A stretch of 64,000 nucleotides of DNA from contig JAUHYW010000006.1 of the NCBI GenBank assembly GCA_030426085.1, positions 124,001 to 188,000 on the forward strand. The letters run 5' to 3'. This stretch comes from a bacterium. Lineage in GTDB: Bacteria; Myxococcota_A; Bradymonadia; UBA7976; UBA1532. The position numbers and the translations under genes are program-made. The notes beneath the pieces were generated by a model that did not search any database, had not been told where the DNA came from, and was given only the letters and a program-made list of their open reading frames with translations. Of this stretch, positions 1 to 64,000 are shown piece by piece (position 1 is the first letter of the stretch; each line of letters opens with the position of its first letter).

Positions 1-154
1 CGAGGAAGGCCATGATCCGGGCGGTGTAGCGCCGGCCGGCCTCGCCGTCGAGGTCGGTGACCACCAGGATGCGGTCGAGCCGCACGTCGCCGGGGGCATA
101 GCGCGGCTTGCTCGCCGCGCGGAAGACGCTCTCGAACTGGTCGATGCGGGTCAT
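1..154 (-). CDS. Unrecognised protein, N-terminal 51 residues only
   Basis: The gene starts at an ATG read on the minus strand and runs off the left edge of the window, so only about 51 residues are visible. The protein begins MTRIDQFESVFRAA and then has a hydrophobic beta-strand-like stretch (RILVVTDLDGE). It is transcribed divergently from the kinase gene that starts at 280. The visible part has no signal peptide and no motif that I can assign to a family. The steady codon use and clean start make it likely to be a real gene. Confidence 0.6.
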   Translation of the reverse strand, partial: MTRIDQFESVFRAASKPRYAPGDVRLDRILVVTDLDGEAGRRYTARIMAFL

Positions 155-279
155 CGCTCCCCCCGGGGCGTGTGGATTCGGCGGGCAGCATGCCATCGCG
201 GGCGAGCGGGATCGAGTGTGAGTTGCAACCGTCGGCCGGCTGGGTTCTCCTCGGAGGTGGAGCAATTCGAGGAGCCAGC

Positions 280-3200
280 ATGCGCAGCCGACGGGGTCGG
301 CCCGATCAGATCGGCCGCTACGAGGTGCGGGGCAACCTGGGCGGCGGCGGCATGGGCGATGTCTACCGGGTGTTCGACCCGGTCACCGGGCGCGAGCTGG
401 CCCTCAAGGTGCTCAAGTTCACCTATCCCCGGGCGCTGCACTACTTCAAGCGGGAGTTCCGGGCGGTGGCGGCCCTGAGCCACCCCAACCTGGTGGGCCT
501 CTACGACCTGCACTACGCCGACGGGCAGTACTTCTACACGATGGAGATCGTGGAGGGCACCGACCTCTACATCCACGTCAACGGGCACAACCGGGTGGTG
601 ACCCACGCCCCGACCCTGACCCGCGTCGACCGCGTCGCCCGGCTGCGGGCGGACTTCGTGCAGCTCCTGCGGGGGCTGGCCTATCTGCACGCCCACGGGC
701 GCATCCACCGCGACATCAAGCCGAGCAACGTGCTGGTCGACAAGTCGGGGGTGCTCAAGCTGGTCGACTTCGGCATCGTCAAAGAGCTCTTGCCCGGCGG
801 CCTGGGGCAGAGCCTGTCCCAGGTGTTCGGCACCTCGACCTACTTCAGCCCCGAGCAGTCCCTCGGCTCGCAGGTGACGGCGGCGACCGATCTGTACGCC
901 GCGGGGGTGGTGCTCTACGAGCTGCTGGCCGGCACCCCGCCGTTCGAGGGCGAGAGCGCCGAGGTGGCGGTGATGCACCGCGAGCAGCCCCCGCCGTCTC
1001 TGGTGCAGCGGGTGCCCGGCGTGCCGCCCGATCTGGCGCTGGTGTGCATGGAGCTGCTCAAGAAGGCGCCCACCGATCGCCCGTCGGCGGTCGAGGCCCT
1101 CGAGATGCTCAAGGCCGAGGTGGAGCCGGTGGTGGCGGCCACCGAGTTCGTCGGCCGCCGCCCGGCCCGCAAGGTGCTGCATCAGGCGCTGTCCGACGTG
1201 CGCGGGGGGCAGGGGCGGCTGGTGGTGGTCGAGGGGCCGGCGGGCATCGGCAAGTCGGCGCTGATCGAGGAGTTCGGCCGCGAGGCCCGGCTGTATGGCG
1301 CGGCGCTGTTCACCGGGGACTGCGTGGTGCGCGATCACGTGCCCCTGCGCGGCCTCGACACGGTGGTCGAGCGCATCGCCGAGGCCTATCGCCGGCAGAC
1401 GGCCCGGGTGCTGCGCCGCCAGCCGCGGGCGATGCGGGCGCCGCTCATCGCGGGGCTGACCTTCCTCGGCGAGCTGCTGCCGGCCCGGGAGCACGGCGAG
1501 CCGGACGGGACCCACAGCCTCGCGGAGTCGCTGAGCGGGTTGCTGACGAGCCTGGCCGGCAAGCGGCTGCTGGTGCTGGCGCTGGAGCAGGTGCACCTGG
1601 CCGACGAGAGCGTCTGCGAGGTGATCGAGGCCCTGCAAGGGGGCGGGCAGCCGCCGCCGGTGCTGCTGATCGTCACGGTGCAGCCGGACGGGGTGGCCCC
1701 CGACGGGCGGGTGGCGCAGCTCCTCGACTTCGTGGCCGATCTGCCCTCGACCCGCCGGGTGACCCTGGCCCCGTTCACCCTGGCCGAGACCCGGCAGCTC
1801 CTCGAAGATCAGCTCGACGCGGCGCCGTCGTGGCTGGCCGATCACATCCACGCCCAGACCCGGGGGGTGCCGCTCTTCGTGGCCGAGATGGTCGACGCCC
1901 TGCGCCGCGATCCCGACGCGGCCCCGCCGACGCTGGCCGACTCGGTGGCCCGGCGGCTGGCGACGCTCGACGGGCACGGGCTGGCGCTGGTCGAGCTGCT
2001 GGCGGTCAGCCGGCGCCCGCCGTCGGCGGGGGTGCTGCAAGCGGCGACCGGCCTCGACGTCGAGGGGGTGCATCAGGCGATGCGCCGGCTGTCGACCTCG
2101 GGGCTGGCCCACGTCGAGAGCACGCCCGATGGCGCGGTGATGCTGGTGCCCCGCCACCGGCTGCTGATGGATCTGGTGCGCCAGGGGCTCGACCCCGAGG
2201 CCCGCCAGGCGCGGCACGCCGATCTGGCCCGGGCCCACCAGTCGGCGGGCGACGCCCGGGAGGTCGAGCACCACTGGACCGCGGCCGGGCAGCCGGGGCA
2301 GGCGGTGCACTTCGCCAGCCGCACCGCGAGCCGGGCCCGGCACACCGACGAGGCCCCCCGGGCGGTGGCCCTGCTCGAGATGGCGCTGCACGGGGAGACC
2401 GACGCCGACCGCCGGGCGCAGCTCCTGCTCGATCTGTCCGACAGCCGGGCCCGCGCGGGGCGCTTCGCCGAGGCGGCCGAGGCGCTGTCCCGGCTGGCCG
2501 ACGAGCACCCGGCGGAGGGGCGGCGCTGGCGGCCGCGGCGGGCTCAACTGCTGCTGCTCGCCGGCGACGTGTCGGGCTTCGACGCGCTGGCCGACGGGCT
2601 GCCCGAGGCCGCCCGCCCCCCGCTGGCGGCGCTGCTGGCGGGCATCGATCCGCTGCGGGCCGAGGCGACGCTGGGCGAGGCGTCGGGGCCCCGGGCGGAC
2701 GTGATCCGGGCCCGGCTGCTGGCCGGCCGCCCGGGGCTGGCCGACGTGGAGGAGGCCGAGGCGCTGCTCGATCTGCACCGCGACGAGGGGCGCCACGGCG
2801 ACGCCGCGCGGCGGGCGGCCTACGCCCTGGCCCGGGTGGCGGTGTTCGAGGCCCGGGGCTGGCTGGGCGAGGCGCAGGAGGTCGTCGAGGAGGCCGGGGT
2901 CCTGCTGCTGCACCGCATGCCGACCCACGACCCGGTGCGCGCCGAGTTGATGCTGGCCCGGGCCCGGCTGGATCTGGAGCGGGGGCAGCTCAAGGCGGCC
3001 CGCATGGCGCTGCGCCCGCTGAACAACGGATCCGGGGCCCGCTCGGGCGCGCTGCGGCTGTTGCAGGCCCGGCTGCACCTCGAGGCGGGGGAGATCCGGG
3101 CCGCCGATCGGGTCGTCGCCGAGCTGGAGGCGACCCCCGCGCCGGGCGACGACCGCGTCAGCCTGGGCCTGGGGCTGCTGCGGGCCCGGCGGCGGCTGTA

Positions 3201-3675
3201 TCAGGGCGAGGCGGACACCGCGCTGATCGATCTGCGGGCGGTGGCGGCCCACCGCCTGAGCGGGCGGCGGGGGCCGATGGCCGAGCAGGCGATCCTGCGG
3301 GCCCGGGCCCGGCTGACCCGGGCGTTGCAGGGGCTGGCCCGGGGGCGGGTGGCGCCCGATCCGCTGGCCGACTCCCGGCTGGAGCTGGAGCGCCTCGAGC
3401 CGCCGCCCCGGACGTGGCCCGAGCTGGTGGCGGCGTTCGAGGCGCTGGTGGCCGACGATCTGCCGACCGCGGCGATGCGCATCGACCGGCTCACCCGGTC
3501 CGACGCCCGCCCCGACCATCCGATCGTGCTGGCGCTGGTGCGGGCGCTGCTGGCGGCGATCCGGGGCCGGCAGGGGCGCGACCCCCGGCAGGAGCGCAAA
3601 CGCGCCGAGCGGCTGGTGGCCGACGTGGGGGCGATCACGCCGCCCGAGATGACGGCGCTGAAGGGGCTGGTCTGA
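280..3675 (+). CDS. Hybrid Ser/Thr protein kinase with AAA ATPase and TPR-like regions
   Basis: This is a predicted cytoplasmic 1131-residue signalling protein. The N-terminal Hanks-type kinase has a glycine loop (GNLGGGGMGDVY), the ATP-binding Lys at K43, the catalytic loop HRDIKPSN at 143-150 and DFG at 163-165. A second nucleotide-binding domain follows, with FVGR near 290 and a Walker A motif GPAGIGKS at 319-326, as in AAA_16/STAND ATPases. The rest is Ala/Leu/Arg-rich helical sequence resembling TPR repeats. The start at 280 has a GAGGAG ribosome-binding site; an upstream in-frame ATG at 172 lacks one. This kinase-ATPase-TPR architecture is common in myxobacteria. Its substrate cannot be inferred. 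Confidence 0.88.
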   Translation: MRSRRGRPDQIGRYEVRGNLGGGGMGDVYRVFDPVTGRELALKVLKFTYPRALHYFKREFRAVAALSHPNLVGLYDLHYADGQYFYTMEIVEGTDLYIHVNGHNRVVTHAPTLTRVDRVARLRADFVQLLRGLAYLHAHGRIHRDIKPSNVLVDKSGVLKLVDFGIVKELLPGGLGQSLSQVFGTSTYFSPEQSLGSQVTAATDLYAAGVVLYELLAGTPPFEGESAEVAVMHREQPPPSLVQRVPGVPPDLALVCMELLKKAPTDRPSAVEALEMLKAEVEPVVAATEFVGRRPARKVLHQALSDVRGGQGRLVVVEGPAGIGKSALIEEFGREARLYGAALFTGDCVVRDHVPLRGLDTVVERIAEAYRRQTARVLRRQPRAMRAPLIAGLTFLGELLPAREHGEPDGTHSLAESLSGLLTSLAGKRLLVLALEQVHLADESVCEVIEALQGGGQPPPVLLIVTVQPDGVAPDGRVAQLLDFVADLPSTRRVTLAPFTLAETRQLLEDQLDAAPSWLADHIHAQTRGVPLFVAEMVDALRRDPDAAPPTLADSVARRLATLDGHGLALVELLAVSRRPPSAGVLQAATGLDVEGVHQAMRRLSTSGLAHVESTPDGAVMLVPRHRLLMDLVRQGLDPEARQARHADLARAHQSAGDAREVEHHWTAAGQPGQAVHFASRTASRARHTDEAPRAVALLEMALHGETDADRRAQLLLDLSDSRARAGRFAEAAEALSRLADEHPAEGRRWRPRRAQLLLLAGDVSGFDALADGLPEAARPPLAALLAGIDPLRAEATLGEASGPRADVIRARLLAGRPGLADVEEAEALLDLHRDEGRHGDAARRAAYALARVAVFEARGWLGEAQEVVEEAGVLLLHRMPTHDPVRAELMLARARLDLERGQLKAARMALRPLNNGSGARSGALRLLQARLHLEAGEIRAADRVVAELEATPAPGDDRVSLGLGLLRARRRLYQGEADTALIDLRAVAAHRLSGRRGPMAEQAILRARARLTRALQGLARGRVAPDPLADSRLELERLEPPPRTWPELVAAFEALVADDLPTAAMRIDRLTRSDARPDHPIVLALVRALLAAIRGRQGRDPRQERKRAERLVADVGAITPPEMTALKGLV

Positions 3676-3702
3676 GGGCCCGGAGCGGGCTCGGGGCGGG
3701 CG

Positions 3703-4974
3703 TCAGACCGACAGCGGGGGCTGGATCAACCAGCCGCTCTCCTCGCCGATCTTGAGGATCTCGTCGTCGCCGCCCTTGTCGATCACCAGGCAGGTGTCGT
3801 CGCAGTTCTCCATCAGCTCGAGGTCGTTCATCGAGTCGCCGGCCACGAACACCGGGCTGCGGCCGACGATGTCGAGGAACATCTCGAGCTTGCCCTCCCC
3901 CACCGGCGACGGCTCGACGATGCGGTCGGTGTAGCGCCCGCCCTGAGTCTGCAGCTCGACCGCGAGCACCCGCTCCTCGGGGAAGCCGATGCGCCGGGCG
4001 AGCGCCTTGACGATGTAGGCGTTCGACGCGCTGACGATCCAGGTCTGGAAGCCCTGGTTCTCGAGCGCCCCGATCAGCTCGACCATCTCGATGTAGACCC
4101 GGATGCCGGTGGGCACCACCAGCCCGGCGAAGGGGGGGCCGTAGGGGATGTCCTCCTGGCCCAGCGGCCGGCCGAGCTCGTACTCCAGCACCTCTTCGCA
4201 CAGATCGGCGACGGTGCGCTCGTGCTGGCCGCGCAGCATGCGCACGGCGAACGAGTAGGCCACGTCGTGGCCCTCGGTCTCGAGCAGGGTGTGGTAGGCC
4301 CCCATCATGCCCGCCCGGTAGCGGCGGTAGGCGGCGGTGTCGTGCACCTCGTTGTCGTGGCGCCCGGCGACCGCCTTGTAGGCCGCGTTGAGCGCGTCCC
4401 GCCCCAGGCGGTCGGGCACGAGGTGCTGCCAGAAGCCGCGGTCGGTGTTCAGCTTCCGCCGGGTGATCATGTAGCGCATCATCGCCTCGCCCACGTCGTG
4501 GTGGATGAGGGTGCCGTCGCAGTCGAAGATCGCCAGCGGCGGGCGCTCGGGGTCGTAGTCGGGGCTGTGCACCCCATAGCGGTCGATCAGCGCCAGCAGC
4601 GCGGTGTAGACTTCAGGCTGCCACGCCCCGAGGGGCAGCAGCGGCGACTCCTCGATCGGGGGCGCCTCTTCCTGCTCGACCTCGGTGGCCTCGCCGGCTT
4701 CGATCGCCTCACCGGCCTCGGTGGCCTCGCCGGCTTCGATCGCCTCACCGGCCTCGGTGGCCTCGCCGGCTTCGGTCGCCTCACCGGCCTCGGTGGCCTC
4801 GCCGGCTTCGGTCGCCTCACCGGCCGCGGTGGCCTCGCCGGCTTCGGTCGCCTCGCTGACCTCGGTGGCCTCGCCGGCTTCGATCGCCTCGCTGGCCTCG
4901 GTGGCCTCACCGGCCTCGATCTCGATCTCTTCGGCCGACGCTTCGGGCAGAGGGCCGTCGTCGTGTTCTTTCAT
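3703..4974 (-). CDS. HAD-superfamily phosphatase (PSP-like) with acidic repeat N-terminus
   Basis: This 423-residue protein contains a haloacid-dehalogenase fold of the phosphoserine-phosphatase type. Motif I is FDCDGTL at 150-156 with D151 as the expected nucleophile and D153 as the acid/base. Later come a Ser motif (VSASNAY) and motif IV (GDSMND). Residues 20-99 are a low-complexity tail of E-A-G-E-A-T hexapeptides, encoded by a repeat tract. No signal peptide is seen. Such PSP-like enzymes act on small phosphorylated metabolites; the substrate is unknown. It is convergent with the upstream kinase gene and head-to-tail with the DUF2330 gene. Confidence 0.8.
   Translation of the reverse strand: MKEHDDGPLPEASAEEIEIEAGEATEASEAIEAGEATEVSEATEAGEATAAGEATEAGEATEAGEATEAGEATEAGEAIEAGEATEAGEAIEAGEATEVEQEEAPPIEESPLLPLGAWQPEVYTALLALIDRYGVHSPDYDPERPPLAIFDCDGTLIHHDVGEAMMRYMITRRKLNTDRGFWQHLVPDRLGRDALNAAYKAVAGRHDNEVHDTAAYRRYRAGMMGAYHTLLETEGHDVAYSFAVRMLRGQHERTVADLCEEVLEYELGRPLGQEDIPYGPPFAGLVVPTGIRVYIEMVELIGALENQGFQTWIVSASNAYIVKALARRIGFPEERVLAVELQTQGGRYTDRIVEPSPVGEGKLEMFLDIVGRSPVFVAGDSMNDLELMENCDDTCLVIDKGGDDEILKIGEESGWLIQPPLSV
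4678..4917 (-). repeat. In-frame tandem repeat coding E-A-G-E-A-T
   Basis: The DNA encoding residues 20-99 of the HAD protein is built from about thirteen 18-base units, partly organised as 36-base pairs, that read alternately as EAGEAT, EAGEAI and EVSEAT. The units are near-identical at DNA level, pointing to recent slippage or unequal recombination. The length keeps the frame. Confidence 0.85.
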
Positions 4975-4999
4975 GGGATCCTGGTCCGTGGGTGGAGGA

Positions 5000-6283
5000 T
5001 CAGCCGCGCCGGCGGATGCCGGGCAGGCACAGGCACAGGGAGAGCAGCAGCCACAGGGGCCAGCCGGCGCCGCCGAGGCCGGGGGCGGCCACGCAGCCGC
5101 TCGACCCGCCGCCCCCGTCGCCGTCGCCGTCCTCGCCGCCGTCGGCGGTCAGCGGGCCGCCGTCCATCGACCCGGTGGGGTCCATGTCGGGCTCGGGGTC
5201 GGGGCCCATGTCGGGCTCGGGGTCGGGGCCCATGTCGGGCTCGATCGGCCCGCCGCACATGTAGCCCTCGACGGCGTGCTCGCGGACGACCTCGCCGCTG
5301 CCCGCGTCGCGCAGCACGATGAAGGCCATGTTGTTGCGCAGCGCCGCCGGCAGGGCCCGGGCCCGCAGCCGGGTCAAGAACCCGGCCCCGGCCGCCGCCG
5401 CGAGGTCGGGGTCGGCGAAGGTGTCGCCGGCGACCGGGCGGGCGCTCTCGATGATGAAGCGCTGGCTCTGCTGAGCGCCGACCTGCATGTCGAAGGACGG
5501 CACGTAATCGGTCTCGGTGGGCGAGATGAAGCGGATGCGGCCGTAATCCAGCTCGTCGGTCGGGAAGTTGGCCCGGGCCCGGGCGTCGTCGAAGACCCAC
5601 AGGACCATGTCCGCCGGGCTCATGCCGGCCGACGGCGCGAGCAGGCGCAGGCCGAGCTTGATCTCGTCGGCGGCCTCCATCGGGTAGCGGATGCTGACGA
5701 TGGGGTCGATGCGGTTGACGCCCAGATCGGCGGTGTCGATGCGCACCGCGGCGAGCATGTAGTTCTCGTCGATGACCCGGGTGACCCCGTCGGCCATCGC
5801 CATGTCGAGGGTGATGCCCAGCCCGTCGAGGTAGTTGTCGAGGTCCCCCATCACGATCTCGGTGACCGTGAAGAAGCGGGTCGGCAGGGCCATCTGGTTG
5901 GCCGGGCCGTACTGCTCGATCTGGGGGATGGGCTGGCGGGCGCCGGTGGGCATGCCGTCGCACTCGCCGGTGAAGACCGGCCAGGTCTCCATGGCCAGCG
6001 TGTCGAGCGCCGCCTGGGGCAGCACGCCCGAGCGCACCCCGTCTTCGGGGGGGTCGGTGAAGTTCGGCAGCGGCACGAGCCACACCGCGCTGGCCGGCGT
6101 GCCCACGTAGCGCGCCTGGATGTTGAGGGTGACGTCGTCGGCCCCGCGCACGATCATCGCCCGCGAGGCGCTGATCGTGCCGCTGCCCTCGGGGGTGACC
6201 AGCCCGCCAAAAGCCCAAGCCTGCCCCACGCTCGCGAGTACCGCCAGCGGCACCCACCACAGCCCCGTCCGATGCGCCCTCAT
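5000..6283 (-). CDS. DUF2330 exported protein with MYXO-CTERM-like tail
   Basis: The protein has a clear signal peptide (WWVPLAVLASVGQAWA) and a mature N-terminus starting FGGLVTPEGS. The block VTLNIQARYVG followed by VWLVPLP matches what I know of DUF2330 proteins. The C-terminus has an acidic D-P-E-P-D-M-G-P repeat spacer, then a Cys, a hydrophobic segment and a terminal IRRRG. That layout is like the MYXO-CTERM sorting signal, so surface anchoring is likely. The start is the ATG at 6283; a GTG lies one codon upstream at 6286. The function of the family is unknown. Confidence 0.8.
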   Translation of the reverse strand: MRAHRTGLWWVPLAVLASVGQAWAFGGLVTPEGSGTISASRAMIVRGADDVTLNIQARYVGTPASAVWLVPLPNFTDPPEDGVRSGVLPQAALDTLAMETWPVFTGECDGMPTGARQPIPQIEQYGPANQMALPTRFFTVTEIVMGDLDNYLDGLGITLDMAMADGVTRVIDENYMLAAVRIDTADLGVNRIDPIVSIRYPMEAADEIKLGLRLLAPSAGMSPADMVLWVFDDARARANFPTDELDYGRIRFISPTETDYVPSFDMQVGAQQSQRFIIESARPVAGDTFADPDLAAAAGAGFLTRLRARALPAALRNNMAFIVLRDAGSGEVVREHAVEGYMCGGPIEPDMGPDPEPDMGPDPEPDMDPTGSMDGGPLTADGGEDGDGDGGGGSSGCVAAPGLGGAGWPLWLLLSLCLCLPGIRRRG

Positions 6284-6430
6284 CACGTCTCCGCGTACTC
6301 CTCTTATCCTGCGGCGGGGCCATCCCCACCGCCGGGCGACCGTAAGCCGCCGATCGGGCCGAAGTCAACTCACCGGCGCCCGTTCGACCCCCGGTTGCGC
6401 CCGCCGCCGGAGCCGTGCGACCACCGGCCG

Positions 6431-8341
6431 ATGTCCGACCTCCGCCATCGCCGCCTGTCCGTGCTGCGCGGCGCGCCCTCCGCGACCGCCGCCGCCGCCC
6501 GGGGCCTGCTCGCCGCCGCCCGGGATGGCCTGTGGATCGACCCCGAGGCCGATCCGCCGCCGGGCTTCACGGCCGCCGACCCCCGCGACCTGCGGCGGCA
6601 CCTGGGGCGGGCGTTCGACGGGGTGGCGCTGCTCGATCCCGACGCCGAGGCGCTCGGGCGGGCCCACGGCTGCGTGCGGGGGGGCGGCGCGCTGGTGATC
6701 CGGCTCTCACCCGGGGTGTCGAACCGCTGGCGGGCCCGGCTCGACGCCGCGATCGACCGGGCCGGCGGCGGATCACCCGCCCCGCTGACGCCCGTCATCG
6801 ACCGCCTGGGGGGCACCGCCGAGCAGGCGGCCGTGGTCGAGGCCCTCGCCGCGCTCTTCACCGGCCCGCGGGGCGCGGCGGTGGCCCTGCTCGCCGACCG
6901 CGGCCGGGGCAAGTCGGCGGCGCTGGGACTGGCGCTCGCCGGGCGGCCCGACGCAGCGCTGACCGGCCCGGCCCCGGCGGCGGTCGCCGAGGCCCGCCGC
7001 TTCGCCCCCGGGCTCGACTTCACCCCGCTGACCGATCTGCTGCGGGGCGACCGCCGCCCGGCCGTCATCGCGGTGGACGAAGCGGCTCAGATCCCGGTGC
7101 CCGCGCTGCGCCGCCTCGTCGAGCGCCACCCGCAGGCCCGCTTCGCGTTCGCCACCACCGCCCGGGGCTACGAGGGCACCGGGCGGGGCTTCGTGCTGCG
7201 GTTCCTCGCCTGGCTCGAGCGGGCCATGCCGGTGCGCCACCTGACGCTGCGGGCCCCCATCCGCTGGGCGGCGGGCGATCCGGTGGAGCGCTTCGTCTTC
7301 GACGCGCTTCTGCTCGACGCGACGCCGAGCGCCTTCGCCGAGGGCGACCCCGGCCCGCTGCGCGCGGTCCGGCTCGACCGGGGCGCGCTGGCCGCCGACG
7401 AAGCCCGGCTGCGGGCGGTGTTCGGGCTGCTGGTGCACGCCCACTACCGCACGACGCCCCGTGATCTGGCGCTGCTGCTCGACGCCCCGGGGGTGCACCT
7501 CTTCGCGCTGGAGACCGCCGGCCCCACGCCCCGGATCGGAGCGGTGAACCTGCTCGTCGAGGAGGGCCGCCTGCCGCCGGACGTCGCCCGGGGGCTGGCC
7601 CGGGGCGCCGCCCGCGTCCGGGGTCAGGCGCTGCCCGAGACGCTGGCCGCCGACGCCGCCCGCCCCGACGCCGCCGCTCTGTCGATGCTGCGCAGCGTGC
7701 GCATCGCGACCCACCCCGCCCTGCGCCGGATGGGGCTCGCCCGCCGGCTCACCGAGGCGGTGCACGCCGCGTTCGCGCCCGATCTGTTCGGCACGCTGTT
7801 CGGGGCGACCCCGGCCCTGCTCGCCTTCCGCCGCAGCCTGGGCTATCGGCTCGCGCGGCTGGGCGTATCGGGCGGCCGGCGGGCCGGCGAGCCGGCGGCG
7901 GTGATGATCCGGCCCCGCTCGGCGGCGGCTCGGGCGCTCGTCGCTGACCTGCAAGGGCACCTCGCCCGCGATCTGCCCCGCCAGCTCGCGCTGATGGCGG
8001 CCGATCAGACCCTCGACCCGGCGCTGGAGGCGGCGGCGCTGGTCGGGCTGCCCCGAGCGACGCCGCTCGATCCGGCGACCCGGGACGCGGTCGTGGCGAC
8101 CTACGCCTTCGGGCCCCGGCCGTTCGAGACCGCGGCGCTGCCCGTCCTGCGCTTCGTCGAGGCCCACCGGGCGGCGCTGGCCGAGCTGCCGCCGGACGCC
8201 CGGGCCGTGATCGAAGCGCGGGTGATCGAGGGCCGACCGTGGTCGGAGGTGGCGGGCGGCGTGCGCCCGGCGATGCGCGGGCTGCGGCGGGCGATCCGGG
8301 CGCTGGTGCGGCGGGTCGCGCCCGATCTCAGTCCAGGATGA
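6431..8341 (+). CDS. tmcA: tRNA(Met) cytidine acetyltransferase TmcA
   Basis: The 636-residue protein matches TmcA, which makes N4-acetylcytidine at the wobble base of elongator tRNA-Met using acetyl-CoA and ATP. An N-terminal domain is followed by a RecD-like helicase domain with a Walker A-like DRGRGKS and a Walker B-like VIAVDEAAQIP. The GNAT acetyltransferase block follows (SVRIATHPALRRMGLARRL) and then the C-terminal tail. The length is close to the E. coli enzyme (671). The start at 6431 gives an N-terminus typical of the family. Its 3' end overlaps the convergent kinase gene by 14 bases. Confidence 0.87.
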   Translation: MSDLRHRRLSVLRGAPSATAAAARGLLAAARDGLWIDPEADPPPGFTAADPRDLRRHLGRAFDGVALLDPDAEALGRAHGCVRGGGALVIRLSPGVSNRWRARLDAAIDRAGGGSPAPLTPVIDRLGGTAEQAAVVEALAALFTGPRGAAVALLADRGRGKSAALGLALAGRPDAALTGPAPAAVAEARRFAPGLDFTPLTDLLRGDRRPAVIAVDEAAQIPVPALRRLVERHPQARFAFATTARGYEGTGRGFVLRFLAWLERAMPVRHLTLRAPIRWAAGDPVERFVFDALLLDATPSAFAEGDPGPLRAVRLDRGALAADEARLRAVFGLLVHAHYRTTPRDLALLLDAPGVHLFALETAGPTPRIGAVNLLVEEGRLPPDVARGLARGAARVRGQALPETLAADAARPDAAALSMLRSVRIATHPALRRMGLARRLTEAVHAAFAPDLFGTLFGATPALLAFRRSLGYRLARLGVSGGRRAGEPAAVMIRPRSAAARALVADLQGHLARDLPRQLALMAADQTLDPALEAAALVGLPRATPLDPATRDAVVATYAFGPRPFETAALPVLRFVEAHRAALAELPPDARAVIEARVIEGRPWSEVAGGVRPAMRGLRRAIRALVRRVAPDLSPG

Positions 8342-10136
8342 CCGCGCCCGACGGCTCCGGGTCGGGCGCGGGCTCGGGCGGCGGCGGAGGCGGCGCGGCG
8401 TCGGGCGGCGGGATGACGGTCACCTGCGGCGGCGCCTCGACCCGGGGCGACGGGTCGTCGCCCCGGCCGGCGGGCGCCCGCTCCAGCCGCAGCTCGAGCG
8501 CCGGGGCGTCGGCGGGCGTGATCTCGCGGGTGGCGGTGACGTAGCCCGCCTTGCTGACCGTGATCCGCTGACCGGGCGCGTCCTCGTCGGCGAAGCGCAG
8601 GGTGTCGTCGACGAGCGGCTCGCCGTCGGCCGTGATCCGGGCCCCGTCGGGCGAGACCGCGAGGCGCACGCTCACCGGCGGGCGGGCGTCGGGGGTCCGA
8701 TCGGGCGCGCTGTCGACGATCGGGGCGGCGTCCGCCGGATCCACGTCGACGATCGGCGCCGCGTCGCGGTCCCGGGGCGGGGCGACCATCGCGGTCTCGA
8801 TCGGCGGCGGCGGCAGCGGCCTGCGGTCGCCGGCGGTGGCCAACCACCAGCCCCCGATGACGAGCGCGACGAGCAGCGCGCCGACGACCGCCAGCCGCCG
8901 GCGGTCGGTGGGGGTGGCCTCGATCGGGGGCAGCGTCTCGACGGTCGCCGGCCGCAGCTTGCCGGTGGTCGGATCGGCCGCCTCGCTGAGCAGCCGGGTC
9001 GTGCCGCTGAGGTTGGGGGCGAGGCCGTCGAGCTCGAGCCCCTCGACCGCCGCGGTGAGCGCCTCGAGGAAGACCCCCGCGTCGGCGAAGCGCACGTCGG
9101 GGTCGTGGGCCAGCGCGCCGAGCAGCACGTCGCCCAGCGGGCCTTCGAGCAGCTCGACCGGCAGCGGCAGCGCGCCCTTGCCGTGGGCGATGGCCGCGGT
9201 GATGGCCACGTCGGCCTCGATGACCTTCCGCCCGGTGAACATCTCCACCAGGATCAGCCCCATCTGATAGACGTCGAGCGCCGGCGAGACCATGCCGGCG
9301 CCGATGTACTCGGGGGCCATGTACTGGGGCGTGCCGAACATCTCTCCGGTCTTGGTCAGCCCCGAAGTGCCCGCGCCGAGCCGGGCGATGCCGAAGTCGA
9401 ACAGGCACAGCTTCTCGTCGGGCGTATCGGGGTTGGTCAAGAAGAGGTTCGCCGGCTTGAGATCTTTGTGCACGATGCCCCGCTCGTGCCCCGCGGCGAG
9501 GCCGGCGAGCGCCCCGGTGAAGAGCCGCAGCGCCCGCTCGGGCGGCAGGGCGCCCCGGGTCTTGAGCTCCTCCGACAGGTCGTGCCCGTTCAGCAGCTCC
9601 ATGACGATGAACGGGCGCCCGAAGCGGTCGGCGACGCCGAGGTCGAAGATGGTCACCACGTTGGGGTGGGTGATCATCGCCGCCGCCCGGGCCTCGCGCT
9701 CGAAGCGCTCCACCGCCCGCTGGGTGTTGGTCTCGTCCACCGCGTCGGCGAAGGTGTTGAGCACCTTGATCGCCACCTGCCGGTCGACCACCCGGTCCCG
9801 GGCCTCGTAGACCACCGCGAAGCCGCCCTGCCCCAGCACCCCGCCCACCTCGTAGCGCCCCGAGATGACCTCGCCGACCCCGTAGTTGAGCGCCTTGAGC
9901 CCCTGCACCGTCGCCGGGCCGAAGTCGCCGCTGCCCAGGGTCGCCGCCAGCGCGCCCGAGTCGTCGGCCAGGGCCCGGGCGATGCGCTCCGAGTCGCCGG
10001 CCATGGTGTCGGCGAAGGCCACGCTCGGGGGGTCGGTCGTCTCCGGCGGGCGCACCTCGGGCAGCGCGTCGGTGGTCGCCCGGGGGTCGGGCTCCGACGG
10101 AGGCGGCTCGGGATCGGTCGGGCCGTCGGCGGCCAT
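8328..10136 (-). CDS. Membrane Ser/Thr protein kinase with C-terminal PEGA domain
   Basis: The 602-residue protein has a Hanks-type kinase domain at about 93-360: glycine loop LGQGGFAVVY, K124 in VAIKVL, catalytic loop HKDLKPAN at 223-230 and DFG at 247-249. The catalytic loop has Lys where most kinases have Arg (HKD rather than HRD). A single transmembrane segment lies at about 416-434, followed by a Pro/Asp-rich linker and a PEGA-like beta domain (KAGYVTATREI). The kinase is predicted to be cytoplasmic and the PEGA part periplasmic. It is divergent from flgF, so it could share the intergenic region 10137-10403. Confidence 0.87.
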   Translation of the reverse strand: MAADGPTDPEPPPSEPDPRATTDALPEVRPPETTDPPSVAFADTMAGDSERIARALADDSGALAATLGSGDFGPATVQGLKALNYGVGEVISGRYEVGGVLGQGGFAVVYEARDRVVDRQVAIKVLNTFADAVDETNTQRAVERFEREARAAAMITHPNVVTIFDLGVADRFGRPFIVMELLNGHDLSEELKTRGALPPERALRLFTGALAGLAAGHERGIVHKDLKPANLFLTNPDTPDEKLCLFDFGIARLGAGTSGLTKTGEMFGTPQYMAPEYIGAGMVSPALDVYQMGLILVEMFTGRKVIEADVAITAAIAHGKGALPLPVELLEGPLGDVLLGALAHDPDVRFADAGVFLEALTAAVEGLELDGLAPNLSGTTRLLSEAADPTTGKLRPATVETLPPIEATPTDRRRLAVVGALLVALVIGGWWLATAGDRRPLPPPPIETAMVAPPRDRDAAPIVDVDPADAAPIVDSAPDRTPDARPPVSVRLAVSPDGARITADGEPLVDDTLRFADEDAPGQRITVSKAGYVTATREITPADAPALELRLERAPAGRGDDPSPRVEAPPQVTVIPPPDAAPPPPPPEPAPDPEPSGAVILD

Positions 10137-10310
10137 GGGTCCCTTCGGAGCGGTGGGCGGTGCTCCGAGTCAATCGCGGTTGGCCGTCGCCGGTCAAGTC
10201 GGGTGACTCGGGATGCACCGTCAGAGATCCCCCCGCCCATCGTCAGCCCGATGACGCCCGCCCCGGGCGGCCTGCGGCGCGCCCACCGGCCGGGCGCGGG
10301 CCGCGGGGTC

Positions 10311-10326
10311 TGGCACGGGCGCTGCA
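10311..10326 (+). promoter_or_regulatory. Sigma54 (-24/-12) promoter for the flgF operon
   Basis: The site reads TGGCACGGGCGCTGCA. It matches the RpoN consensus TGGCACG-N4-TTGCW at every defined base except one (C for the first T of the -12 box). The GG and GC dinucleotides have the required spacing. It lies 78 bases upstream of the flgF start in the only gap before the rod/ring operon. Confidence 0.8.
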
Positions 10327-10403
10327 CACCCGGAGCAGCGGCCGGTCTCCGTCGAGGCCGCCGGAGGACGGGGCGCCGCGCGGCGTCCAGCAGAGGGGGC
10401 CGG

Positions 10404-11180
10404 ATGGCCAACGGGATCTACATCGCCATGCAGGGGGCCCGGGTGCAGGAGCACCGGCTCGACACCCTGTCCCACGATCTGGCCAACGCCCAGACGCCGG
10501 GCTTCAAGCGCCAGGCGGCGATCTACCGCCAGGTGCACAACGACGTCTCGAAGATGGGCGACCCCAAGCAAGCGATGGGGCTGCATCACCCGGTGCGGTT
10601 CCTGCCCGAAGACCGCCTGCCGGTGCACCTCGAGGAGCGCTACACCCAGTTCGAACAGGGCGCGCTCCGCTTCTCGGGCAACGACCTGGACATGGCCCTC
10701 GACGGCGAGGGCTTCTTCACCGTGCAGGGGCCCGAGGGGCCGCTCTACACCCGCAACGGCACGTTCACGATGAGCCGCGAGGGCCTGCTGGTCACCCACA
10801 CCGGGCTGCCGGTGCTCGGGGCCGACGGCAAGCCGATCGCGATGCCCGACACCCAGGGGCGCCTGCGGGTCAGCCGGGCGGGCGAGCTGTTCATCGACGA
10901 CCAGGCCGCGGGCCGGCTGAACATCGTGCGCTTCGCCGATCTGCAAGCGCTCCAGCGGGCCGGCGACAGCAACTGGCAGGCCCCGGCGGGGCTCGAGCCC
11001 GAGCCGGTCGCCGCGCCGAACGTGCATCAGGCCCACGTCGAGTCGGCCAACGTCGACCCCATCCGCACGATGGTCGAGCTGATCAAGACCAACCGGATCT
11101 TCGAGCTGAACACCCGCGCCATCCAGGCCTACAAGGCGATGGACGATCAGGCCAGCCGCGACGTGGGCCGGGTGACGTGA
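10404..11180 (+). CDS. flgF: Flagellar basal-body rod protein FlgF
   Basis: This 258-residue rod protein starts with the conserved N-terminal motif of flagellar rod/hook proteins (LDTLSHDLANAQTPGFKR). It ends with the matching C-terminal helix (ANVDPIRTMVELIKTNRIFELNTRAIQAYK). Being next to flgG and of this length, it is assigned as FlgF of the proximal rod rather than FlgG; the two are paralogues. It is the first gene after the sigma54 promoter at 10311. flgB, flgC and fliE are not in the window. Confidence 0.88.
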   Translation: MANGIYIAMQGARVQEHRLDTLSHDLANAQTPGFKRQAAIYRQVHNDVSKMGDPKQAMGLHHPVRFLPEDRLPVHLEERYTQFEQGALRFSGNDLDMALDGEGFFTVQGPEGPLYTRNGTFTMSREGLLVTHTGLPVLGADGKPIAMPDTQGRLRVSRAGELFIDDQAAGRLNIVRFADLQALQRAGDSNWQAPAGLEPEPVAAPNVHQAHVESANVDPIRTMVELIKTNRIFELNTRAIQAYKAMDDQASRDVGRVT

Positions 11181-11209
11181 CGGTGAGCGAGACGCCAAGG
11201 AGGTGAGCG

Positions 11210-11995
11210 ATGCTGCGTGCGCTGCACTCGGCCGCGACGGGCATGGAAGCCCAGCAGAACTACATCGACGTGACCAGCAACAACCTGGCGAACGTCAATA
11301 CGACCGGCTTCAAGAAGGTCCGGGCCAACTTCCAGGATCTGATCTACCAGGTGCACCGGGCCCCGGGGCTGGCGACGAGCGCCGGCACCGAGGCGCCGAG
11401 CGGCATCCAGGTGGGCATCGGGGTCAAGACGGCGAGCACCCAGAAGGAGTTCTCCATCGGCTCGCTGAAGCACACCAACAACCCGCTCGACGTGGCGATC
11501 GAGGGGGACGGCTTCCTCCAGATCACCATGCCCGACGGCACGATCGGCTACACCCGGGACGGCGCGTTCCACACCGACGAGAACGGCAGCCTGGTCAACG
11601 CCAACGGGTTCCTGCTCGAGCCGAACATCGTGGTGCCCAACGAGGCGATCTTCGTCAGCATCGGCGAGGACGGCACGGTCACCGCCCAGCTCGACGCCCA
11701 GGCCGAGCCGGTGCAGCTCGGGCAGATCCAGACGGCGACGTTCATCAACCCGGCGGGGCTCATCGCCGACGGGGGCAACCTGTTCCTGGAGAGCGGCTCC
11801 AGCGGGCCGCCGGTGGTGGGCAACCCCTCGGAGAACGGCTTCGGCGTGCTGCGCTCGGGCTTCCTCGAGATGGCCAACGTCAAGGTCGTCGAGGAGATGA
11901 TCAACCTGATCAGCGCCCAGCGGGCCTTCGAGTTCAACAGCAAGGCGGTGCAGGCCAGCGACCAGATGTTGCGCGAGCTGGGCCAGTTGAGGTGA
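11210..11995 (+). CDS. flgG: Flagellar distal rod protein FlgG
   Basis: The 261-residue protein begins MLRALHSAATGMEAQQ and has the FlgG-type motif DVTSNNLANVNTTGFKK. The C-terminus (NVKVVEEMINLISAQRAFEFNSKAVQASD) is typical of FlgG, which forms the distal rod inside the P and L rings. A strong AAGGAGG ribosome-binding site precedes the ATG. It lies 29 bases after flgF and four bases before flgA. Confidence 0.95.
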   Translation: MLRALHSAATGMEAQQNYIDVTSNNLANVNTTGFKKVRANFQDLIYQVHRAPGLATSAGTEAPSGIQVGIGVKTASTQKEFSIGSLKHTNNPLDVAIEGDGFLQITMPDGTIGYTRDGAFHTDENGSLVNANGFLLEPNIVVPNEAIFVSIGEDGTVTAQLDAQAEPVQLGQIQTATFINPAGLIADGGNLFLESGSSGPPVVGNPSENGFGVLRSGFLEMANVKVVEEMINLISAQRAFEFNSKAVQASDQMLRELGQLR

Positions 11996-11999
11996 TGCG

Positions 12000-12947
12000 A
12001 TGCGCGCGCTCCTGATCATCGCCGCGCTCGCCGTCGCCGCGCCGGCCCTCGCCGGCCAGCCGACGGTCATCGTGCGCCCGTCGGCCGCGGTCACCGATCC
12101 GGTCGTGCGGCTGGGCGACATCGCCCGGCTGAGGGGCTTCGACGCCGACGCGGCGAAGACCTACGCCGCGATCGAGCTGGGCCGGGCGCCGGCGGTCGGG
12201 CTGGGGCAGTTCATGCCCCGGGCCTACCTCGAGGCCCGCATCCGGGACGGCGGCATGCCGGCGGCGGTGCGGCTGCGCATCCCCCGGCGGGTCGAGATCA
12301 AGCGCAAGGCCCGCACGATGCCCGGCGAAGAGCTGCGGCAGATGGTGCGGGCGGCGATCCACAAGCGCATGCCCCACGCCCCGGCCGACGTGGCGGCGAT
12401 CGACGTGCCGGCCCTGGCCGATCTGAAGGTGCCCGACGGCGCCCGCCTGCGGGTCGAGTTCGCCGACGACGAGGGCTTCCGGGGGCCGGTGGTGGCCGAG
12501 CTGGTGGTGCGCGACGGCGGCGAGACGATGCGCACCCGGCGCATCTCGGCCCGGGTCGACGTCTTCCAGCGGGTGTTCGGGGTCGCCGAGCCGCTGCGCC
12601 GGGGCCGCCGGCTGACGACGGCCGATCTGGTCGAGCTGCGGGTGCCCCACACGACGCTGGCCCGGGACGCGATCGTCGAGCCGGCCCTCATCGAAGGGGC
12701 GATGCTGCGGCGCACGGTCAAGCCGGGCGAGCCCATCCGCGAGGCGTGGTTGCAGGTGCCGCCGCTGGTGAACCGGGGCGACCGCATCCGCATGGTCGCG
12801 GTGCGCGGCGCGCTGCGCATGACCGCCCGGGGCGAGGCGCTGAGCGACGGCGCCCGGGGGGCCTACATCCGGGTGCGCAACCTCGACAGCCGCAAGATCG
12901 TGAGCGGCCGGGTCGTGGGCCCCGGCGAGATCGAGATGGAGTTCTGA
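12000..12947 (+). CDS. flgA: Flagellar P-ring assembly chaperone FlgA
   Basis: The 315-residue protein has a signal peptide ending at about residue 19 (ALAGQ). C-terminal blocks are typical of the SAF/FlgA fold (VFGVAEPLRRGRRLTTADL, MLRRTVKPGEPI and the final VRNLDSRKIVSGRVVGPGEIEM). FlgA is the periplasmic chaperone for FlgI polymerisation around the rod. It is coupled closely to flgG, and flgH follows after one base. Confidence 0.9.
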   Translation: MRALLIIAALAVAAPALAGQPTVIVRPSAAVTDPVVRLGDIARLRGFDADAAKTYAAIELGRAPAVGLGQFMPRAYLEARIRDGGMPAAVRLRIPRRVEIKRKARTMPGEELRQMVRAAIHKRMPHAPADVAAIDVPALADLKVPDGARLRVEFADDEGFRGPVVAELVVRDGGETMRTRRISARVDVFQRVFGVAEPLRRGRRLTTADLVELRVPHTTLARDAIVEPALIEGAMLRRTVKPGEPIREAWLQVPPLVNRGDRIRMVAVRGALRMTARGEALSDGARGAYIRVRNLDSRKIVSGRVVGPGEIEMEF

Positions 12948-12948
12948 G

Positions 12949-13659
12949 ATGGTCCGGCGCGCGCACATCGCGGTCGTCGCGGCGGGGCTGGGGGCCCTGG
13001 CCCTCTCCGGCTGCGTCAAGCACATCGAGCCCTACGAGCCCAAGCGGCGGCAGTACCAGCTCCCGGTGCCCCACGCGGCCTACGACGCGGGGCGGCAGAC
13101 CGGCTCGCTCTTCGATCCCAACGGGGTCGGCCTGCGGCTGACCACCGACGCCCGGGCCCAGGCGGTCAACGACGTCGTGATCGTGGTCATCGACGAGCAG
13201 GCGACCGCCCAGCGGGACACCGCGACGGCGACCAACCGGGCCGACGAGCAGACCGCCCAGCTCACCAGCTTCCTCAACGTGATCGCGAAGCTCGAAGACG
13301 AGTACCCCAGCTTCAGCGGGGCCAACGCGCTGGGCGTGGTCAGCGAGCACAGCTTCCAGGGCGCCGGCTCGACCAGCCGCAGCGACCGCTTGCAGGCGAC
13401 GGTGCCCGCGATGGTGCGCCAGGTGCTGCCCAACGGCACGCTCTTCATCGAGGGCCACCGGGTGGTGCTGGTCAACAAAGAGGAGCACCACTTCTACATC
13501 AGCGGGGTCATCCGCCCGGAGGACATCGACGGCCAGGGGCAGATCAACTCCAGCCGCATGGCCGACGCCCAGATCGAGTTCACCGGGCGGGGCGACATCA
13601 GCTCCGGCTCGTCGAAGGGCTGGGCCTCGCGGGTGCTCGACGTGATCTGGCCGTTCTGA
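12949..13659 (+). CDS. flgH: Flagellar L-ring lipoprotein FlgH
   Basis: The 236-residue precursor has a lipobox (LSGC) with the lipidated Cys at about residue 22, as expected for the outer-membrane L-ring. Family motifs include SLFDPNG, NDVVIVVIDEQATAQ and near the C-terminus GVIRPEDIDGQGQINSSRMADAQIEFTGRG (quoted across two adjoining blocks), the usual FlgH ending. An outer-membrane L-ring confirms a Gram-negative envelope. Confidence 0.94.
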   Translation: MVRRAHIAVVAAGLGALALSGCVKHIEPYEPKRRQYQLPVPHAAYDAGRQTGSLFDPNGVGLRLTTDARAQAVNDVVIVVIDEQATAQRDTATATNRADEQTAQLTSFLNVIAKLEDEYPSFSGANALGVVSEHSFQGAGSTSRSDRLQATVPAMVRQVLPNGTLFIEGHRVVLVNKEEHHFYISGVIRPEDIDGQGQINSSRMADAQIEFTGRGDISSGSSKGWASRVLDVIWPF

Positions 13660-13670
13660 TGGGGGGTGTG

Positions 13671-14759
13671 ATGCGATCGCTGCTGCTCGCCGCCCTGGCC
13701 CTGGGGCTCGCGCTCCCGACGGCCCACGCCGAGCGGGTCAAGGATCTGGCCGACGTGCGCGGGGTGCGCGCCAACCAGCTCGTGGGCTACGGCATCGTCG
13801 TCGGGCTCAACGGCACCGGGGACAGCGACAAGACCACGTTCACCATCCAGTCGGTCGTCGCGATGCTGGCCCGCAACAACGTGCGGGTGCCCGCGGCCGG
13901 GCTCAAGCTCAAGAACGTCGCCGCGGTGATGATCACCGCCGAGCTGCCGCCCTTCGCCCGGGCGGGCAATCAGATCGACGTGACGGTCTCGAGCATCGGC
14001 GACGCCAAGAGCCTCGTCGGCGGCACGCTCATCGTCGCCCCGCTCAAGGGTCACGACGGCAACATCTACGCGGTGGCCCAGGGGCCGCTGACCGTCGGCG
14101 GCTTCTCGGTGGGCGAGGGCGGCCAGGGCGAGATCAAGAACCACCCCACGGTGGCCCGGATCCCCGACGGGGCGCTCGTCGAGCGCGAGGTGCCGGTCGA
14201 GTTGGCCGGGCAGAGCACGGTGACCCTCCAGCTCCGGGAGGCCGACTTCACCACCGCCGCCCGCATGGCCAAGGTCATCAACATGAACCTCGGCGGCAAG
14301 TTCGGCCGGGCCCTCGACAGCGGCACCATCGTCGTCGACGTGCCCCCGCCCTACCGGGAGAAGATGGTCGAGTTCCTCGCGCTGGTCGAGCGGCTCGAGG
14401 TGACCCCCGACAGCCGGGCCAAGGTCGTCGTCAACGAGCGCACCGGCACGATCATCATCGGCCAGGACGTGCGCATCGCCCCGGTGGCGGTGGCCCACGG
14501 CAACATCACCGTCAGCATCAAGCGCACCGAGGCCGCGGTGCCGGCCGCGCCGCTGACCCCCGGCGACACCGTCGTCGAGCAGAACACCGAACTCCAGGTC
14601 GTCGAGGAGAAGCAGAACCTCATCGAGCTCCAGGGGGCGAAGCTCTCCGACGTCGTCGAGGGTCTCAACCGGCTGGGCACCTCACCCCGCGATCTGATCA
14701 CGATCCTCCAGGCCATCAAGCAGGCCGGCGCCCTGCGGGCCGACGTGGAGGTGATGTGA
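13671..14759 (+). CDS. flgI: Flagellar P-ring protein FlgI
   Basis: The 362-residue precursor has a signal peptide (MRSLLLAALALGLALPTAHA). The mature start ERVKDLADVRGVRANQLVGY is diagnostic of FlgI, which forms the periplasmic P-ring. The C-terminal block (LSDVVEGLNRLGTSPRDLI) also matches. An in-frame ATG at 13659 overlaps the flgH stop, but a G-rich ribosome-binding site sits only before 13671, so I prefer 13671. The operon order flgA-H-I-J is retained. Confidence 0.94.
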   Translation: MRSLLLAALALGLALPTAHAERVKDLADVRGVRANQLVGYGIVVGLNGTGDSDKTTFTIQSVVAMLARNNVRVPAAGLKLKNVAAVMITAELPPFARAGNQIDVTVSSIGDAKSLVGGTLIVAPLKGHDGNIYAVAQGPLTVGGFSVGEGGQGEIKNHPTVARIPDGALVEREVPVELAGQSTVTLQLREADFTTAARMAKVINMNLGGKFGRALDSGTIVVDVPPPYREKMVEFLALVERLEVTPDSRAKVVVNERTGTIIIGQDVRIAPVAVAHGNITVSIKRTEAAVPAAPLTPGDTVVEQNTELQVVEEKQNLIELQGAKLSDVVEGLNRLGTSPRDLITILQAIKQAGALRADVEVM

Positions 14760-15577
14760 TGGCCGGGCGGGTCGACATCGGCGCCGGCAACCCGGCGGCG
14801 CAGCAGGCCCTGGCCCGCCAGGCCCTCGAGCCGAAAGCGCCGACAACGCCCTCCGGCGAGGACCCGGAGGCGATCCGCGAGGCGGCCCGGCAGTTCGAAT
14901 CGGTCTTCATGCATCAGGTCTTCAAGACGATGCGCGCCACGGTGCCCGAGGGGGGGCTGCTCGACACCGGCTTCGGGGGGCAGGTCTTCACCGACATGCT
15001 CGACCAGGAGTACGCCGATCTGGCCAGCCGCAACGGCCAGGTGGGGCTCGCCGGGATCATCGCCGAGCAGCTCGGCGCCCCCCGCACCGAGACCATCCGC
15101 CCGGCGGCCACCCTCGGCATGCGGGCGGCGGCGGCCCGGACCTACGCCGCCCAGCGGGCCGCGATGCCCGGCGATCCGGCCGAAGGGGCGTGGATCCGAC
15201 CGGTCGAGGGCCGCGTCTCGAGCCGCTTCGGCCCGCGCAAGCTGGCCCACGAGGACCACGCCCGGCCGCACCATGGGCTGGACATCGCCGCCCCCACCGG
15301 GACCCCGATCCGGGCGGCCCGGGGCGGCACGGTGACCTTCGCCGGCCGCCGCGGGGGCTACGGCAACACGGTCGAGATCGACCACGGATCGGGCCTGAGC
15401 ACCCTCTACGCCCACGCCGCCGCGCTCGACGTCGCGGCGGGCGATCGGGTGCGCGCGGGGGCCCCGATCGCCACGGTGGGCAGCACCGGTCGCAGCACCG
15501 GCCCCCACCTGCATTTCGAGATCCGACGCGACGGCGAGCCGGTGGATCCGGCGGCCGCGTTGCGGATCGCAGATTGA
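14759..15577 (+). CDS. flgJ: FlgJ-type rod-binding protein fused to an M23 peptidase domain
   Basis: The 272-residue protein has an N-terminal rod-binding domain at about 38-100 (FESVFMHQVFKTMRATVPEGG, DMLDQEYADLASRNGQVGLA; each is a separate block). In place of the glucosaminidase domain of enteric FlgJ it carries a LytM/M23 metallopeptidase at about 150-265, with zinc-ligand motifs HHGLDIAAP and HLHFE. It would open peptidoglycan for the rod by endopeptidase cleavage. There is no obvious signal peptide, as for FlgJ, which is exported by the flagellar apparatus. The ATG overlaps the flgI stop (TGATG) with a GGAGG site upstream. Confidence 0.88.
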   Translation: MAGRVDIGAGNPAAQQALARQALEPKAPTTPSGEDPEAIREAARQFESVFMHQVFKTMRATVPEGGLLDTGFGGQVFTDMLDQEYADLASRNGQVGLAGIIAEQLGAPRTETIRPAATLGMRAAAARTYAAQRAAMPGDPAEGAWIRPVEGRVSSRFGPRKLAHEDHARPHHGLDIAAPTGTPIRAARGGTVTFAGRRGGYGNTVEIDHGSGLSTLYAHAAALDVAAGDRVRAGAPIATVGSTGRSTGPHLHFEIRRDGEPVDPAAALRIAD

Positions 15578-15677
15578 GAAACGTCGCGCCATGGGGGCGC
15601 GACCTTGACTGGAGGACAGCGGGACGGGACGATGTCCGGCGTTTGATGGCCCGATCGAAAAGCCGCGAAATTTCTCC

Positions 15678-15704
15678 TCAAGTCCGGAGGAATGCGGCCG
15701 ATAG
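15678..15704 (+). promoter_or_regulatory. Sigma28 (FliA) promoter for flgM-flgN-flgK-flgL
   Basis: The -35 element TCAAGTCC and the -10 element GCCGATAG are separated by exactly 11 bases. This closely matches the sigma28 consensus TAAAGTTT-N11-GCCGATAA. The flgM start codon lies about 50 bases downstream. The same -35 core TCAAG recurs at three other sites in the island. Confidence 0.85.
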
Positions 15705-15755
15705 AGAGGGTGAGGCTCCCAGGAATGCAGAGTCGGGAGCCAAAGTGAGGACGCC

Positions 15756-16055
15756 ATGACTGTTCGGATCACGGGTCCCGTTCCGCAGAGGGACGCGGGT
15801 CGACCGACGAGTCGGCCAACGGAGAAGCAGAAGGCGGAGGGCGGCGGCGAGGCCGCGGCCAGCCGCGGGGACAGCGTCGCGCTGTCGGGTAAGGAGCAGG
15901 CCGTTCAGACGGTGCGCTCCACCGAGGTGAGCGGCGTGGACGAGGCGAAGGTGGCCGAGCTGCGGGCGAAGATCGCCAGCGGCGAGTACACCGCCGACCT
16001 GCGGGTCGTCGCCGAGCGCATCATCGCCGAGGCGCTCGCGTTCGACGGGCGCTGA
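15756..16055 (+). CDS. flgM: Anti-sigma28 factor FlgM
   Basis: The 99-residue protein fits FlgM in length, in a disordered polar N-terminal half, and in C-terminal helices with the typical motif KVAELRAKIASGEYTADLRVVAERIIAEAL (two adjoining blocks). FlgM binds and inhibits FliA until it is exported through the finished hook. It lies directly before flgN-flgK-flgL and behind its own sigma28 promoter, a standard feedback layout. Confidence 0.92.
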   Translation: MTVRITGPVPQRDAGRPTSRPTEKQKAEGGGEAAASRGDSVALSGKEQAVQTVRSTEVSGVDEAKVAELRAKIASGEYTADLRVVAERIIAEALAFDGR

Positions 16056-16156
16056 GCCCGGTCCCCCTCCCTTCTCCGCGCCGATTCGCGCGCCCCATCC
16101 TCCGGTCGTCTGTCGAGGTCGAGCACCCACCCCGGGTGCGGCCACGGAGGTGACAC

Positions 16157-16645
16157 ATGACCGGCGAGAACGCCCTGATCGCGCTGTTCGCCCACCTCGA
16201 CGCCGAGCGGGATCACCTGATCGCGCTCGGCGCCGCGCTGGACGACGAGGCGCAGGCCCTGCGACAGCTCGCGCTGGACGATCTGCTCGCGGCGGGTCGG
16301 GCGAAGGCGGCCGCGGCCGAAGCCCACACCCACATCGCCCGCGATCGGCTCGCCCGGCTGCACGCCGTCGACCCCGACTGCGACACGCTCGGCGCGCTGG
16401 CCGCCCGGCTCGATCCGGCCGATCGGGACGCGCTCGACGCCCGCCGGCTCGAGCTCGCCGGCCTGCTCGACGCCGCCGCCCACAAGAACGCCTGGAATCA
16501 CACGTTCGCCGAGACCGGCAAGGCGCTGGTCGAGGGCACGCTGCGGGTGATGCGGGGGCGGGCGGCCGGCGCCTCGGCGACCTACGGCAAGGGCGGGCGC
16601 ATCCAGGCCGGCGAGCGCCGGGCCCGCGTCGATCGGAGGGCGTGA
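16157..16645 (+). CDS. flgN: FlgN-family export chaperone for FlgK/FlgL
   Basis: The 162-residue, largely helical cytoplasmic protein is assigned by position between flgM and flgK, by length, and by its helical FlgN-like layout. The ATG has a GGAGG ribosome-binding site. FlgN proteins bind the hook-filament junction proteins and are poorly conserved in sequence, so the name rests partly on context. Confidence 0.75.
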   Translation: MTGENALIALFAHLDAERDHLIALGAALDDEAQALRQLALDDLLAAGRAKAAAAEAHTHIARDRLARLHAVDPDCDTLGALAARLDPADRDALDARRLELAGLLDAAAHKNAWNHTFAETGKALVEGTLRVMRGRAAGASATYGKGGRIQAGERRARVDRRA

Positions 16646-16646
16646 G

Positions 16647-18062
16647 ATGATGGGCCTGCGCGCGGCGTTCGTCACCAGCCTCAGCGGTCTGCGCACCAGC
16701 CAGACCGCCCTGGCGACGGTCAGCCACAACATCGCCAACGCCGACACCGTGGGCTACAGCCGCCAGCGGGTCGAGACCTCGGCCCGGGACGCCATCCGCT
16801 TCGGCGCGGTGGGCTACGTCGGCCAGGGCGTCGACGTCGACAACATCACCCGGGCCGACGCGCAGTTCCTCGAGCTGCAGGTCATGCGCGACCGCACGCT
16901 GTCGGGCTTCTACAACGGCCGCGACGAGACCCTGGCCATCTTCGAGCGGCTCTACGCCGAAGGATCGACCCCGACCCTGGGGGACTCGATCGACGACTTC
17001 TTCAACGCCGCCCGCGAGCTGAGCCAGGATCCGAGCAGCTTCGGCTCCCGCACCGCCTTCGCCAACGCGGTCGACGGCGTCGCCCGCACCTTCCGCACGC
17101 TGGCCACCGACGCCCAGGTGGTGCAGGCCGGCATCGACGACGACCTGGCGGGGCACCTCGAGCAGGTCAACCGGCTCGGGCGCAAGATCGCCGAGATGAA
17201 CGCCCGCATCGTCTCCGGCGAGGTGGGCGGCGAGCAGGCCAACGACTTCCGCGACCAGCGCGATCTGGCCATCCGCGAGCTGAGCGCGCTGGTGGACGTC
17301 AACGTGCTGCCCCAGAGGAACGGCACGGTCAGCGTCGAGATCGCCGGGCGCTACAACCTGGTGCAGGAGGACTTCGCCGCGACGCTCGAGGGGGTGCCCG
17401 ATCCGGCCAACAACGGCCTGCTCGCGGTGGAGTACGTCGGCGCGACCGGCCAGCGGCTGGACATCACCGCCCGGCTCGACGAGGGCGCCATCGGCGGCTT
17501 CCTCGACGTGCGCGACCGCATCATCGCCGAGCAGCTCGATCAGCTCGACCAGCTCGCGTTCACCTTCGTCAACGAGGTCAACGCCATCCATCAGGCCGGC
17601 TTCGGGCTCGACGGCGTCGGCGGGCGGGATCTGTTCGTGCCCCCGGCGGGGGTGCAGTTCGCCGCGGCCAACGTGCAGGTCGACCCGGCGATCGCGGCCG
17701 ACGCCAACCTCATCGCCGCGGCGACCGATCCGGCGGCGGTGCCCGGCGACGCCCGCAACCTCCAGGCGCTCGCCGATCTGCAATACGCCACCCACGGGGT
17801 GCTGGGCGACGTCGGCTTCAACCGGTACTACGCCGAGCTGCTGCACCAGGTGGGCACCGAGTCGGCCACCAACCGCGACCGAGCGACGTTCCACGCGGTG
17901 CGGGCCGAGCAGTCCGAGGGGCTGCGGGAGTCGGTGGAGGGGGTCAGCATCGACGACGAGATGATCGAGCTGACCCGCTATCAGAAGCACTTCGAGGCCA
18001 ACAGCAAGGTCATCAACACCGTCGAGCGGCTGCTGGACACGCTGCTCCAGATCATCCGCTAG
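16647..18062 (+). CDS. flgK: Hook-filament junction protein FlgK (HAP1)
   Basis: The 471-residue protein has the FlgK N-terminus (SLSGLRTSQTALATVSHNIANADT, two blocks, then GYSRQRV). The C-terminal helix VSIDDEMIELTRYQKHFEANSKVI is also typical. FlgK forms the first junction layer between hook and filament. The start can be 16647 or the adjacent ATG at 16650. It lies two bases after the flgN stop and ten bases before flgL. Confidence 0.94.
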   Translation: MMGLRAAFVTSLSGLRTSQTALATVSHNIANADTVGYSRQRVETSARDAIRFGAVGYVGQGVDVDNITRADAQFLELQVMRDRTLSGFYNGRDETLAIFERLYAEGSTPTLGDSIDDFFNAARELSQDPSSFGSRTAFANAVDGVARTFRTLATDAQVVQAGIDDDLAGHLEQVNRLGRKIAEMNARIVSGEVGGEQANDFRDQRDLAIRELSALVDVNVLPQRNGTVSVEIAGRYNLVQEDFAATLEGVPDPANNGLLAVEYVGATGQRLDITARLDEGAIGGFLDVRDRIIAEQLDQLDQLAFTFVNEVNAIHQAGFGLDGVGGRDLFVPPAGVQFAAANVQVDPAIAADANLIAAATDPAAVPGDARNLQALADLQYATHGVLGDVGFNRYYAELLHQVGTESATNRDRATFHAVRAEQSEGLRESVEGVSIDDEMIELTRYQKHFEANSKVINTVERLLDTLLQIIR

Positions 18063-18071
18063 GAGCTGACG

Positions 18072-18968
18072 ATGGTCATCCGGGTCACCGAGCGGGTGCG
18101 CTTCGACTCGCCGCAGTTCCGTATCGCCAACCTGCGGCGGCGGCAGCTCGACGCCAACCAGCAGATCTCGAGCGGGCTGCGCATCAACCGGCCGTCGGAC
18201 GATCCGCTCGGCTCGCTGAAGGTCAGCACCTACACCACCCAGCTCGTGCGGGCCGAGCAGCACGAGCGCAACATCGACACCGTGCGCCACCTCGTCAACG
18301 TCGCCGATGGGGTGCTCGCCGAGTCGGCGAATACGCTCTATCGGATCAAGGAGCTGACCATCCAGAGCCTCAGCTCGGCCCTGACCCCGGTCGACCGGGG
18401 CTTCATCGCCGACGAGGTGGCCCAGATGACCGAGCACCTGCGCTCGCTGGCCAACACCCGCACGAACAACCGCTACATCTTCTCGGGGTTCCTGACCGAC
18501 ACGCCGCCCTACGACGCGGCCTACGCCTATCAGGGCGACGACAACGTCACCCGGCTCGAGGTGGGCGAGTTCCAGTTCGTGCAGGCCACCCAGCCGGGCA
18601 CGGTGGTGTTCGGGGACGGCAACCCGGGCAACGTCGACGTCTTCCAGAACCTGGTGAACCTCGAGGCCAACATCCGGGCGGGGGACGAGCCGCTGACCCA
18701 GGACGAGCTCGAGATCCTCGAGACGTCCATCGAGCAGGTGATCATCGCCCGGTCGAACGTGGGCGTGCAGATGAACCGGCTCGAGGCCGCCGAGTCGGTC
18801 AACGCCTACATGCAGGAGCGCCTGCCGGCGGCGCTCTCCGAGCAGCGCGACACCGACTTTCCCGAGGCGATCGCCGAACTGACTCTGGTGGACAACGCGC
18901 TGGAGGCTACACTCGCAGCGAGCAGTCGGCTGATGAGCTCGACGTCGCTGCTCGATTACTTGAGGTGA
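18072..18968 (+). CDS. flgL: Hook-filament junction protein FlgL (HAP3)
   Basis: The 298-residue protein is flagellin-like at both ends. The N-terminus contains LDANQQISSGLRINRPSDDP and the C-terminus ends with a helical D0-type segment (LEATLAASSRLMSSTSLLDYL, with the last residue removed it is the family ending). FlgL bridges FlgK and flagellin. It is the last structural gene before csrA. Confidence 0.93.
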   Translation: MVIRVTERVRFDSPQFRIANLRRRQLDANQQISSGLRINRPSDDPLGSLKVSTYTTQLVRAEQHERNIDTVRHLVNVADGVLAESANTLYRIKELTIQSLSSALTPVDRGFIADEVAQMTEHLRSLANTRTNNRYIFSGFLTDTPPYDAAYAYQGDDNVTRLEVGEFQFVQATQPGTVVFGDGNPGNVDVFQNLVNLEANIRAGDEPLTQDELEILETSIEQVIIARSNVGVQMNRLEAAESVNAYMQERLPAALSEQRDTDFPEAIAELTLVDNALEATLAASSRLMSSTSLLDYLR

Positions 18969-19020
18969 TCCGCGAGGTGTCGACCGCCACCCCGGGTCGG
19001 GGATCCGCGGTCGTGACACA

Positions 19021-19037
19021 GGGCTCCACCGGAGCCC
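19021..19037 (+). terminator. Hairpin between flgL and csrA
   Basis: GGGCTCC-ACC-GGAGCCC forms a perfect 7-base stem with a 3-base loop in the 92-base gap after flgL. There is no T-run, so it may be an attenuator, an RNA-stability element or a weak terminator rather than a classical one. Confidence 0.45.
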
Positions 19038-19060
19038 GCTGACCTGCCAGGAGGGTGGTC

Positions 19061-19318
19061 TTGCTGACGTTGACCCGGAAGATCGGGGAGTCGGTGTGCA
19101 TCGGCGACGACATCAAAGTCGTCGTCAAGGAGATCAAGGGCAAGCAGGTGCGCCTCGGCATCATCGCGCCCAGGGACGTCTACGTATGCCGCGAAGAGCT
19201 GTATCTCAAGATTCATCGAGCCAACGTCGGGGCCACGGCCACCGAGGTGAACATCCTCGACTCGATCAGCGGGCTGTTCGGCGCCAAGCCGGGCGGCCCG
19301 GAGGAGGGCCAGGGATGA
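19061..19318 (+). CDS. csrA: Carbon storage / flagellin translation regulator CsrA
   Basis: The 85-residue RNA-binding protein has the CsrA signature LTRKIGESVCIGDDIKVVV and GIIAPRDVYVCREELY. CsrA dimers bind A(N)GGA in RNA loops and block ribosome binding. I choose the TTG at 19061 because it gives the usual MLTLTRK-like start and lies six bases after AGGAGG; a GTG at 19055 overlaps that site. The 3' end overlaps fliW by four bases (ATGA). Pairing with fliW indicates the flagellin-specific control known in Bacillus and Campylobacter. The C-terminal tail (residues about 60-85) is longer than in enteric CsrA. Confidence 0.93.
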   Translation: MLTLTRKIGESVCIGDDIKVVVKEIKGKQVRLGIIAPRDVYVCREELYLKIHRANVGATATEVNILDSISGLFGAKPGGPEEGQG

Positions 19319-19800
19319 TCAGCATCGACACCGCCCGCTTCGGGCCCATCGAGGTCGACGAGGAGTCGCTGTTCGAGTTCCCCATGGGCCTGCTCGGCTT
19401 CGCCCGGCAGAAGCGCTTCGTGATCGTCGATCACCGCGACGACAGCCCGTTCAAGTGGCTCCAGAGCGTCGACGACGGCAACCTGGCGTTCATCCTGACC
19501 GACCCGCTGTACTTCAAGCCCGACTATCATGTGCGGGCGCGCCGGGGGGAGCTGTCGGTCATCGGCCCGGTGCAGGAGGACGATCTGGTGGTCTCGGTGA
19601 TCATGACCGTGCCCCAGGACCCCCGGGACATGACCGCCAACCTGCTCGCGCCCCTGATCTTCAACATGGGCAACCGCAAGGGCATGCAGCTCGTGATGAC
19701 CGACCGGCGCTTCCCGGTGAAGTATCGGGTCTTCGACGGCAAGGGCGCCTCGAAGCCGCCCCGGTCGGGGGTCGAGCCCAAGTCGATCTCGCTGCGCTGA
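19315..19800 (+). CDS. fliW: Flagellar assembly factor FliW
   Basis: The 161-residue protein has the FliW blocks FGPIEVDEESLFEFPMGLLG and FILTDPLYFKPDY. FliW binds CsrA allosterically and also binds flagellin. Free flagellin titrates FliW, leaving CsrA to repress flagellin translation. Its ATG overlaps the csrA stop, so the two proteins are likely made in a fixed ratio. A basic 20-residue C-terminal tail is present. Confidence 0.93.
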   Translation: MISIDTARFGPIEVDEESLFEFPMGLLGFARQKRFVIVDHRDDSPFKWLQSVDDGNLAFILTDPLYFKPDYHVRARRGELSVIGPVQEDDLVVSVIMTVPQDPRDMTANLLAPLIFNMGNRKGMQLVMTDRRFPVKYRVFDGKGASKPPRSGVEPKSISLR

Positions 19801-19816
19801 GCGCCGGGGCCGCCCC

Positions 19817-22800
19817 ATGAACGAGCCCCATCCGGATCCGAGCGCCGCGCTCGGCGACGTGTCCCGCCTGTCGGAAGGCGAGCGCCTCGCCGCGCCATGG
19901 CACAAGGAGGTCACCCGCCTGGCCCGCGAGCTGCTCGACGGCGACGCGCGGGGCGGGCGCATGATCGGCCACCGGGTGCTGCGCCACCTCGACTTCCACC
20001 GAGCCCGGCTGGCGGCCGCCTATCAGGGGCTCGAGCCCCACGAGCGGCGGGTGGTCTCGGCCCTGCCCTACCTGCTCGATGTCAACACCGCCGGCGTGCC
20101 GGGTCATGTGCGCGACCGCCGCCCGCTGTCCGGCCTGCAAGGCTTCGAGCCGAACCCGATCTTGCGGGAGGCGGTGGCGACGCTCTTCGACCTGGACGTC
20201 ACCCGCCGCTCACTCTCGCGCCACAAGCCGCCGATCCGCTCGATCTGGATCCAGGGTGAGCCGGGCACCCTGCTCGAGGGCGGCGAACCGTTGCTGACGG
20301 TGCTGGTGGTCCTCGACCTCGAGGCCCTCGGCGCCGGCGCGCTGTCGGCGATGCAGACCCGCGGGGTGGGCATCGCCCAGTGGGCCGCCGGCTTCGGCCT
20401 GGGGCTGGAGTTCGTCTTCCTGGCACCCGAGCGGGTGCTCGGCGGCGAGTTCGGCAGCCTGCGCAACGCCCCGGCCCGCAGCCGGCAGGCGCTGGACGAC
20501 TTCTACCGCACCGCGATCTACCTCGCCGGCCAGCTCCCGGTCTGGTGGTGTCTGCCGGGGGGCACCTCGGCCGAGCAGCACCGGCGCATGGCCCCGTCCA
20601 TCGAGCGAGGGGTCGGCGGGCTGGACTTCTTCGACCTGGGCCCGGTGCCCACGCTGCCCGAACCGGTGCGCATCCGGGCGGCGGTCGAAGCCCTGGATCA
20701 CGGCGGCCGGCGCCCCCTGCCCTTCGTGCTCGACTTCGCCCGGCTGGTGCTGAGCCTCGACGGGCTCGGCGAGCCGGCCAGCGAGCGGCTCAAGCGAGCC
20801 ATCGAAGGCGGCGAGCCGCCCATCCTCGACCCGGTGCTGCAAGTCGTCGACGAGGTCACCGAGGCGTTCGCCGCCCGGGGCGAGCCGGAGCGGGTCGAGA
20901 CGCTGCGCCGGCTGGCGTGGCTCAAGATCGGGCTGTACCTGGCCCGCACGACGACCCACGGGGCGACCTTCCTCGACCGCTTCCACGGGCTCGCCGGCCC
21001 GTGCGTCGTCCGCTGGGGCTACTCGCGGGCGCTCTTCGACCTGCTCGACGGGCTCGTGGGCTGGCCGCGGGGCCGGGTCGAGGCGTTCGACAAGGCGACC
21101 CGCACGCTGCTGCTCGGGCTGTATTCGGCGCTGACCGAGGCCGCCCGCCGCTCGCCCGAGCGCTTCGATCAGGGCTCGGTCGCCGCGCTCGGGCGGCGCA
21201 TGCTGGCCCTCATCGGCATCGAGCCCGGCCGGGTGCGCTCGCACTTCAACTCCCTCATCGGCGAGGGCCGCCCCGAAGACCACCTCGTCCTGCTCGAGCA
21301 GCCCGACGGCCCCCGACGCACCCGGTGGGCCGTGCACCGCCACGTCGTCGCCGCCGAGGCCGAAGTGTCGCGGGACCCCCAGGACGGCGAAGACCCGATG
21401 TGGACCGGCGAGACCCTGGCCGGCGCGGCGGCGTGGGCGGTGGTCAACGGGGTCTTCGACGACGGCACCGCGGTCCGCCCGGTGGGCCCGGCGGGCACCG
21501 CCGCCGACCTGCGGGACGTCTTCGACCGGCTGCGCTACGTCGTCGGCCGCCCCGACCCGGTGGCCCGCTCCGGGCCGTGGTTCCGCGAGCCGCGCCGCAT
21601 CCGCCGGGCGGCCATCGTCGCCTCGTTCGACGGGCACGCCGCCGAGCAGCGGGAGCAATCGACGATCAAGGTGCTGCCCGAGAACTGGGACATCCTCAAC
21701 TACGGCCCCGACCGGGTCAGCCGCCTGCGGGACGTCTCGGTGGTCAGCCTCGACACCTGGGACGCGACCCACTGCCGCCGCTTCCGCGGCCCCCAGGCGC
21801 TGATGGCCGCCCTGCGCGCGATCTACGGCGCCTTCGACCCCGCCACGCCGTTCGAGATCACCCCCGAGGTGCTCGTGCCCCACGGCGGCTCGACCCGGGC
21901 CGCCCGCAACCGCCTGCGCCAGATCCTGCGCGGCGCCGACCGCATCGTGAGCACCGGGCGCGCCGGGCGGCGGGCGTTCATGTACGAGGTCGGGGGGCGG
22001 TTCCAGGCGCTCGTGCGCGACGAGCGGGGGGTGCGGGTCAGCAGCGTGCGCAGCCTGCGGGGCGGCGCGCGCATCCTCGGGGCGGTGGGCGAGGACGACC
22101 AGCAGCTCACCATCGACCGCCTCTCGCCCAGCCTCGGCGAAGTGCGGGCCCTCGTCGAGCGCCAGCGGACCGACCCCACCGCCGAGATCTGCGTCGGCTG
22201 GCGGCAGGTCGACGGGCGAGGCCAGATCCTCATCTGCGACGAGGTCGGCCGGATCTACGCCCGGAGCTGCGCGCTGCGCCAGCTCGACCCGCTGCTGCAG
22301 CGGCTCGTGCGGCGCATCATCCACCGCCTGCGCAACCGGGTCCGCGACACCCGCACCCTGCGCCGGGTCCTGCGGGTCTTCGAGATGCGGGACGGCGGCT
22401 CGCTCGGCGAGGACGTGCAGCTCCGGGAGGACACCGTGCGCCTGATCAGCCGGCTCGCCGAGCCCCGCTCGTCGCACCCCGAGCTGTTCTTGCGGGGCCA
22501 CCTGTCCAGCGGGCGGGACGGGGTGCACATCGAGTACGACGGCCGCAAGTTCGACCCCCGCGAGCAGGGGCGCCGGTTCGTGATCGAGCTGCTCGAGGCG
22601 ATGATCGCCGACCGGGGCCGCTACGCGCAGTTCGACCTGTTCATCGAGGCCTCGTCGGTGCGCTTCGGCGACGCGACCGGCGCCGCCCGCGAGCGGGGCG
22701 TGGTCAAGCACCTGCGGCTGATCGACCTGTACGAGCGGCACCTCGCCCGGGGCCTGAAGGCCATCCGCGACGGCCGCCCGGCGGTGATGCTCAGCCCGCG

Positions 22801-22825
22801 CAGCTTCTCGAGGGGGAGCCGATGA
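19817..22825 (+). CDS. Class I adenylate-cyclase-like protein, catalytic site lost
   Basis: The 1002-residue protein aligns by eye along much of its length with enterobacterial class I adenylate cyclase. Matching blocks are LDDFYRTAIYLAG (E. coli LDEFYRTAVRLAG) at 226-238, the segment ending LRRLAWLKI, and a C-terminal-half block around SLDTWDATHCRRFRGPQAL. The region matching the E. coli nucleotide site GSTSSVGQSCSSDLDIWV is present at 147-164, but the two metal-binding Asp positions are L159 and T161 and the key Ser is E148. Cyclase activity is therefore unlikely. It sits 16 bases after fliW and overlaps the next gene by ATGA, so it belongs to the csrA-fliW operon. A regulatory or scaffolding role in flagellation is inferred. 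Confidence 0.8.
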   Translation: MNEPHPDPSAALGDVSRLSEGERLAAPWHKEVTRLARELLDGDARGGRMIGHRVLRHLDFHRARLAAAYQGLEPHERRVVSALPYLLDVNTAGVPGHVRDRRPLSGLQGFEPNPILREAVATLFDLDVTRRSLSRHKPPIRSIWIQGEPGTLLEGGEPLLTVLVVLDLEALGAGALSAMQTRGVGIAQWAAGFGLGLEFVFLAPERVLGGEFGSLRNAPARSRQALDDFYRTAIYLAGQLPVWWCLPGGTSAEQHRRMAPSIERGVGGLDFFDLGPVPTLPEPVRIRAAVEALDHGGRRPLPFVLDFARLVLSLDGLGEPASERLKRAIEGGEPPILDPVLQVVDEVTEAFAARGEPERVETLRRLAWLKIGLYLARTTTHGATFLDRFHGLAGPCVVRWGYSRALFDLLDGLVGWPRGRVEAFDKATRTLLLGLYSALTEAARRSPERFDQGSVAALGRRMLALIGIEPGRVRSHFNSLIGEGRPEDHLVLLEQPDGPRRTRWAVHRHVVAAEAEVSRDPQDGEDPMWTGETLAGAAAWAVVNGVFDDGTAVRPVGPAGTAADLRDVFDRLRYVVGRPDPVARSGPWFREPRRIRRAAIVASFDGHAAEQREQSTIKVLPENWDILNYGPDRVSRLRDVSVVSLDTWDATHCRRFRGPQALMAALRAIYGAFDPATPFEITPEVLVPHGGSTRAARNRLRQILRGADRIVSTGRAGRRAFMYEVGGRFQALVRDERGVRVSSVRSLRGGARILGAVGEDDQQLTIDRLSPSLGEVRALVERQRTDPTAEICVGWRQVDGRGQILICDEVGRIYARSCALRQLDPLLQRLVRRIIHRLRNRVRDTRTLRRVLRVFEMRDGGSLGEDVQLREDTVRLISRLAEPRSSHPELFLRGHLSSGRDGVHIEYDGRKFDPREQGRRFVIELLEAMIADRGRYAQFDLFIEASSVRFGDATGAARERGVVKHLRLIDLYERHLARGLKAIRDGRPAVMLSPRSFSRGSR

Positions 22826-23598
22826 GAGCCGACCTGTCCGCCGCCGCCCTCGCCGCAGCGCTCATCTGGCCCGCCGCCGCCCTCGCCCGACCGGCCGCCG
22901 ACCCGGCCTCGGTCCCGGCCGCGTCCGAGGCCGACGGCACCCGCTACGATCTGCTCGTCGTCGGCGTCTACCGCCCGCTCGACCTCGAGGGCCGCACCGT
23001 CGTCGAGCCCCGGGAGGTCTACCTGCAATCGATCGGGGTGCCCGAGGGCCCGCTGTCGATCCTGATCGGGCGCACGCTGGAGGTCATCCGCGAGGTGCCG
23101 GTGCCGGCCGCGGTGCCCCCGCCGTCGCCGGCCAGCCAGCCGGCGACGGCCGCCCCGGATCCGAGCACCCGCCCGCCCCAGCCGGCCCCGGAGGCCCCGG
23201 TCTCCCCGGTGCCGGCGCCCGCGGTCACCCGCCCCGGCCCCGAGCCGCTGCCGACCCACACCGCGCCGACCCCCGTCGGCCGGCTCGAGGTCACCGCCGT
23301 TCGAGGCGAGGTCGTGGTGGCCCGGGTGATCGAGGACGGCGTCGACGGCCCGGCCCGCCTGCCGGTGGAGGCCGCGATCATGGGCCCGGCCAGCAGCCGC
23401 ATCGACCTGCCGGCGGTCATGGCGGGGGACGTGGCCCGCTACGTCGAGCCCCCACCGCCGGCGCCCCCGCCCCCGCCGCTGTCGGCCGACGAACAGGCCC
23501 GCCTCGACGCCGAGAAGCGCCGGCTCGAGAAGGACGACGCCCGGCGCAAGGCCCGGCCCAAGCCCTACGAGCGGCCCGTCATGCGGTGGAAGCTGTGA
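22822..23598 (+). CDS. Exported Pro-rich protein of the csrA-fliW operon, unknown function
   Basis: I do not recognise this 258-residue protein. It has a signal peptide (LAAALIWPAAALA). A short domain follows (YDLLVVGVYRPLDLEGRTVV, REVYLQSIGVPEGPLSILIG), then a Pro/Ala-rich linker of about 65 residues and a second beta-rich block (GRLEVTAVRGEVVVARVIEDG) around 155-175. It ends in a Pro tract and a charged Lys/Arg-rich tail. The second block loosely recalls C-terminal domains of periplasmic flagellar accessory proteins such as FlgT, but this is weak. Translational coupling (ATGA) to the cyclase-like gene suggests a joint role. Confidence 0.7.
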   Translation: MRADLSAAALAAALIWPAAALARPAADPASVPAASEADGTRYDLLVVGVYRPLDLEGRTVVEPREVYLQSIGVPEGPLSILIGRTLEVIREVPVPAAVPPPSPASQPATAAPDPSTRPPQPAPEAPVSPVPAPAVTRPGPEPLPTHTAPTPVGRLEVTAVRGEVVVARVIEDGVDGPARLPVEAAIMGPASSRIDLPAVMAGDVARYVEPPPPAPPPPPLSADEQARLDAEKRRLEKDDARRKARPKPYERPVMRWKL

Positions 23599-23610
23599 GC
23601 CCCGCGGGGT

Positions 23611-23638
23611 GGATCGGGCCCGGCCGGGTGGCCGATCC
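23611..23638 (+). terminator. Hairpin at the end of the csrA-fliW operon
   Basis: GGATCGG and CCGATCC form a 7-base stem, and the 14-base interior contains a further self-complementary CCCGGCCGGG. It follows the last stop codon of the operon by 12 bases. There is no T-run, so the call rests on position and stem strength. Confidence 0.45.
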
Positions 23639-23802
23639 ATCCGATCGGCGGCCGGATCGACAGCGGGTGAGCCCCGATCGCGGCGGCGCGGGTGACGCGA
23701 GCGCCCGGACCACCGCCTCCGGATCGCCCGCGTCGCGGCGCCCCGAGGGCCGCATATCGGGACGACCCTGGAAAAAAATCCGCCGACGCGAGAGGATTTC
23801 TC

Positions 23803-23829
23803 TCAAGATCGCCCGTCGGCCGTCGATGA
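23803..23829 (+). promoter_or_regulatory. Sigma28 promoter for fliS
   Basis: TCAAGATC and GTCGATGA are separated by 11 bases. The -10 box keeps G.CGAT.A of the consensus GCCGATAA, and the -35 box keeps the TCAAG core seen before flgM and flagellins 1 and 4. The fliS start is 78 bases downstream. Confidence 0.7.
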
Positions 23830-23907
23830 GCAGAGAGAGCGGCGCCACCGGATCCCCTCGTCGAGGGGCCCGGCGCCAGAGCACGGAAGACGCGGGACGG
23901 AGAACCG

Positions 23908-24567
23908 ATGTACGCAAAGAACGGCTACGCCCAGAGCAGCTTCCAGCGCTACCGCGCGGTCAAGATCCAGACCGCCTCGCCGGCCCAGATCCTGATCATG
24001 CTCTACGACGGCGCGATCCGGTTCGCCCTGATCGCCCGCAAGAAGATCGACGAGAAGGACTTCGCGGCCAAGGGCACCTACATCGGCAAGGTCCAGGCGA
24101 TCATCAGCGAGCTGATGAGCAGCCTCGACTTCTCGATCGCCCCCGAGCTGTGCGCGCAGCTCGAGCAGCTCTACATCTACATGATGGAGCAGCTCACCGA
24201 GGCCAACCTCAACCTCGACACCCAGGCGCTCGACACCGTCGTGCGGCTGCTCAAGACGCTGCGCGAGGGCTGGAACGAGGCGCTGACCAGCCTGCCGAGC
24301 GACCCCACCGCGGGCCGCGAGGCGACCGCCCGGAGCCCCAAGCAGTTCCGCCGCCCCGGCGCGCCGCCCGCCGCGAGCGCGGCCGCGAGCCCGGCCGGTG
24401 ACGCCGCCGAGGCTGCGCCGGAGGGCGTCGTCTCGGCCCGCCCGGGGCGCCCGGTGGTCATCGCCGGCCGCGGCGGGCCCGGCAACCGCCCCAAGGGCCC
24501 GACCGACAACCGCCCCCAGGGCGGCCTGTCGACCCGCACGCGCCCGCCGGGGAGCCGCCGGGGGTGA
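23908..24567 (+). CDS. fliS: Flagellin export chaperone FliS with long C-terminal extension
   Basis: Residues 1-130 match FliS: YRAVKIQTASPAQILIMLYDGAIRF (two blocks) and LNLDTQALDTVVRLLKTLREGW (two blocks). FliS binds the C-terminus of newly made flagellin and delivers it to the export gate. Typical FliS is about 130 residues, but this protein has 219. The extra 85-90 residues are Ala/Pro/Gly/Arg-rich and end in a basic RG-containing tail (RPGRPVVIAGRGGPGNRP). The next gene starts at a GTG overlapping the stop. Confidence 0.92.
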   Translation: MYAKNGYAQSSFQRYRAVKIQTASPAQILIMLYDGAIRFALIARKKIDEKDFAAKGTYIGKVQAIISELMSSLDFSIAPELCAQLEQLYIYMMEQLTEANLNLDTQALDTVVRLLKTLREGWNEALTSLPSDPTAGREATARSPKQFRRPGAPPAASAAASPAGDAAEAAPEGVVSARPGRPVVIAGRGGPGNRPKGPTDNRPQGGLSTRTRPPGSRRG

Positions 24568-24923
24568 GCGCCGCCCACCTCGCCTGCATCGACCCCCTCA
24601 CCACGCTGCTGCGAGACACCCTCGCCGCGCTCGAAGCCGGCCGCGCCCCCGACCTGGAGGCGTTCGACGCCGCGCTCGAATCCCGCTTCTCCTCGCTGAC
24701 CGCCCTGGGCCCCGTCGACCCCGACGGCCCGCTCGCCGAGCGCTGCCGCCACCGCCTGCAAGAGCTGGATGCGCTGCGCCGCCGCCTCGAAGCGGCGCTG
24801 GGTGAGGTGCACCACGAGACCCGCAAGCGGCTGGGGCGCATCACCAATGGCCGCCGCTCGATCGGGGCCTACCGCTCGTCCCTCGAGGGCGGCCGCCGGG
24901 GCACCCGCCGGGGCCAGGGCTGA
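24564..24923 (+). CDS. FliT-like small helical flagellar protein
   Basis: The 119-residue helical protein is coupled to fliS by a GTGA overlap, the usual place of fliT, the FliD export chaperone and regulator. A central helix (LQELDALRRRLEAALGEVHH) and a basic C-terminus (RKRLGRITNGRRSIGAYRSS) fit a FliT-like helical bundle. FliT is too variable for me to name it firmly. It is convergent with fliD, with only 28 bases between the two stops. Confidence 0.6.
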   Translation: MSAAHLACIDPLTTLLRDTLAALEAGRAPDLEAFDAALESRFSSLTALGPVDPDGPLAERCRHRLQELDALRRRLEAALGEVHHETRKRLGRITNGRRSIGAYRSSLEGGRRGTRRGQG

Positions 24924-24951
24924 CCCCCCGCGCAGCGCCCGCCAGACCCGA

Positions 24952-27207
24952 TCACTTGTTGGAGCTCACCTTGGGCAGCGACGCGAGCTGCTGGGTGACG
25001 TAATCCCCGAGCGCCTGAGTGCGCCCCAGCGTCACCTCGAGGTTGGCGAACTGACGCCGCAGCCGCTCCTCGACCTGCTGCGCCCGGCGCTCCTGGGCGA
25101 GGATGTCCTCTTCGTACGAGCTGATCCGGCTGTCGATGCCCGAGGTCTTGCTGCGCAGCAGCCCGCCGACGCCGGTGAAGTTGTCGATCAGGCTGGGCAG
25201 GGCCTGGCTGACGCCGTCGGCGATGCGCACCTCGCCGAGCACCCCGCTGGTGTCGTTGGGGATGCGCAGCTCGATGTCCTCGGTGTCGTAGCCGTCCCCG
25301 CCCTTGAGCACGTCCCCTTCCAGCACCCGCGCCGGCCGCCCGCCGATGCGGCCCTCCAGATCGCTGCCCTGATCCTCGAGCTGCGCGTTGCCCAGGTTGC
25401 TCGTGCCGGCCCCGGCCGCGACGTCCGAGACCACCTGCACCGCGTAGTCCCCGCCGTACTCGTCCGACCGGATCGCGATCGCCCCGTCGGCGTCGACGTA
25501 GGCCGTCAGCGCGAAGCCGGCGTCCTCGAAGCCGGTGTTCAGCTTGGCGACCTGCTCGGCGACCGTATCGCCCGCCGCCAGATCGACGGTCGTCTCGACG
25601 AAGTCGCCCCCGTCGTCGTCCTGGGCCCGGCGGTTCAGCCCGATCGTGATCTGCTCGTCGGCGGCGAGCACCTCGGCCGCCGCGCCTCCGGCCACCGCGG
25701 CCCGGGTCCGGGCCTGGGTGACCTCGACCCGGTAGGTGCCCGGCTTCGAATTCTGCGAGCGGCGGACGAACTCGAAGTCGCCCGACAGCCGCTCGCCGTA
25801 GCGGCTGAGCACCCGGGCCACCGAGTCGGGGTCGTCCCGCAGCGCCTCGTCGAGCTTGCCCGAGTTGAAGCTCATCAGCCCGGTCTCGGGGTTCGACTCG
25901 AAGCCCAGCTCGGACAGCGAGCTGATCGTGTCGTCGCCCAGGCCGGGGATGCGCCCGGTCATGAACTGCTGCACCTGCCGGGCGACCTGCCGGGCGGTGG
26001 AGTCGCCGTTGAGGGGCGGCGCGGCCTGCCCCGACTCGGGGTCGTAGGAGAACTGGGCGTTGAGGAAGCCGACGACGCCGTTGTAGGCCCCGAGCAGGCC
26101 GCTCATCGCCTGCGAGATGTCCCCCGTCTCCCGGCTGACGCCGATGTTGACCGTCTGCCCCACGCTGGCCGACTGGAGCTGGAAGGTGATGCCGTCGAAC
26201 ACATCGTCGATGGTGTTCGACGACTTGCGGATGTCGATGCCGTTGACGTTGATGATGGCGTCTTTGGGGGTCGCCAGCTCGGGGCTGAAGACATCGACGG
26301 TGAACGTATCGCCCGCGCGCAGCGTGCCGTCGTCCTCGAACTCGATCGTCACCCCATCGGCCAGGGCGATCGGGCCGGCGCTGGTCACGTCGTAGCCCGC
26401 GCCGCCGTTGTCGTCGAACGTCAAGCCGCCGTCGGTCGAGACCTGATACTTGGCGGTCCCGTCCGCCGCACCATCGGTGATGATCTCGACGATGAAGGTG
26501 GTGTTGTCGGTGCCGGTGTAGGCCCCGCCCGAGCTCACCGCGCCGGCGTAGTCGGCGCTGTTGCCGTCCGCCGCCTGGGCGGCTTCGATCGAGGTGTTCT
26601 CGAAGTCGAGGGTGGTGTCGTTCTCGACCACCGTCACCAGGCCGTCCGACCCGGTCTCCTCGGCGGTCAGCACCAGCCGGAACGGGTTGAGGCCGCTGCC
26701 ATCGTTGACGATGTCGGCCCGCACGCCCGCGTCGGATTCGTTGATGGCCCGCGCCAGATCCTGCAACGAGGTGGAGTCGTCCACGTCGATCTCGACCGCG
26801 TCGCCGTCGCCCACCTGGAACGAGAACGTGCCCGCCGCGGCCGCGATCCCGGTGCCCGACTGGTCCACGAAGCCCTGGGCCGCGACGCGGTGGCGCGTCG
26901 CCACCTGCAACACCTCGACGCTGTAGTTGCCGACCGGCGCGTCCCCCGTCGCGCTGACGGTCAGCACCCCGGTGTCGCTGCTGCTGGCGCTCACCTGCGA
27001 ATAGAGGCTGGCCTCACCCAGCTTGCGGGCGGCGTTGCGCAGCGACTCGAGCTGCCCGCTGAGGGCGTTGAACGCGTCCTTGCGCTGCTGCTCGACGACG
27101 ATCTTGCGCTGGATGCCGATGATCCGGCTGGTCTCGATCGACAGCAGCTGATTGATGATCGAATCGGAGTCGATTCCGCTGGCGATGCCGGAGATCGCGA
27201 TCCCCAT
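24952..27207 (-). CDS. fliD: Flagellar filament cap protein FliD (HAP2)
   Basis: The 751-residue protein has the FliD_N block (GIASGIDSDSIINQLLSIE) and the FliD_C coiled-coil region near the C-terminus (SKTSGIDSRISSYEEDILAQ then ERRAQQVEERLRRQFANLE). FliD caps the filament and directs flagellin folding and insertion. It is much longer than the roughly 470 residues of enteric FliD; the extra length lies in the Asp/Gly-rich, variable surface domains at about 150-560. A GAGGAGG ribosome-binding site precedes the ATG, and a sigma54 site lies 32 bases upstream. Confidence 0.94.
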   Translation of the reverse strand: MGIAISGIASGIDSDSIINQLLSIETSRIIGIQRKIVVEQQRKDAFNALSGQLESLRNAARKLGEASLYSQVSASSSDTGVLTVSATGDAPVGNYSVEVLQVATRHRVAAQGFVDQSGTGIAAAAGTFSFQVGDGDAVEIDVDDSTSLQDLARAINESDAGVRADIVNDGSGLNPFRLVLTAEETGSDGLVTVVENDTTLDFENTSIEAAQAADGNSADYAGAVSSGGAYTGTDNTTFIVEIITDGAADGTAKYQVSTDGGLTFDDNGGAGYDVTSAGPIALADGVTIEFEDDGTLRAGDTFTVDVFSPELATPKDAIINVNGIDIRKSSNTIDDVFDGITFQLQSASVGQTVNIGVSRETGDISQAMSGLLGAYNGVVGFLNAQFSYDPESGQAAPPLNGDSTARQVARQVQQFMTGRIPGLGDDTISSLSELGFESNPETGLMSFNSGKLDEALRDDPDSVARVLSRYGERLSGDFEFVRRSQNSKPGTYRVEVTQARTRAAVAGGAAAEVLAADEQITIGLNRRAQDDDGGDFVETTVDLAAGDTVAEQVAKLNTGFEDAGFALTAYVDADGAIAIRSDEYGGDYAVQVVSDVAAGAGTSNLGNAQLEDQGSDLEGRIGGRPARVLEGDVLKGGDGYDTEDIELRIPNDTSGVLGEVRIADGVSQALPSLIDNFTGVGGLLRSKTSGIDSRISSYEEDILAQERRAQQVEERLRRQFANLEVTLGRTQALGDYVTQQLASLPKVSSNK

Positions 27208-27238
27208 GGCCTACCTCCTCGGGCTGGCAGCGAAGACG

Positions 27239-27254
27239 AGCACGCGCCATGCCA
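27239..27254 (-). promoter_or_regulatory. Sigma54 promoter for fliD
   Basis: On the minus strand the site reads TGGCATGGCGCGTGCT. It matches TGGCACG-N4-TTGCW except for T at the sixth base and G at the first base of the -12 box; GG and GC spacing is correct. The site ends 32 bases before the fliD start. Confidence 0.65.
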
Positions 27255-27418
27255 ACCGATGGGGCCCGCGGTCGACCCGCGAGCCGGAAACACGACGAGG
27301 CCGCAACGCATCGGCGCTGCAGCCTCGCCCGGGGACCGACGCCGGCAGCGGCGCGGATCCCGGGTGTCACGGTCGCCCGACCGGGCGGCCGCGCCGGAGC
27401 CGAAGCCCCGGAGAAGGA

Positions 27419-27889
27419 TCAACCGTCGACGCTGATCAAGGCGCCCCGAGGGGGCGTCTCCCTGTCCTGCAGCGCCCGCAGGCGCTCCACGACCTTGAGG
27501 AACTGACTCGGCGGGATCTGCCGGGTCACCTCTTCGCCGTCGACCTCCTCCTTGATGGTGATCTTCACCCGTCCGGAGGTGTCGTCCTGCTCGAACATGA
27601 CCGACCGGTTGGTCGCCCGCAGCGCGGTCTCTGCCAGCGCGTTGGCCTGCTCGACGGCGCGGGTCAGATCGACCTGCTCCGCCTCGCGGGTCAGCGCAGC
27701 CGACAGCCCGTTCTCGGGCGTGCCTTCCGTGGGCTCGGCCGCCCTGCGGGCCTCGGCGGAGGACTCCACCTCGGCCACCGGCGCCGATGCCGCCTTCTGC
27801 GGGCTGCCCCGCTGATTGGCGAGCGATTCGCCGGCCGCAGGCGTGCGGATCGACTGAGCCGCGAACGCCTGATTGACATTGATGGCCAT
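27419..27889 (-). CDS. flaG: FlaG-family flagellar protein
   Basis: The 156-residue protein has a variable polar N-terminal half. Its C-terminal FlaG domain includes RSVMFEQDDTSGRVKITIKE followed by RQIPPSQFLKVVERL. FlaG influences filament length in several genera; its mechanism is unclear. It lies between flagellin 1 and fliD on the same strand. Residues ATNRSVMFEQDD are a good family match. Confidence 0.9.
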   Translation of the reverse strand: MAINVNQAFAAQSIRTPAAGESLANQRGSPQKAASAPVAEVESSAEARRAAEPTEGTPENGLSAALTREAEQVDLTRAVEQANALAETALRATNRSVMFEQDDTSGRVKITIKEEVDGEEVTRQIPPSQFLKVVERLRALQDRETPPRGALISVDG

Positions 27890-27910
27890 CGTATCACCTC
27901 GCGTGAGGGC

Positions 27911-27926
27911 CGGCGGCGCGCCGCCG
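27911..27926 (-). terminator. GC-rich palindrome after flagellin 1
   Basis: CGGCGGCGCGCCGCCG is a perfect 16-base palindrome in the 56-base gap between flagellin 1 and flaG. It could end most flagellin 1 transcripts while allowing some read-through into flaG. It lacks a T-run. Confidence 0.4.
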
Positions 27927-27945
27927 ACCCCCGCTTCACTTCACC

Positions 27946-29418
27946 TTACGCCAGCAGCGACAGCGCCACCTGCGGCTGCTGGTTGGCCTGGGCCAGCACC
28001 GAGACGCCGGCCTGCTGCAGGATCTGGTTGCGCGAGAACTTGGCCGTCTCGTCGGCGAAGTCCGCGTCCAGGATCCGGCTGCGCGAGGCCGAGAGGTTCT
28101 CGGCGCTGGTGGTCAGGTTGCTCACCGTCGACTCGAGGCGGTTCTGCACCGCACCCAGGTCGGCGCGCACCGACGAGATCTGGCCGATGGCCACGTCGGC
28201 GATCTCGATGGCCCGGTTGGCGCCCTCGCGGGTGGTGATGTCGATGGTGGACACCGCCGCGTCGCTGTTGACGCCGAAGAGGGTCGCGCCGTCAGCGCCG
28301 ACATCGCCCAGCTTGGCGAGGGCATCCGACCCCCCGTTCTCGGCCAGCTCGATCTGCTGCTCCGACTGCAACGTGATTCGGCCACCGGTGACGCCGGTCT
28401 CCAGTCCCGCGACGGCGTTGGCGCCGCCCCCCGCAGCCACGACGGCGCCGTTGACCACGTTCTCGACCTGGATGTTTCGACCGTCTTCGGCGGTCAAGAC
28501 CAACTGGTTCGCCTCATTGAGCGAGGCCACCACACCAGTCTCCGCAGAGACCGCGTTGATCGCGTTCACCAGCGAGTCGTCGGCGTCGTTGTCCTGGACC
28601 ACGATCCCCGTGATGGCTTGGCCGTTGACGGTGATGAAGTTGTTCGAGTCCAGCGTACCGCCGGTGATGCCCGCGGTTCCCGTGACGGCGGTCGATTCGA
28701 CGATCGCCCGGACGTTGGTGAACTCGGTAGAGTCATTGATCGCAGCGGCCTTGGCGATCGCCGAGGTGCTGTTCTGAGTGGTCGACAGTGTATCGTCGGC
28801 CTGCACCGAGGCGCGGATCGACGTGCCGTTGATCGACAGTTCACCCGCCTCGATGTTCTCGTCGGTTCCGGTGGTCACGTCCGCCGAACTCGACACCCGC
28901 ACCTGCCGGCCCAGCGAGCTGGCCCGGGCGTCGTCCACGTTGACCGTGATGGTCTCGCGGCTGTTGGCGCCGACGTGGAACTTGGCCCCGCGGAAGCTGC
29001 CGTCGAGGATCTTGTTGCTGTTGAAGGTGGTCGTCTCGGCGATGCGGTCCAGCTCGCTGATGAGCTGATCCACCTCGGCCTGCAGCGACTCCCGGTCGGA
29101 CGCGGTGTTGGTGTCGTTGGCCGACTGCACCGACAGCTCACGGATGCGCTGCACGATGTTGGTGCTCTCCTGGAGGGCACCCTCGGCGGTCTGCGACAGC
29201 GAGATGCCGTCGGTGGTGTTGCGCACCGCCTGGTTCAGCCCGCGGATCTGGCTGGTGAAGCGGTCGCTGATGGCCAGACCGGCGGCGTCGTCCTTGGCGC
29301 TGTTGATGCGCAGACCCGACGACAGTCGCTGGAAGCTGCGCCCCAGCGAGTTGGTGGCATTGTTGAGGTTGCGCTGCGCGTTGAGCGAGGCAACGTTGCT
29401 GTTGACGAAAAGACCCAT
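27946..29418 (-). CDS. Flagellin 1
   Basis: This 490-residue flagellin has both conserved ends. The N-terminus includes [20 protein letters not shown] and [20 protein letters not shown]; the C-terminus includes [18 protein letters not shown] and [20 protein letters not shown]. The middle is a variable surface domain rich in Thr, Asn and Ala. The start MGLFVNSN is preceded by AAGGAG. It has its own sigma28 promoter at 29743-29769, giving a leader of about 318 bases. It is the most distinct of the four paralogues at its N-terminus (VNSNVAS). Confidence 0.96.
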
Positions 29419-29423
29419 GGTGT

Positions 29424-29436
29424 TTCGCTCCTTGAA
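29424..29436 (-). promoter_or_regulatory. Possible CsrA site over the flagellin 1 ribosome-binding site
   Basis: On the minus strand UUC-AAGGAGC-GAA puts AAGGA in the loop of a weak 3-base stem that includes the Shine-Dalgarno sequence. It is the weakest of four similar sites upstream of the flagellins, and AAGGA is also just a good ribosome-binding site. Confidence 0.35.
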
Positions 29437-29742
29437 TATCTGGCCACACGGCGTTCTTGCCGTGCACGGGCACACCGACCCTGGCGTGCCCGACCCCCTG
29501 GCGCCGACCCATCCATGGGCGCCTTTCGGTGGGGGTGCTGACCGTCGACCGCCGTACCCCTACGTCGGTCGTTGGGTTGCGCAGACTGCGCAGTTGTAAC
29601 GGTTCGGGTTGCGCCGCCGGGCGACCGTTGATGCACCACCCCTGGTGCCGGTCGACCGCACGCCGCGGCTGTCTTCCTCCTCGATGTCCGGCGAGGCCCC
29701 CCGGCCTCCATGTTTGCTGAAGGCGGATGGCCTCCACTCCTG

Positions 29743-29769
29743 TCATCGGCGGGGCCCGAGGAAACTTGA
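29743..29769 (-). promoter_or_regulatory. Sigma28 promoter for flagellin 1
   Basis: On the minus strand TCAAGTTT and GCCGATGA are separated by exactly 11 bases. Against TAAAGTTT-N11-GCCGATAA this differs at one base in each box. It is the closest sigma28 match in the window. The start codon is about 325 bases downstream, so the leader is long. Confidence 0.88.
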
Positions 29770-30052
29770 GGAAAAAAATGCGATCGGCCTGAACTTTTCC
29801 ATAAAGCCCCTGTTTTCGGGGGGTTGCGGGCCATCTTTTTTTCGGGGGGCCGAACATCGGGCGCGCCCGCCACCCGGAGAAGGCGGCGATCGAGCCGATG
29901 CAGACGCTCGAGGGCTCGAGCCGGGTCGAGCGGCGGATCGGGGACGCCCGGTCGGCCACGATCGGGATCGATCGCCGCCGACCGGCGCGGGGGATGGGTG
30001 AAGAGAGGAGGGAGGCGGGCCGGCGGCGGGCGCCACCGGCCCCGGGGCGGGA

Positions 30053-31516
30053 TCAGCCGAGCAGCGAGAGCACCACCTGGCTCTGCTGGTTGGCCTGGGA
30101 CAGGATCGAGACGCCCGCCTGCTGGATGATCTGGTTGCGGGCGAGCTGCGCGGTCTCGTCGGCGAAGTCCGCGTCCAGGATCCGGCTGCGCGAGGCGGAG
30201 ATGTTCTCCGACGTCGCCGTCAGGTTGCTGATCGTCGACTCCAACCGGTTCTGGATCGCACCCAGATCCGAGCGGATGCTCGACACCTGGCTCAACGCGA
30301 CGTCGAGGATCTCGATCGCCTCGTTGGCCCCCAGCCGCGACGTCACGTCCACCGTGTCCACCGCGAACGCGCTGTTGATGCCCAGCAGCTCGAACGTCTC
30401 GCCCAACGTGCCGTGTCCCAGCGCGTTGATCGCGGCGTCGTTCTCGAAGTTCAGCCGGATCTGGGTCTCCGACTGCAACGTGAGGGTGCCGAAGAACTCC
30501 TGCCGCAAGGCGGCGTCGCCCATCAGCGCGGTCGCCGTCGCGGCGTCGGAGAAGAGCACTTCGATGTTGCGCCCGTCGCTCGCGGTCAGCACCAGCTCCT
30601 GGCGGGCGCCGAGCGAGGCGACCACCCCGGTGGTGTCCGACACGGTGTTGATCGCGTTGACCAGCGCGTCGTCGGCGTCGCCCTGCTGCACCACGAACCC
30701 GGTGATCAGCTCACCGTTGATCGTGATGTTGCTGTCGCTGTCCAACGTGGCCGCCGTGATGCCCGCCTGGCCGACCCCCCGGCTCTCGCCGATGATCGCC
30801 CGCACGTCGGTGAACTCGGTCGAGTCGTTGATGGCCGCCGCCTTGGCGATGGCCGACCCCGAGTTGGCGGTCGTGCTGACGGTGTCGTCGACATCGACGG
30901 TGGCCCGGATGGTCACCCCGTTGACGAGGACGTCCCCCGCCGCGCCGTCGGCCGCCGCGCCGAACGCGCCCCCGGTGATCTCGATGCCGTCGTAGCGCGC
31001 CTGACGGCCCAGGATCTCGGAGCGGGTGTCGGTGGTGGTGACCCCGATCGTCTCCCGGGAGTTGGCCCCGACGTGGAACTGCGCCCCGGAGAACGAGCCG
31101 TCGAGCACGTTCTGGTTGTTGAAGGTGGTGGTCTCCGCGATGCGGTCCACCTCCGCGATGAGCTGGCTGATCTCGGCCTGGATGGACTCCCGGTCGCGCT
31201 CGGTGTTGGTGTCGTTGGCCGCCTGCACCGCCAGCTCGCGCATGCGCTGGAGGATGCTGGTCGTCTCGTGCAGCGCGCCCTCGGCGGTCTGCGCCAGCGA
31301 GATGCCGTCGTTGGTGTTGCGCACCGCCTGGTTGAGACCGCGCACCTGCGAGGTCATGCGGGTGGTGATCGCCAGCCCGGCGGCGTCGTCCTTCGCGCTG
31401 TTGATGCGCAGGCCGGAGGACAACCGCTGGAACGAGCGCCCCAGCTTGGTGGTGCTGTGCGTCAGGTTCCGCTGCGCGTTGAGCGCAGCGATGTTCGTGT
31501 TGATGAAAAGACCCAT
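30053..31516 (-). CDS. Flagellin 2
   Basis: The 487-residue flagellin has the same conserved ends ([19 protein letters not shown] type N-terminal block, NQIIQQAGVSILSQANQQSQ at the C-terminus). Its central domain differs from the other three. The start MGLFINTNIA is preceded by a GGAG inside a small hairpin. I could not find a sigma28 promoter in the long upstream gap, so it may be controlled differently or have a poorer match. Confidence 0.95.
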   Translation of the reverse strand: MGLFINTNIAALNAQRNLTHSTTKLGRSFQRLSSGLRINSAKDDAAGLAITTRMTSQVRGLNQAVRNTNDGISLAQTAEGALHETTSILQRMRELAVQAANDTNTERDRESIQAEISQLIAEVDRIAETTTFNNQNVLDGSFSGAQFHVGANSRETIGVTTTDTRSEILGRQARYDGIEITGGAFGAAADGAAGDVLVNGVTIRATVDVDDTVSTTANSGSAIAKAAAINDSTEFTDVRAIIGESRGVGQAGITAATLDSDSNITINGELITGFVVQQGDADDALVNAINTVSDTTGVVASLGARQELVLTASDGRNIEVLFSDAATATALMGDAALRQEFFGTLTLQSETQIRLNFENDAAINALGHGTLGETFELLGINSAFAVDTVDVTSRLGANEAIEILDVALSQVSSIRSDLGAIQNRLESTISNLTATSENISASRSRILDADFADETAQLARNQIIQQAGVSILSQANQQSQVVLSLLG

Positions 31517-31518
31517 TG

Positions 31519-31533
31519 CTTCACTCCATGAAG
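31519..31533 (-). promoter_or_regulatory. Candidate CsrA hairpin over the flagellin 2 ribosome-binding site
   Basis: On the minus strand CUUCA-UGGAG-UGAAG is a perfect 5-base stem with a 5-base loop that exposes the GGA of the Shine-Dalgarno sequence, with AUGGA spanning the stem-loop edge. It ends three bases before the start codon. Confidence 0.55.
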
Positions 31534-31729
31534 GTGCGGAGATCGCACGCGACCTCCCGGAGGCGGTCGACCCTGACCGCCTTGTATTGGCGGCGAGCCG
31601 ACGCCGCCGATCGGTGACGGGGCCTGCCCGTCACCCATGCCTCCCCCCGATCCGATCGAGGGTGTGCTGCGCGCGCCGGGGCCCAGCCCCGAGCGCGCCC
31701 TTGCTTCATCTGGTCTCCTCTGGCTCGCG

Positions 31730-31752
31730 GGGGACCGTCTCTGGCGGTCCCC
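31730..31752. repeat. 8-base inverted repeat upstream of flagellin 2
   Basis: GGGGACCG and CGGTCCCC are separated by seven bases (TCTCTGG). The perfect stem lies about 215 bases upstream of the flagellin 2 start. Role unknown; it could be a leader hairpin or a protein-binding site. Confidence 0.6.
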
Positions 31753-31865
31753 GACCGGATCGTCCCCGACGCAGCCGCGCCGGGAGGCATGTGAATCTGT
31801 CCGGTGACGGCCCACCGCGCGGGCGGCCGCTCACCTCGTCGTCGTGTGTCTTCACCGGGCGCTCG

Positions 31866-31957
31866 GCGACCGGGCCCCGATCCGCGATCGGGCGGCCCGG
31901 TCGCCGCGCTCCACAGCGCCGGGCGACCGGGCCCCGATCCGCGATCGGGCGGCCCGG
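31866..31957. repeat. Two copies of a 35-base hairpin repeat, 57 bases apart
   Basis: Identical 35-base units occupy 31866-31900 and 31923-31957. Each starts GCGACCGGGC and can fold on CCCGATC-CGC-GATCGGG extended by CCGGGCC/GGCCCGG, with a 2-base bulge. The paired arrangement resembles REP/BIME-type elements. Both units lie between flagellins 2 and 3. Confidence 0.8.
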
Positions 31958-32455
31958 CGCTCGACCGGGTCGAGGCCGTACCCGGCCCCGAGCCACGATC
32001 GATCGCGGTGACGCCCCGCCGGGTCCGGCGCCACAGGGCGCGGGCCGACGGTCCGGCGCGCGGCCGCCGCCGCCCGCCACCCCCGGAGGGATCGCGGCCG
32101 ACGTCGGGCGGCGGGCCGGTGGGGTGCACCTCGCGGACTCCGGCCCACGGGTGATCGGGCGGCCGCGGGCGTGGTGCGTGCGCCGTCGACCGGGCCTCGC
32201 CGGGGCGAAGCAGGTCGATACGGGACGCCGACGTCGCTCGACGCGCCGGGTGGCGATGATGCGCGGCCGGAGCGACGCTCTCGCGATCCGGTGGCCGTGG
32301 GGTACCGGCCGGATGGATCCACCCCGGCGACCGAGGAGCCCGGTCGGGGGGCGCTGGATCGCGGGCCGTCGCCCGGGGTCGGGGCGGGCGGCCTCGAGCG
32401 TGCGGCGGCGGGCCGCGACGCGGTCGGTTGCGGTGCAGCATCGGGCGGCCTCCGC

Positions 32456-33892
32456 TCAGCTCAGCAGGGACAGCGCGATCTGCCCCGCCTGGTTGGCCTG
32501 CGCCAGGATCGAGGTCCCGGCCTGCTGCAGGATCTGGTTGCGGGCGAGCTCGGCCGCCTCCTGGGCGAAGTCGGCGTCCTCGATGCGGCTGCGGGAGGCC
32601 GAGAGGTTCTCGCTGACGGTGGTCAGGTTGCGCACCGTGCTCTCGAGCCGGTTCTGCACCGCGCCGAGGTCGGAGCGATCCTCGGAGATCTGGGCCAGCG
32701 CCCGGTCGATCACCTCGATCGTGCGGTTGGCCTCGGTCCGGTCGAGCACGCTGACGGTGGCCACCGAGTTCTGCCGGGTGACCCCCACGAGCTGGTCGTC
32801 GGCGAAGCCGAGCGCGGCCAGCCCCCCGTCGATGTCTTCGATGCTGAAGTCTTCCTCGGAGACGAACTCCAACCCCGCCCGGGTGACGGTCTCGCCGTCG
32901 GCCAGCCCGGTGATGGTGTCGGCGTCCCCGAAGGTCTCGACCTGGATGTTGCGCCCATCGACCGCGGTCAGCACGAGCTGCTGGTTGTCGTCGAGCGAGG
33001 CGGTCACCCCGGTGCGGTTGCTCACCAGGTTGATCTGGTCGACCAGCTCGTTGTTGGCGTCGTCGACGACCACGTCGAAGCCGGTGATGATCTCACCGTT
33101 CAGCACGAAGTAGTCGGTCGAGTTCAGGGTGCCGGCGGTGATGTTCTCGCCGGTGGACAGCTCGGTCTCGAGCGCCCGGGCGGTGACATCGTGGAACTCG
33201 GTCATGTCGTTGATCGCCGCGGCCTTGGCGATCGCCGAGGCGGCCTGCTGCGTCGTCGACAGGGTGTCGTCGGTGACGTTGGTCGAGCGGATCGTGATGC
33301 CGTTGATCTGGACCGCCTCGTTGTTGCCGAGGCGGTCGAGGGCGGCGTCGCTGACCGCGTCGGCGGTGACCACCGCCGCGAGGCCGAGGGCGGTCGCCCG
33401 GGCGTCGCGGACCCGGATGGCCAGCGTCTCGCGGGCGTTGGCCCCGACGTGGAAGAAGGACTGCACGAAGTCGCCGTTGATGACCTTCTGGCTGTTGAAG
33501 GTCGTGGTGTCGCCGATGCGGTTGAGCTCGCTGATGAGCTGGTCGACCTCGGCGTTGAGCGACTCCCGGTCCTCGAGGGTGTTGATGTCGTTGGCCGCCT
33601 GCACCGCCAGCTCGCGCATGCGCTGGAGGATGTTGGTGCTCTCCTGCAGCGCGCTCTCCACCGTCTGGGCCATGCTGATGCCGTCGTTGGTGTTGCGCAC
33701 CGCCTGGTTCAGCCCCCGGATCTGGGCGGTGAACCGGGTCGAGATCGACAGCCCGGCGGCGTCGTCCGCCGCGGAGTTGATGCGCTTGCCGGTCGACAGG
33801 CGCTGGAACGACCGCCCGAGCTGGGAGGTGCTCCGGCTGAGGTTGCGCTGCGCGTTCAGCGACGCGATGTTGGTGTTGATGAACAGACCCAT
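32456..33892 (-). CDS. Flagellin 3
   Basis: The 478-residue flagellin has conserved ends ([41 protein letters not shown]-terminus [20 protein letters not shown]). Some core positions differ from its neighbours, for example GKRINSAADD where the others have [10 protein letters not shown]. It may be a minor filament component. The start MGLFINTNIAS has GGAG within a hairpin. No sigma28 promoter was found upstream. Confidence 0.95.
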   Translation of the reverse strand: MGLFINTNIASLNAQRNLSRSTSQLGRSFQRLSTGKRINSAADDAAGLSISTRFTAQIRGLNQAVRNTNDGISMAQTVESALQESTNILQRMRELAVQAANDINTLEDRESLNAEVDQLISELNRIGDTTTFNSQKVINGDFVQSFFHVGANARETLAIRVRDARATALGLAAVVTADAVSDAALDRLGNNEAVQINGITIRSTNVTDDTLSTTQQAASAIAKAAAINDMTEFHDVTARALETELSTGENITAGTLNSTDYFVLNGEIITGFDVVVDDANNELVDQINLVSNRTGVTASLDDNQQLVLTAVDGRNIQVETFGDADTITGLADGETVTRAGLEFVSEEDFSIEDIDGGLAALGFADDQLVGVTRQNSVATVSVLDRTEANRTIEVIDRALAQISEDRSDLGAVQNRLESTVRNLTTVSENLSASRSRIEDADFAQEAAELARNQILQQAGTSILAQANQAGQIALSLLS

Positions 33893-33896
33893 CGTT

Positions 33897-33909
33897 TCTC
33901 TCCATGAGA
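33897..33909 (-). promoter_or_regulatory. Candidate CsrA hairpin over the flagellin 3 ribosome-binding site
   Basis: On the minus strand UCUC-AUGGA-GAGA is a 4-base stem with the pentaloop AUGGA, the ideal form of a CsrA site (A-N-GGA in a loop). GGAG of the loop and stem is also the Shine-Dalgarno sequence, and the start codon follows four bases after the stem. Confidence 0.6.
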
Positions 33910-34193
33910 TGGACCACGCCCCGCGATGGGCAGGGTGCGGTCGGGGCTTCCGTGCCCCTGTGTCGAGGTCGGTCCGCCGCCTCGGGCGTGACTCGACCGT
34001 TGGGACGTGATCGCACCTGCGATCACGAGGGAGAGCCCGACGACCGGTCGGGGCGCCCGTGCCACCATGGCGTGGTGCGTCCCATGCTCTCCCGGATCAA
34101 GAACCTGCGTGTATGGGATCGGCGGGGCGGCCCCCGGTCGATCTCACCGGTCCGGGGCCCGCGCCGGCTCGAGCCGACGGCGGGCACCGTCCG

Positions 34194-34289
34194 ACGCAGA
34201 GGGTGTCACCCCCCGACGAGCCACCTCCGACCCCTCGGAGGCGACCCGGGCGCACGGGCCCCATGATCGGCGCGTGACACCCTCTGCGT
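34194..34289. repeat. Nested inverted repeat: 16-base arms around a small hairpin
   Basis: ACGCAGAGGGTGTCAC (34194-34209) is exactly complementary to the arm at 34274-34289. Between the arms lies a second perfect hairpin, CCTCCGA-CCCC-TCGGAGG at 34224-34241. The 96-base unit is about 300-400 bases upstream of flagellin 3. It could be a structured leader RNA, a MITE-like remnant or a binding site. Confidence 0.8.
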
Positions 34290-34657
34290 TCGCGGACCCA
34301 TATGTGTCGCATCGCACACGCATAGCATGCGCGATGCCGTCGTTCATGGCGTCGAGCCCCCGCGCCTCGGCGCGTCCGGGTCGCCGCCCCGCCCGCCGTG
34401 GCGCGCGGGGCGATGGACCACCGGCCGCCGGCGCCGCAGGCCCGACGATCCGATCGCGGGCTGCGATGAGCCACCCGGCGGGCGGCGCCCGGAGACCGGC
34501 GGCGGACCGCGGAGGGGCCTCGTATGCCAACGTGTCATGTCGGGCTCCGGGCCGATGGCATCGGCGGTCGATTCAGTGTGGCGGCGGGCCGCCGGCCCGA
34601 TGGCACCGGGGTGCCTCGGGGCTCGAGAGTCTTCGGGCGCGTCGCTGCGCGTGTCGC

Positions 34658-36082
34658 TTACTGCAGCAGGGTCAGGGCGGCCTGGGTCGCCTGGTTGGCC
34701 TGAGCCAGGATCGTCGTCCCGGCCTGCTGGAGGATCTGGTTGCGGGCCAGGTCGGCGCTGGTGCTCGCGAAGTCGGCGTCCAGGATGCGGCTGCGCGAGG
34801 CCGAGAGGTTCTCCGTGACCGTGGTCAGGTTGTTGATCGTGCTCTCGAGCCGGTTCTGCAGGGCGCCGAGCCGCGAGCGGTCGCGCGAGATCTGGGCCAG
34901 GGCCCGGTCGACGACCTCGATGGTGCGGTTGGCCTGCTCCCGGTCGAGCACGGTGACGGTGTCGACCGAGTTGACGGAGTTGACCCCGACGAGCTGGGGG
35001 TTGCCGAAGCCCACCCGGGCCAGGCCGGCGCCGACCTCGTTGACGAAGAACTGGTCGGCGCTCGAGAACTCGATCCGGCCGAGGGTGACCTCTTCGTCGA
35101 GCCCGGCGATGACCGCGCCGTTGTTCTCGGTGACGACGTCGATGTTGCGCCCGTCCACGGCGGTCAGCACCAGCCGGTAGTCGGCGTCGAGGGTCGCCAC
35201 GACGCCGGTCTCGTCGCTCACGGCGTTGATCTGGGCCACCAGCTCGCCGTCGGCGTCGTCCGCCTGGACCTCGAAGCCGGTGATGATCTGGCCGTTGATC
35301 TGGATGTAGTCGTCCTCGTCGAGCACGCCGGCGGTGATGTCGTCGTTGGCGTCGTCCACCGTGGCCAGCACCCGGGCGCCGACCCCGGTGATGTCGCGGA
35401 CGTCGTTGATGGCCTGGGCCTTGGCGATGGCCGAGGCGGCGTTGAGCGTCGTCGAGACGGTGTCGTCGACGGCGACGGTCGTGCGCACGGTCACCCCGTT
35501 GACGAGCAGCGAGTTGGCCGCCTTGTCGAACGCCTCGGCGGTGACCTCGTCGCTGGTGGTGATCGCCGCCCGGCCGAGCGCGCTGGCCCGAGCGTCCTTG
35601 ACGGTCACCCCGATCTGCTCGAACGCGTTGGCCCCGACGTGGAAGAAGTTCTGCACGAAGTCGCCGTTGAGCACGTTCTGGTCGTTGAACCGGGTGGTGT
35701 CGCCGATCCGGTTGAGCTCGGCGACGAGCTGGTCGACCTCCTCGTTGAGGGCCTCGCGGTCGGCGGTGGTGTTGATGTCGTTGGCCGCCTGCACGGCGAG
35801 CTGGCGGATGCGCTGGAGGATGTTGGTGCTCTCCTGGAGGGCGCCTTCCACCGTCTGGGCCATGCTGATGCCATCGTTGGTGTTGCGCACCGCCTGGGTC
35901 AGCCCGCGGATCTGGCTGGTGAAGCGGGTCGAGATGGCGAGGCCCGCCGCGTCGTCCTTCGCGCTGTTGATGCGCAGGCCCGAGGACAGCCGCTGATACG
36001 AGGTGGACAGCTTCCTGCTGCTGTCGAGCAGGTTGCGCTGTGCGTTCAGCGAGGCGACGTTGGTGTTGACGAACAAGCCCAT
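34658..36082 (-). CDS. Flagellin 4
   Basis: The 474-residue flagellin has conserved ends ([41 protein letters not shown]-terminus [20 protein letters not shown]). The central domain is closest in pattern to flagellin 3 (both have VGANA and DFVQ blocks), suggesting that these two share a more recent duplication. It has a sigma28 promoter at 36269-36295 and a hairpin over its ribosome-binding site. Confidence 0.95.
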   Translation of the reverse strand: MGLFVNTNVASLNAQRNLLDSSRKLSTSYQRLSSGLRINSAKDDAAGLAISTRFTSQIRGLTQAVRNTNDGISMAQTVEGALQESTNILQRIRQLAVQAANDINTTADREALNEEVDQLVAELNRIGDTTRFNDQNVLNGDFVQNFFHVGANAFEQIGVTVKDARASALGRAAITTSDEVTAEAFDKAANSLLVNGVTVRTTVAVDDTVSTTLNAASAIAKAQAINDVRDITGVGARVLATVDDANDDITAGVLDEDDYIQINGQIITGFEVQADDADGELVAQINAVSDETGVVATLDADYRLVLTAVDGRNIDVVTENNGAVIAGLDEEVTLGRIEFSSADQFFVNEVGAGLARVGFGNPQLVGVNSVNSVDTVTVLDREQANRTIEVVDRALAQISRDRSRLGALQNRLESTINNLTTVTENLSASRSRILDADFASTSADLARNQILQQAGTTILAQANQATQAALTLLQ

Positions 36083-36085
36083 GAC

Positions 36086-36100
36086 TTCTCTCCGTGAGAA
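36086..36100 (-). promoter_or_regulatory. Candidate CsrA hairpin over the flagellin 4 ribosome-binding site
   Basis: On the minus strand UUCUC-ACGGA-GAGAA is a perfect 5-base stem with the pentaloop ACGGA (A-N-GGA). It overlaps the Shine-Dalgarno GGAG and ends three bases before the start codon. It is the best of the four sites. Confidence 0.65.
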
Positions 36101-36268
36101 CGCCCGGTGGGTGCACCACCGGCGACGGCATCCTTGCCGATCACATCATGCAGACACTGCCGGACGCTGCCACCGACGCACCCATCCTTCGGTGCCATCG
36201 GCCGGTCCGTGTGGGGCCGTCGGTCGTCCTGACCGTCCCGGCTCCGGCGCTGTCTGGTTACACCCGGT

Positions 36269-36295
36269 TCATCGTCCGTCACCGGCCGGTCTTGA
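36269..36295 (-). promoter_or_regulatory. Sigma28 promoter for flagellin 4
   Basis: On the minus strand TCAAGACC and GACGATGA are separated by 11 bases. The -35 core TCAAG matches the other three sigma28 sites; the -10 keeps G.CGAT.A. The predicted leader is about 180 bases. Confidence 0.75.
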
Positions 36296-36314
36296 GCGCC
36301 CGGGGGTGGCATAT

Positions 36315-36450
36315 GCCCACGTTGGGAACAACGCACCGGTAATGGGACGAGAAGTCATCGGCGATAACACCCGGGGAATGCGGCAGACATAACCCGCGGA
36401 GAAGCGCGCCCCGGTAATCCGCAGAGAAGCCCGCCGCGATAATCCACGGT
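36315..36450. repeat. Array of about 5.4 tandem 25-base repeats
   Basis: Units start at 36315, 36340, 36365, 36390, 36415 and 36440 (partial), with an exact 25-base period. Units two to six begin TAA. Units three and four are the most alike (TAACCCGCGGAGAAG and TAATCCGCAGAGAAG, both then GC-rich). A GAA core at unit positions 13-14 is shared by most. The array lies about 190-330 bases upstream of the sigma54 promoter at 36641 and just upstream of the flagellin 4 sigma28 promoter, which suits an activator-binding region. Confidence 0.75.
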
Positions 36451-36640
36451 CGGATCGGACCGCGCGGGGGGCGCCCGGGGGCCGCACGGGGCGGGCGGCG
36501 GTTGATCGTCAAGCGGCTGACGGCGACGGGCGAAACGCTGGCGCTCGCCTCATCGACGGCCGATGGCGCGGCGGGGCAGCAGGGTCTTCGAGCCAATGAT
36601 TTCAGGGGTTTACTATCGTGAGGGCGCCGCGTCTTCGTCC

Positions 36641-36656
36641 TGGCACGGGGGTTGAA
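36641..36656 (+). promoter_or_regulatory. Sigma54 promoter for the GAF-GGDEF gene
   Basis: The site reads TGGCACGGGGGTTGAA. The -24 box TGGCACG is perfect and the -12 box is TTGAA instead of TTGCA, with correct spacing. It lies 35 bases before the ATG at 36691, which argues against the upstream in-frame start at 36652 because that one would overlap the promoter. Confidence 0.7.
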
Positions 36657-36690
36657 CAATGGGGCCTCGCCGACGCTACGGAGGGGTCAG

Positions 36691-37698
36691 ATGCTCCAGA
36701 ACGCCAACATCCACGACGAGATCGAGGACATGCAGCGCAAGCTCGCCTTCGCCGAGGCCTGCGCCGATCCGCTCGATTTCGACCAGCTGCTCACCCGGAC
36801 GAGCGCGCTGCTGCACAAGTGGGCCCAGGCCGACGTGGTGACGTTGATCCTGCCCCCGGAGCGGGAGGATCTGGAGCCGATGCTGCACATCTTCGGGCGC
36901 CAGCCGGTGCTGCCGCTCGCCGAGCGCAGCATCCGCGACGAGTGCGCGCTGCTGCTCGGCGAGCTGGACTTCGCCCACCTGCCCGGCGAGGCGCTGCGGC
37001 TGCGGCGGGGGCCGGAGCTGATGCCCCTGCACAGCCCGGTGCGCGACGACTACATGTACCGCTTCTGGTCCCAGGAGATGGAGGCCGACGGGCAGGTGGT
37101 GGGCATCGTGGCCCTCTTCGGCTTCACCGACTGGCTGCTCTCGCCCCGCATCCGCCGCCTGCTCGGCGCCCTGGTCCCGCCCCTGGGGCGGGCGGTGGCC
37201 AACGCGGCCTCGATCGAGGTGCTGCGGCTGTGCGCCCAGAAGGACGAGGTGACCGGGGCCTACAACCGGCGGGGCTTCGGCGAGGTGCTCGAGCGGGCCT
37301 GCGTCCGGTCGGAGGTCTTCGACGAGCCGCTCGCGCTGATGCTGTTCGACGTCGAGGAGTACGCGGCGGTGGCCGGCTCGTCCGAGGGCGAGGCGATGCT
37401 CAAGGCCCTGGCCGAGATGACCACCCACGCCGCCCGCCCGTTCGACGTCTTCGGCCGCTTCGGCGACTCCGAGTTCACCGTGCTGATGCCCAACGCCGAC
37501 GTCGACGAGGCCAGCGCCATCGCCGAGCGGCTGCTCGACGCCAGCCGCGAGGTCGAGTGCCGCGGCGGGTCGATCAACATCAACATCGGGGTGGCGCTCT
37601 ACGAGGGCGGCCCGGCGCAGTATCTGGTGCAGTCGGCCGATCAGGCGCTGTATCAGGCCAAGCGCATGGCGGTGCAGGCCGCCGGTCGGGCCGGCTGA
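36691..37698 (+). CDS. GAF-GGDEF protein with degenerate active-site motif
   Basis: The 335-residue cytoplasmic protein has a GAF-like N-terminal domain at about 25-175 and a GGDEF domain at about 183-333. Family landmarks are present: KDEVTGAYNRRGF at 184-196 and ADQALYQAKRM at 316-326. The signature is RFGDSEF at 256-262 where active enzymes have R-x-GG(D/E)EF. The second Gly is D259 and the metal-binding Asp/Glu is S260, so c-di-GMP synthesis is unlikely, although altered substrate use cannot be excluded. No inhibitory RxxD site is obvious. The ATG has a GGAGGGG ribosome-binding site and a sigma54 promoter, tying it to flagellar class II expression. Confidence 0.85.
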   Translation: MLQNANIHDEIEDMQRKLAFAEACADPLDFDQLLTRTSALLHKWAQADVVTLILPPEREDLEPMLHIFGRQPVLPLAERSIRDECALLLGELDFAHLPGEALRLRRGPELMPLHSPVRDDYMYRFWSQEMEADGQVVGIVALFGFTDWLLSPRIRRLLGALVPPLGRAVANAASIEVLRLCAQKDEVTGAYNRRGFGEVLERACVRSEVFDEPLALMLFDVEEYAAVAGSSEGEAMLKALAEMTTHAARPFDVFGRFGDSEFTVLMPNADVDEASAIAERLLDASREVECRGGSININIGVALYEGGPAQYLVQSADQALYQAKRMAVQAAGRAG

Positions 37699-37708
37699 CG
37701 TCCCGCCC

Positions 37709-37975
37709 TCACTCGCCGGGCCGGATCACCACCGCGTCGGGCGGGTCGGGCGCCGGCTGAGCCGGGTTCTCCCGGCAGGCGTTCTCGGCGCAGGTGTGGC
37801 CCGGCGGACAGTCCTCGTCCCGCTGGCAGACGAACGCCTCGCACACCCCCTCCTCGCAGATGAGAGTCCCCCCGCAATCGTAGTCGTCTTCGCACTCGGT
37901 GCAGCCGAGGCCGGTCAGGGCGACCAGCGACGCGAAGAGCCATGGGGCGAGGGCGCGCAGGGGGGCAGCGGGCAT
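37709..37975 (-). CDS. Small Cys-rich lipoprotein
   Basis: The 88-residue precursor has a signal peptide and a lipobox (LTGLGC), giving a Cys-rich mature protein. It has the pattern CEDDYDCGGTLICEEGVCEAF and then CQRDEDCPPGHTCAENACRE (each a short disulfide-rich module). Such modules are common in secreted myxobacterial proteins. Function unknown. It is convergent with the GGDEF gene. Confidence 0.7.
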   Translation of the reverse strand: MPAAPLRALAPWLFASLVALTGLGCTECEDDYDCGGTLICEEGVCEAFVCQRDEDCPPGHTCAENACRENPAQPAPDPPDAVVIRPGE

Positions 37976-38018
37976 GGGCGCATCCTATCGCGCGGGGCGC
38001 CCGCTGTCTCGCCCGCGT

Positions 38019-38690
38019 TCAGCGGGGAAGGATCCGGATGGAGTCGACGACCGCCGCCGCGCGGCCGTCGGTGTTGTTGGTGTCGGACTTGATGCCGATG
38101 GCCTGGATGCGGGGCGGGGCCTTGCCGAAGGCGGCCTTGTAGTCGGCGACGAGGTCCCGTTCGACCTCGATCCAGCCGCCGTCGTAGCCCGCGGGACCGG
38201 CCACCGGGATGAACTTCACGTTGTCGAAGCGCTGCGAGGTGACGATACGCCCGACGGGGTTCGTCGAGGCGAAGGCGTAGCCCAGGGTGTCGGGCGGGGA
38301 GATCAGGCCGCCGCCCCGGTCGAAGATCACGAAGACCCGCAGGGCGGCGTCCTCGGTGTCCTTGCGCCGCAGGTCGCCCTTCTTCGGCCACGCGGTGACC
38401 TTGAACCGGAGCTTCAGGCGGGGCGCGGCGTTGGGGTCGATGGGGAACCCGCGCTTGGTGCCGATGGTGGTCGAGTCATCGTCCTGGAGGGTGTGCAGGG
38501 CGCCGTCGGCGAGGCGCCAGCGGTCGGCGTCCCCCCGCTGCTCCTCCCAGCCGTTGGCCTCCATCCACTTCAGCGCGGGGGTGGCTCGACCGTCGAAGGT
38601 CACCGACCAGCCGGGCGCGGCGAGGGCCGGCCCGGCGGTGAGCAGCGCGGCGAGGGGCAGCAGGCGGGCGAGTCGGGCGGGTCTCATCAT
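38019..38690 (-). CDS. DUF3047 exported protein
   Basis: The 223-residue protein has a signal peptide ending PALAA and a DUF3047-like body: LKLRFKVTAWPKKGDL, DAALRVFVIFDRG, LGYAFASTNPVG, ERDLVADYKAAFGKAPPRI and IGIKSDTNNT. The fold is probably a carbohydrate-binding-like beta sandwich; the function is unknown. It is expected in the periplasm. Confidence 0.8.
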   Translation of the reverse strand: MMRPARLARLLPLAALLTAGPALAAPGWSVTFDGRATPALKWMEANGWEEQRGDADRWRLADGALHTLQDDDSTTIGTKRGFPIDPNAAPRLKLRFKVTAWPKKGDLRRKDTEDAALRVFVIFDRGGGLISPPDTLGYAFASTNPVGRIVTSQRFDNVKFIPVAGPAGYDGGWIEVERDLVADYKAAFGKAPPRIQAIGIKSDTNNTDGRAAAVVDSIRILPR

Positions 38691-38815
38691 CGTCTCCTCG
38701 GGCCGGGGGTCGGGGCGCCGGCCGGGGCCGGGTCGGCGGAGGGCGCCGGTTCATTCAGCCGCCGGTACTCTACCAGATGCCCCGCGGGGGCCATCCGCCA
38801 CGGCCCGGGGCCCGT

Positions 38816-39883
38816 CTATCGCCGCGTGGGGTGGGCGAAGCCCTGGGAGACGAGGCTCTCGACCGTCGCCCGGAAGGTCTCGTCGATCGGGCGGTAGTCG
38901 ATGCCGAGCACCTCCCGCGAGCGGCGGTTGTCCACCGGGGCCTCGCGACCGAGGAGCTGCTTGAGCGTGGCGAAGGTCACCCGGGGGTCGAAGAGCGCGG
39001 CGAGGTACATCGCGACGTCGGGCAGGCGGGCGGTCTTGATGCGGTACTCGGGGAACAGCCGGGCGGTGTCCCGGGCCATGTCCTGCATCCAGCGCCCGTC
39101 CGCGCTGAGGATGAAGCGGCCGTCGATCGCCGGGTCTTCGACCGCCCGGACGTGGGCCTCGGCCACGTCGCGGGCGTCGACGATGTTGAAGTAGAACCGG
39201 GGCACGGCGGGGAAGGTGCCGACGAGCACGTCGCGGTACACGCTCAGGCTGGTGCGCACGTGGGCCTCGGTGAACGCCGGGCCGAGCACCAGCACCGGGT
39301 TGATCGAGACCGCGGTGACGTCGTCGAGCGCCTCGACGAAGGACCACACCGAGCGCTCGGCCCGGGTCTTGGCCAGCCCGTAGGGGTCGGTGCGGATCGT
39401 TGCCCCGTCGTTCCAATCGGCCTCGGTGTAGACCCGCCCCTTCTCCGGCTGGCTGTAGACCGCCGCCCCCGACGAGGTCTGCACGATGCGCCGCACGCTG
39501 CCCGCCTTGCGCACCGACGACAGCACGTTGTTCACCCCGTCCACCGAGGGGGCGACGATCTCCCGCTGGGGGTCCTTGGACGAGAAGCGGGCCACCGCCG
39601 CGGTGTGGATCAGGCCCACGCTGCCGTCGACCGCCGCGTCGAAGCTGCCCAGCTCGAAGAGATCGGCCCGATACAGCTCGAGCGCGCCGGGGTGACGCTC
39701 GGCCATGGCCCGCAGGTGGGCCGTCTTCGCCGCGTCGTCCGGGTCGCGCACGGTGGCCCGCACCCGGTGGCCCTTCTCGAGCAGCCGATCGACGATGTGG
39801 CTGCCGACGAAGCCCGACGCGCCGGTGACGCAGACGATGTCCTCGCCGATCGTGATGCCGCCCCAGCCGGCGTCCGCTGCCAT
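38816..39883 (-). CDS. Extended SDR, dihydroflavonol-4-reductase-like
   Basis: The 355-residue NAD(P)-dependent epimerase/reductase has the nucleotide-binding motif VTGASGFVGSHIVDRLLEKG near residues 18-37. The active-site Ser lies in VQTSSGAAVY and the Tyr/Lys pair in DPYGLAKTRAE. The overall pattern (NPVLVLGPAF, FYFNIVDARDVAEAHVRA) matches dihydroflavonol-4-reductase-like SDRs. The start at 39883 has a GGAGGAGG site; the open frame extends further upstream without one. The substrate is unknown. Confidence 0.83.
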   Translation of the reverse strand: MAADAGWGGITIGEDIVCVTGASGFVGSHIVDRLLEKGHRVRATVRDPDDAAKTAHLRAMAERHPGALELYRADLFELGSFDAAVDGSVGLIHTAAVARFSSKDPQREIVAPSVDGVNNVLSSVRKAGSVRRIVQTSSGAAVYSQPEKGRVYTEADWNDGATIRTDPYGLAKTRAERSVWSFVEALDDVTAVSINPVLVLGPAFTEAHVRTSLSVYRDVLVGTFPAVPRFYFNIVDARDVAEAHVRAVEDPAIDGRFILSADGRWMQDMARDTARLFPEYRIKTARLPDVAMYLAALFDPRVTFATLKQLLGREAPVDNRRSREVLGIDYRPIDETFRATVESLVSQGFAHPTRR

Positions 39884-40091
39884 GCGCGACCTCCTCCGTC
39901 CGGCGTCCGCCGCCGGCCTCAGGGGCGAGAGGATGGGCCAATTCGCCGGCGGATACCAGCCCCCGGGGCGGCGGGCACCGAACGGTGACGCGGGGGGGCG
40001 GGCCCGCGGGCAGGCGCGGCACCGGGCGGTGACCGGCCGCCCCGGAAACACCGGGCGCAGGCGGGGCACGCGGCTTGCTGACCCCGGTGGC

Positions 40092-40700
40092 ATGGACCCC
40101 CCGCCCCACCGCAGCGCGCGCCGGCAGCCCATCGCGTGGGCGCTGCTCCTCGCGCTGGGCGGCGGGTGTACGGACCTCACCGCGCGGTGCGCGGACGAGG
40201 GCCGCTGGTGCGCGGGCGACGTGCTGTACATCTGCGAGCTGCTCGGCAACCGGCTGGGCGACACCTACCAGATCCGGGCGGTCGACTGCGGCGAGAGGGG
40301 CTGTGAGCCGAGCCCCTACATGGGGTTCGCGTGCGGCGCCGAGGACGAGCCGACGCCGGGGGATCGCCCCGACGTCGGGCCGATCGTCGACGCGTTCGAG
40401 CCCCCGGCGGACATCGACGCCTCGACCGCGCCGCTGCCCCCGTGCGAGCCTCCTCCCAGCGAGCGGAGCTGCGAGCCGGGCGGGCTGTGCCTGCCGTCGA
40501 TCGACGAGGACGAGCCGGGCACGCTGTGCTTCCCGCTGCCCGGCGGGCGCGGCGAGCCGTGTGTCCCGCTCGAGAGCATCGTCGCCCGCGGCGACCAGTG
40601 CCCCGCGTGGCCCACCTGCCAGGGCACCTGCGGCGACGGCCTGCGCTGCGCCGGGCGGCCCGGGGCCCACTGGCGCTGCTACCCCCAGCCGGGAGGCTAG
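40092..40700 (+). CDS. Cys-rich lipoprotein of unknown function
   Basis: The 202-residue precursor has a lipobox ending LALGGGC and a mature part with 18 or so cysteines grouped in pairs (ARCADEGRWCAGDVLYIC, CQGTCGDGLRCAG). No family is recognised. It is followed after three bases by another lipoprotein gene, so the two are probably co-transcribed. Confidence 0.65.
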   Translation: MDPPPHRSARRQPIAWALLLALGGGCTDLTARCADEGRWCAGDVLYICELLGNRLGDTYQIRAVDCGERGCEPSPYMGFACGAEDEPTPGDRPDVGPIVDAFEPPADIDASTAPLPPCEPPPSERSCEPGGLCLPSIDEDEPGTLCFPLPGGRGEPCVPLESIVARGDQCPAWPTCQGTCGDGLRCAGRPGAHWRCYPQPGG

Positions 40701-40703
40701 ACG

Positions 40704-41753
40704 ATGAACCGCGCCCTCTGGAGCGGCCTGCTCGTGGCCCTGATGCTCGCCGGCTGCGGCCAGCGGGCCACGATCGCGCGCCGGGGCGCGCCCCCGGTCG
40801 AGGGGGTGATCGTCGGCGGCGACCGACAGGCCGTGATCGTCGACCGGACCGCCGACACCCGCGGCCGCCTGCCCCCGGCCGCAGCGCTGGATCGGATCCC
40901 CCGACGCACGATCATCGAGGTCGACCACCCCGGCGACGGCCTGATCGTCGGTGGAGCCACCCTGATGACGCTGGGCCTCTTGGAGTACGCCGCGGCGGGC
41001 GCCGTGAGCTGGCTGAGCTATCAGGGCGAGTACGCCGAGGGCCCCGCGCCGGAGCCGGTGCTGCTCTTCACCGTGCCGGCCCTGATCAGCATGGCCGGCG
41101 GGATGACGATGATCCTGGCCGGCGAGCAGGCGGGGTCCGACTCGCGGGCGGCCATGGGCGACCCCCGGGCGGCGGCCTATGGGCGGGGGGACCTCGAGCG
41201 CCGCGCAGCCCGGATCCGACGGCCCGACCCGGGCGCGGTGGAGCGGGCCCGGTGGTCGGACGCGGTCACGCTGTCGGTGGCGTACAAGAGCGTCCTGCTC
41301 GGCGTCGACAGCCACGGCCGGCCGGGGGGCGCGCTGGCCGTCGGGCTGCCGCTGCTCGACGGCCTGCGGGTCGAGCCGGGGGTCGAGGTCGACGCCTGGG
41401 CGTCGCGCGCCGGCGTGCCGGCGACCTTCGTGCGGGCCCCGCTGCGGCTGGACGTGGCGGTGCCGCTCGGCGGGCCGGGCTACGCGCTGCACGTCCAGCC
41501 CGAGGTGAGCTACGTCTTCGCCGCGCTCGGCGGGTCGGGCGACGACACCCGCCACGGCTACGGCCTGGGGCTGGGGGTGGCCCACCGGCTGCCGGTGAGC
41601 CGGTGGCTGGCGCTGGAGCTGGTGCACGGCGTCGGGCTGGTCCGGCTCTCCGACCCGAGCGGGGTCCCGCCGTCGCGCGAGCCCACGTGGCTGGCCTTCA
41701 CCGCGGTGGACGCGATGTTCGTGCGGCTGGGCGCCCGGTTCGCGGTGTTCTGA
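40704..41753 (+). CDS. Lipoprotein with membrane segments and beta-rich C-terminus
   Basis: The 349-residue precursor has a lipobox (LMLAGC). Two hydrophobic stretches lie at about 85-110 and 118-140. The C-terminal half is Gly-rich with alternating hydrophobic residues (DAVTLSVAYKSVLLGVD to VRLGARFAVF), ending in Phe like an outer-membrane beta protein. I do not recognise the family. It lies between a lipoprotein gene and a phosphoesterase gene. Confidence 0.65.
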   Translation: MNRALWSGLLVALMLAGCGQRATIARRGAPPVEGVIVGGDRQAVIVDRTADTRGRLPPAAALDRIPRRTIIEVDHPGDGLIVGGATLMTLGLLEYAAAGAVSWLSYQGEYAEGPAPEPVLLFTVPALISMAGGMTMILAGEQAGSDSRAAMGDPRAAAYGRGDLERRAARIRRPDPGAVERARWSDAVTLSVAYKSVLLGVDSHGRPGGALAVGLPLLDGLRVEPGVEVDAWASRAGVPATFVRAPLRLDVAVPLGGPGYALHVQPEVSYVFAALGGSGDDTRHGYGLGLGVAHRLPVSRWLALELVHGVGLVRLSDPSGVPPSREPTWLAFTAVDAMFVRLGARFAVF

Positions 41754-41785
41754 CCGCTGTCCCCCCGAGGAGCGCTGTGCTACCG

Positions 41786-42895
41786 ATGGGGCCGATGCGC
41801 GCCCTGCTCCTGCTGCTGCTCGCCCCGTCGCTGGCGCTCGCCGTCGAGCGGGGGCCGGTCGTGATGCCGGCGGCGCCCGACCGGGTGACGCTGACGTGGC
41901 GCGGGCCCGACGCCCGCCGGCTGGTGCTCATCGGGCCGGGGGGCGAGCGGTCGATCGAGCCGCCGGCGCCCGACGCCCGGGGCCGGGTCGTCCTGCCGCT
42001 CGACGGCCTGAAGCCGGCCACCCGCTATCGCTACCGGATCGACACCCCGATGGGCCCGATCGAGGGCCGGTTCCACACCCCGCCGCCGGCCGGCGCGCCG
42101 TTCACCTTCGTGGCCTACGGCGACAGCCGCCTCGACCACCGGGTGCACGCCGGGCTCGCGGGGCACATCGCGGCGGCCGACCCCGACCTCGCGCTGCACA
42201 CCGGCGATCTGGTCACCCGGGGCGCGCGGGACCACGAGTGGGGCGCCTTCTTCGACGCGGCCCGGCCCGTCCTGCGGCGGGCGGCCTTCGCGCCGGTGCT
42301 CGGCAACCACGACCTGGACGGCTCCGACCCGGCGCCGCTGCTGGCCCACTTCGCGCTGCCCGATGACCGCCCGTATTTCGCCTTCACCTGGTGCCACGTC
42401 CGATTCCTGATGCTGGACTCCGAGGTGCACGTCACCGACGGCGAAGGCGCGCCCGACGCCGCGCAGCAGGCCTGGATCCGCGACGCGCTGAAGGCCGCTG
42501 GGCAGGATCCAGCCATCGCCCACGTCGTCGCGGTGGTGCACAAGGGGCCCTACAGCGGCCACCCCGGGCGCAGCGGCAACCTGGGGCTGCGGGCGCTGCT
42601 GCCCGAGCTGCGGGCGCTGGGGCTGAGCCTCGTGATCAGCGGGCACGACCACTACTACGAGCGGGGGGTGGATGCCTCCGGGCTGCCGTATCTGGTGCTC
42701 GGCGGGGGCGGCGCGCCGCTGTATGCGACCCGCGGGCCGGGCGCGCGCGACGGCTACACCGCCCGGGTCAGCCGCCCGATCTACAGCTTCGCCCGCCTGC
42801 GGGCGCTGCCCGATCGCCTCGACGGCTGCGGGGTCGACCTGAGCGGGGTGCCGTTCGACTGTTTCTCGCTGCCGACCAGACCCACCGCGCCGTGA
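41786..42895 (+). CDS. Exported metallophosphoesterase (purple acid phosphatase-like)
   Basis: The 369-residue protein has a signal peptide (ALLLLLLAPSLALA), an N-terminal fibronectin-like domain (DRVTLTWRGPDARRLVLIG, LKPATRYRYRI) and a calcineurin-like phosphoesterase domain. Metal-binding motifs are GDSR, HTGDLV, GNHDLDG, VVHKGPYSGH and SGHDHYYER. This layout resembles purple acid phosphatases. A GTG at 41777 is an alternative start nearer the GAGGAG site. The stop overlaps the next start (GTGA). Confidence 0.85.
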   Translation: MGPMRALLLLLLAPSLALAVERGPVVMPAAPDRVTLTWRGPDARRLVLIGPGGERSIEPPAPDARGRVVLPLDGLKPATRYRYRIDTPMGPIEGRFHTPPPAGAPFTFVAYGDSRLDHRVHAGLAGHIAAADPDLALHTGDLVTRGARDHEWGAFFDAARPVLRRAAFAPVLGNHDLDGSDPAPLLAHFALPDDRPYFAFTWCHVRFLMLDSEVHVTDGEGAPDAAQQAWIRDALKAAGQDPAIAHVVAVVHKGPYSGHPGRSGNLGLRALLPELRALGLSLVISGHDHYYERGVDASGLPYLVLGGGGAPLYATRGPGARDGYTARVSRPIYSFARLRALPDRLDGCGVDLSGVPFDCFSLPTRPTAP

Positions 42896-44649
42896 AGAGC
42901 CAGCGCCTCGCCCGGCTGCTCCAGGCCGCCCGCAGCGCGCGGGATCTGGGTCGGGTCGCGCCGGCCGTGCCCCGGGCGGCCGCGCGGGGGGTCACCGGCC
43001 TGCTGCGCCGGGCCGCCGCCCGCTGGCCCGACCGCCCCGCCGTGCGCGCGCTGGACGACGAGACGCTGCGCCGCCTCACCTGGGCCGAGCTGGACGCCGC
43101 CGTCGACGGGGTCGCCCGCCACTGGCGATCCCGGGGCGCGGCGCCGGGCGACGCGGTGGCGCTGGTCATGGGCAACCGCCTCGAGGGCGTGGTGCACCAG
43201 CTCGCGCTGACCCGGCTGGGGGCCGTCGCCGCGCCGGTGGGCCCCGACCGCCGGGGGCCGCCGCTGGCCCATGTCATCGACGCTGTCGCGCCCCGCTGGA
43301 TCGTGACCGACGCCACCGGCCGGGCCGCGCTCGACAGCCTGAGCGATCCGCCCCGGGCCGAAGCCATCGAGTCCTGGCCCGACGTGACCGCCGACGCCCC
43401 AGGGCTTGCCATCTCCGATCCCATATTGCCGTCGGAGGACACCTGCCTCCTGCTGGCCACCAGCGGCACGACCGGGCGACCCAAGGCGGCCCGGCTGCCC
43501 CACCGGCGGGTGCTGATGGCCGGGCTGGCGTTCCACGCGCTGGGGGCCCACCTCGGCCCGGAGGACGTCGTCTACACCCCGCTGCCGCTGTCCCACGCCT
43601 CGGCCCAGCTCGCCGGGCTGGCCGCGGCGCTGTGGTCGGGGGCCTGCTTCGCCTTCACCCCGAAGTTCTCGACCCGGCGCTACTGGCGGGACGCCATCAC
43701 CCTGGGGGCCACCGTGGGGCTGTACGTCGGCGAGATCGGGCGCTATCTGGCCGACGCCCCGCCCGACCCCGACGCCCGGCGGCATGCGATGCACACCCTG
43801 CTGGGCAACGGCCTGGCGGCCGACGTCTGGCCCCGGCTGCGCGCCATCTCGGGCGTGGATCACATCGTCGAGTTCTACGGCGCCACCGAGGGCAATACGC
43901 TGCTCATCAACGCCACCGACAAGGTGGGCAGCGTGGGGCGGCCGGTCGTGCCCGCGCTGGGGCGGCCCCGCTTCGGCGAGCGCCCGCGGCCCGACCTGTG
44001 CCTGGCCCGGTACGACGTCGAGCGGGACGCGCTGCTGCGCGACGGCCGGGGGCGGTGCATCGAGGCCGAGGTCGACGAGCCGGGCGAGCTGCTGGTGCGC
44101 ATCACGACCCTCAACCCGATCCGGCGGTTCGACGGCTACCGCGACCCGGCGGCCACCGCGGCCAAGGTCGTGACCGACGTGCGCCGCCGGGGCGACCGCT
44201 GGTTCCGCACCGGCGACCTGCTGCGGCGGGATGCCGACGGGGACTGGTTCTTCGTCGACCGGGTGGGCGACACCTTCCGCTGGAAGGGGCACAACGTGAG
44301 CACCCAGGCGGTCGCCGAGGCGCTGGCCCCGGCGCTGGGCGCGCCGTTTGCGGTCTACGGGGTGGCGCTGCCCCACCGCGAGGGGCGGGCGGGCATGCTG
44401 GCGGTGGCCGAGGCGCCCGACCTGGACGCCATCGCTCGCCGGGGGCGGGCCCTGCCATCCTACGCCCGGCCGCGGTTCGTGCGGCAGGTCGAAGCCATCG
44501 CCCACACCGCGACCCAGAAGGTGCAGCGGGCCCGGCTGCGGGCCGAGGGCTTGCAGAGTGATGATCCCACCTGGGTGCTGAGCGACGGGGCCTACACCCC
44601 GCTCACCGACGCCATCCGGGATGCCATCGACCGCGGCGTCTGGCGCTGA
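42892..44649 (+). CDS. Long-chain acyl-CoA synthetase, FATP-like
   Basis: The 585-residue AMP-forming ligase has the P-loop LLATSGTTGRPKAARLPH, the adenine/Tyr motif EFYGATEGN, the hinge region RTGDLLRRDADGDWFFVDRV and the motif DTFRWKGHNVSTQAVAE typical of FATP/very-long-chain synthetases. It would activate a fatty acid with ATP and CoA. It is translationally coupled to the phosphoesterase gene, an odd pairing. Its 3' end overlaps the convergent protease gene by 47 bases. Confidence 0.86.
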   Translation: MKSQRLARLLQAARSARDLGRVAPAVPRAAARGVTGLLRRAAARWPDRPAVRALDDETLRRLTWAELDAAVDGVARHWRSRGAAPGDAVALVMGNRLEGVVHQLALTRLGAVAAPVGPDRRGPPLAHVIDAVAPRWIVTDATGRAALDSLSDPPRAEAIESWPDVTADAPGLAISDPILPSEDTCLLLATSGTTGRPKAARLPHRRVLMAGLAFHALGAHLGPEDVVYTPLPLSHASAQLAGLAAALWSGACFAFTPKFSTRRYWRDAITLGATVGLYVGEIGRYLADAPPDPDARRHAMHTLLGNGLAADVWPRLRAISGVDHIVEFYGATEGNTLLINATDKVGSVGRPVVPALGRPRFGERPRPDLCLARYDVERDALLRDGRGRCIEAEVDEPGELLVRITTLNPIRRFDGYRDPAATAAKVVTDVRRRGDRWFRTGDLLRRDADGDWFFVDRVGDTFRWKGHNVSTQAVAEALAPALGAPFAVYGVALPHREGRAGMLAVAEAPDLDAIARRGRALPSYARPRFVRQVEAIAHTATQKVQRARLRAEGLQSDDPTWVLSDGAYTPLTDAIRDAIDRGVWR

Positions 44650-45586
44650 GCCACCCGAGCATCAACAGCGCCGGCGCGATGCCATGAGGTCGGCGGTGGC
44701 CCGGCGCCGCGACGCACGTCGGCGGGTCGGCGGCGAGGGAGGGGTCGGCCGCCACGCGGACCGCGTCGACCCATACGGCGTAGACATCGACCCGGGTGTC
44801 GATGCCGGCGATGGCGCACCCCGGGTCGTCGGCGTGGCCCCGGCTGGTGAGGCCCACCACCCGCCAGCCGGCGGCGGTCTCGGCGAAGGTGGGGCCGCCG
44901 GAGTCACCCCCACACTTCTCGGCGAGGCCGGGCGGGATGGACGCCCCGAGGCCGAGGCGCCGACCCACCCGCAGCTCGTGTGATCCCACCGAGAACAGCC
45001 GGCTGGGGCCGGCGAGGCGCAGCCCGGGCGCGGCGCCGGGCGCGTCCGGGTCATCCGCGCGCATGCCATAGCCCCCGATGAGCACCGGCGCCGCCTCGGG
45101 TGGCGTCCGCGCCATGGGCACCGCGGCGACCGGGGCCGGCTCGGCGAGCAGCAGCACCGCGAGGTCGTGGGCCGCGTCCAGCGTATGGGATCGGATGGGC
45201 CGCCCGGCGTCGAAGCCGGGGTGCACGACCGCCTGCCGCACGGCGACGGTCCGCGGGGGCAGCGTGGGGTCGGGGCCGTCGAAGCGGCGCACGTCGTCGG
45301 CGAAGGTCAGCCACCAGTCGAGCTGCCAGCCCTCCTCGGCGGCGTCGGCCTCGACGAGCGCGACGCAGTGGGCCGCGGTGAGGGCGACGGTGGGCGCCAC
45401 CAGGACGGCCGAGCACATGAAAGCCCCCTCGTGGCTGCGGCCGTCGTCGGCGGTGGCGAGCAGCGCGCCGACGGCGGCGGCCGGGCCCGCGGCGGCGTCG
45501 CCGTCGATGATGGCTGCGTGACGGCTGCCGATCGGGGCGGCGTGCGCGCCGAGCGCGAGCAGGCATGAGATCAGCACGAGACGCAT
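44603..45586 (-). CDS. Secreted trypsin-like serine protease
   Basis: The 327-residue S1-family protease has a signal peptide and the motif IIDG near the maturation site. The catalytic triad is H73 (LTAAHC), D141 (AAHDLAVLLL) and S229 (CGGDSGGP). The C-terminus has a Cys, a hydrophobic stretch (IAPALLMLGWL) and an Arg-rich end, like MYXO-CTERM, so surface anchoring is likely. A GAGGGAG ribosome-binding site precedes the ATG, and a very long hairpin lies 16 bases upstream of the start. Confidence 0.87.
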   Translation of the reverse strand: MRLVLISCLLALGAHAAPIGSRHAAIIDGDAAAGPAAAVGALLATADDGRSHEGAFMCSAVLVAPTVALTAAHCVALVEADAAEEGWQLDWWLTFADDVRRFDGPDPTLPPRTVAVRQAVVHPGFDAGRPIRSHTLDAAHDLAVLLLAEPAPVAAVPMARTPPEAAPVLIGGYGMRADDPDAPGAAPGLRLAGPSRLFSVGSHELRVGRRLGLGASIPPGLAEKCGGDSGGPTFAETAAGWRVVGLTSRGHADDPGCAIAGIDTRVDVYAVWVDAVRVAADPSLAADPPTCVAAPGHRRPHGIAPALLMLGWLSARRRGRWHPGWRR

Positions 45587-45601
45587 GGCTCTCCCTCGGG
45601 G

Positions 45602-45648
45602 CGGGTCGCAGAGCCATCGATGTCTGCCATCGATGGCTCTGCGACCCG
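45602..45648. terminator. Perfect 21-base-pair hairpin
   Basis: The arms 45602-45622 and 45628-45648 are exactly complementary with a five-base loop. Each arm contains GCAGAGCCATCGATG or its complement. It lies 26 bases after the stop of the upstream lipoprotein gene and 16 bases before the protease start on the same strand. It may separate their transcripts. No T-run follows. Confidence 0.7.
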
Positions 45649-45674
45649 GGCGACCGGGGTCGCCCGGCGAACGC

Positions 45675-46289
45675 TCACTCGTCGAACGAGACGTTGTAGT
45701 GGCTGATGTTGCGGGCCTCGACGCCGACCTTGAGCTTGTAGCTGCCGTTGGCGCAGCGGTGCAGGGTCTCGTTGTTGCTCAGCTTGCGGTTGAGCACCAT
45801 CGACGACCAGCTCGAGCCCGAGTCCGCCTTGGACCAGATGCTGACGTAGACCTTGTGCCAGAACGAGGTGCGGGTCACGTCGGTGCAGTCCAGCTCGCTG
45901 TAGCGGTAGCGCCAGGCGAACGGCGCCCGCCAGGCCGGCGCCCGGGTCTCGACGATGTCGAGCGCGTCGACCCCCGCGGCGAGCTGCTCGTCGACCACCT
46001 CGACGGTGAGGCCCGAGTGGGGCATCTCATCGGCGTCCCCGGCGAGCTGCTCGAGGGCGTCGATGCCATCCAGCCCCTCGGCCCCGACGGTGAGCATCAG
46101 CCCGGTGAGGTCGATCTGATCGAGCGCGGCCTCGTCGGCGCCGGTGAAGACGACGGTGACCCGGTTCTCCCCGCTGTGATCGGTCAGCTCGACCGACCGG
46201 CTGGCGGTCTCGGGGGCGTCGTCGACCGGCCCGCAGGCGACGGCGGTGACGGCGAGGGCGGCGGTGGCGAGGGCGGTGCGGATACGCAT
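45675..46289 (-). CDS. Lipoprotein of unknown function
   Basis: The 204-residue precursor has a signal sequence and a lipobox (VTAVAC). The mature part has an Asp/Leu-rich region (ALDQIDLTGLMLTVGAEG) and a C-terminal beta-rich half with two cysteines (SELDCTDVTRTSFWHKVYVS, ETLHRCANGSYKLKVGVEA). No family is recognised. The ATG at 46289 is the first good start. Confidence 0.65.
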   Translation of the reverse strand: MRIRTALATAALAVTAVACGPVDDAPETASRSVELTDHSGENRVTVVFTGADEAALDQIDLTGLMLTVGAEGLDGIDALEQLAGDADEMPHSGLTVEVVDEQLAAGVDALDIVETRAPAWRAPFAWRYRYSELDCTDVTRTSFWHKVYVSIWSKADSGSSWSSMVLNRKLSNNETLHRCANGSYKLKVGVEARNISHYNVSFDE

Positions 46290-46547
46290 GGCATGACTCC
46301 CTGGGGATGGCATCCCCGATGTGGGCGGCGCGATGTCACGGCGTCCCCACGACGCCGATGACGGTCTCTGATGGCTTCGATTGATGGCTTCGCGTCGCCG
46401 GGTTCGTATGGGTCTTCGCCGGGGCCCGGCCGGGTCTGACAAGCCGACACACATTTTCTCCGATTTTTCTGCGGGGCCCGACGGCGAGCCCGGCTTGACG
46501 CCGCCCGGCGGGTCTGGTGCGCTCGGCCCTCTCGCGCGCGAGGACTG
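46290..46547. other. Divergent gap before the CHAT gene
   Basis: This 258-base region separates divergent genes. It has a relatively AT-rich patch (about 46450-46470, ATTTTCTCCGATTTTTC) near its CHAT-gene side that could hold promoter elements. I cannot assign a specific sigma site. Confidence 0.4.
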
Positions 46548-49100
46548 ATGCTGCCCCGTCTGCTGCTCACCCTGCTCCTGATCGGCTGCGCGGCCGATCC
46601 CCCGCCGACGCCGCCGATGCAGCCGGTGGGCGAGCGGGCCATCCGGCTGATCGACGGCGCGCCGCTGCGCCACTTCGGCCCCGACGCGCCGCCGGCCGTG
46701 CGGGTGGACGGCGCCCCCGGCCCGTGGACGCTGCGCCTCGGCGGGGCGACGCTGCCCACCCGGGTGGAGCGGGCGGGCGAACAGATCTTCCTGGTGGGCG
46801 ATGCCCCGGAGACGCCGCCGGCGGACGGGCCGACCCGGCTGGCGGTGATCGCCGACGGGCGGGCGCTGGCCCGGTGGACCGTGTGGTGGGGGCCGCCGAC
46901 CGACGGCCCGCTGGCCGCCGTCGAGGGGCTCATCCGGGCCGCGGGGCGCCGGGGGTGGGCGGTCGAGGTCGACGGCTGGCGGGCGCTGGCGGCGCTGAAC
47001 CGGTGGCTCGACCGCCCGACCGAGGCCGCTCGGGCGCTGCGCATCGCGGCCCACCGGCTGCGGCAGCGGGGCGAGGTCGGCGCGGCGGGCGCGCGCATCG
47101 CCGAGGCCACCGCGCTGGACCGGGCGGCGGGCAGCGCGGCCGGGCGGGCCTACGGGGCCTACGCCCGGGCGGGGCTGGCCCATATGGTCGGCGAGCCGGC
47201 GCGGGCCGAGGCCGAGGCCCGGCGCACGGTGACCCTGGCCCGGCAGGCGCGGCGGCCGGCGCTGGCGATCTACGGCGAGGCGCTGGCCGCGGGGCTGGCC
47301 GGCGAGCTGGGGCGCCACGAAGACGCTCGGGCCCGCCTCGACGCGCTGGCCGCGCACATCGAGGCCGAGGGCGCGCCGCCCGACCTGCGGATCGTGGTGC
47401 ACGGCAACCGGGGCTGGATCCTGCTCGGCGGCTGGCGCGCGGGCGCGCTGGACGTGGAGCCGGCCGAGGTCGAAGCGGCCTTCTCCACCGCCCTGGCCGC
47501 CGCCGAGGGCCGCCCCGACGAGCAGGCCAACCAGCACGCCAACCTCGCCGCGCTGGCCCGGCGGGTCGGCGACCGGGCGGCGCTCGATCGCCACATCGCG
47601 GCCCACGACCGGCTCGACCCCGAGCGGCGCGACGCCCCGGGGCTCTTCGTGGGGCTGCTCGACGGGCACCGGGCGCTGCTCGACGGCGACGGCGAGACCG
47701 CGCTGGCCCGCTTCGCCGAGGTCGAGCGGCGGCAGCGGGCGCGGGTGGACGATCCGGTCGGGGCCTATCTGTGGCAGGCGAAGCTGGGGCAGGCCCGCGC
47801 CCGGCGGCGGCTGGGCGACGGGGCCGGCGCGCTGGCCGACTACCGGGCGGCGCTGGCGGTCGTGCAGCGGGCGGCGGCCCGCACCGCGTTGCAGGGGCAG
47901 CGGGCGCTGTTCTTCGCCGATCGGGGCGCGCTGTTCGACGAGGCGTTCGCCGCGGCGCTGGCCGAGGGCGCGCCGGACGTCGCCTTCTCGGTGGCCGACG
48001 CCGCCCGCTCCCGGGTCGTGCGCGACCTCGAGATCAGCGGCCGGCTGGCCCGGCTCGACCCCGAGGCCCGGGCGCAGTGGAATACGCGCATCGAGCGCTA
48101 CCTGGCGCTGCGGGCGACTTACGAGCGCAGCCAGGACGACGGGGCGCTGATGGCCGCCGACCGCCGGGCGGCGTGGCGGGTCGAGCGGCGGCGGCAGCGG
48201 GCGGCGCTCCAGGCGGCGTTCGACGGGGCCCACGACTGGCTCGATCGGGCGGCGCCGGTGAGCGCCGGCGGGGCCTCGGTGGCCGAGGTGCAGCGCCGGC
48301 TGGCGGCGGACGAGGCGCTGTGGCTGGCCCACCGCCAGGGCGGGCGGTGGCACGGCTTCCTGGTCACGCCGACCGGGATGACCCAGCACGCGGCCGATCG
48401 CCCGATCCCCGATCCGGACCGGCTGCCGCCGACCGTGAAGCACCTGATGCTGGTCGGTGCCCCAGCGGCGGCGATCCCTCCGCTGTGGGATCGGGTCTCG
48501 ACCGCGCTGTGGACCCACGCCGGGGCCATCCGGGCGGCGCCGACGGCGACCGGGCCGGTGATCGTGGTGGGCGACCCCGACCAGACGCTGGCCGGCGCCC
48601 GGCGTGAGGCGCAGGTGCTCGCCGGGCGGCTGGGGGCCGAGCACCTGGCGGGCGCGGCGGTCGATCGGGAGGCGATGCTGTCGGCGCTGCGCCGGGCCTC
48701 GACGCTGCACTTCGCCGGGCACGGGGTCCTGCAACCCGACTCGCCATGGGACGCGCACCTGCGGCTGGCCGGCGGGGAGCGGCTGACGACCGAGGACGTC
48801 CTGATGGCCCGGGTGGCGCCCCGGCTGGTGGTGCTGAGCAGCTGCGAGACCGGCGCCCGGGCGCCGCTGGCGTCGGCCATCGGGCTGAGCCTGGCCGACG
48901 CGTTCGTCGCCGCGGGGGCCGCCTCGGTCGTGGCCGCCGAGCGCCCCGTGCCCGACGCCGGGGCGCTCGGCTGGATGACCCGATTCCACGACGCGGGCGG
49001 CGCGGCGCGCCCGGCCGAGGCGCTGCGGGCGGCGGCCCTGGCGGCGAAGGCGGCGGGCGACCCGCTGTGGGACGCCTTCCACCTGCGCGGAGCCCGCTGA
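46548..49100 (+). CDS. Lipoprotein with TPR repeats and C-terminal CHAT protease domain
   Basis: The 850-residue protein begins with a lipoprotein signal (LLTLLLIGC). An Ig-like N-terminal domain follows to about 120, then a long Ala/Arg-rich helical region with TPR-like periodicity (about 140-500), a helical linker, and a CHAT domain at about 655-850. The caspase-like dyad is H725 in LHFAGHG and C766 in VVLSSCETGAR. CHAT proteins are caspase-related peptidases in bacterial conflict and cell-death systems; the lipid anchor puts this one on the periplasmic or outer surface. Next downstream are a subtilase and a sigma/anti-sigma pair. Confidence 0.87.
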   Translation: MLPRLLLTLLLIGCAADPPPTPPMQPVGERAIRLIDGAPLRHFGPDAPPAVRVDGAPGPWTLRLGGATLPTRVERAGEQIFLVGDAPETPPADGPTRLAVIADGRALARWTVWWGPPTDGPLAAVEGLIRAAGRRGWAVEVDGWRALAALNRWLDRPTEAARALRIAAHRLRQRGEVGAAGARIAEATALDRAAGSAAGRAYGAYARAGLAHMVGEPARAEAEARRTVTLARQARRPALAIYGEALAAGLAGELGRHEDARARLDALAAHIEAEGAPPDLRIVVHGNRGWILLGGWRAGALDVEPAEVEAAFSTALAAAEGRPDEQANQHANLAALARRVGDRAALDRHIAAHDRLDPERRDAPGLFVGLLDGHRALLDGDGETALARFAEVERRQRARVDDPVGAYLWQAKLGQARARRRLGDGAGALADYRAALAVVQRAAARTALQGQRALFFADRGALFDEAFAAALAEGAPDVAFSVADAARSRVVRDLEISGRLARLDPEARAQWNTRIERYLALRATYERSQDDGALMAADRRAAWRVERRRQRAALQAAFDGAHDWLDRAAPVSAGGASVAEVQRRLAADEALWLAHRQGGRWHGFLVTPTGMTQHAADRPIPDPDRLPPTVKHLMLVGAPAAAIPPLWDRVSTALWTHAGAIRAAPTATGPVIVVGDPDQTLAGARREAQVLAGRLGAEHLAGAAVDREAMLSALRRASTLHFAGHGVLQPDSPWDAHLRLAGGERLTTEDVLMARVAPRLVVLSSCETGARAPLASAIGLSLADAFVAAGAASVVAAERPVPDAGALGWMTRFHDAGGAARPAEALRAAALAAKAAGDPLWDAFHLRGAR

Positions 49101-49198
49101 CCGCCGCCCCGGAAAATTCCGCGCGCGCTGTCAGATCGGACCCCGGCCGGGCGAAGTCCGGATCGTAGACTGCATCCCGAAGTGCCCCGGAGGAGAGC

Positions 49199-51238
49199 AT
49201 GACCCCGATCCGACCGAACGCCGTCCGACTCTGCCTCGCGCTGCTGGCGCTGTCCGTCGCGTGGCCGGCCGACGCCCAGCGGCGGCGCGACCGGCGGGCG
49301 CCGCAGCCCGACCGCCGGGTGGTCCAGCCCGACAACGACGACAACGACGCCGGGCCGCCGCCGGTGTGCCTGAGCGATCAGTTCTTCGTGCATGTGCCCA
49401 CCTGGGCCTCGCCGGCCAGCCTGCCGGCCAGCTTCCGCAACGACCTGAAGGCGGCGATGGCGGGCCATGTCTCCGGCGTCGGCGGCCTGGCCGGGGTCGC
49501 CGTCGACGTCGCGCCGGTCCTCGATCCGCGCCCGACGATCGCCCAGCGGGCCGACGGGCACCGCCGGTTCTGGACGGTGAAGACCAGCGAGGACATCCCG
49601 CCGGGCGAGCTGTGCGGCTGGCTGGGCGCCCTGCGGACGAAGGCGTCGGCGCTGGCCGGGGCCCCGGTCTACATCGGCCGGGAGTGCGTGGCCGGCGCGC
49701 TGGCCGATCCCGGCGCGGCGGACTGGCCGCTCGAGGTGATGGGCGTGCCCGGCCCGATCCGGGGTGTGCCGGCGCCGGTCGCGATCGTCGACAGCGGCTT
49801 CAAGGCGAGCCCCGACTGGACCGCGCCGGGCGCCACCGGCACCCCCCACCCCCACGGGGCGATGATCGAGGGGGTCATCCAGCAGCTCACGGCCAGCGCG
49901 ACGACCCCCGCGCTGCTCGACTACCGGGTCCTGGATCACGACGGCCGGGCCCCGCTGGCCGAGGTCGCGGCGGCCATCGACGCGGCGGTCTTCGCCGCCC
50001 GGGGCCCCATCGTGATCAACCTCAGCCTGGGCTGGCCCCCCGAGCTCGAGCGGCGGCGGGCGGTCGACGGCTGCGCCGAGCTGGAGGATCCGGCGGGCGA
50101 GGCGGTGCGCTATGCGCTGGCGATGGCCCAGCTCCGCGACGCGGGCCTGCTCACCGGGGGTCCGGGCGACGAGGGCCTGGAGGGCCCGACGGCGGTGTCC
50201 ATGGCGGCCGGCAACCGCCCCGAGCTGTTCGGGCAGGACGTGACCCCGTACTACGCGGCGCACTTCGCGGTCGATACGAGCCCGCTGAGCGGCGACTGCG
50301 CCCAGCCGTCGGGGGACGGCCTGTTCTACCCGGCGCAGTGGGCCCGGCGGCGGACCTGCCTGAACCTGGGCGGCTCGACGCTGAACGTGCGCCCCCGCAT
50401 GACCGCGGTCGGCGCCACCGACCACCGCGACCAGCGCTCGCCGCTGTCGAGCCAGGAGATGACGCCCCTGCTCGTCGCGCCGGGGGTCGGGGTGCGCATG
50501 GCCGGCGAGCGGTGGAGCGGCAGCTCGGTCTCGGCGGCCTACGCCTCGGCGGCCCTCGCGCTCGAGATGGCCGGCGGCGGCAGCGGCGCGGACGCGGCGG
50601 CGGTGCTCCTCGGACGAGCGGTCGCGCTGCCCCATGTGCGCAGCCGGTTCACCCCCAAGCGGTTGGCGTTCCCCGGGGCCCACGCCGCCGGCGCGCCGCT
50701 GTACAGCGCGCCGGGCCGCACCATCAGCGGGGCCTCGGCGGCGCCGATCACCGGCCGGGATCGCGTGCAGTGCATGCGCACGCTGGGCCGCTGGATCAAA
50801 GGCGCGGCGCCCCGGAGCGCCGTCGCCGCGGCGTGCCCCGCCTTCTTGAGCGGGCTCGACCGGGCCTCGAGCGGCGCCGCGGGCCCCCAGCCGCTGACCA
50901 CCGGCTGCCCGGAGTGCTACGCCGTCATCGACCCCAGGGACGCCAAGGGCGACCTGCATGTGACCCTGGCCGACGACTGGTCGCCCACGCCGACCCTCGG
51001 CGAGCCGCATCTGGTGATCAACTGGCCCGACGGCTACGAGAGCTGGATCCCGCTGCCCGGGGGCGCTTCGTGGGCCCCGGGCGCGTCGTTCACCGTCACC
51101 GACATCCCCATCGAGCACCCCCAGAAGAAGAGCAGCGCCCAGGATCTGATCGACAAGGGCGCGCTGTCGCTGGTGATGGAGGTGACCCAGTGGGGCAAGG
51201 CCTCGATCGACGTGTCGGTCGTGACGATCAAGCCGTGA
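49199..51238 (+). CDS. Secreted subtilisin-like serine protease (S8)
   Basis: The 679-residue protein has a signal peptide (ALLALSVAWPADAQ) and an Arg/Asp-rich segment after it. The S8 catalytic triad is D198 (VAIVDSG), H219 (HPHGAMIEG) and S443 (WSGSSVSAAYA). The usual GTSMA motif is GSSVS here. An oxyanion-region Asn lies in SMAAGNRPE. The C-terminal 230 residues are an extra domain with several cysteines (GCPECYAVIDP). It could cleave surface proteins or process its CHAT neighbour; this is inference. Confidence 0.85.
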   Translation: MTPIRPNAVRLCLALLALSVAWPADAQRRRDRRAPQPDRRVVQPDNDDNDAGPPPVCLSDQFFVHVPTWASPASLPASFRNDLKAAMAGHVSGVGGLAGVAVDVAPVLDPRPTIAQRADGHRRFWTVKTSEDIPPGELCGWLGALRTKASALAGAPVYIGRECVAGALADPGAADWPLEVMGVPGPIRGVPAPVAIVDSGFKASPDWTAPGATGTPHPHGAMIEGVIQQLTASATTPALLDYRVLDHDGRAPLAEVAAAIDAAVFAARGPIVINLSLGWPPELERRRAVDGCAELEDPAGEAVRYALAMAQLRDAGLLTGGPGDEGLEGPTAVSMAAGNRPELFGQDVTPYYAAHFAVDTSPLSGDCAQPSGDGLFYPAQWARRRTCLNLGGSTLNVRPRMTAVGATDHRDQRSPLSSQEMTPLLVAPGVGVRMAGERWSGSSVSAAYASAALALEMAGGGSGADAAAVLLGRAVALPHVRSRFTPKRLAFPGAHAAGAPLYSAPGRTISGASAAPITGRDRVQCMRTLGRWIKGAAPRSAVAAACPAFLSGLDRASSGAAGPQPLTTGCPECYAVIDPRDAKGDLHVTLADDWSPTPTLGEPHLVINWPDGYESWIPLPGGASWAPGASFTVTDIPIEHPQKKSSAQDLIDKGALSLVMEVTQWGKASIDVSVVTIKP

Positions 51239-51352
51239 GGCGCGGCCTCCCAGCACCCCGGGAGCGCCGACGCGGGCGCTGGACAACCGCGGCCCGGCTC
51301 CGGCAAGCTGCCGGCCGATGCGCCGACCCCCACCCCGAAGAGCCCTGCCCCG

Positions 51353-51985
51353 ATGAGCCCCCCGACGGACGACGCCGCGCTGGTCGAGCGCGCGCTGAGC
51401 GGCGCCCCCGACGCGATCCGGGCGCTGGTCGAGCGGGTCACCCCCGTCGTCCGGGCCCGGGTGGCCCGCATCCTCCTGCGGCGGGGCGCCGCCGCCCGGG
51501 GGCGTGACGTGTCCCAGGAGCTCGACGATCTCGCCCAGGACGCCTTCGTCGCGCTGTTCGAGCGCGACGGCCGCGTCCTGCGGAGTTGGTCCCCCGACGG
51601 CGGGCTGTCGCTGGCCAACTTCGTCGGGCTGGTCGCCGAGCGGCGGACCCACAGCACCCTGCGCAGCCGACGCCAGAGCCCGTGGTCCGAGGACCCCACC
51701 GCGCCGGTGGATCTGGGGGCGAAGGTCGGCGACGCGAGCCCCGAGCGGCGGCTGGACCAGCGCAGCCTGCTGGCGGCCGTGCTCGACCGCATGCGGGCCG
51801 AGCTGTCGCCCAAGGGGCTGCGGCTCTTCGAACTGCTGATGATCGAGCAGCGCCCGGTGGCCGCGATCTGCGAAGAGACGGGGATGACGTCGTCGGCGGT
51901 CTACGCCTGGCGCAGCCGGCTGGCGAAGCAGGCCCGCGCGCTGCGGGAGAGCCTGCTGGCCGAGCCGTTGGAGGGCGCGCGATGA
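51353..51985 (+). CDS. ECF-type RNA polymerase sigma factor
   Basis: The 210-residue protein has a sigma2-like region (ALVERVTPVVRARVARILL and ELDDLAQDAFVALFE, then LANFVGLVAERRTHSTLRSR). A sigma4-like helix-turn-helix follows (VAAICEETGMTSSAVYAWRSRL). It is a short group IV sigma factor. Its stop overlaps the start of the next gene, which encodes a one-pass membrane protein, the usual anti-sigma arrangement. The target regulon is unknown. Confidence 0.85.
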   Translation: MSPPTDDAALVERALSGAPDAIRALVERVTPVVRARVARILLRRGAAARGRDVSQELDDLAQDAFVALFERDGRVLRSWSPDGGLSLANFVGLVAERRTHSTLRSRRQSPWSEDPTAPVDLGAKVGDASPERRLDQRSLLAAVLDRMRAELSPKGLRLFELLMIEQRPVAAICEETGMTSSAVYAWRSRLAKQARALRESLLAEPLEGAR

Positions 51986-52803
51986 GCGAGATCGACCGCG
52001 ACGAGGCCCCGGCCGACGACGCGCTGCTCGAGGCGCTCGGCGCGCTGGCCCGCGAGCAGGCGGCCGAAGGTCCGGCGCTGGCCGACCTGGAGGCGCTGGC
52101 CGGCGGCGAGCACGATCCGGCCGACCGGGCGGCGTTCGAGGCGCTGCTGGCCGAGGATCCCGAGGCGGCGGCGCTCCTCGATCGACTGGCCGGGCCGGCG
52201 CCGGTGGATCGCTTCGCCGAGGCGGCGCGCGCGGCGCTGACGGCGCCGCCCGCCGAGTCCCCAGAACCTGCCGGGCCCTCCGAGCCCGTGACGCCCGAGC
52301 GGGGCGGCGCCCGGGTGCTGGCCTTCCCCCGGCGGGCCGTCTTCGTCGGGCTCGGCGTCGCGCTGGCCGCGGCCGCCGCGGCGGTCTTCTTCCTCGTGCG
52401 CCCGGCGCCCCCGCCCCTGCCCGACTTCACGGCCTCGGTCTCCGGCGGGCAGCACATCGTGCGCGGCGCGGGCGCCGCCGAGACCCCCACCCTGGGCCCC
52501 GACGACCGCCTCGACATCGTCCTGACCCCCGCCGTGCCGGTGGAGGGCGAGGTGGTGGTGGTCGGCTTCGTCGTCGAGCCCGACGGCGCGGTGCGCCCGT
52601 GGAAAGCCCCCACCGAGATCTCGCCCGACGGCGCGGTGCGGATCGCCGGCACCGGCCGGGCGCTGGGGCTGATCGACGATGGCCCGGCCCGCGCCGTGAC
52701 CCTGCGCCTGCTCGTCGGGCGCCCCGGCGCCGACGCCCCCGTCGACCACGCCACCGAGCGCCCGTGGCAGGCGTTCGACATCGCCGTGCGGCTGCAACCC
52801 TGA
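51982..52803 (+). CDS. Membrane anti-sigma-like protein
   Basis: The 273-residue protein is coupled to the sigma gene (ATGA). An acidic helical N-terminal half resembles anti-sigma zinc-finger-like domains but lacks the His/Cys ligands. One transmembrane segment lies at about 113-136 (AVFVGLGVALAAAAAAVFFL). The periplasmic C-terminal part is a beta-rich domain (VEGEVVVVGFVVEPDGAVRP). I infer that it binds the sigma factor and releases it on an envelope signal. Confidence 0.7.
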   Translation: MSEIDRDEAPADDALLEALGALAREQAAEGPALADLEALAGGEHDPADRAAFEALLAEDPEAAALLDRLAGPAPVDRFAEAARAALTAPPAESPEPAGPSEPVTPERGGARVLAFPRRAVFVGLGVALAAAAAAVFFLVRPAPPPLPDFTASVSGGQHIVRGAGAAETPTLGPDDRLDIVLTPAVPVEGEVVVVGFVVEPDGAVRPWKAPTEISPDGAVRIAGTGRALGLIDDGPARAVTLRLLVGRPGADAPVDHATERPWQAFDIAVRLQP

Positions 52804-52882
52804 GCCGCCGAGAACCCCCGCCGCCCGAAATTGTCCCCGGGGCCGATCCACGCTAGTTTGACCCGTCGCCGCCGGAGACCGC

Positions 52883-54607
52883 ATGCGCCCCACGTCCGCC
52901 CTCGCCCTGTGCCTCACCCTGGCCCTGCCCACGCTCGCCTGCGGGCAGGCGGCCGACCCCCGCGCCGGGCTGCTCGACGCCATGAAGGCCGAGCTCGACC
53001 GCAACGCCAAAGCGCTGAAGGTCGACGACTACGACGCCCCCTACTTCCTCAGCTACCGGGTCACCGAGCGCGATCAGGCCGGGGTCGAAGCCCGCTTCGG
53101 GGCGGTGGTCTCCGACGGCCGCGACCGCGACCGCGTCGCCGCCGTCGACGTGCGGGTCGGCGACTACGCCTTCGACTCGAGCCCCGAGCCGGACGACATC
53201 ATCTTCATGGAGCCGGCCACCTTCCGCCCGCCGCACGAGGCCCCGGTCGACGACGACGCCGCCGCCCTGCGCACGACCCTGTGGCTGCTGACCGACGCCG
53301 CCTACAAAGAAGCCCTGTCGACCTACCTGCGCAAGAAGGCCCGCAAGGTCACCGAGGTGCAGAAGGACGAGCAGGTCGACAGCTTCTCCAAGGAGACCCC
53401 GGTCACCGACGTCGAGCCCCCGCTGAGCCCCACCGTCGAGCGGCCGAAGTGGGCCGCGCTCGCCCGCCGGCTCTCGGCCCGGTTCAAGGCCATGCCCGAG
53501 CTGCTCGAAGGCGCGGTGCGCGTCTCGGCCGACCACGAGCGGGTCTTCCTCGTCACCAGCGAGGGCACCCGGCTCATCCGGGAGATCGTGATCTACTCCA
53601 TCGCCTTCGACGCGGTGACCCGGGCCCCCGACGGGCTGCTGCTCGACCAGGGGCGCACGCTCTACGGCCGCAGCTTCGCCGAGCTGCCCGACGAGGCGGC
53701 CCTCGCCGACATGATCGACCAGAGCATGGCCGACCTGCGGGCGCTGCGGGCGGCGCCGGTGGCCGACCCGTTCAACGGGCCGGCGATCCTCGAGCCCGAG
53801 GCGACCGGGGTCTTCTTCCACGAGACGGTGGGGCATCGGCTCGAGGGCGAGCGGCAGAACGATGAGAACGAGGGGCAGACGTTCAAGGGCCAGATCGGCC
53901 AGGCGATCCTGCCCGACTTCATCACCGTGCGCGACGACCCCAGCCGGAAGACCTACGACGGCGTCTCGCTCAACGGGCACTACCGCCACGACGACCAGGG
54001 GGTGCCGGCCGAAGACACCGTGCTCGTCGAGGGCGGCGTGCTGCGCAGCTTCCTGACCAGCCGCACCCCGATCGAAGGCGCGCCCCGCAGCAACGGCCAC
54101 GGCCGGGCGCAGGGCGTGCGGCGGCCGATGGCCCGGATGGGCAACCTCATCATCGAGGGCGAGGCCCCCGTCTCGCGGGCGAAGCTCAAGGCGATGCTCA
54201 TCGAAGAGGTCAAGGCCCAGGGCAAGCCCTACGGCCTGATCATCCGCGACATCACCGGCGGCTCGACGAACACCAGCAACTACGGCTACCAGGCGTTCAA
54301 GGGCACCCCCCGCATGGTGTATCGGGTGGACGCCGAGACCGGCGAGGAGACCCTCGTGCGGGGGGTCGAGATGGTGGGCACCCCGCTGACCGCGGTCTCC
54401 AAGATCATGGCCACCAGCACCGAGGTCGGGGTGTTCAACGGCTACTGCGGCGCCGAGAGCGGCTACGTCCCGGTCTCGGCGGTGGCCCCGGCGGCGCTGT
54501 TCCGCGAGATCGAGCTGCAGCGCACGCAGCGCGAGAAGGAGAAGCCGCCGGTGCTGCCGCCCCCCTGGGCGGCGAAGGCGTCGGCGCCCGGTTCGACGAC
54601 CGAATGA
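52883..54607 (+). CDS. TldD/PmbA-family metalloprotease, exported
   Basis: The 574-residue protein has the TldD signature FFHETVGHRLEGE (zinc-binding H313, E314, H318), a downstream conserved block (NSNGHGRAQGVRRPMARMGN-like, here RSNGHGRAQGVRRPMA), and the C-terminal Gly-rich region (IIRDITGGSTNTSNYGYQAF). Unlike cytoplasmic TldD it has an N-terminal signal sequence with a lipobox-like TLAC, so it is probably periplasmic. Exported TldD-like proteins are common in myxobacteria. The response regulator gene starts after about seven bases. Confidence 0.85.
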   Translation: MRPTSALALCLTLALPTLACGQAADPRAGLLDAMKAELDRNAKALKVDDYDAPYFLSYRVTERDQAGVEARFGAVVSDGRDRDRVAAVDVRVGDYAFDSSPEPDDIIFMEPATFRPPHEAPVDDDAAALRTTLWLLTDAAYKEALSTYLRKKARKVTEVQKDEQVDSFSKETPVTDVEPPLSPTVERPKWAALARRLSARFKAMPELLEGAVRVSADHERVFLVTSEGTRLIREIVIYSIAFDAVTRAPDGLLLDQGRTLYGRSFAELPDEAALADMIDQSMADLRALRAAPVADPFNGPAILEPEATGVFFHETVGHRLEGERQNDENEGQTFKGQIGQAILPDFITVRDDPSRKTYDGVSLNGHYRHDDQGVPAEDTVLVEGGVLRSFLTSRTPIEGAPRSNGHGRAQGVRRPMARMGNLIIEGEAPVSRAKLKAMLIEEVKAQGKPYGLIIRDITGGSTNTSNYGYQAFKGTPRMVYRVDAETGEETLVRGVEMVGTPLTAVSKIMATSTEVGVFNGYCGAESGYVPVSAVAPAALFREIELQRTQREKEKPPVLPPPWAAKASAPGSTTE

Positions 54608-54614
54608 GGTGAGC

Positions 54615-55220
54615 GTGAGCGACGAGCGCAGAGAGAATCACACCGACAGCCCGCCCATCGAGCGGGCCGGCGAGCTGGAGCGCTGCATCCTCGTCGTCGA
54701 GGACGACGACGACACCGCGACGCTCATCGGGCGCATGCTCCAGTCGATGGGGCACACCGTCAAGCGGGCGGTCAACGGGCAGGAAGCCATCCTGGTCACC
54801 CAGAACAACCTGCCGATGCTGGTGGTGATGGACGTCATGATGCCGCACCTCGACGGCTTCGAGACGACCCGCTTCCTCAAGGTGCGCTACCCGGGCTACC
54901 TGCCGGTCATGATCCTGACCGCGCTCGACGACGCCGAGAGCGTGCGCCGGGCGCAGCTCGTCGAGGCCGACCACTACCTGACCAAGCCGGTGCGCCGGGT
55001 GACCCTGGCGGCGGCCGTCGAGCGGCTCATCGCGCTGAGCGCCGCCGAAGAGGCCGCCGAGCGCGACCCGAAGGGCGTCGTCGAGGCCCGGCTGGCGCTG
55101 GCCGACCAGCTCTGGGACCAGGGCCTGGGCCGGGTCGCCACCGGGCACCTCGCCCGGCTGCGGGCGCTGGCCCCCGACGATCCGCGGGTCGCCGCGCTCG
55201 GCGAGAGGCTGGGCGAATGA
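54615..55220 (+). CDS. Response regulator (receiver domain plus helical tail)
   Basis: The 201-residue protein has a receiver domain at about 24-140: acidic pocket VVEDDDD (29-33), phosphoacceptor D73 (LVVMDVMMP), T102 and K124 (YLTKPV). After it comes a short helical tail (KGVVEARLALADQLWDQGLG), but no DNA-binding or enzymatic output domain. The start may be GTG 54615, which has GAGG upstream, or GTG 54609. It is coupled (ATGA) to a PP2C phosphatase gene. No histidine kinase is in the window. Confidence 0.87.
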   Translation: MSDERRENHTDSPPIERAGELERCILVVEDDDDTATLIGRMLQSMGHTVKRAVNGQEAILVTQNNLPMLVVMDVMMPHLDGFETTRFLKVRYPGYLPVMILTALDDAESVRRAQLVEADHYLTKPVRRVTLAAAVERLIALSAAEEAAERDPKGVVEARLALADQLWDQGLGRVATGHLARLRALAPDDPRVAALGERLGE

Positions 55221-55993
55221 GCAGCCGGCTGCGACTGCGGATCGGCTCGGGCTCCGACCCGGGCAAGGTGCGCACCCACAACGAAGACGCGCTGTTCACC
55301 GAGGGCGGGCTGGTGGTCGTCGCCGACGGCATGGGCGGCCACAAGGCGGGGGACGTTGCCTCGAAGATGACGGTGCAGACCATCGCCGAGGCGTTCGCCG
55401 TCACCGACGACGAGTACACCCCCAGCGGCCGGTGGAGCATCTTCAAGCGCAAGCAGACCGTGCGCGACCGGCTGGCCGACGCCATCCGCCGGGCCAACCG
55501 CACCGTGCTCGACACCGCCCGCCGCCGCCCGGAGTGCAAGGGCATGGGCACCACCGTCGTCGCCGCCTGCCTCGACGACGGGGTGCTCTACCACGCCCAC
55601 GTCGGCGACAGCCGGCTCTACCGCCTGCGGGGCGGCGAGCTGGAGCAGCTCACCGAAGACCACTCGCTGCTCAACGAGTACCTGCGGCTGGGCGTGATCA
55701 AGGCCGAGAACGCGTCCCGGTTCCCCTACAAGAACATCATCGTGCGGGCGCTGGGCCTCTCGCCGACGGTCGAGGTCGACGTGGGGCAGGACCAGCCCCA
55801 GGTCGGCGACCGCTACCTGCTGTGCTCCGACGGGCTGACCGACCTGGTCGACGACGAGGCCATCGCGGGCGCATTGGAACGCTCGGGCGATCCCGATACG
55901 ATCGCCGCGGGTCTCATCGAAGCCGCGCTGTTCGCCGGCGGTCTGGACAACGTGACCGCGGTGGTGGCCGACGTGGCCGCCGAGGTGTCATGA
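55217..55993 (+). CDS. PP2C-type protein phosphatase
   Basis: The 258-residue protein has the bacterial PP2C motifs in order: VRTHNEDALF, VVADGMGGHKAG, GMGTTVVAA, HVGDSRLYR, EDHS, LCSDGLTDLVDDEAI and DNVTAVVADV. The metal-binding Asp residues of these motifs are intact, so it should dephosphorylate Ser/Thr-phosphorylated proteins such as kinases of the Hanks type. Its start overlaps the response regulator stop and its stop overlaps the next start. Confidence 0.92.
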   Translation: MSSRLRLRIGSGSDPGKVRTHNEDALFTEGGLVVVADGMGGHKAGDVASKMTVQTIAEAFAVTDDEYTPSGRWSIFKRKQTVRDRLADAIRRANRTVLDTARRRPECKGMGTTVVAACLDDGVLYHAHVGDSRLYRLRGGELEQLTEDHSLLNEYLRLGVIKAENASRFPYKNIIVRALGLSPTVEVDVGQDQPQVGDRYLLCSDGLTDLVDDEAIAGALERSGDPDTIAAGLIEAALFAGGLDNVTAVVADVAAEVS

Positions 55994-57087
55994 GAAAATC
56001 CGTATTCGCGGCCCTCGCCGGGGCCCTGCTCGTCGCCGGGGCGGCCGGGGCCGCCGAGAAGCTGGTCATCGTACCGCTGAGCACCAGCGGGGACATCCCG
56101 CCGGCCATCGCCGAGGGCTTCCGCAGCCACCTGCGGTCGGTGGCCGAAGGCGCGGCGGCCGTGCTCGACGGCGGCGCGGTGCAGAGCGCCCTGGCCACCT
56201 CCGGCGCGGCCCCCGGCTGCACCAGCGACGCCTGCGCCGACGGCATCGGCGGCGCCGCCGGGGCCCGGTTCGTGCTGCTGGGGGCCGTCGACAACACCGA
56301 CGAGATCTACAAGGTCGAGCTGGTGCTGTACGACCGGGTGCAGAAGAAGCGGCAGTCCGCCGAGGGCCTCTGTGAGCTGTGCGCCGCCGAAGAGGTCGAC
56401 CGCACGATCTCGGTCGCGTTCACCAAGCTGCGCCCGGCCCTGGCCGCCCCCCCGCCGGCCACCCGGGTCGCCATCGAGGTGACCACCGACCCCGAAGGGG
56501 CCGACGTCGCGCTCGACGGTGAGGTGAAAGGCCAGAGCCCCATCGTGCTGCGCGCCGCGCCCGGGGCGCATGTCGTGCGGATCAGCAAAGACGGCATGAA
56601 GCCGGTCGAGCGCGCGGTCACCCTCGAGCAGCAGACGGTGAAGCTGTCCATCCCGCTGGTGCCCGAACCGGCCTCTGCCGCGCCGACCCCGACCCCGACC
56701 CCGACGCCCGCCCCGACACCGATCCCGACCCCGCCGGTGGCTGCGCCGCCCGCCGTCACCCCGGCGGCCGACGACGCGGCCGACGACAGCGGCTACATCT
56801 ACACCGGCGCCGGCATGCTCATCGGGGGGGCCCTGCTCACCGCGGGGGGCATCGTCGCCATCCTGCTCGACGGCGACGTCACCTGCGCCGACGGCCTCGG
56901 CATCCGGGAGTGCCCCACCGTCTACAACACCAAGGGCGCCGGCATCGCCGGCCTGAGCCTGGGCGCCGGCCTGCTCGGCGCGGGGGCCACCCTGATCATC
57001 GTCGACCTGCTCGACGACCCCCCGGTGGCGCCGAGCGCCGCGCTGACCCCCGAGGGCCCGATCCTGGGCCTCGGCGGCCGCTTCTGA
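55990..57087 (+). CDS. Exported PEGA-domain protein with membrane helices
   Basis: The 365-residue protein has a signal peptide (FAALAGALLVAGAAGA). An N-terminal domain with a Cys pair follows (GCTSDACADGIGGAAGARFV), then a PEGA domain at about 156-220 (VTTDPEGADVALDGEVKGQS; HVVRISKDGMKPVERAVTL), a Thr-Pro repeat spacer and two membrane segments near the C-terminus (GAGMLIGGALLTAGGIVAIL; LSLGAGLLGAGATLIIVDLL). It is coupled to the PP2C gene and to the next gene (TGATG). Confidence 0.82.
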   Translation: MRKSVFAALAGALLVAGAAGAAEKLVIVPLSTSGDIPPAIAEGFRSHLRSVAEGAAAVLDGGAVQSALATSGAAPGCTSDACADGIGGAAGARFVLLGAVDNTDEIYKVELVLYDRVQKKRQSAEGLCELCAAEEVDRTISVAFTKLRPALAAPPPATRVAIEVTTDPEGADVALDGEVKGQSPIVLRAAPGAHVVRISKDGMKPVERAVTLEQQTVKLSIPLVPEPASAAPTPTPTPTPAPTPIPTPPVAAPPAVTPAADDAADDSGYIYTGAGMLIGGALLTAGGIVAILLDGDVTCADGLGIRECPTVYNTKGAGIAGLSLGAGLLGAGATLIIVDLLDDPPVAPSAALTPEGPILGLGGRF

Positions 57088-57440
57088 TGGCCGAGCCCCG
57101 CCCGACCCTGCCCCAGCGGCCGACGATGGCCGACTTCCAGCGCTACGTGCACGGCCTCGAAGCCTTCCACGGCTGGCTCGACGTCGACCTCGTGCACAAC
57201 TGCTTCCTGATGGGGGAAGAGGTCGGCGAGCTGTTCAAGGCGATCCGCAAGGTGCAGCGGCTGTTCGACGAGCCCGACAAGGGCCCCCCGGGGCAGGCCG
57301 CCGACCGGGTGGCCCACGTCGGCGAAGAGATCGTCGACGTGCTCAACTACCTGCTGGCCATCGCCAACCGGCTCGACATCGACCTCGAAGCCGCCTTCCG
57401 GGCCAAGAACCAGCGCAACCTCGAGCGCACCTGGGACTGA
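57087..57440 (+). CDS. MazG-like nucleotide pyrophosphohydrolase
   Basis: The 117-residue protein has the all-alpha NTP pyrophosphohydrolase motifs: MGEEVGELFKAIRKVQ with the EExxE pattern and GEEIVDVLNYLLAIAN with the ExxD pattern. It probably hydrolyses aberrant nucleotides in the cytoplasm. The ATG overlaps the stop of the PEGA gene. It is a single-domain form, much shorter than E. coli MazG. Confidence 0.8.
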   Translation: MAEPRPTLPQRPTMADFQRYVHGLEAFHGWLDVDLVHNCFLMGEEVGELFKAIRKVQRLFDEPDKGPPGQAADRVAHVGEEIVDVLNYLLAIANRLDIDLEAAFRAKNQRNLERTWD

Positions 57441-57509
57441 CCGCGGCACCTCCTGGCCCCGTGATCACGCCCGCGGCATGATGCCGGCAGATCGCCCCGG
57501 AGGCCGCCG

Positions 57510-59072
57510 ATGACCGCCGACACCCCCCGATCCCGCAAGCCGCTGCTGCTCGCCGCGCTCGGCCTGCTCGTCGTGATCGCGGCGGCGCTCTTCACCCCGT
57601 GGTTCTTCGGCGTCGAGCGCCGGACCCAGCGGGTGAGCGCCGTCGAGGCCCCCTACCCGCTCACCTTCCCCGACGACTTCGCCTTCGGCGTCGCCACCGC
57701 CGCCCAGCAGATCGAGCACCAGCAGCCCAGCGACTGGACCGCCTTCGAGAACCGCGCGCTGGCCGAGGGCCTGACCGGCACCGGCGACAAGCCGGGGCAG
57801 GCGAAGCCGGGCCACATCCACCACCTCGACCGCTACCCGGCCGAGATCCGCCGGAAGAAGGTCGACTTCGACCGCCGCTTCCCCGACGACTTCGCCGAAT
57901 TGGCCGCGCTGAGCATCAGCCACTACCGGTTCAGCATCTCGTGGTCCCGGCTCTTCCCCCGCCCCGGCATGACCGCGCCCGACCCGGCCGGGGTCGACTT
58001 CTACCGCCAGGTCGTCGGCGCCTTGAAGATCCACGGCCTCACGCCGCACGTCACCCTGTTCCACTTCAGCTCGCCGGCCTGGTTCTGGGACGAGGTCGAC
58101 GGCCAGCGCGGCTGGGAGCGCCCGGACGCCATGCAGCGCTGGTCGCAGTTCGTCGACGCGGCCATCGAAGCCATCGGCCCCGAGGTCGCGGACTGGTGCA
58201 CGCTCAACGAGCCGATGGTCTTCGTCTACAACGGCTACCTCGAAGGCCTCTTCCCCCCGCTCGAGCAGCGGGCCGGCCCCCCGGCCGTCGCCCCGGTCGT
58301 GCACCGGCTGCTCGAAGCCCACGCCATCGCCTATCACAAGCTGCACGCCGCCGCGAAAGCCCGGGGCGACACCGTCCGGGTCGGCCTCACCCAGCACACC
58401 CGGGCCTTCGACCCCTGGCGCACCTGGGCCCCGCTCGACCGGGTGGCGGCCGGCTTCGTGCAGCAGGCGTTCATCTGGGACATGCTGGATGCCATCGAGT
58501 CGGGCACCTATGCCATGACCGACACCGACTACCGGGCCGACATCGAGGGCTTGAAGGGCACCCAGGACTACGTCGGCATCAACTACTACGGCCGGTTCTA
58601 CGTGCAGATGGACCTCGGCGACATGGCCGCCGGCCCCATCATCCACAGCCACGACCCCAGCGACCCCGACGAGCTGGAGAGCGACCTCGACTGGGCCATC
58701 CACCCCATCGGGCTGAGCGATGTATTGCTCGAAGCCCACCGGCGCTATGGCAAGCCGATCCAGATCCTGGAGAACGGCCTCGCCGACGCCCGGGACGGCG
58801 ACGAGCGGCGGCAGCTCTTCCTCGTCAGCCACCTGCGCGAAGTGTGGCATGCCATGAACGCCCACGGGGTCGACATCGACGGCTACTTCCACTGGTCGCA
58901 CATGGACAACTTCGAGTGGGCCGAAGGCTTCGGCCCCCGCTTCGGGCTGTTCGCGGTGGACTACACGAATGACTTCGCCCGCACCCCGCGCCCCAGCGCG
59001 CTGCTGTACCAACGCATCATCGAGGGCGGCATCACCGAAGAGATGTGGCAGGCCTACGCCGACAAGCTGTGA
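57510..59072 (+). CDS. Family 1 glycoside hydrolase (beta-glucosidase-like), membrane-anchored
   Basis: The 520-residue protein has a short cytoplasmic start, a transmembrane segment (LLLAALGLLVVIAAALF) and a GH1 domain beginning LTFPDDFAFGVATAAQQIEH. The acid/base is E234 in TLNEP and the nucleophile is E421 in ILENG, both intact. It ends near RIIEGGITEEMW. It would cleave beta-glycosides on the outer face of the cytoplasmic membrane; the substrate is unknown. Convergent with the nuclease gene. Confidence 0.88.
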   Translation: MTADTPRSRKPLLLAALGLLVVIAAALFTPWFFGVERRTQRVSAVEAPYPLTFPDDFAFGVATAAQQIEHQQPSDWTAFENRALAEGLTGTGDKPGQAKPGHIHHLDRYPAEIRRKKVDFDRRFPDDFAELAALSISHYRFSISWSRLFPRPGMTAPDPAGVDFYRQVVGALKIHGLTPHVTLFHFSSPAWFWDEVDGQRGWERPDAMQRWSQFVDAAIEAIGPEVADWCTLNEPMVFVYNGYLEGLFPPLEQRAGPPAVAPVVHRLLEAHAIAYHKLHAAAKARGDTVRVGLTQHTRAFDPWRTWAPLDRVAAGFVQQAFIWDMLDAIESGTYAMTDTDYRADIEGLKGTQDYVGINYYGRFYVQMDLGDMAAGPIIHSHDPSDPDELESDLDWAIHPIGLSDVLLEAHRRYGKPIQILENGLADARDGDERRQLFLVSHLREVWHAMNAHGVDIDGYFHWSHMDNFEWAEGFGPRFGLFAVDYTNDFARTPRPSALLYQRIIEGGITEEMWQAYADKL

Positions 59073-59075
59073 GCG

Positions 59076-59627
59076 TCACGCCTCGGCGTCGACGGGCACC
59101 CGGCCGAGCCCGAACCTCTCGGCCAGAGCGCTGTTGAGGACCTTGGGCTCGACTTCGAGGCCGACGCTCCGAGCCAGCGGGCGCAGCGTCTCGCGCAGCT
59201 GATTGCGAACCGGCTCGAGCCATTCATGCCGGGCCCCGGTCACGACCAGGATCACCTGCCAGCGGCCACGGCACACCTCGGGCGTCATCCAGCCCGGCAC
59301 CTCGATCCCGACCCCGAGCATCCGGCCTGCGCGCCGGGCCAGAATCACGCCAGCGGTGCGCTCGACCTTCTCGACGATGGCTCGACAGCTCTCCGAGAGC
59401 GCGCCCCGTGTCTGCGTCATCCCATCGGGGGCGGGCATCGAGGTCTTGAACTCGATGAAGGAGAGCAGGCCACCGTGATCGAGCGAGAAGCAGAGAAAGT
59501 CCACCGACTTCACACCGAACCCGGCGAGCGGTGCCAACCAACCGTCGGCGTCGATCGCCCGCTCGGCGGGCAGCTCGACCCGAAACCCCGACTCGACCTT
59601 GACGAGGAGATCGCCGCTCTCATCCAT
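59076..59627 (-). CDS. Putative PD-(D/E)XK-type nuclease, partner of AAA ATPase
   Basis: The 183-residue protein shows D43 in SVDFLCF and E59-F60-K61 in FIEFKTS, a spacing that fits the PD-(D/E)XK nuclease core. No family name is recognised. It has no signal peptide. The start ATG overlaps the ATPase stop by eight bases, so the two are translationally coupled. Its base composition is slightly lower in GC than neighbours, with rarer codons. A nuclease paired with an ATPase of this type suggests phage or plasmid defence (inference). Confidence 0.65.
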   Translation of the reverse strand: MDESGDLLVKVESGFRVELPAERAIDADGWLAPLAGFGVKSVDFLCFSLDHGGLLSFIEFKTSMPAPDGMTQTRGALSESCRAIVEKVERTAGVILARRAGRMLGVGIEVPGWMTPEVCRGRWQVILVVTGARHEWLEPVRNQLRETLRPLARSVGLEVEPKVLNSALAERFGLGRVPVDAEA

Positions 59628-60642
59628 CGAAGCGACCCATCATCTCCATCTCGTAGAGCCGGATCGACGCGTCGACGATGGCATTCGCCGGCATGCCGTC
59701 GCGCAGGTCGTGGGTCTGATGCTTCACATGCTCGCCGTCGCGTTCGAGGCTGAGCACGCTGACAGGCTCTTCCCTCGATTCGGCGTAGAGCCGCAGAGCG
59801 TTGAGCACCACCAGGGAGTGGGTCGCCAGAAAGAGCTGGACCCCGTCCTGCGCCATCCGCAGAAGGATACGCAAGAACCGCAGGAGCGCCTCGGGGTGGA
59901 GGAACGCCTCGGGCTCATCGACGAAGACGACTGAATCGCGGCGCAGCGTGCGGTTGAGGATGAGTCGATCGAAGATCGCGATCTTCTTGTGTCCCTCGGC
60001 CGCGATGGAGACCGGGACCGACCACCGACCCTGACGGATGAGCCACTGACCATCACTGTAGTCGAGCCGCGCCCCGACGAGTTCTTCCAACTGGCGGCGG
60101 GCCGGCCCGAAGAGCGGCGCGCCCTGGGTCATCTCCCGCTCGAGCAAGCGCACGAGGTCATAGGTCGGCTCGTCGAAGCCGAACTGGCGCTCGAGCCGAG
60201 CCTGCTTGACCTGGGCCGCGACCGACAGTACCTCCTTGGCCGGCACGAACACGGCGGTCGCGCTCGACGGGTGCGCCGGCTCTTCGATGCTGCGGACGCG
60301 CCTCTCGGCGCGGGTACCCAGTCGAAACGCCGACGTCGTGCAGGCCTGACCGTCGCCCTCGGCCACCCGCACCACGAGCGCGTCCCGACCGCGCCGCACG
60401 AGCTGGCCCAGCCGAGGGACCTGGAACGTCCAATAGAGGGTCTCCTCCACGACCTCGCGATACGACCGCGGATCATCGTTGAGCTGCCAGTTCTCACGGC
60501 TCCGGACCATGGCCCAGAGGGCCTTGAGCAGCAGGGTCTTGCCGCTGGCGTTGTGGCCGATGACGACGTTGACCCCCGGGCTGGGCGACCAGTCGAGCAC
60601 GCCGAGCGGGCCCAGTTCGCTGATGTGCACGCTGGTGATCAT
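59620..60642 (-). CDS. AAA/SMC-like ATPase of the OLD/AAA_15-21 type
   Basis: The 340-residue ABC-type ATPase has Walker A GHNASGKT at 29-36, Walker B VVFVDEPEAFLHP (D242, E243) and the H-loop LATHS (H275). The N-terminal strand MITSVHISELGPLGVLDWSP and a short lid region replacing a coiled coil fit the AAA_15/AAA_21 (OLD-like) group rather than transporters. It lacks a TOPRIM domain, so the effector must be its coupled partner. The order ATPase-effector in one two-gene unit is like known defence systems such as PARIS or Septu, but the effector type differs. Confidence 0.8.
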   Translation of the reverse strand: MITSVHISELGPLGVLDWSPSPGVNVVIGHNASGKTLLLKALWAMVRSRENWQLNDDPRSYREVVEETLYWTFQVPRLGQLVRRGRDALVVRVAEGDGQACTTSAFRLGTRAERRVRSIEEPAHPSSATAVFVPAKEVLSVAAQVKQARLERQFGFDEPTYDLVRLLEREMTQGAPLFGPARRQLEELVGARLDYSDGQWLIRQGRWSVPVSIAAEGHKKIAIFDRLILNRTLRRDSVVFVDEPEAFLHPEALLRFLRILLRMAQDGVQLFLATHSLVVLNALRLYAESREEPVSVLSLERDGEHVKHQTHDLRDGMPANAIVDASIRLYEMEMMGRFDG

Positions 60643-60738
60643 GACCCGTGAACTCCGCCGACCGCTGAGCGGCCACCGTATCGTCGGCGATCACCGGCGA
60701 CAAGCCAAAGCCTCGACGCCCACGGCCGGGCGCCGCCC

Positions 60739-61131
60739 TCACGCCATCGCGGCGATGACATAGAACCCGAGGCTGGCGAGCAGACCGAGCCCGAAGACCA
60801 GCGTGCGGGGGGTCGCCTTGTCGAGCGCGTAGAAGACCGCGTGCAGAATACGGGCGCCGACGAAGACCAGGGCCAGGATCGTAGCGTGGCCCGGATCGGC
60901 GCCGAGCACGTGGGCCACGATCACCGCCGGGGCGTAGACCGCCAGCGCCTCGAAGCCGTTGTTCTGGGCCGCGACGAGCCGGGCGCCGAGGCCCTCGAGG
61001 CGGGCGACCTGCTGGCGGGGGTGGTTGCTGTCGAGGTTGCCGAACTGCTTCACCCGCTGGGGCGCGGCGAGGCCGAAGAGCAGATAGGGCAGGACGGTGG
61101 CGAAGACGAGAGTCCACAGCGGGATGGTCAT
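60739..61131 (-). CDS. MAPEG-family membrane protein
   Basis: The 130-residue integral membrane protein has four predicted hydrophobic segments and the MAPEG block RLVAAQNNGFEALAVYAPAV, followed by RILHAVFYALDKATPR. MAPEG proteins are glutathione-linked or eicosanoid enzymes; the bacterial function is usually unknown. The start at 61131 has a GGATCC-spaced upstream region without a strong ribosome-binding site. Confidence 0.8.
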   Translation of the reverse strand: MTIPLWTLVFATVLPYLLFGLAAPQRVKQFGNLDSNHPRQQVARLEGLGARLVAAQNNGFEALAVYAPAVIVAHVLGADPGHATILALVFVGARILHAVFYALDKATPRTLVFGLGLLASLGFYVIAAMA

Positions 61132-61243
61132 GGGATCCTCCACGGGTCGGGCGCCGTCGGGCGCGTTCACCCTCTCGACGGGTGAAGCGGCCGCCGATCG
61201 ACAGGCCCGTGGACTTTTTTCGGGAATCGGCCCGCGGGCGGGC

Positions 61244-61684
61244 TCAGGCGTCGCAGTCGCCCGACGTCTCGACCGCCGGCTGAGACGTGGGCTGATCATC
61301 GGGCGCGGTGCGCAGGACGACCCGCCCGGCGGCGTAGTGCTTCTCGAGCAGCGCCCGCAGCGGCAGCAGGCCGAACGCGGTGCGGGCGAAGACGTTGTCG
61401 AGCTGGCCGAGGCGCTGATAGTCGACGATGTAGACGACGCCCGGGGCCTGGATGTCGAGCTCCATCTGCTGGCCGAGGCCGAGCGCCGCCAGCTCTTGGG
61501 GGGTCACGCTGACCACCCAGCCGTCGGGGCCGCGGACCGCCGGCCCATGAGCTGACGTCGACGACGCCGTGGCCTCGTCGGGCGGGTGGGCCGTCAGCCG
61601 GTCGGCGCCGCCGTCGAGCGTGGCGCAGCCGAGCAGGGCGAGGAGGGTGAGCAGGGCGGGCAGGGCGGTGGACGTGCGGGACAT
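61244..61684 (-). CDS. Lipoprotein of unknown function
   Basis: The 146-residue precursor has a lipobox (LLALLGC). The mature part includes a folded core (GWVVSVTPQELAALGLGQQM to ALLEKHYAAGRVVLRTAP, positions about 55-130) and a polar C-terminus. No family is recognised. Confidence 0.65.
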   Translation of the reverse strand: MSRTSTALPALLTLLALLGCATLDGGADRLTAHPPDEATASSTSAHGPAVRGPDGWVVSVTPQELAALGLGQQMELDIQAPGVVYIVDYQRLGQLDNVFARTAFGLLPLRALLEKHYAAGRVVLRTAPDDQPTSQPAVETSGDCDA

Positions 61685-61795
61685 GGGCGGCTCCGGATCG
61701 AGGTCTGCCCGATTCTACGGGATCACGAGCCGCGGGGTTCCCCGTTTTCGAAGATCACGGGGATACGGGGCCGGCAGGCGCCTGCCAGGGCCCCG

Positions 61796-63721
61796 TCAGC
61801 CGGCCGCCTCGGCGTCGACCTCGCCCCCCAGCTCGGCGATGATGCGGGCGCCGGTCGTCGTGATCACGTCGTGCAGGTAGCGCCCCCGGGGCTCGGCCCG
61901 CCCCAGGTAGCGGTCGAGCACGTCCCGGCGGTCGGCGTGGCGCCGGGCCTGATGCCACAGCGACTTGCAGATCGCGACGTCGCACATGAGCTGGCACAGC
62001 CGCTCGGCGTGCAGCATCGCGTAGGCGAAGTCCCGCTTGGGGTCCCAGTTCTGCAAGAAGCGCTCGGGCCACTCGGCGATGGGCCGGCCGCTGAGGCTCT
62101 TGAGCTTGCCGGTCGCCGTCTTCTGCATCAGGTGCTGCTGCGCCGACAGCTCGAGCAGCTCGAGCCGGGCCACCCGCCGCTCGAGCGGGTCGCGGGCCGA
62201 GAGGCTGCGCCAGCGGGCCCGGCCCATGCGGGCGACGAACGCCTGGGGGTTCTTGATGATGCCGACGAGGGCGTCCTTCATCGCCATCAGCGCCTGGATC
62301 TGACTGGTGCCCTCATAGATCGGCAGCACCATCGCGTCGCGCAGCAGCTTCTCGGCGCCGTACTCCTTCGTGTAGCCCACGCCGCCGTGGATCTGCACGC
62401 AGCGGCGGGCCATATCGACCGCCTTCTCGGCGCCGAAGTACTTGAGCAGCGGGGTCAGCCGGCGGGCGAGGGCCTTGTGCTTGCGGTGGTCGGCGTCGAA
62501 GCCGCGCCACTCATCGCTGTCGGGCTCGGCGTAGTGATCGCGGGCCATGCGGCTGCGCTGGTTGATCTCCTCGTGCCACGCGGCCCGCATCACCATCGCC
62601 CGCAGGCCCTGGATGTCGCTCTCCATCTCGTCGAGGTAGTCGGCGATCATCTCGTGCTTATCGATGGTCTTGCCCATCGACGGGCGCTCGGCGGCGTAGT
62701 CCCGGGCCATGCGCCACGCGGCCTCCATCACCCCCAGGCTCTCGAAGCCGACGCCGATGCGGGCGTTGTTCATGAGGAAGAGCATCAGCCCGAAGCCCTC
62801 GCCCCGCTCCCCGATCAGCTCGCCGACGGTCTCGTCGAACGTGATCGCGGCGGTGGCCGAGCCGTGGTGCCCCAGCTTCTCCTCGATGCGCTCGACCCGG
62901 GCGTGCCACGTCTTCTGCTTCTTCCGGCCCCGACCCTTCTCGTCGTAGGCCTTGACCAGAAACAGCGACAGCCCGTCGAGCCCGGCCCCCGGCCCGTCCC
63001 CGCTCGCCGGCTCGGTGCGGGCGAGCACGAAGTGGTACTTGGCGTGGCCCGAGGTGATGAAGATCTTCTCCCCCGTCACCCGCCAGACGCCGTCGTCGCC
63101 GAGCACGCCCCGGGTGCGCAGCGCGCCGAGGTCGCTGCCGGCGTTGGCCTCGGTCAGATCCATCGAGCCCCACGCCTCGCCGGCGACGATGTCGTCGATC
63201 ATCTCCTGGAAGCGGGTCGAGACGATGCGCCCGGTGGCCCGGTCGACCTCGGTGGTGCCCTCGTGGATCGAGTACAGCAGCGCGATCATGGCCATGCCGC
63301 CGTGGAACCCGTTGTGGGCGCAGACCGAGACGTCGCCCCGGGCGAACAGGCCGTTGGTGATCTGGTAGACGATGCCCGGCACGTTCAGCCCGCCCAGCTC
63401 GCGGGGCACGGCCATCGCGCTGAGGCCCATGCGCTTGATCTTCTTGAAGATCGTCGTCAGCGCCGGGGGAAAGAGGACCTCGCCGTCCTCGTAGATGAGC
63501 CCTTCGCGGTCGATCTGCGCCGCCCGGGGGGCGACCTCGTTGGCCACGAACTCGCCGATGTTCGAGGCGACCTCGACGTAGAACTCGACCGCCTCATCGA
63601 CGGTGGAGAAGCCATCGGGATCACCGAAGTCCCGCTCGACGAGCCGGACGATCGGCTCCCATTCGACGCCGCGCTCGAAGTAGTAGCGCAGATCGGCGTT
63701 GTCCTTGAAGAAGTTGGCCAT
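61796..63721 (-). CDS. Acyl-CoA dehydrogenase
   Basis: The 641-residue flavoenzyme has acyl-CoA dehydrogenase blocks: AMAVPRELGG, GMAMIALLY, SMDLTEANAGSDLGALRT, ITSGHAKYHFVLART, NNARIGVGFESLGVME, CVQIHGGVGYTKEYGAEKLL and RDAMVLPIYEGTSQIQA. It is about 250 residues longer than short-chain enzymes and resembles the long family found in mycobacteria and myxobacteria. It would oxidise acyl-CoA in beta-oxidation and may work with the acyl-CoA synthetase at 42892. The C-terminal extension is helical. Confidence 0.9.
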   Translation of the reverse strand: MANFFKDNADLRYYFERGVEWEPIVRLVERDFGDPDGFSTVDEAVEFYVEVASNIGEFVANEVAPRAAQIDREGLIYEDGEVLFPPALTTIFKKIKRMGLSAMAVPRELGGLNVPGIVYQITNGLFARGDVSVCAHNGFHGGMAMIALLYSIHEGTTEVDRATGRIVSTRFQEMIDDIVAGEAWGSMDLTEANAGSDLGALRTRGVLGDDGVWRVTGEKIFITSGHAKYHFVLARTEPASGDGPGAGLDGLSLFLVKAYDEKGRGRKKQKTWHARVERIEEKLGHHGSATAAITFDETVGELIGERGEGFGLMLFLMNNARIGVGFESLGVMEAAWRMARDYAAERPSMGKTIDKHEMIADYLDEMESDIQGLRAMVMRAAWHEEINQRSRMARDHYAEPDSDEWRGFDADHRKHKALARRLTPLLKYFGAEKAVDMARRCVQIHGGVGYTKEYGAEKLLRDAMVLPIYEGTSQIQALMAMKDALVGIIKNPQAFVARMGRARWRSLSARDPLERRVARLELLELSAQQHLMQKTATGKLKSLSGRPIAEWPERFLQNWDPKRDFAYAMLHAERLCQLMCDVAICKSLWHQARRHADRRDVLDRYLGRAEPRGRYLHDVITTTGARIIAELGGEVDAEAAG

Positions 63722-63810
63722 GAATCCTCCGGGGGGCCGGGCGCAGAGCCCCCCCTTGTACTATGATGCGCCGTTCGGATCACCCCCGCGGTGCACCACG
63801 AGAGGACGCC

Positions 63811-64000
63811 ATGCTCGACTCGCTCAACCGCCCCCTGCGCCGGATGCGCCCCAACGCCGACTCCATCGGCCGGCTGTGGCAGGCGGCCTGCAAAGTGCCC
63901 GGGGGCAAGGCCGTCTTCAGCGCCTTCGCCGCCCGTCAGGCCCCCTACTCGGCCAGTATCGGGGCCCGGGTCGTCGAGCTGGGGCCGGGCCACAGCCGGG
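63811..64000 (+). CDS. DUF4442-like (thioesterase-fold) protein, 5' part only
   Basis: The first 63 residues are visible before the window ends. The start is ATG after GAGAGG. The sequence has VVELGPGHSR near its end, resembling the DUF4442 hot-dog thioesterase-like family (vVeLgpG). It is divergent from the acyl-CoA dehydrogenase gene, which fits a lipid-related role. Confidence 0.55.
   Translation, partial: MLDSLNRPLRRMRPNADSIGRLWQAACKVPGGKAVFSAFAARQAPYSASIGARVVELGPGHSR

Follow-up and report, generated by a model that had tools for sequence, protein, structure and literature searches.

Among the described systems closest to the locus analyzed here, PelD, a protein with membrane segments, is encoded in a polysaccharide operon. 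In Pseudomonas aeruginosa and Bacillus cereus, PelD combines a GAF domain with a degenerate GGDEF domain and binds c-di-GMP via an RxxD motif and a third arginine, and a PelD lineage has lost its GGDEF domain (PMC7112168). A degenerate motif (GVNEF) along with an intact RxxD is also found in CdgA (Bd3125) of Bdellovibrio bacteriovorus, a polar protein required for rapid prey invasion, which has no cyclase activity and binds c-di-GMP (PMC3271064). Dcsbis (PA2771) of P. aeruginosa is a highly active GAF-GGDEF cyclase in which a loop of the GAF domain blocks the I-site (PMC4937426), and CbrR of Campylobacter jejuni has receiver domains in place of GAF, an I-site reading KGRD and some reported cyclase activity. 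Degenerate GGDEF proteins are common, and the change from cyclase to receptor is usually guessed from a single end state. Our main finding is an evolutionary series, in which close relatives carry one gene, amid conserved surroundings, in an intact, a dead or a domain-less form. The switch in selection is measurable in this series, and the order in which the changes came about becomes testable (catalysis lost while the I-site and GAF domain stayed, or the entire domain lost). In the open-licence literature, we found nothing on point about a flagellin-linked GAF-GGDEF protein in myxobacteria.

The window, a stretch of 64,000 nucleotides from a genome of the Bradymonadia (contig JAUHYW010000006.1), contains a gene (36691-37698, forward strand) for a protein of 335 amino acids with a GAF domain and a degenerate GGDEF domain, whose orthologs occur in the same GTDB family. 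The ATG at 36691 was preferred as the start codon, and the alternative in-frame TTG at 36652 falls within the promoter box described below. The protein resembles PelD in its GAF domain, degenerate GGDEF domain, RxxD and third Arg, and its family likewise includes a lineage without the GGDEF domain (PMC7112168); unlike pelD, however, the gene lies beside flagellins and has a sigma54-type promoter, and the window locus is not the pel polysaccharide operon expected for a member of the PelD family. The likeness to CdgA is one of features (degenerate motif, intact RxxD) and need not reflect orthology.

The N-terminal domain (residues 1-178; 36691-37224, forward strand) is strongly conserved, and a Pfam search gave no sequence match in the residues N-terminal of GGDEF. 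A full-length AlphaFold model built from ten family sequences had a mean pLDDT of 85 and a pTM of 0.56, the latter leaving the relative placement of the two domains unfixed, and an AF2 model of the N-terminal domain alone also had a pLDDT of 85. In Foldseek searches, this separate model best matched the GAF structure 3ci6 (E 1.1e-4, TM 0.57/0.62) and also 3k2n, and the nearest structures to the whole protein were phytochrome-linked cyclases and Dcsbis (4zmu); since the separate model matches GAF structures, the N-terminal domain is a GAF fold beyond the sensitivity of the Pfam profiles. Its invariant residues include C24, E78, R79, D147 and W148. C24, in the context EACAD (36760-36762), is present in 10 of 10 GAF domains, that of the GAF-only protein included, and could be a redox or ligand contact. 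In a draw of 379 genomes from the phylum, the domain was not found outside the GTDB family except for one weak partial match (E 4.5e-5; 11 genomes were positive, this one included), and when 84,980 species genomes were scanned with a pattern, only members of the same group came up, so that a widespread domain was ruled out.

The GGDEF domain (residues 183-325; 37237-37665, forward strand) matches PF00990 at 79-81 bits (E 4.6e-22 at 79 bits, against a curated cut-off of 23.8). The initial annotation had read its active-site motif as GDSEF, and this is confirmed: in the context RF-GDSEF (residues 258-262; 37462-37476, forward strand), the second Gly has become Asp and the metal-site acid, at the position of PleD E370, has become Ser. 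The same annotation considered the other landmarks of the domain intact, which proved wrong. In PleD numbering (K332, N335, D344 and R446), the K332-type Lys is replaced by A225, the D344-type residue by E234 and the R446-type residue by V328, and the N335-type guanine loop shows an Asn-to-Ala change together with a deletion of three residues. The protein retains D220 as the first metal-site Asp, E261 as the motif Glu, K324 and, in the I-site, the RxxD residues R249 and D252. Five intact orthologs share 49 invariant GGDEF columns, only 19 of which are kept in all four degenerate ones. The set expected of a diguanylate cyclase, namely GG(D/E)EF, the guanine-binding Asn/Asp and the K332/R446-type residues, is not found in the window protein, and its catalytic activity has almost certainly been lost. 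The suggestion that the protein is a non-catalytic module is strongly supported by a clade-wide loss, four broken motifs, relaxed selection confined to the GGDEF domain and one domain-less relative. Such a module probably does not bind GTP, given that it has no guanine-recognition loop and that changes accumulate in the nucleotide-binding segment (residues 222-247); protein contact, the other half of that suggestion, and c-di-GMP binding retained via the I-site are both more likely.

The ortholog set consists of the window protein, full-length proteins from eight more genomes and, from a ninth (G006), a protein with the N-domain only, all within the same GTDB family. The genomes are recorded publicly as uncultured Myxococcales or Myxococcota MAGs, with G001 and G012 entered simply as bacterium. 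Five orthologs (G012, G005, G009, G010 and G003) have the complete catalytic set with the motif GGDEF or GGDEL and score 146-155 bits against PF00990, compared with 75-81 bits for the dead proteins, which read GDSEF in the window, GEAEF in G001, AESEF in G011 and ATNEF in G004. A tree of full-length sequences unites the four dead proteins in a single clade (100/99), whose sister is the intact G012 (98/97), and all four have the three-residue deletion in the guanine-binding loop. As this deletion and the common substitutions fit a single loss, the comparison indicates that catalysis was lost once, on the branch to the window genus and one sister genus; the motif letters differ by lineage, as would be expected once catalysis no longer mattered. 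The G006 protein has 189 residues and is GAF only, with the same sigma54-type box and a flagellin beside it, and tblastn of this locus revealed no GGDEF remnant. Since G006 is a long branch outside the dead clade, its domain loss is better read as a separate event than as a later stage, and it looks like an independent loss of the GGDEF domain.

The two halves of the protein are under different selection. For the dead pair window/G001, dN/dS was 0.083 (95% interval 0.034-0.164) for the GAF part, compared with 0.547 (0.325-0.888) for the GGDEF part, and the order was reversed in the intact pair G010/G003 (0.289 and 0.137, respectively); constraint is therefore stronger on GAF in the dead pair and on GGDEF in the intact pair. 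A 2x2 test of the redistribution of nonsynonymous changes gave p ~5e-10 for window/G001 and ~2e-10 for G011/G004, with counts rounded from proportions and synonymous sites saturated in the latter pair. Within the GGDEF domain, 14 of 26 positions in residues 222-247 changed between window and G001 versus 23 of 122 elsewhere (p 7e-4, indicative only because the segment was chosen post hoc), and residues 249-258, which include the I-site, did not change at all. The GGDEF domain is still constrained, as its interval excludes 1 and its changes cluster in 222-247, and a pseudogene was ruled out on a frame open in four genomes and a GGDEF dN/dS below 1. By this comparison, selection still protects the GAF domain and, less strictly, that half of GGDEF which holds the beta-sheet and I-site.

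An intact I-site, RPFD (residues 249-252; 37435-37446, forward strand), stands at the canonical distance from the active-site motif and is present in every one of the nine GGDEF-bearing orthologs, four degenerate and five intact. The third I-site arginine position, R280 (37528-37530, forward strand), is kept in two of the four degenerate proteins and replaced by Q in G011 and by S in G004, and its spacing of 28 residues from D252 equals that of D254 and R282 in Dcsbis (PMC4937426). With R249, D252 and R280 next to a broken active site, the window protein has the combination seen in PelD. Our leading reading, to which we give about even odds, is a pseudoenzyme of the PelD/CdgA type that would bind c-di-GMP and is joined to a strongly conserved GAF domain. 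PelD (PMC7112168) and CdgA (PMC3271064) show that this mode is possible for such a domain, and the c-di-GMP machinery of the genome counts in its favor: PF00990 has six matches, three of them besides the window gene above 130 bits with the motifs GGEEF, GGDEF and AGDEF, and profiles found two HD-GYP and ten PilZ domains and no EAL domain. Retention of RxxD supports this reading but does not establish it, because both residues would survive by chance with a probability of ~0.15, given 19 of 49 ancestral columns kept. The reading is weakened by the loss of the third arginine in G011 and G004 and by the absence of a PilZ gene beside all four dead genes, and G006 counts against it as well, since the GGDEF domain is evidently dispensable in at least one lineage.

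An account in which GAF is the working part and GGDEF a vestige, lost slowly or held because its fold aids stability or dimerization, is the next most likely, and we give it limited credence. It would explain the far lower dN/dS of the GAF part, the different residues lost in different lineages, and the survival of a GAF-only protein in G006 behind the same box and beside flagellin, a situation with a parallel in streptococcal PelD, which is likewise without the GGDEF domain (PMC7112168). A mere vestige is harder to reconcile with a GGDEF dN/dS interval lying below 1, with a frame intact in four genomes across a large divergence, and with changes that spare the stretch around the I-site and a number of core strands, and with RxxD persisting in four of four.

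Pairing of the dead GGDEF domain with that of another, active cyclase, which it would modulate, seems improbable. Degenerate GGDEF domains of Escherichia coli form specific heteromeric contacts (CdgI, CsrD; PMC5635695) and the genome encodes at least three other GGDEF proteins as possible partners, but no conserved cyclase neighbor was seen at the locus and the domain evolves fast in the dead clade. We give very little credence to continued cyclase activity, whether of the diguanylate or the cGAMP type, through an unusual motif: D220, E261 and K324 are kept, but the second motif Gly, the metal acid, the guanine loop and the K332- and R446-type residues are gone, and activity of either kind was rejected on these losses. 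Hypr cyclases have Ser at the specificity residue (the D344 position), which is Glu in the window protein, a further point against this reading. Some degenerate motifs, AGDEF and SGDEF, are nevertheless active (PMC3974145), which favors a remaining cyclase and was counted against c-di-GMP reception as the best explanation.

The divergent neighbor of the gene is a flagellin (34658-36082, reverse strand; Pfam Flagellin_N/C). Not only the window but also G001, G011, G012, G009, G003, G006 and, at a distance of 5 kb, G004 have a divergent flagellin across the promoter region; none was matched within the 20 kb taken from G005, and the contig of G010 ends too near the gene for a flagellin neighbor to be judged. 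The link to flagella is drawn from this conserved synteny and not from the promoter class. Between 27946 and 36082 (reverse strand), four different flagellin genes stand in a row, and the window also encodes flaG, fliD and fliS beyond them. In addition to the flagellins, the gene neighbors a DUF3047 gene and a small Cys-rich lipoprotein gene (37709-37975, reverse strand), which is arranged tail-to-tail with it and occupies the same place in seven related loci. Downstream in the relatives, a PD40 lipoprotein gene is found and, in several, murC/murD-like genes, which are absent there in the window.

A sigma54-type box, TGGCACG-N4-TTGAA (TGGCACGGGGGTTGAA; 36641-36656, forward strand), ends 34 bases 5' of the ATG, so that the site placed about 35 bases upstream in the initial annotation is confirmed and expression from such a promoter supported. 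It is the only site within the 64 kb window that matches 10 of 10 scored positions, and ten simulated windows contained none; compared with the -24 GG/-12 GC pattern, TGGCACG-N4-TTG matches and the C at -12 is replaced by A. In 13 family genomes, TGGCACG-N4-TTGAA occurs at 38 sites versus one for a reversed control, and TTGAA-type sites are mostly found shortly upstream of plausible start codons. The exact box, ending in TTGAA or TTGAT, precedes 8 of 10 orthologs and, with small variations allowed, 9 of 10 (G009 has the variant TGGCACA...TTGGA; G005 has a poor match only). On the strength of this enrichment, conservation and start-codon proximity, and of the single rpoN copy in the genome, the box is in all likelihood a promoter of the sigma54 type that carries A at -12.

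The same promoter had been thought to tie the gene to flagellar assembly, and this was not borne out. The genes behind other such sites in the family, named by sequence inspection, encode for the most part secreted proteins, lipoproteins and universal-stress proteins; a site in G010 precedes a gene resembling the flhA/sctV export gene, and in the genome of the window one 10/10 site lies inside flhB, 214 bp upstream of flhA (identified by Pfam). A genome scan for TGGCACG-N4-TTGMW returned nine sites, none of the others clearly flagellar, and the upstream regions of the flagellins contain no sigma54-type site; a flagellar sigma54 regulon is thus an unlikely basis of the link. The divergent flagellin instead carries a FliA-like box, TCAA-N15-GACGATGA (36269-36295, reverse strand), with a similar box in most relatives. 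Boxes of the form TCAA-N15-GACGATG, which lie ~125-280 bp 5' of flagellin and also occur in loci L031, L034, L036, L038 and L039, differ from the E. coli consensus TAAA-N15-GCCGATAA. Upstream of the sigma54-type box lies AATGATTTCA (36595-36604, forward strand), which recurs a little upstream of the box of three further orthologs, one of them with the element inverted, and may be an activator site.

Taken together, the ancestor was a GAF-GGDEF protein whose diguanylate cyclase site was complete, encoded back-to-back with flagellin behind its own sigma54-type promoter. Along with the single catalytic loss, the comparison shows deletion of the guanine-binding loop and then separate drift of the active-site motif in each lineage. 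In its most likely mode, as a receiver and not a maker, the protein would bind c-di-GMP from elsewhere in the cell at R249, D252 and R280, which would alter a dimer or partner contact, with the GAF domain as a second input; its sigma54 expression and its position beside flagellin suggest that the output could act on filament production or swimming. That the locus represents an undescribed flagellin-linked family, so far seen in one myxococcal family, that is changing from an enzyme into a c-di-GMP receptor and on into a GAF-only regulator with promoter and place kept, is a tentative proposal about which we are rather doubtful. If true, it would really be the GAF domain that controls flagellar output, and the synthesis of c-di-GMP would be a replaceable accessory.

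The four genomes with dead genes have 4-6 GGDEF and 4-10 PilZ matches, compared with 10-16 and 16-26 in those with intact genes (except a genome of 67% completeness, which has 4 and 11), a contrast that is a lead and not a test because genome sizes and completeness differ. A PilZ partner was rejected because the correlation is weak, a PilZ gene also being absent beside the intact G005 and G009. Where a PilZ gene adjoins the GAF-GGDEF gene, or its GGDEF-less counterpart in G006, as in G012, G010 and G003, it was found at L034:7068-7487, L037:7172-7636, L039:13522-13908 (reverse strand) and approximately L038:11351-11746 (forward strand).
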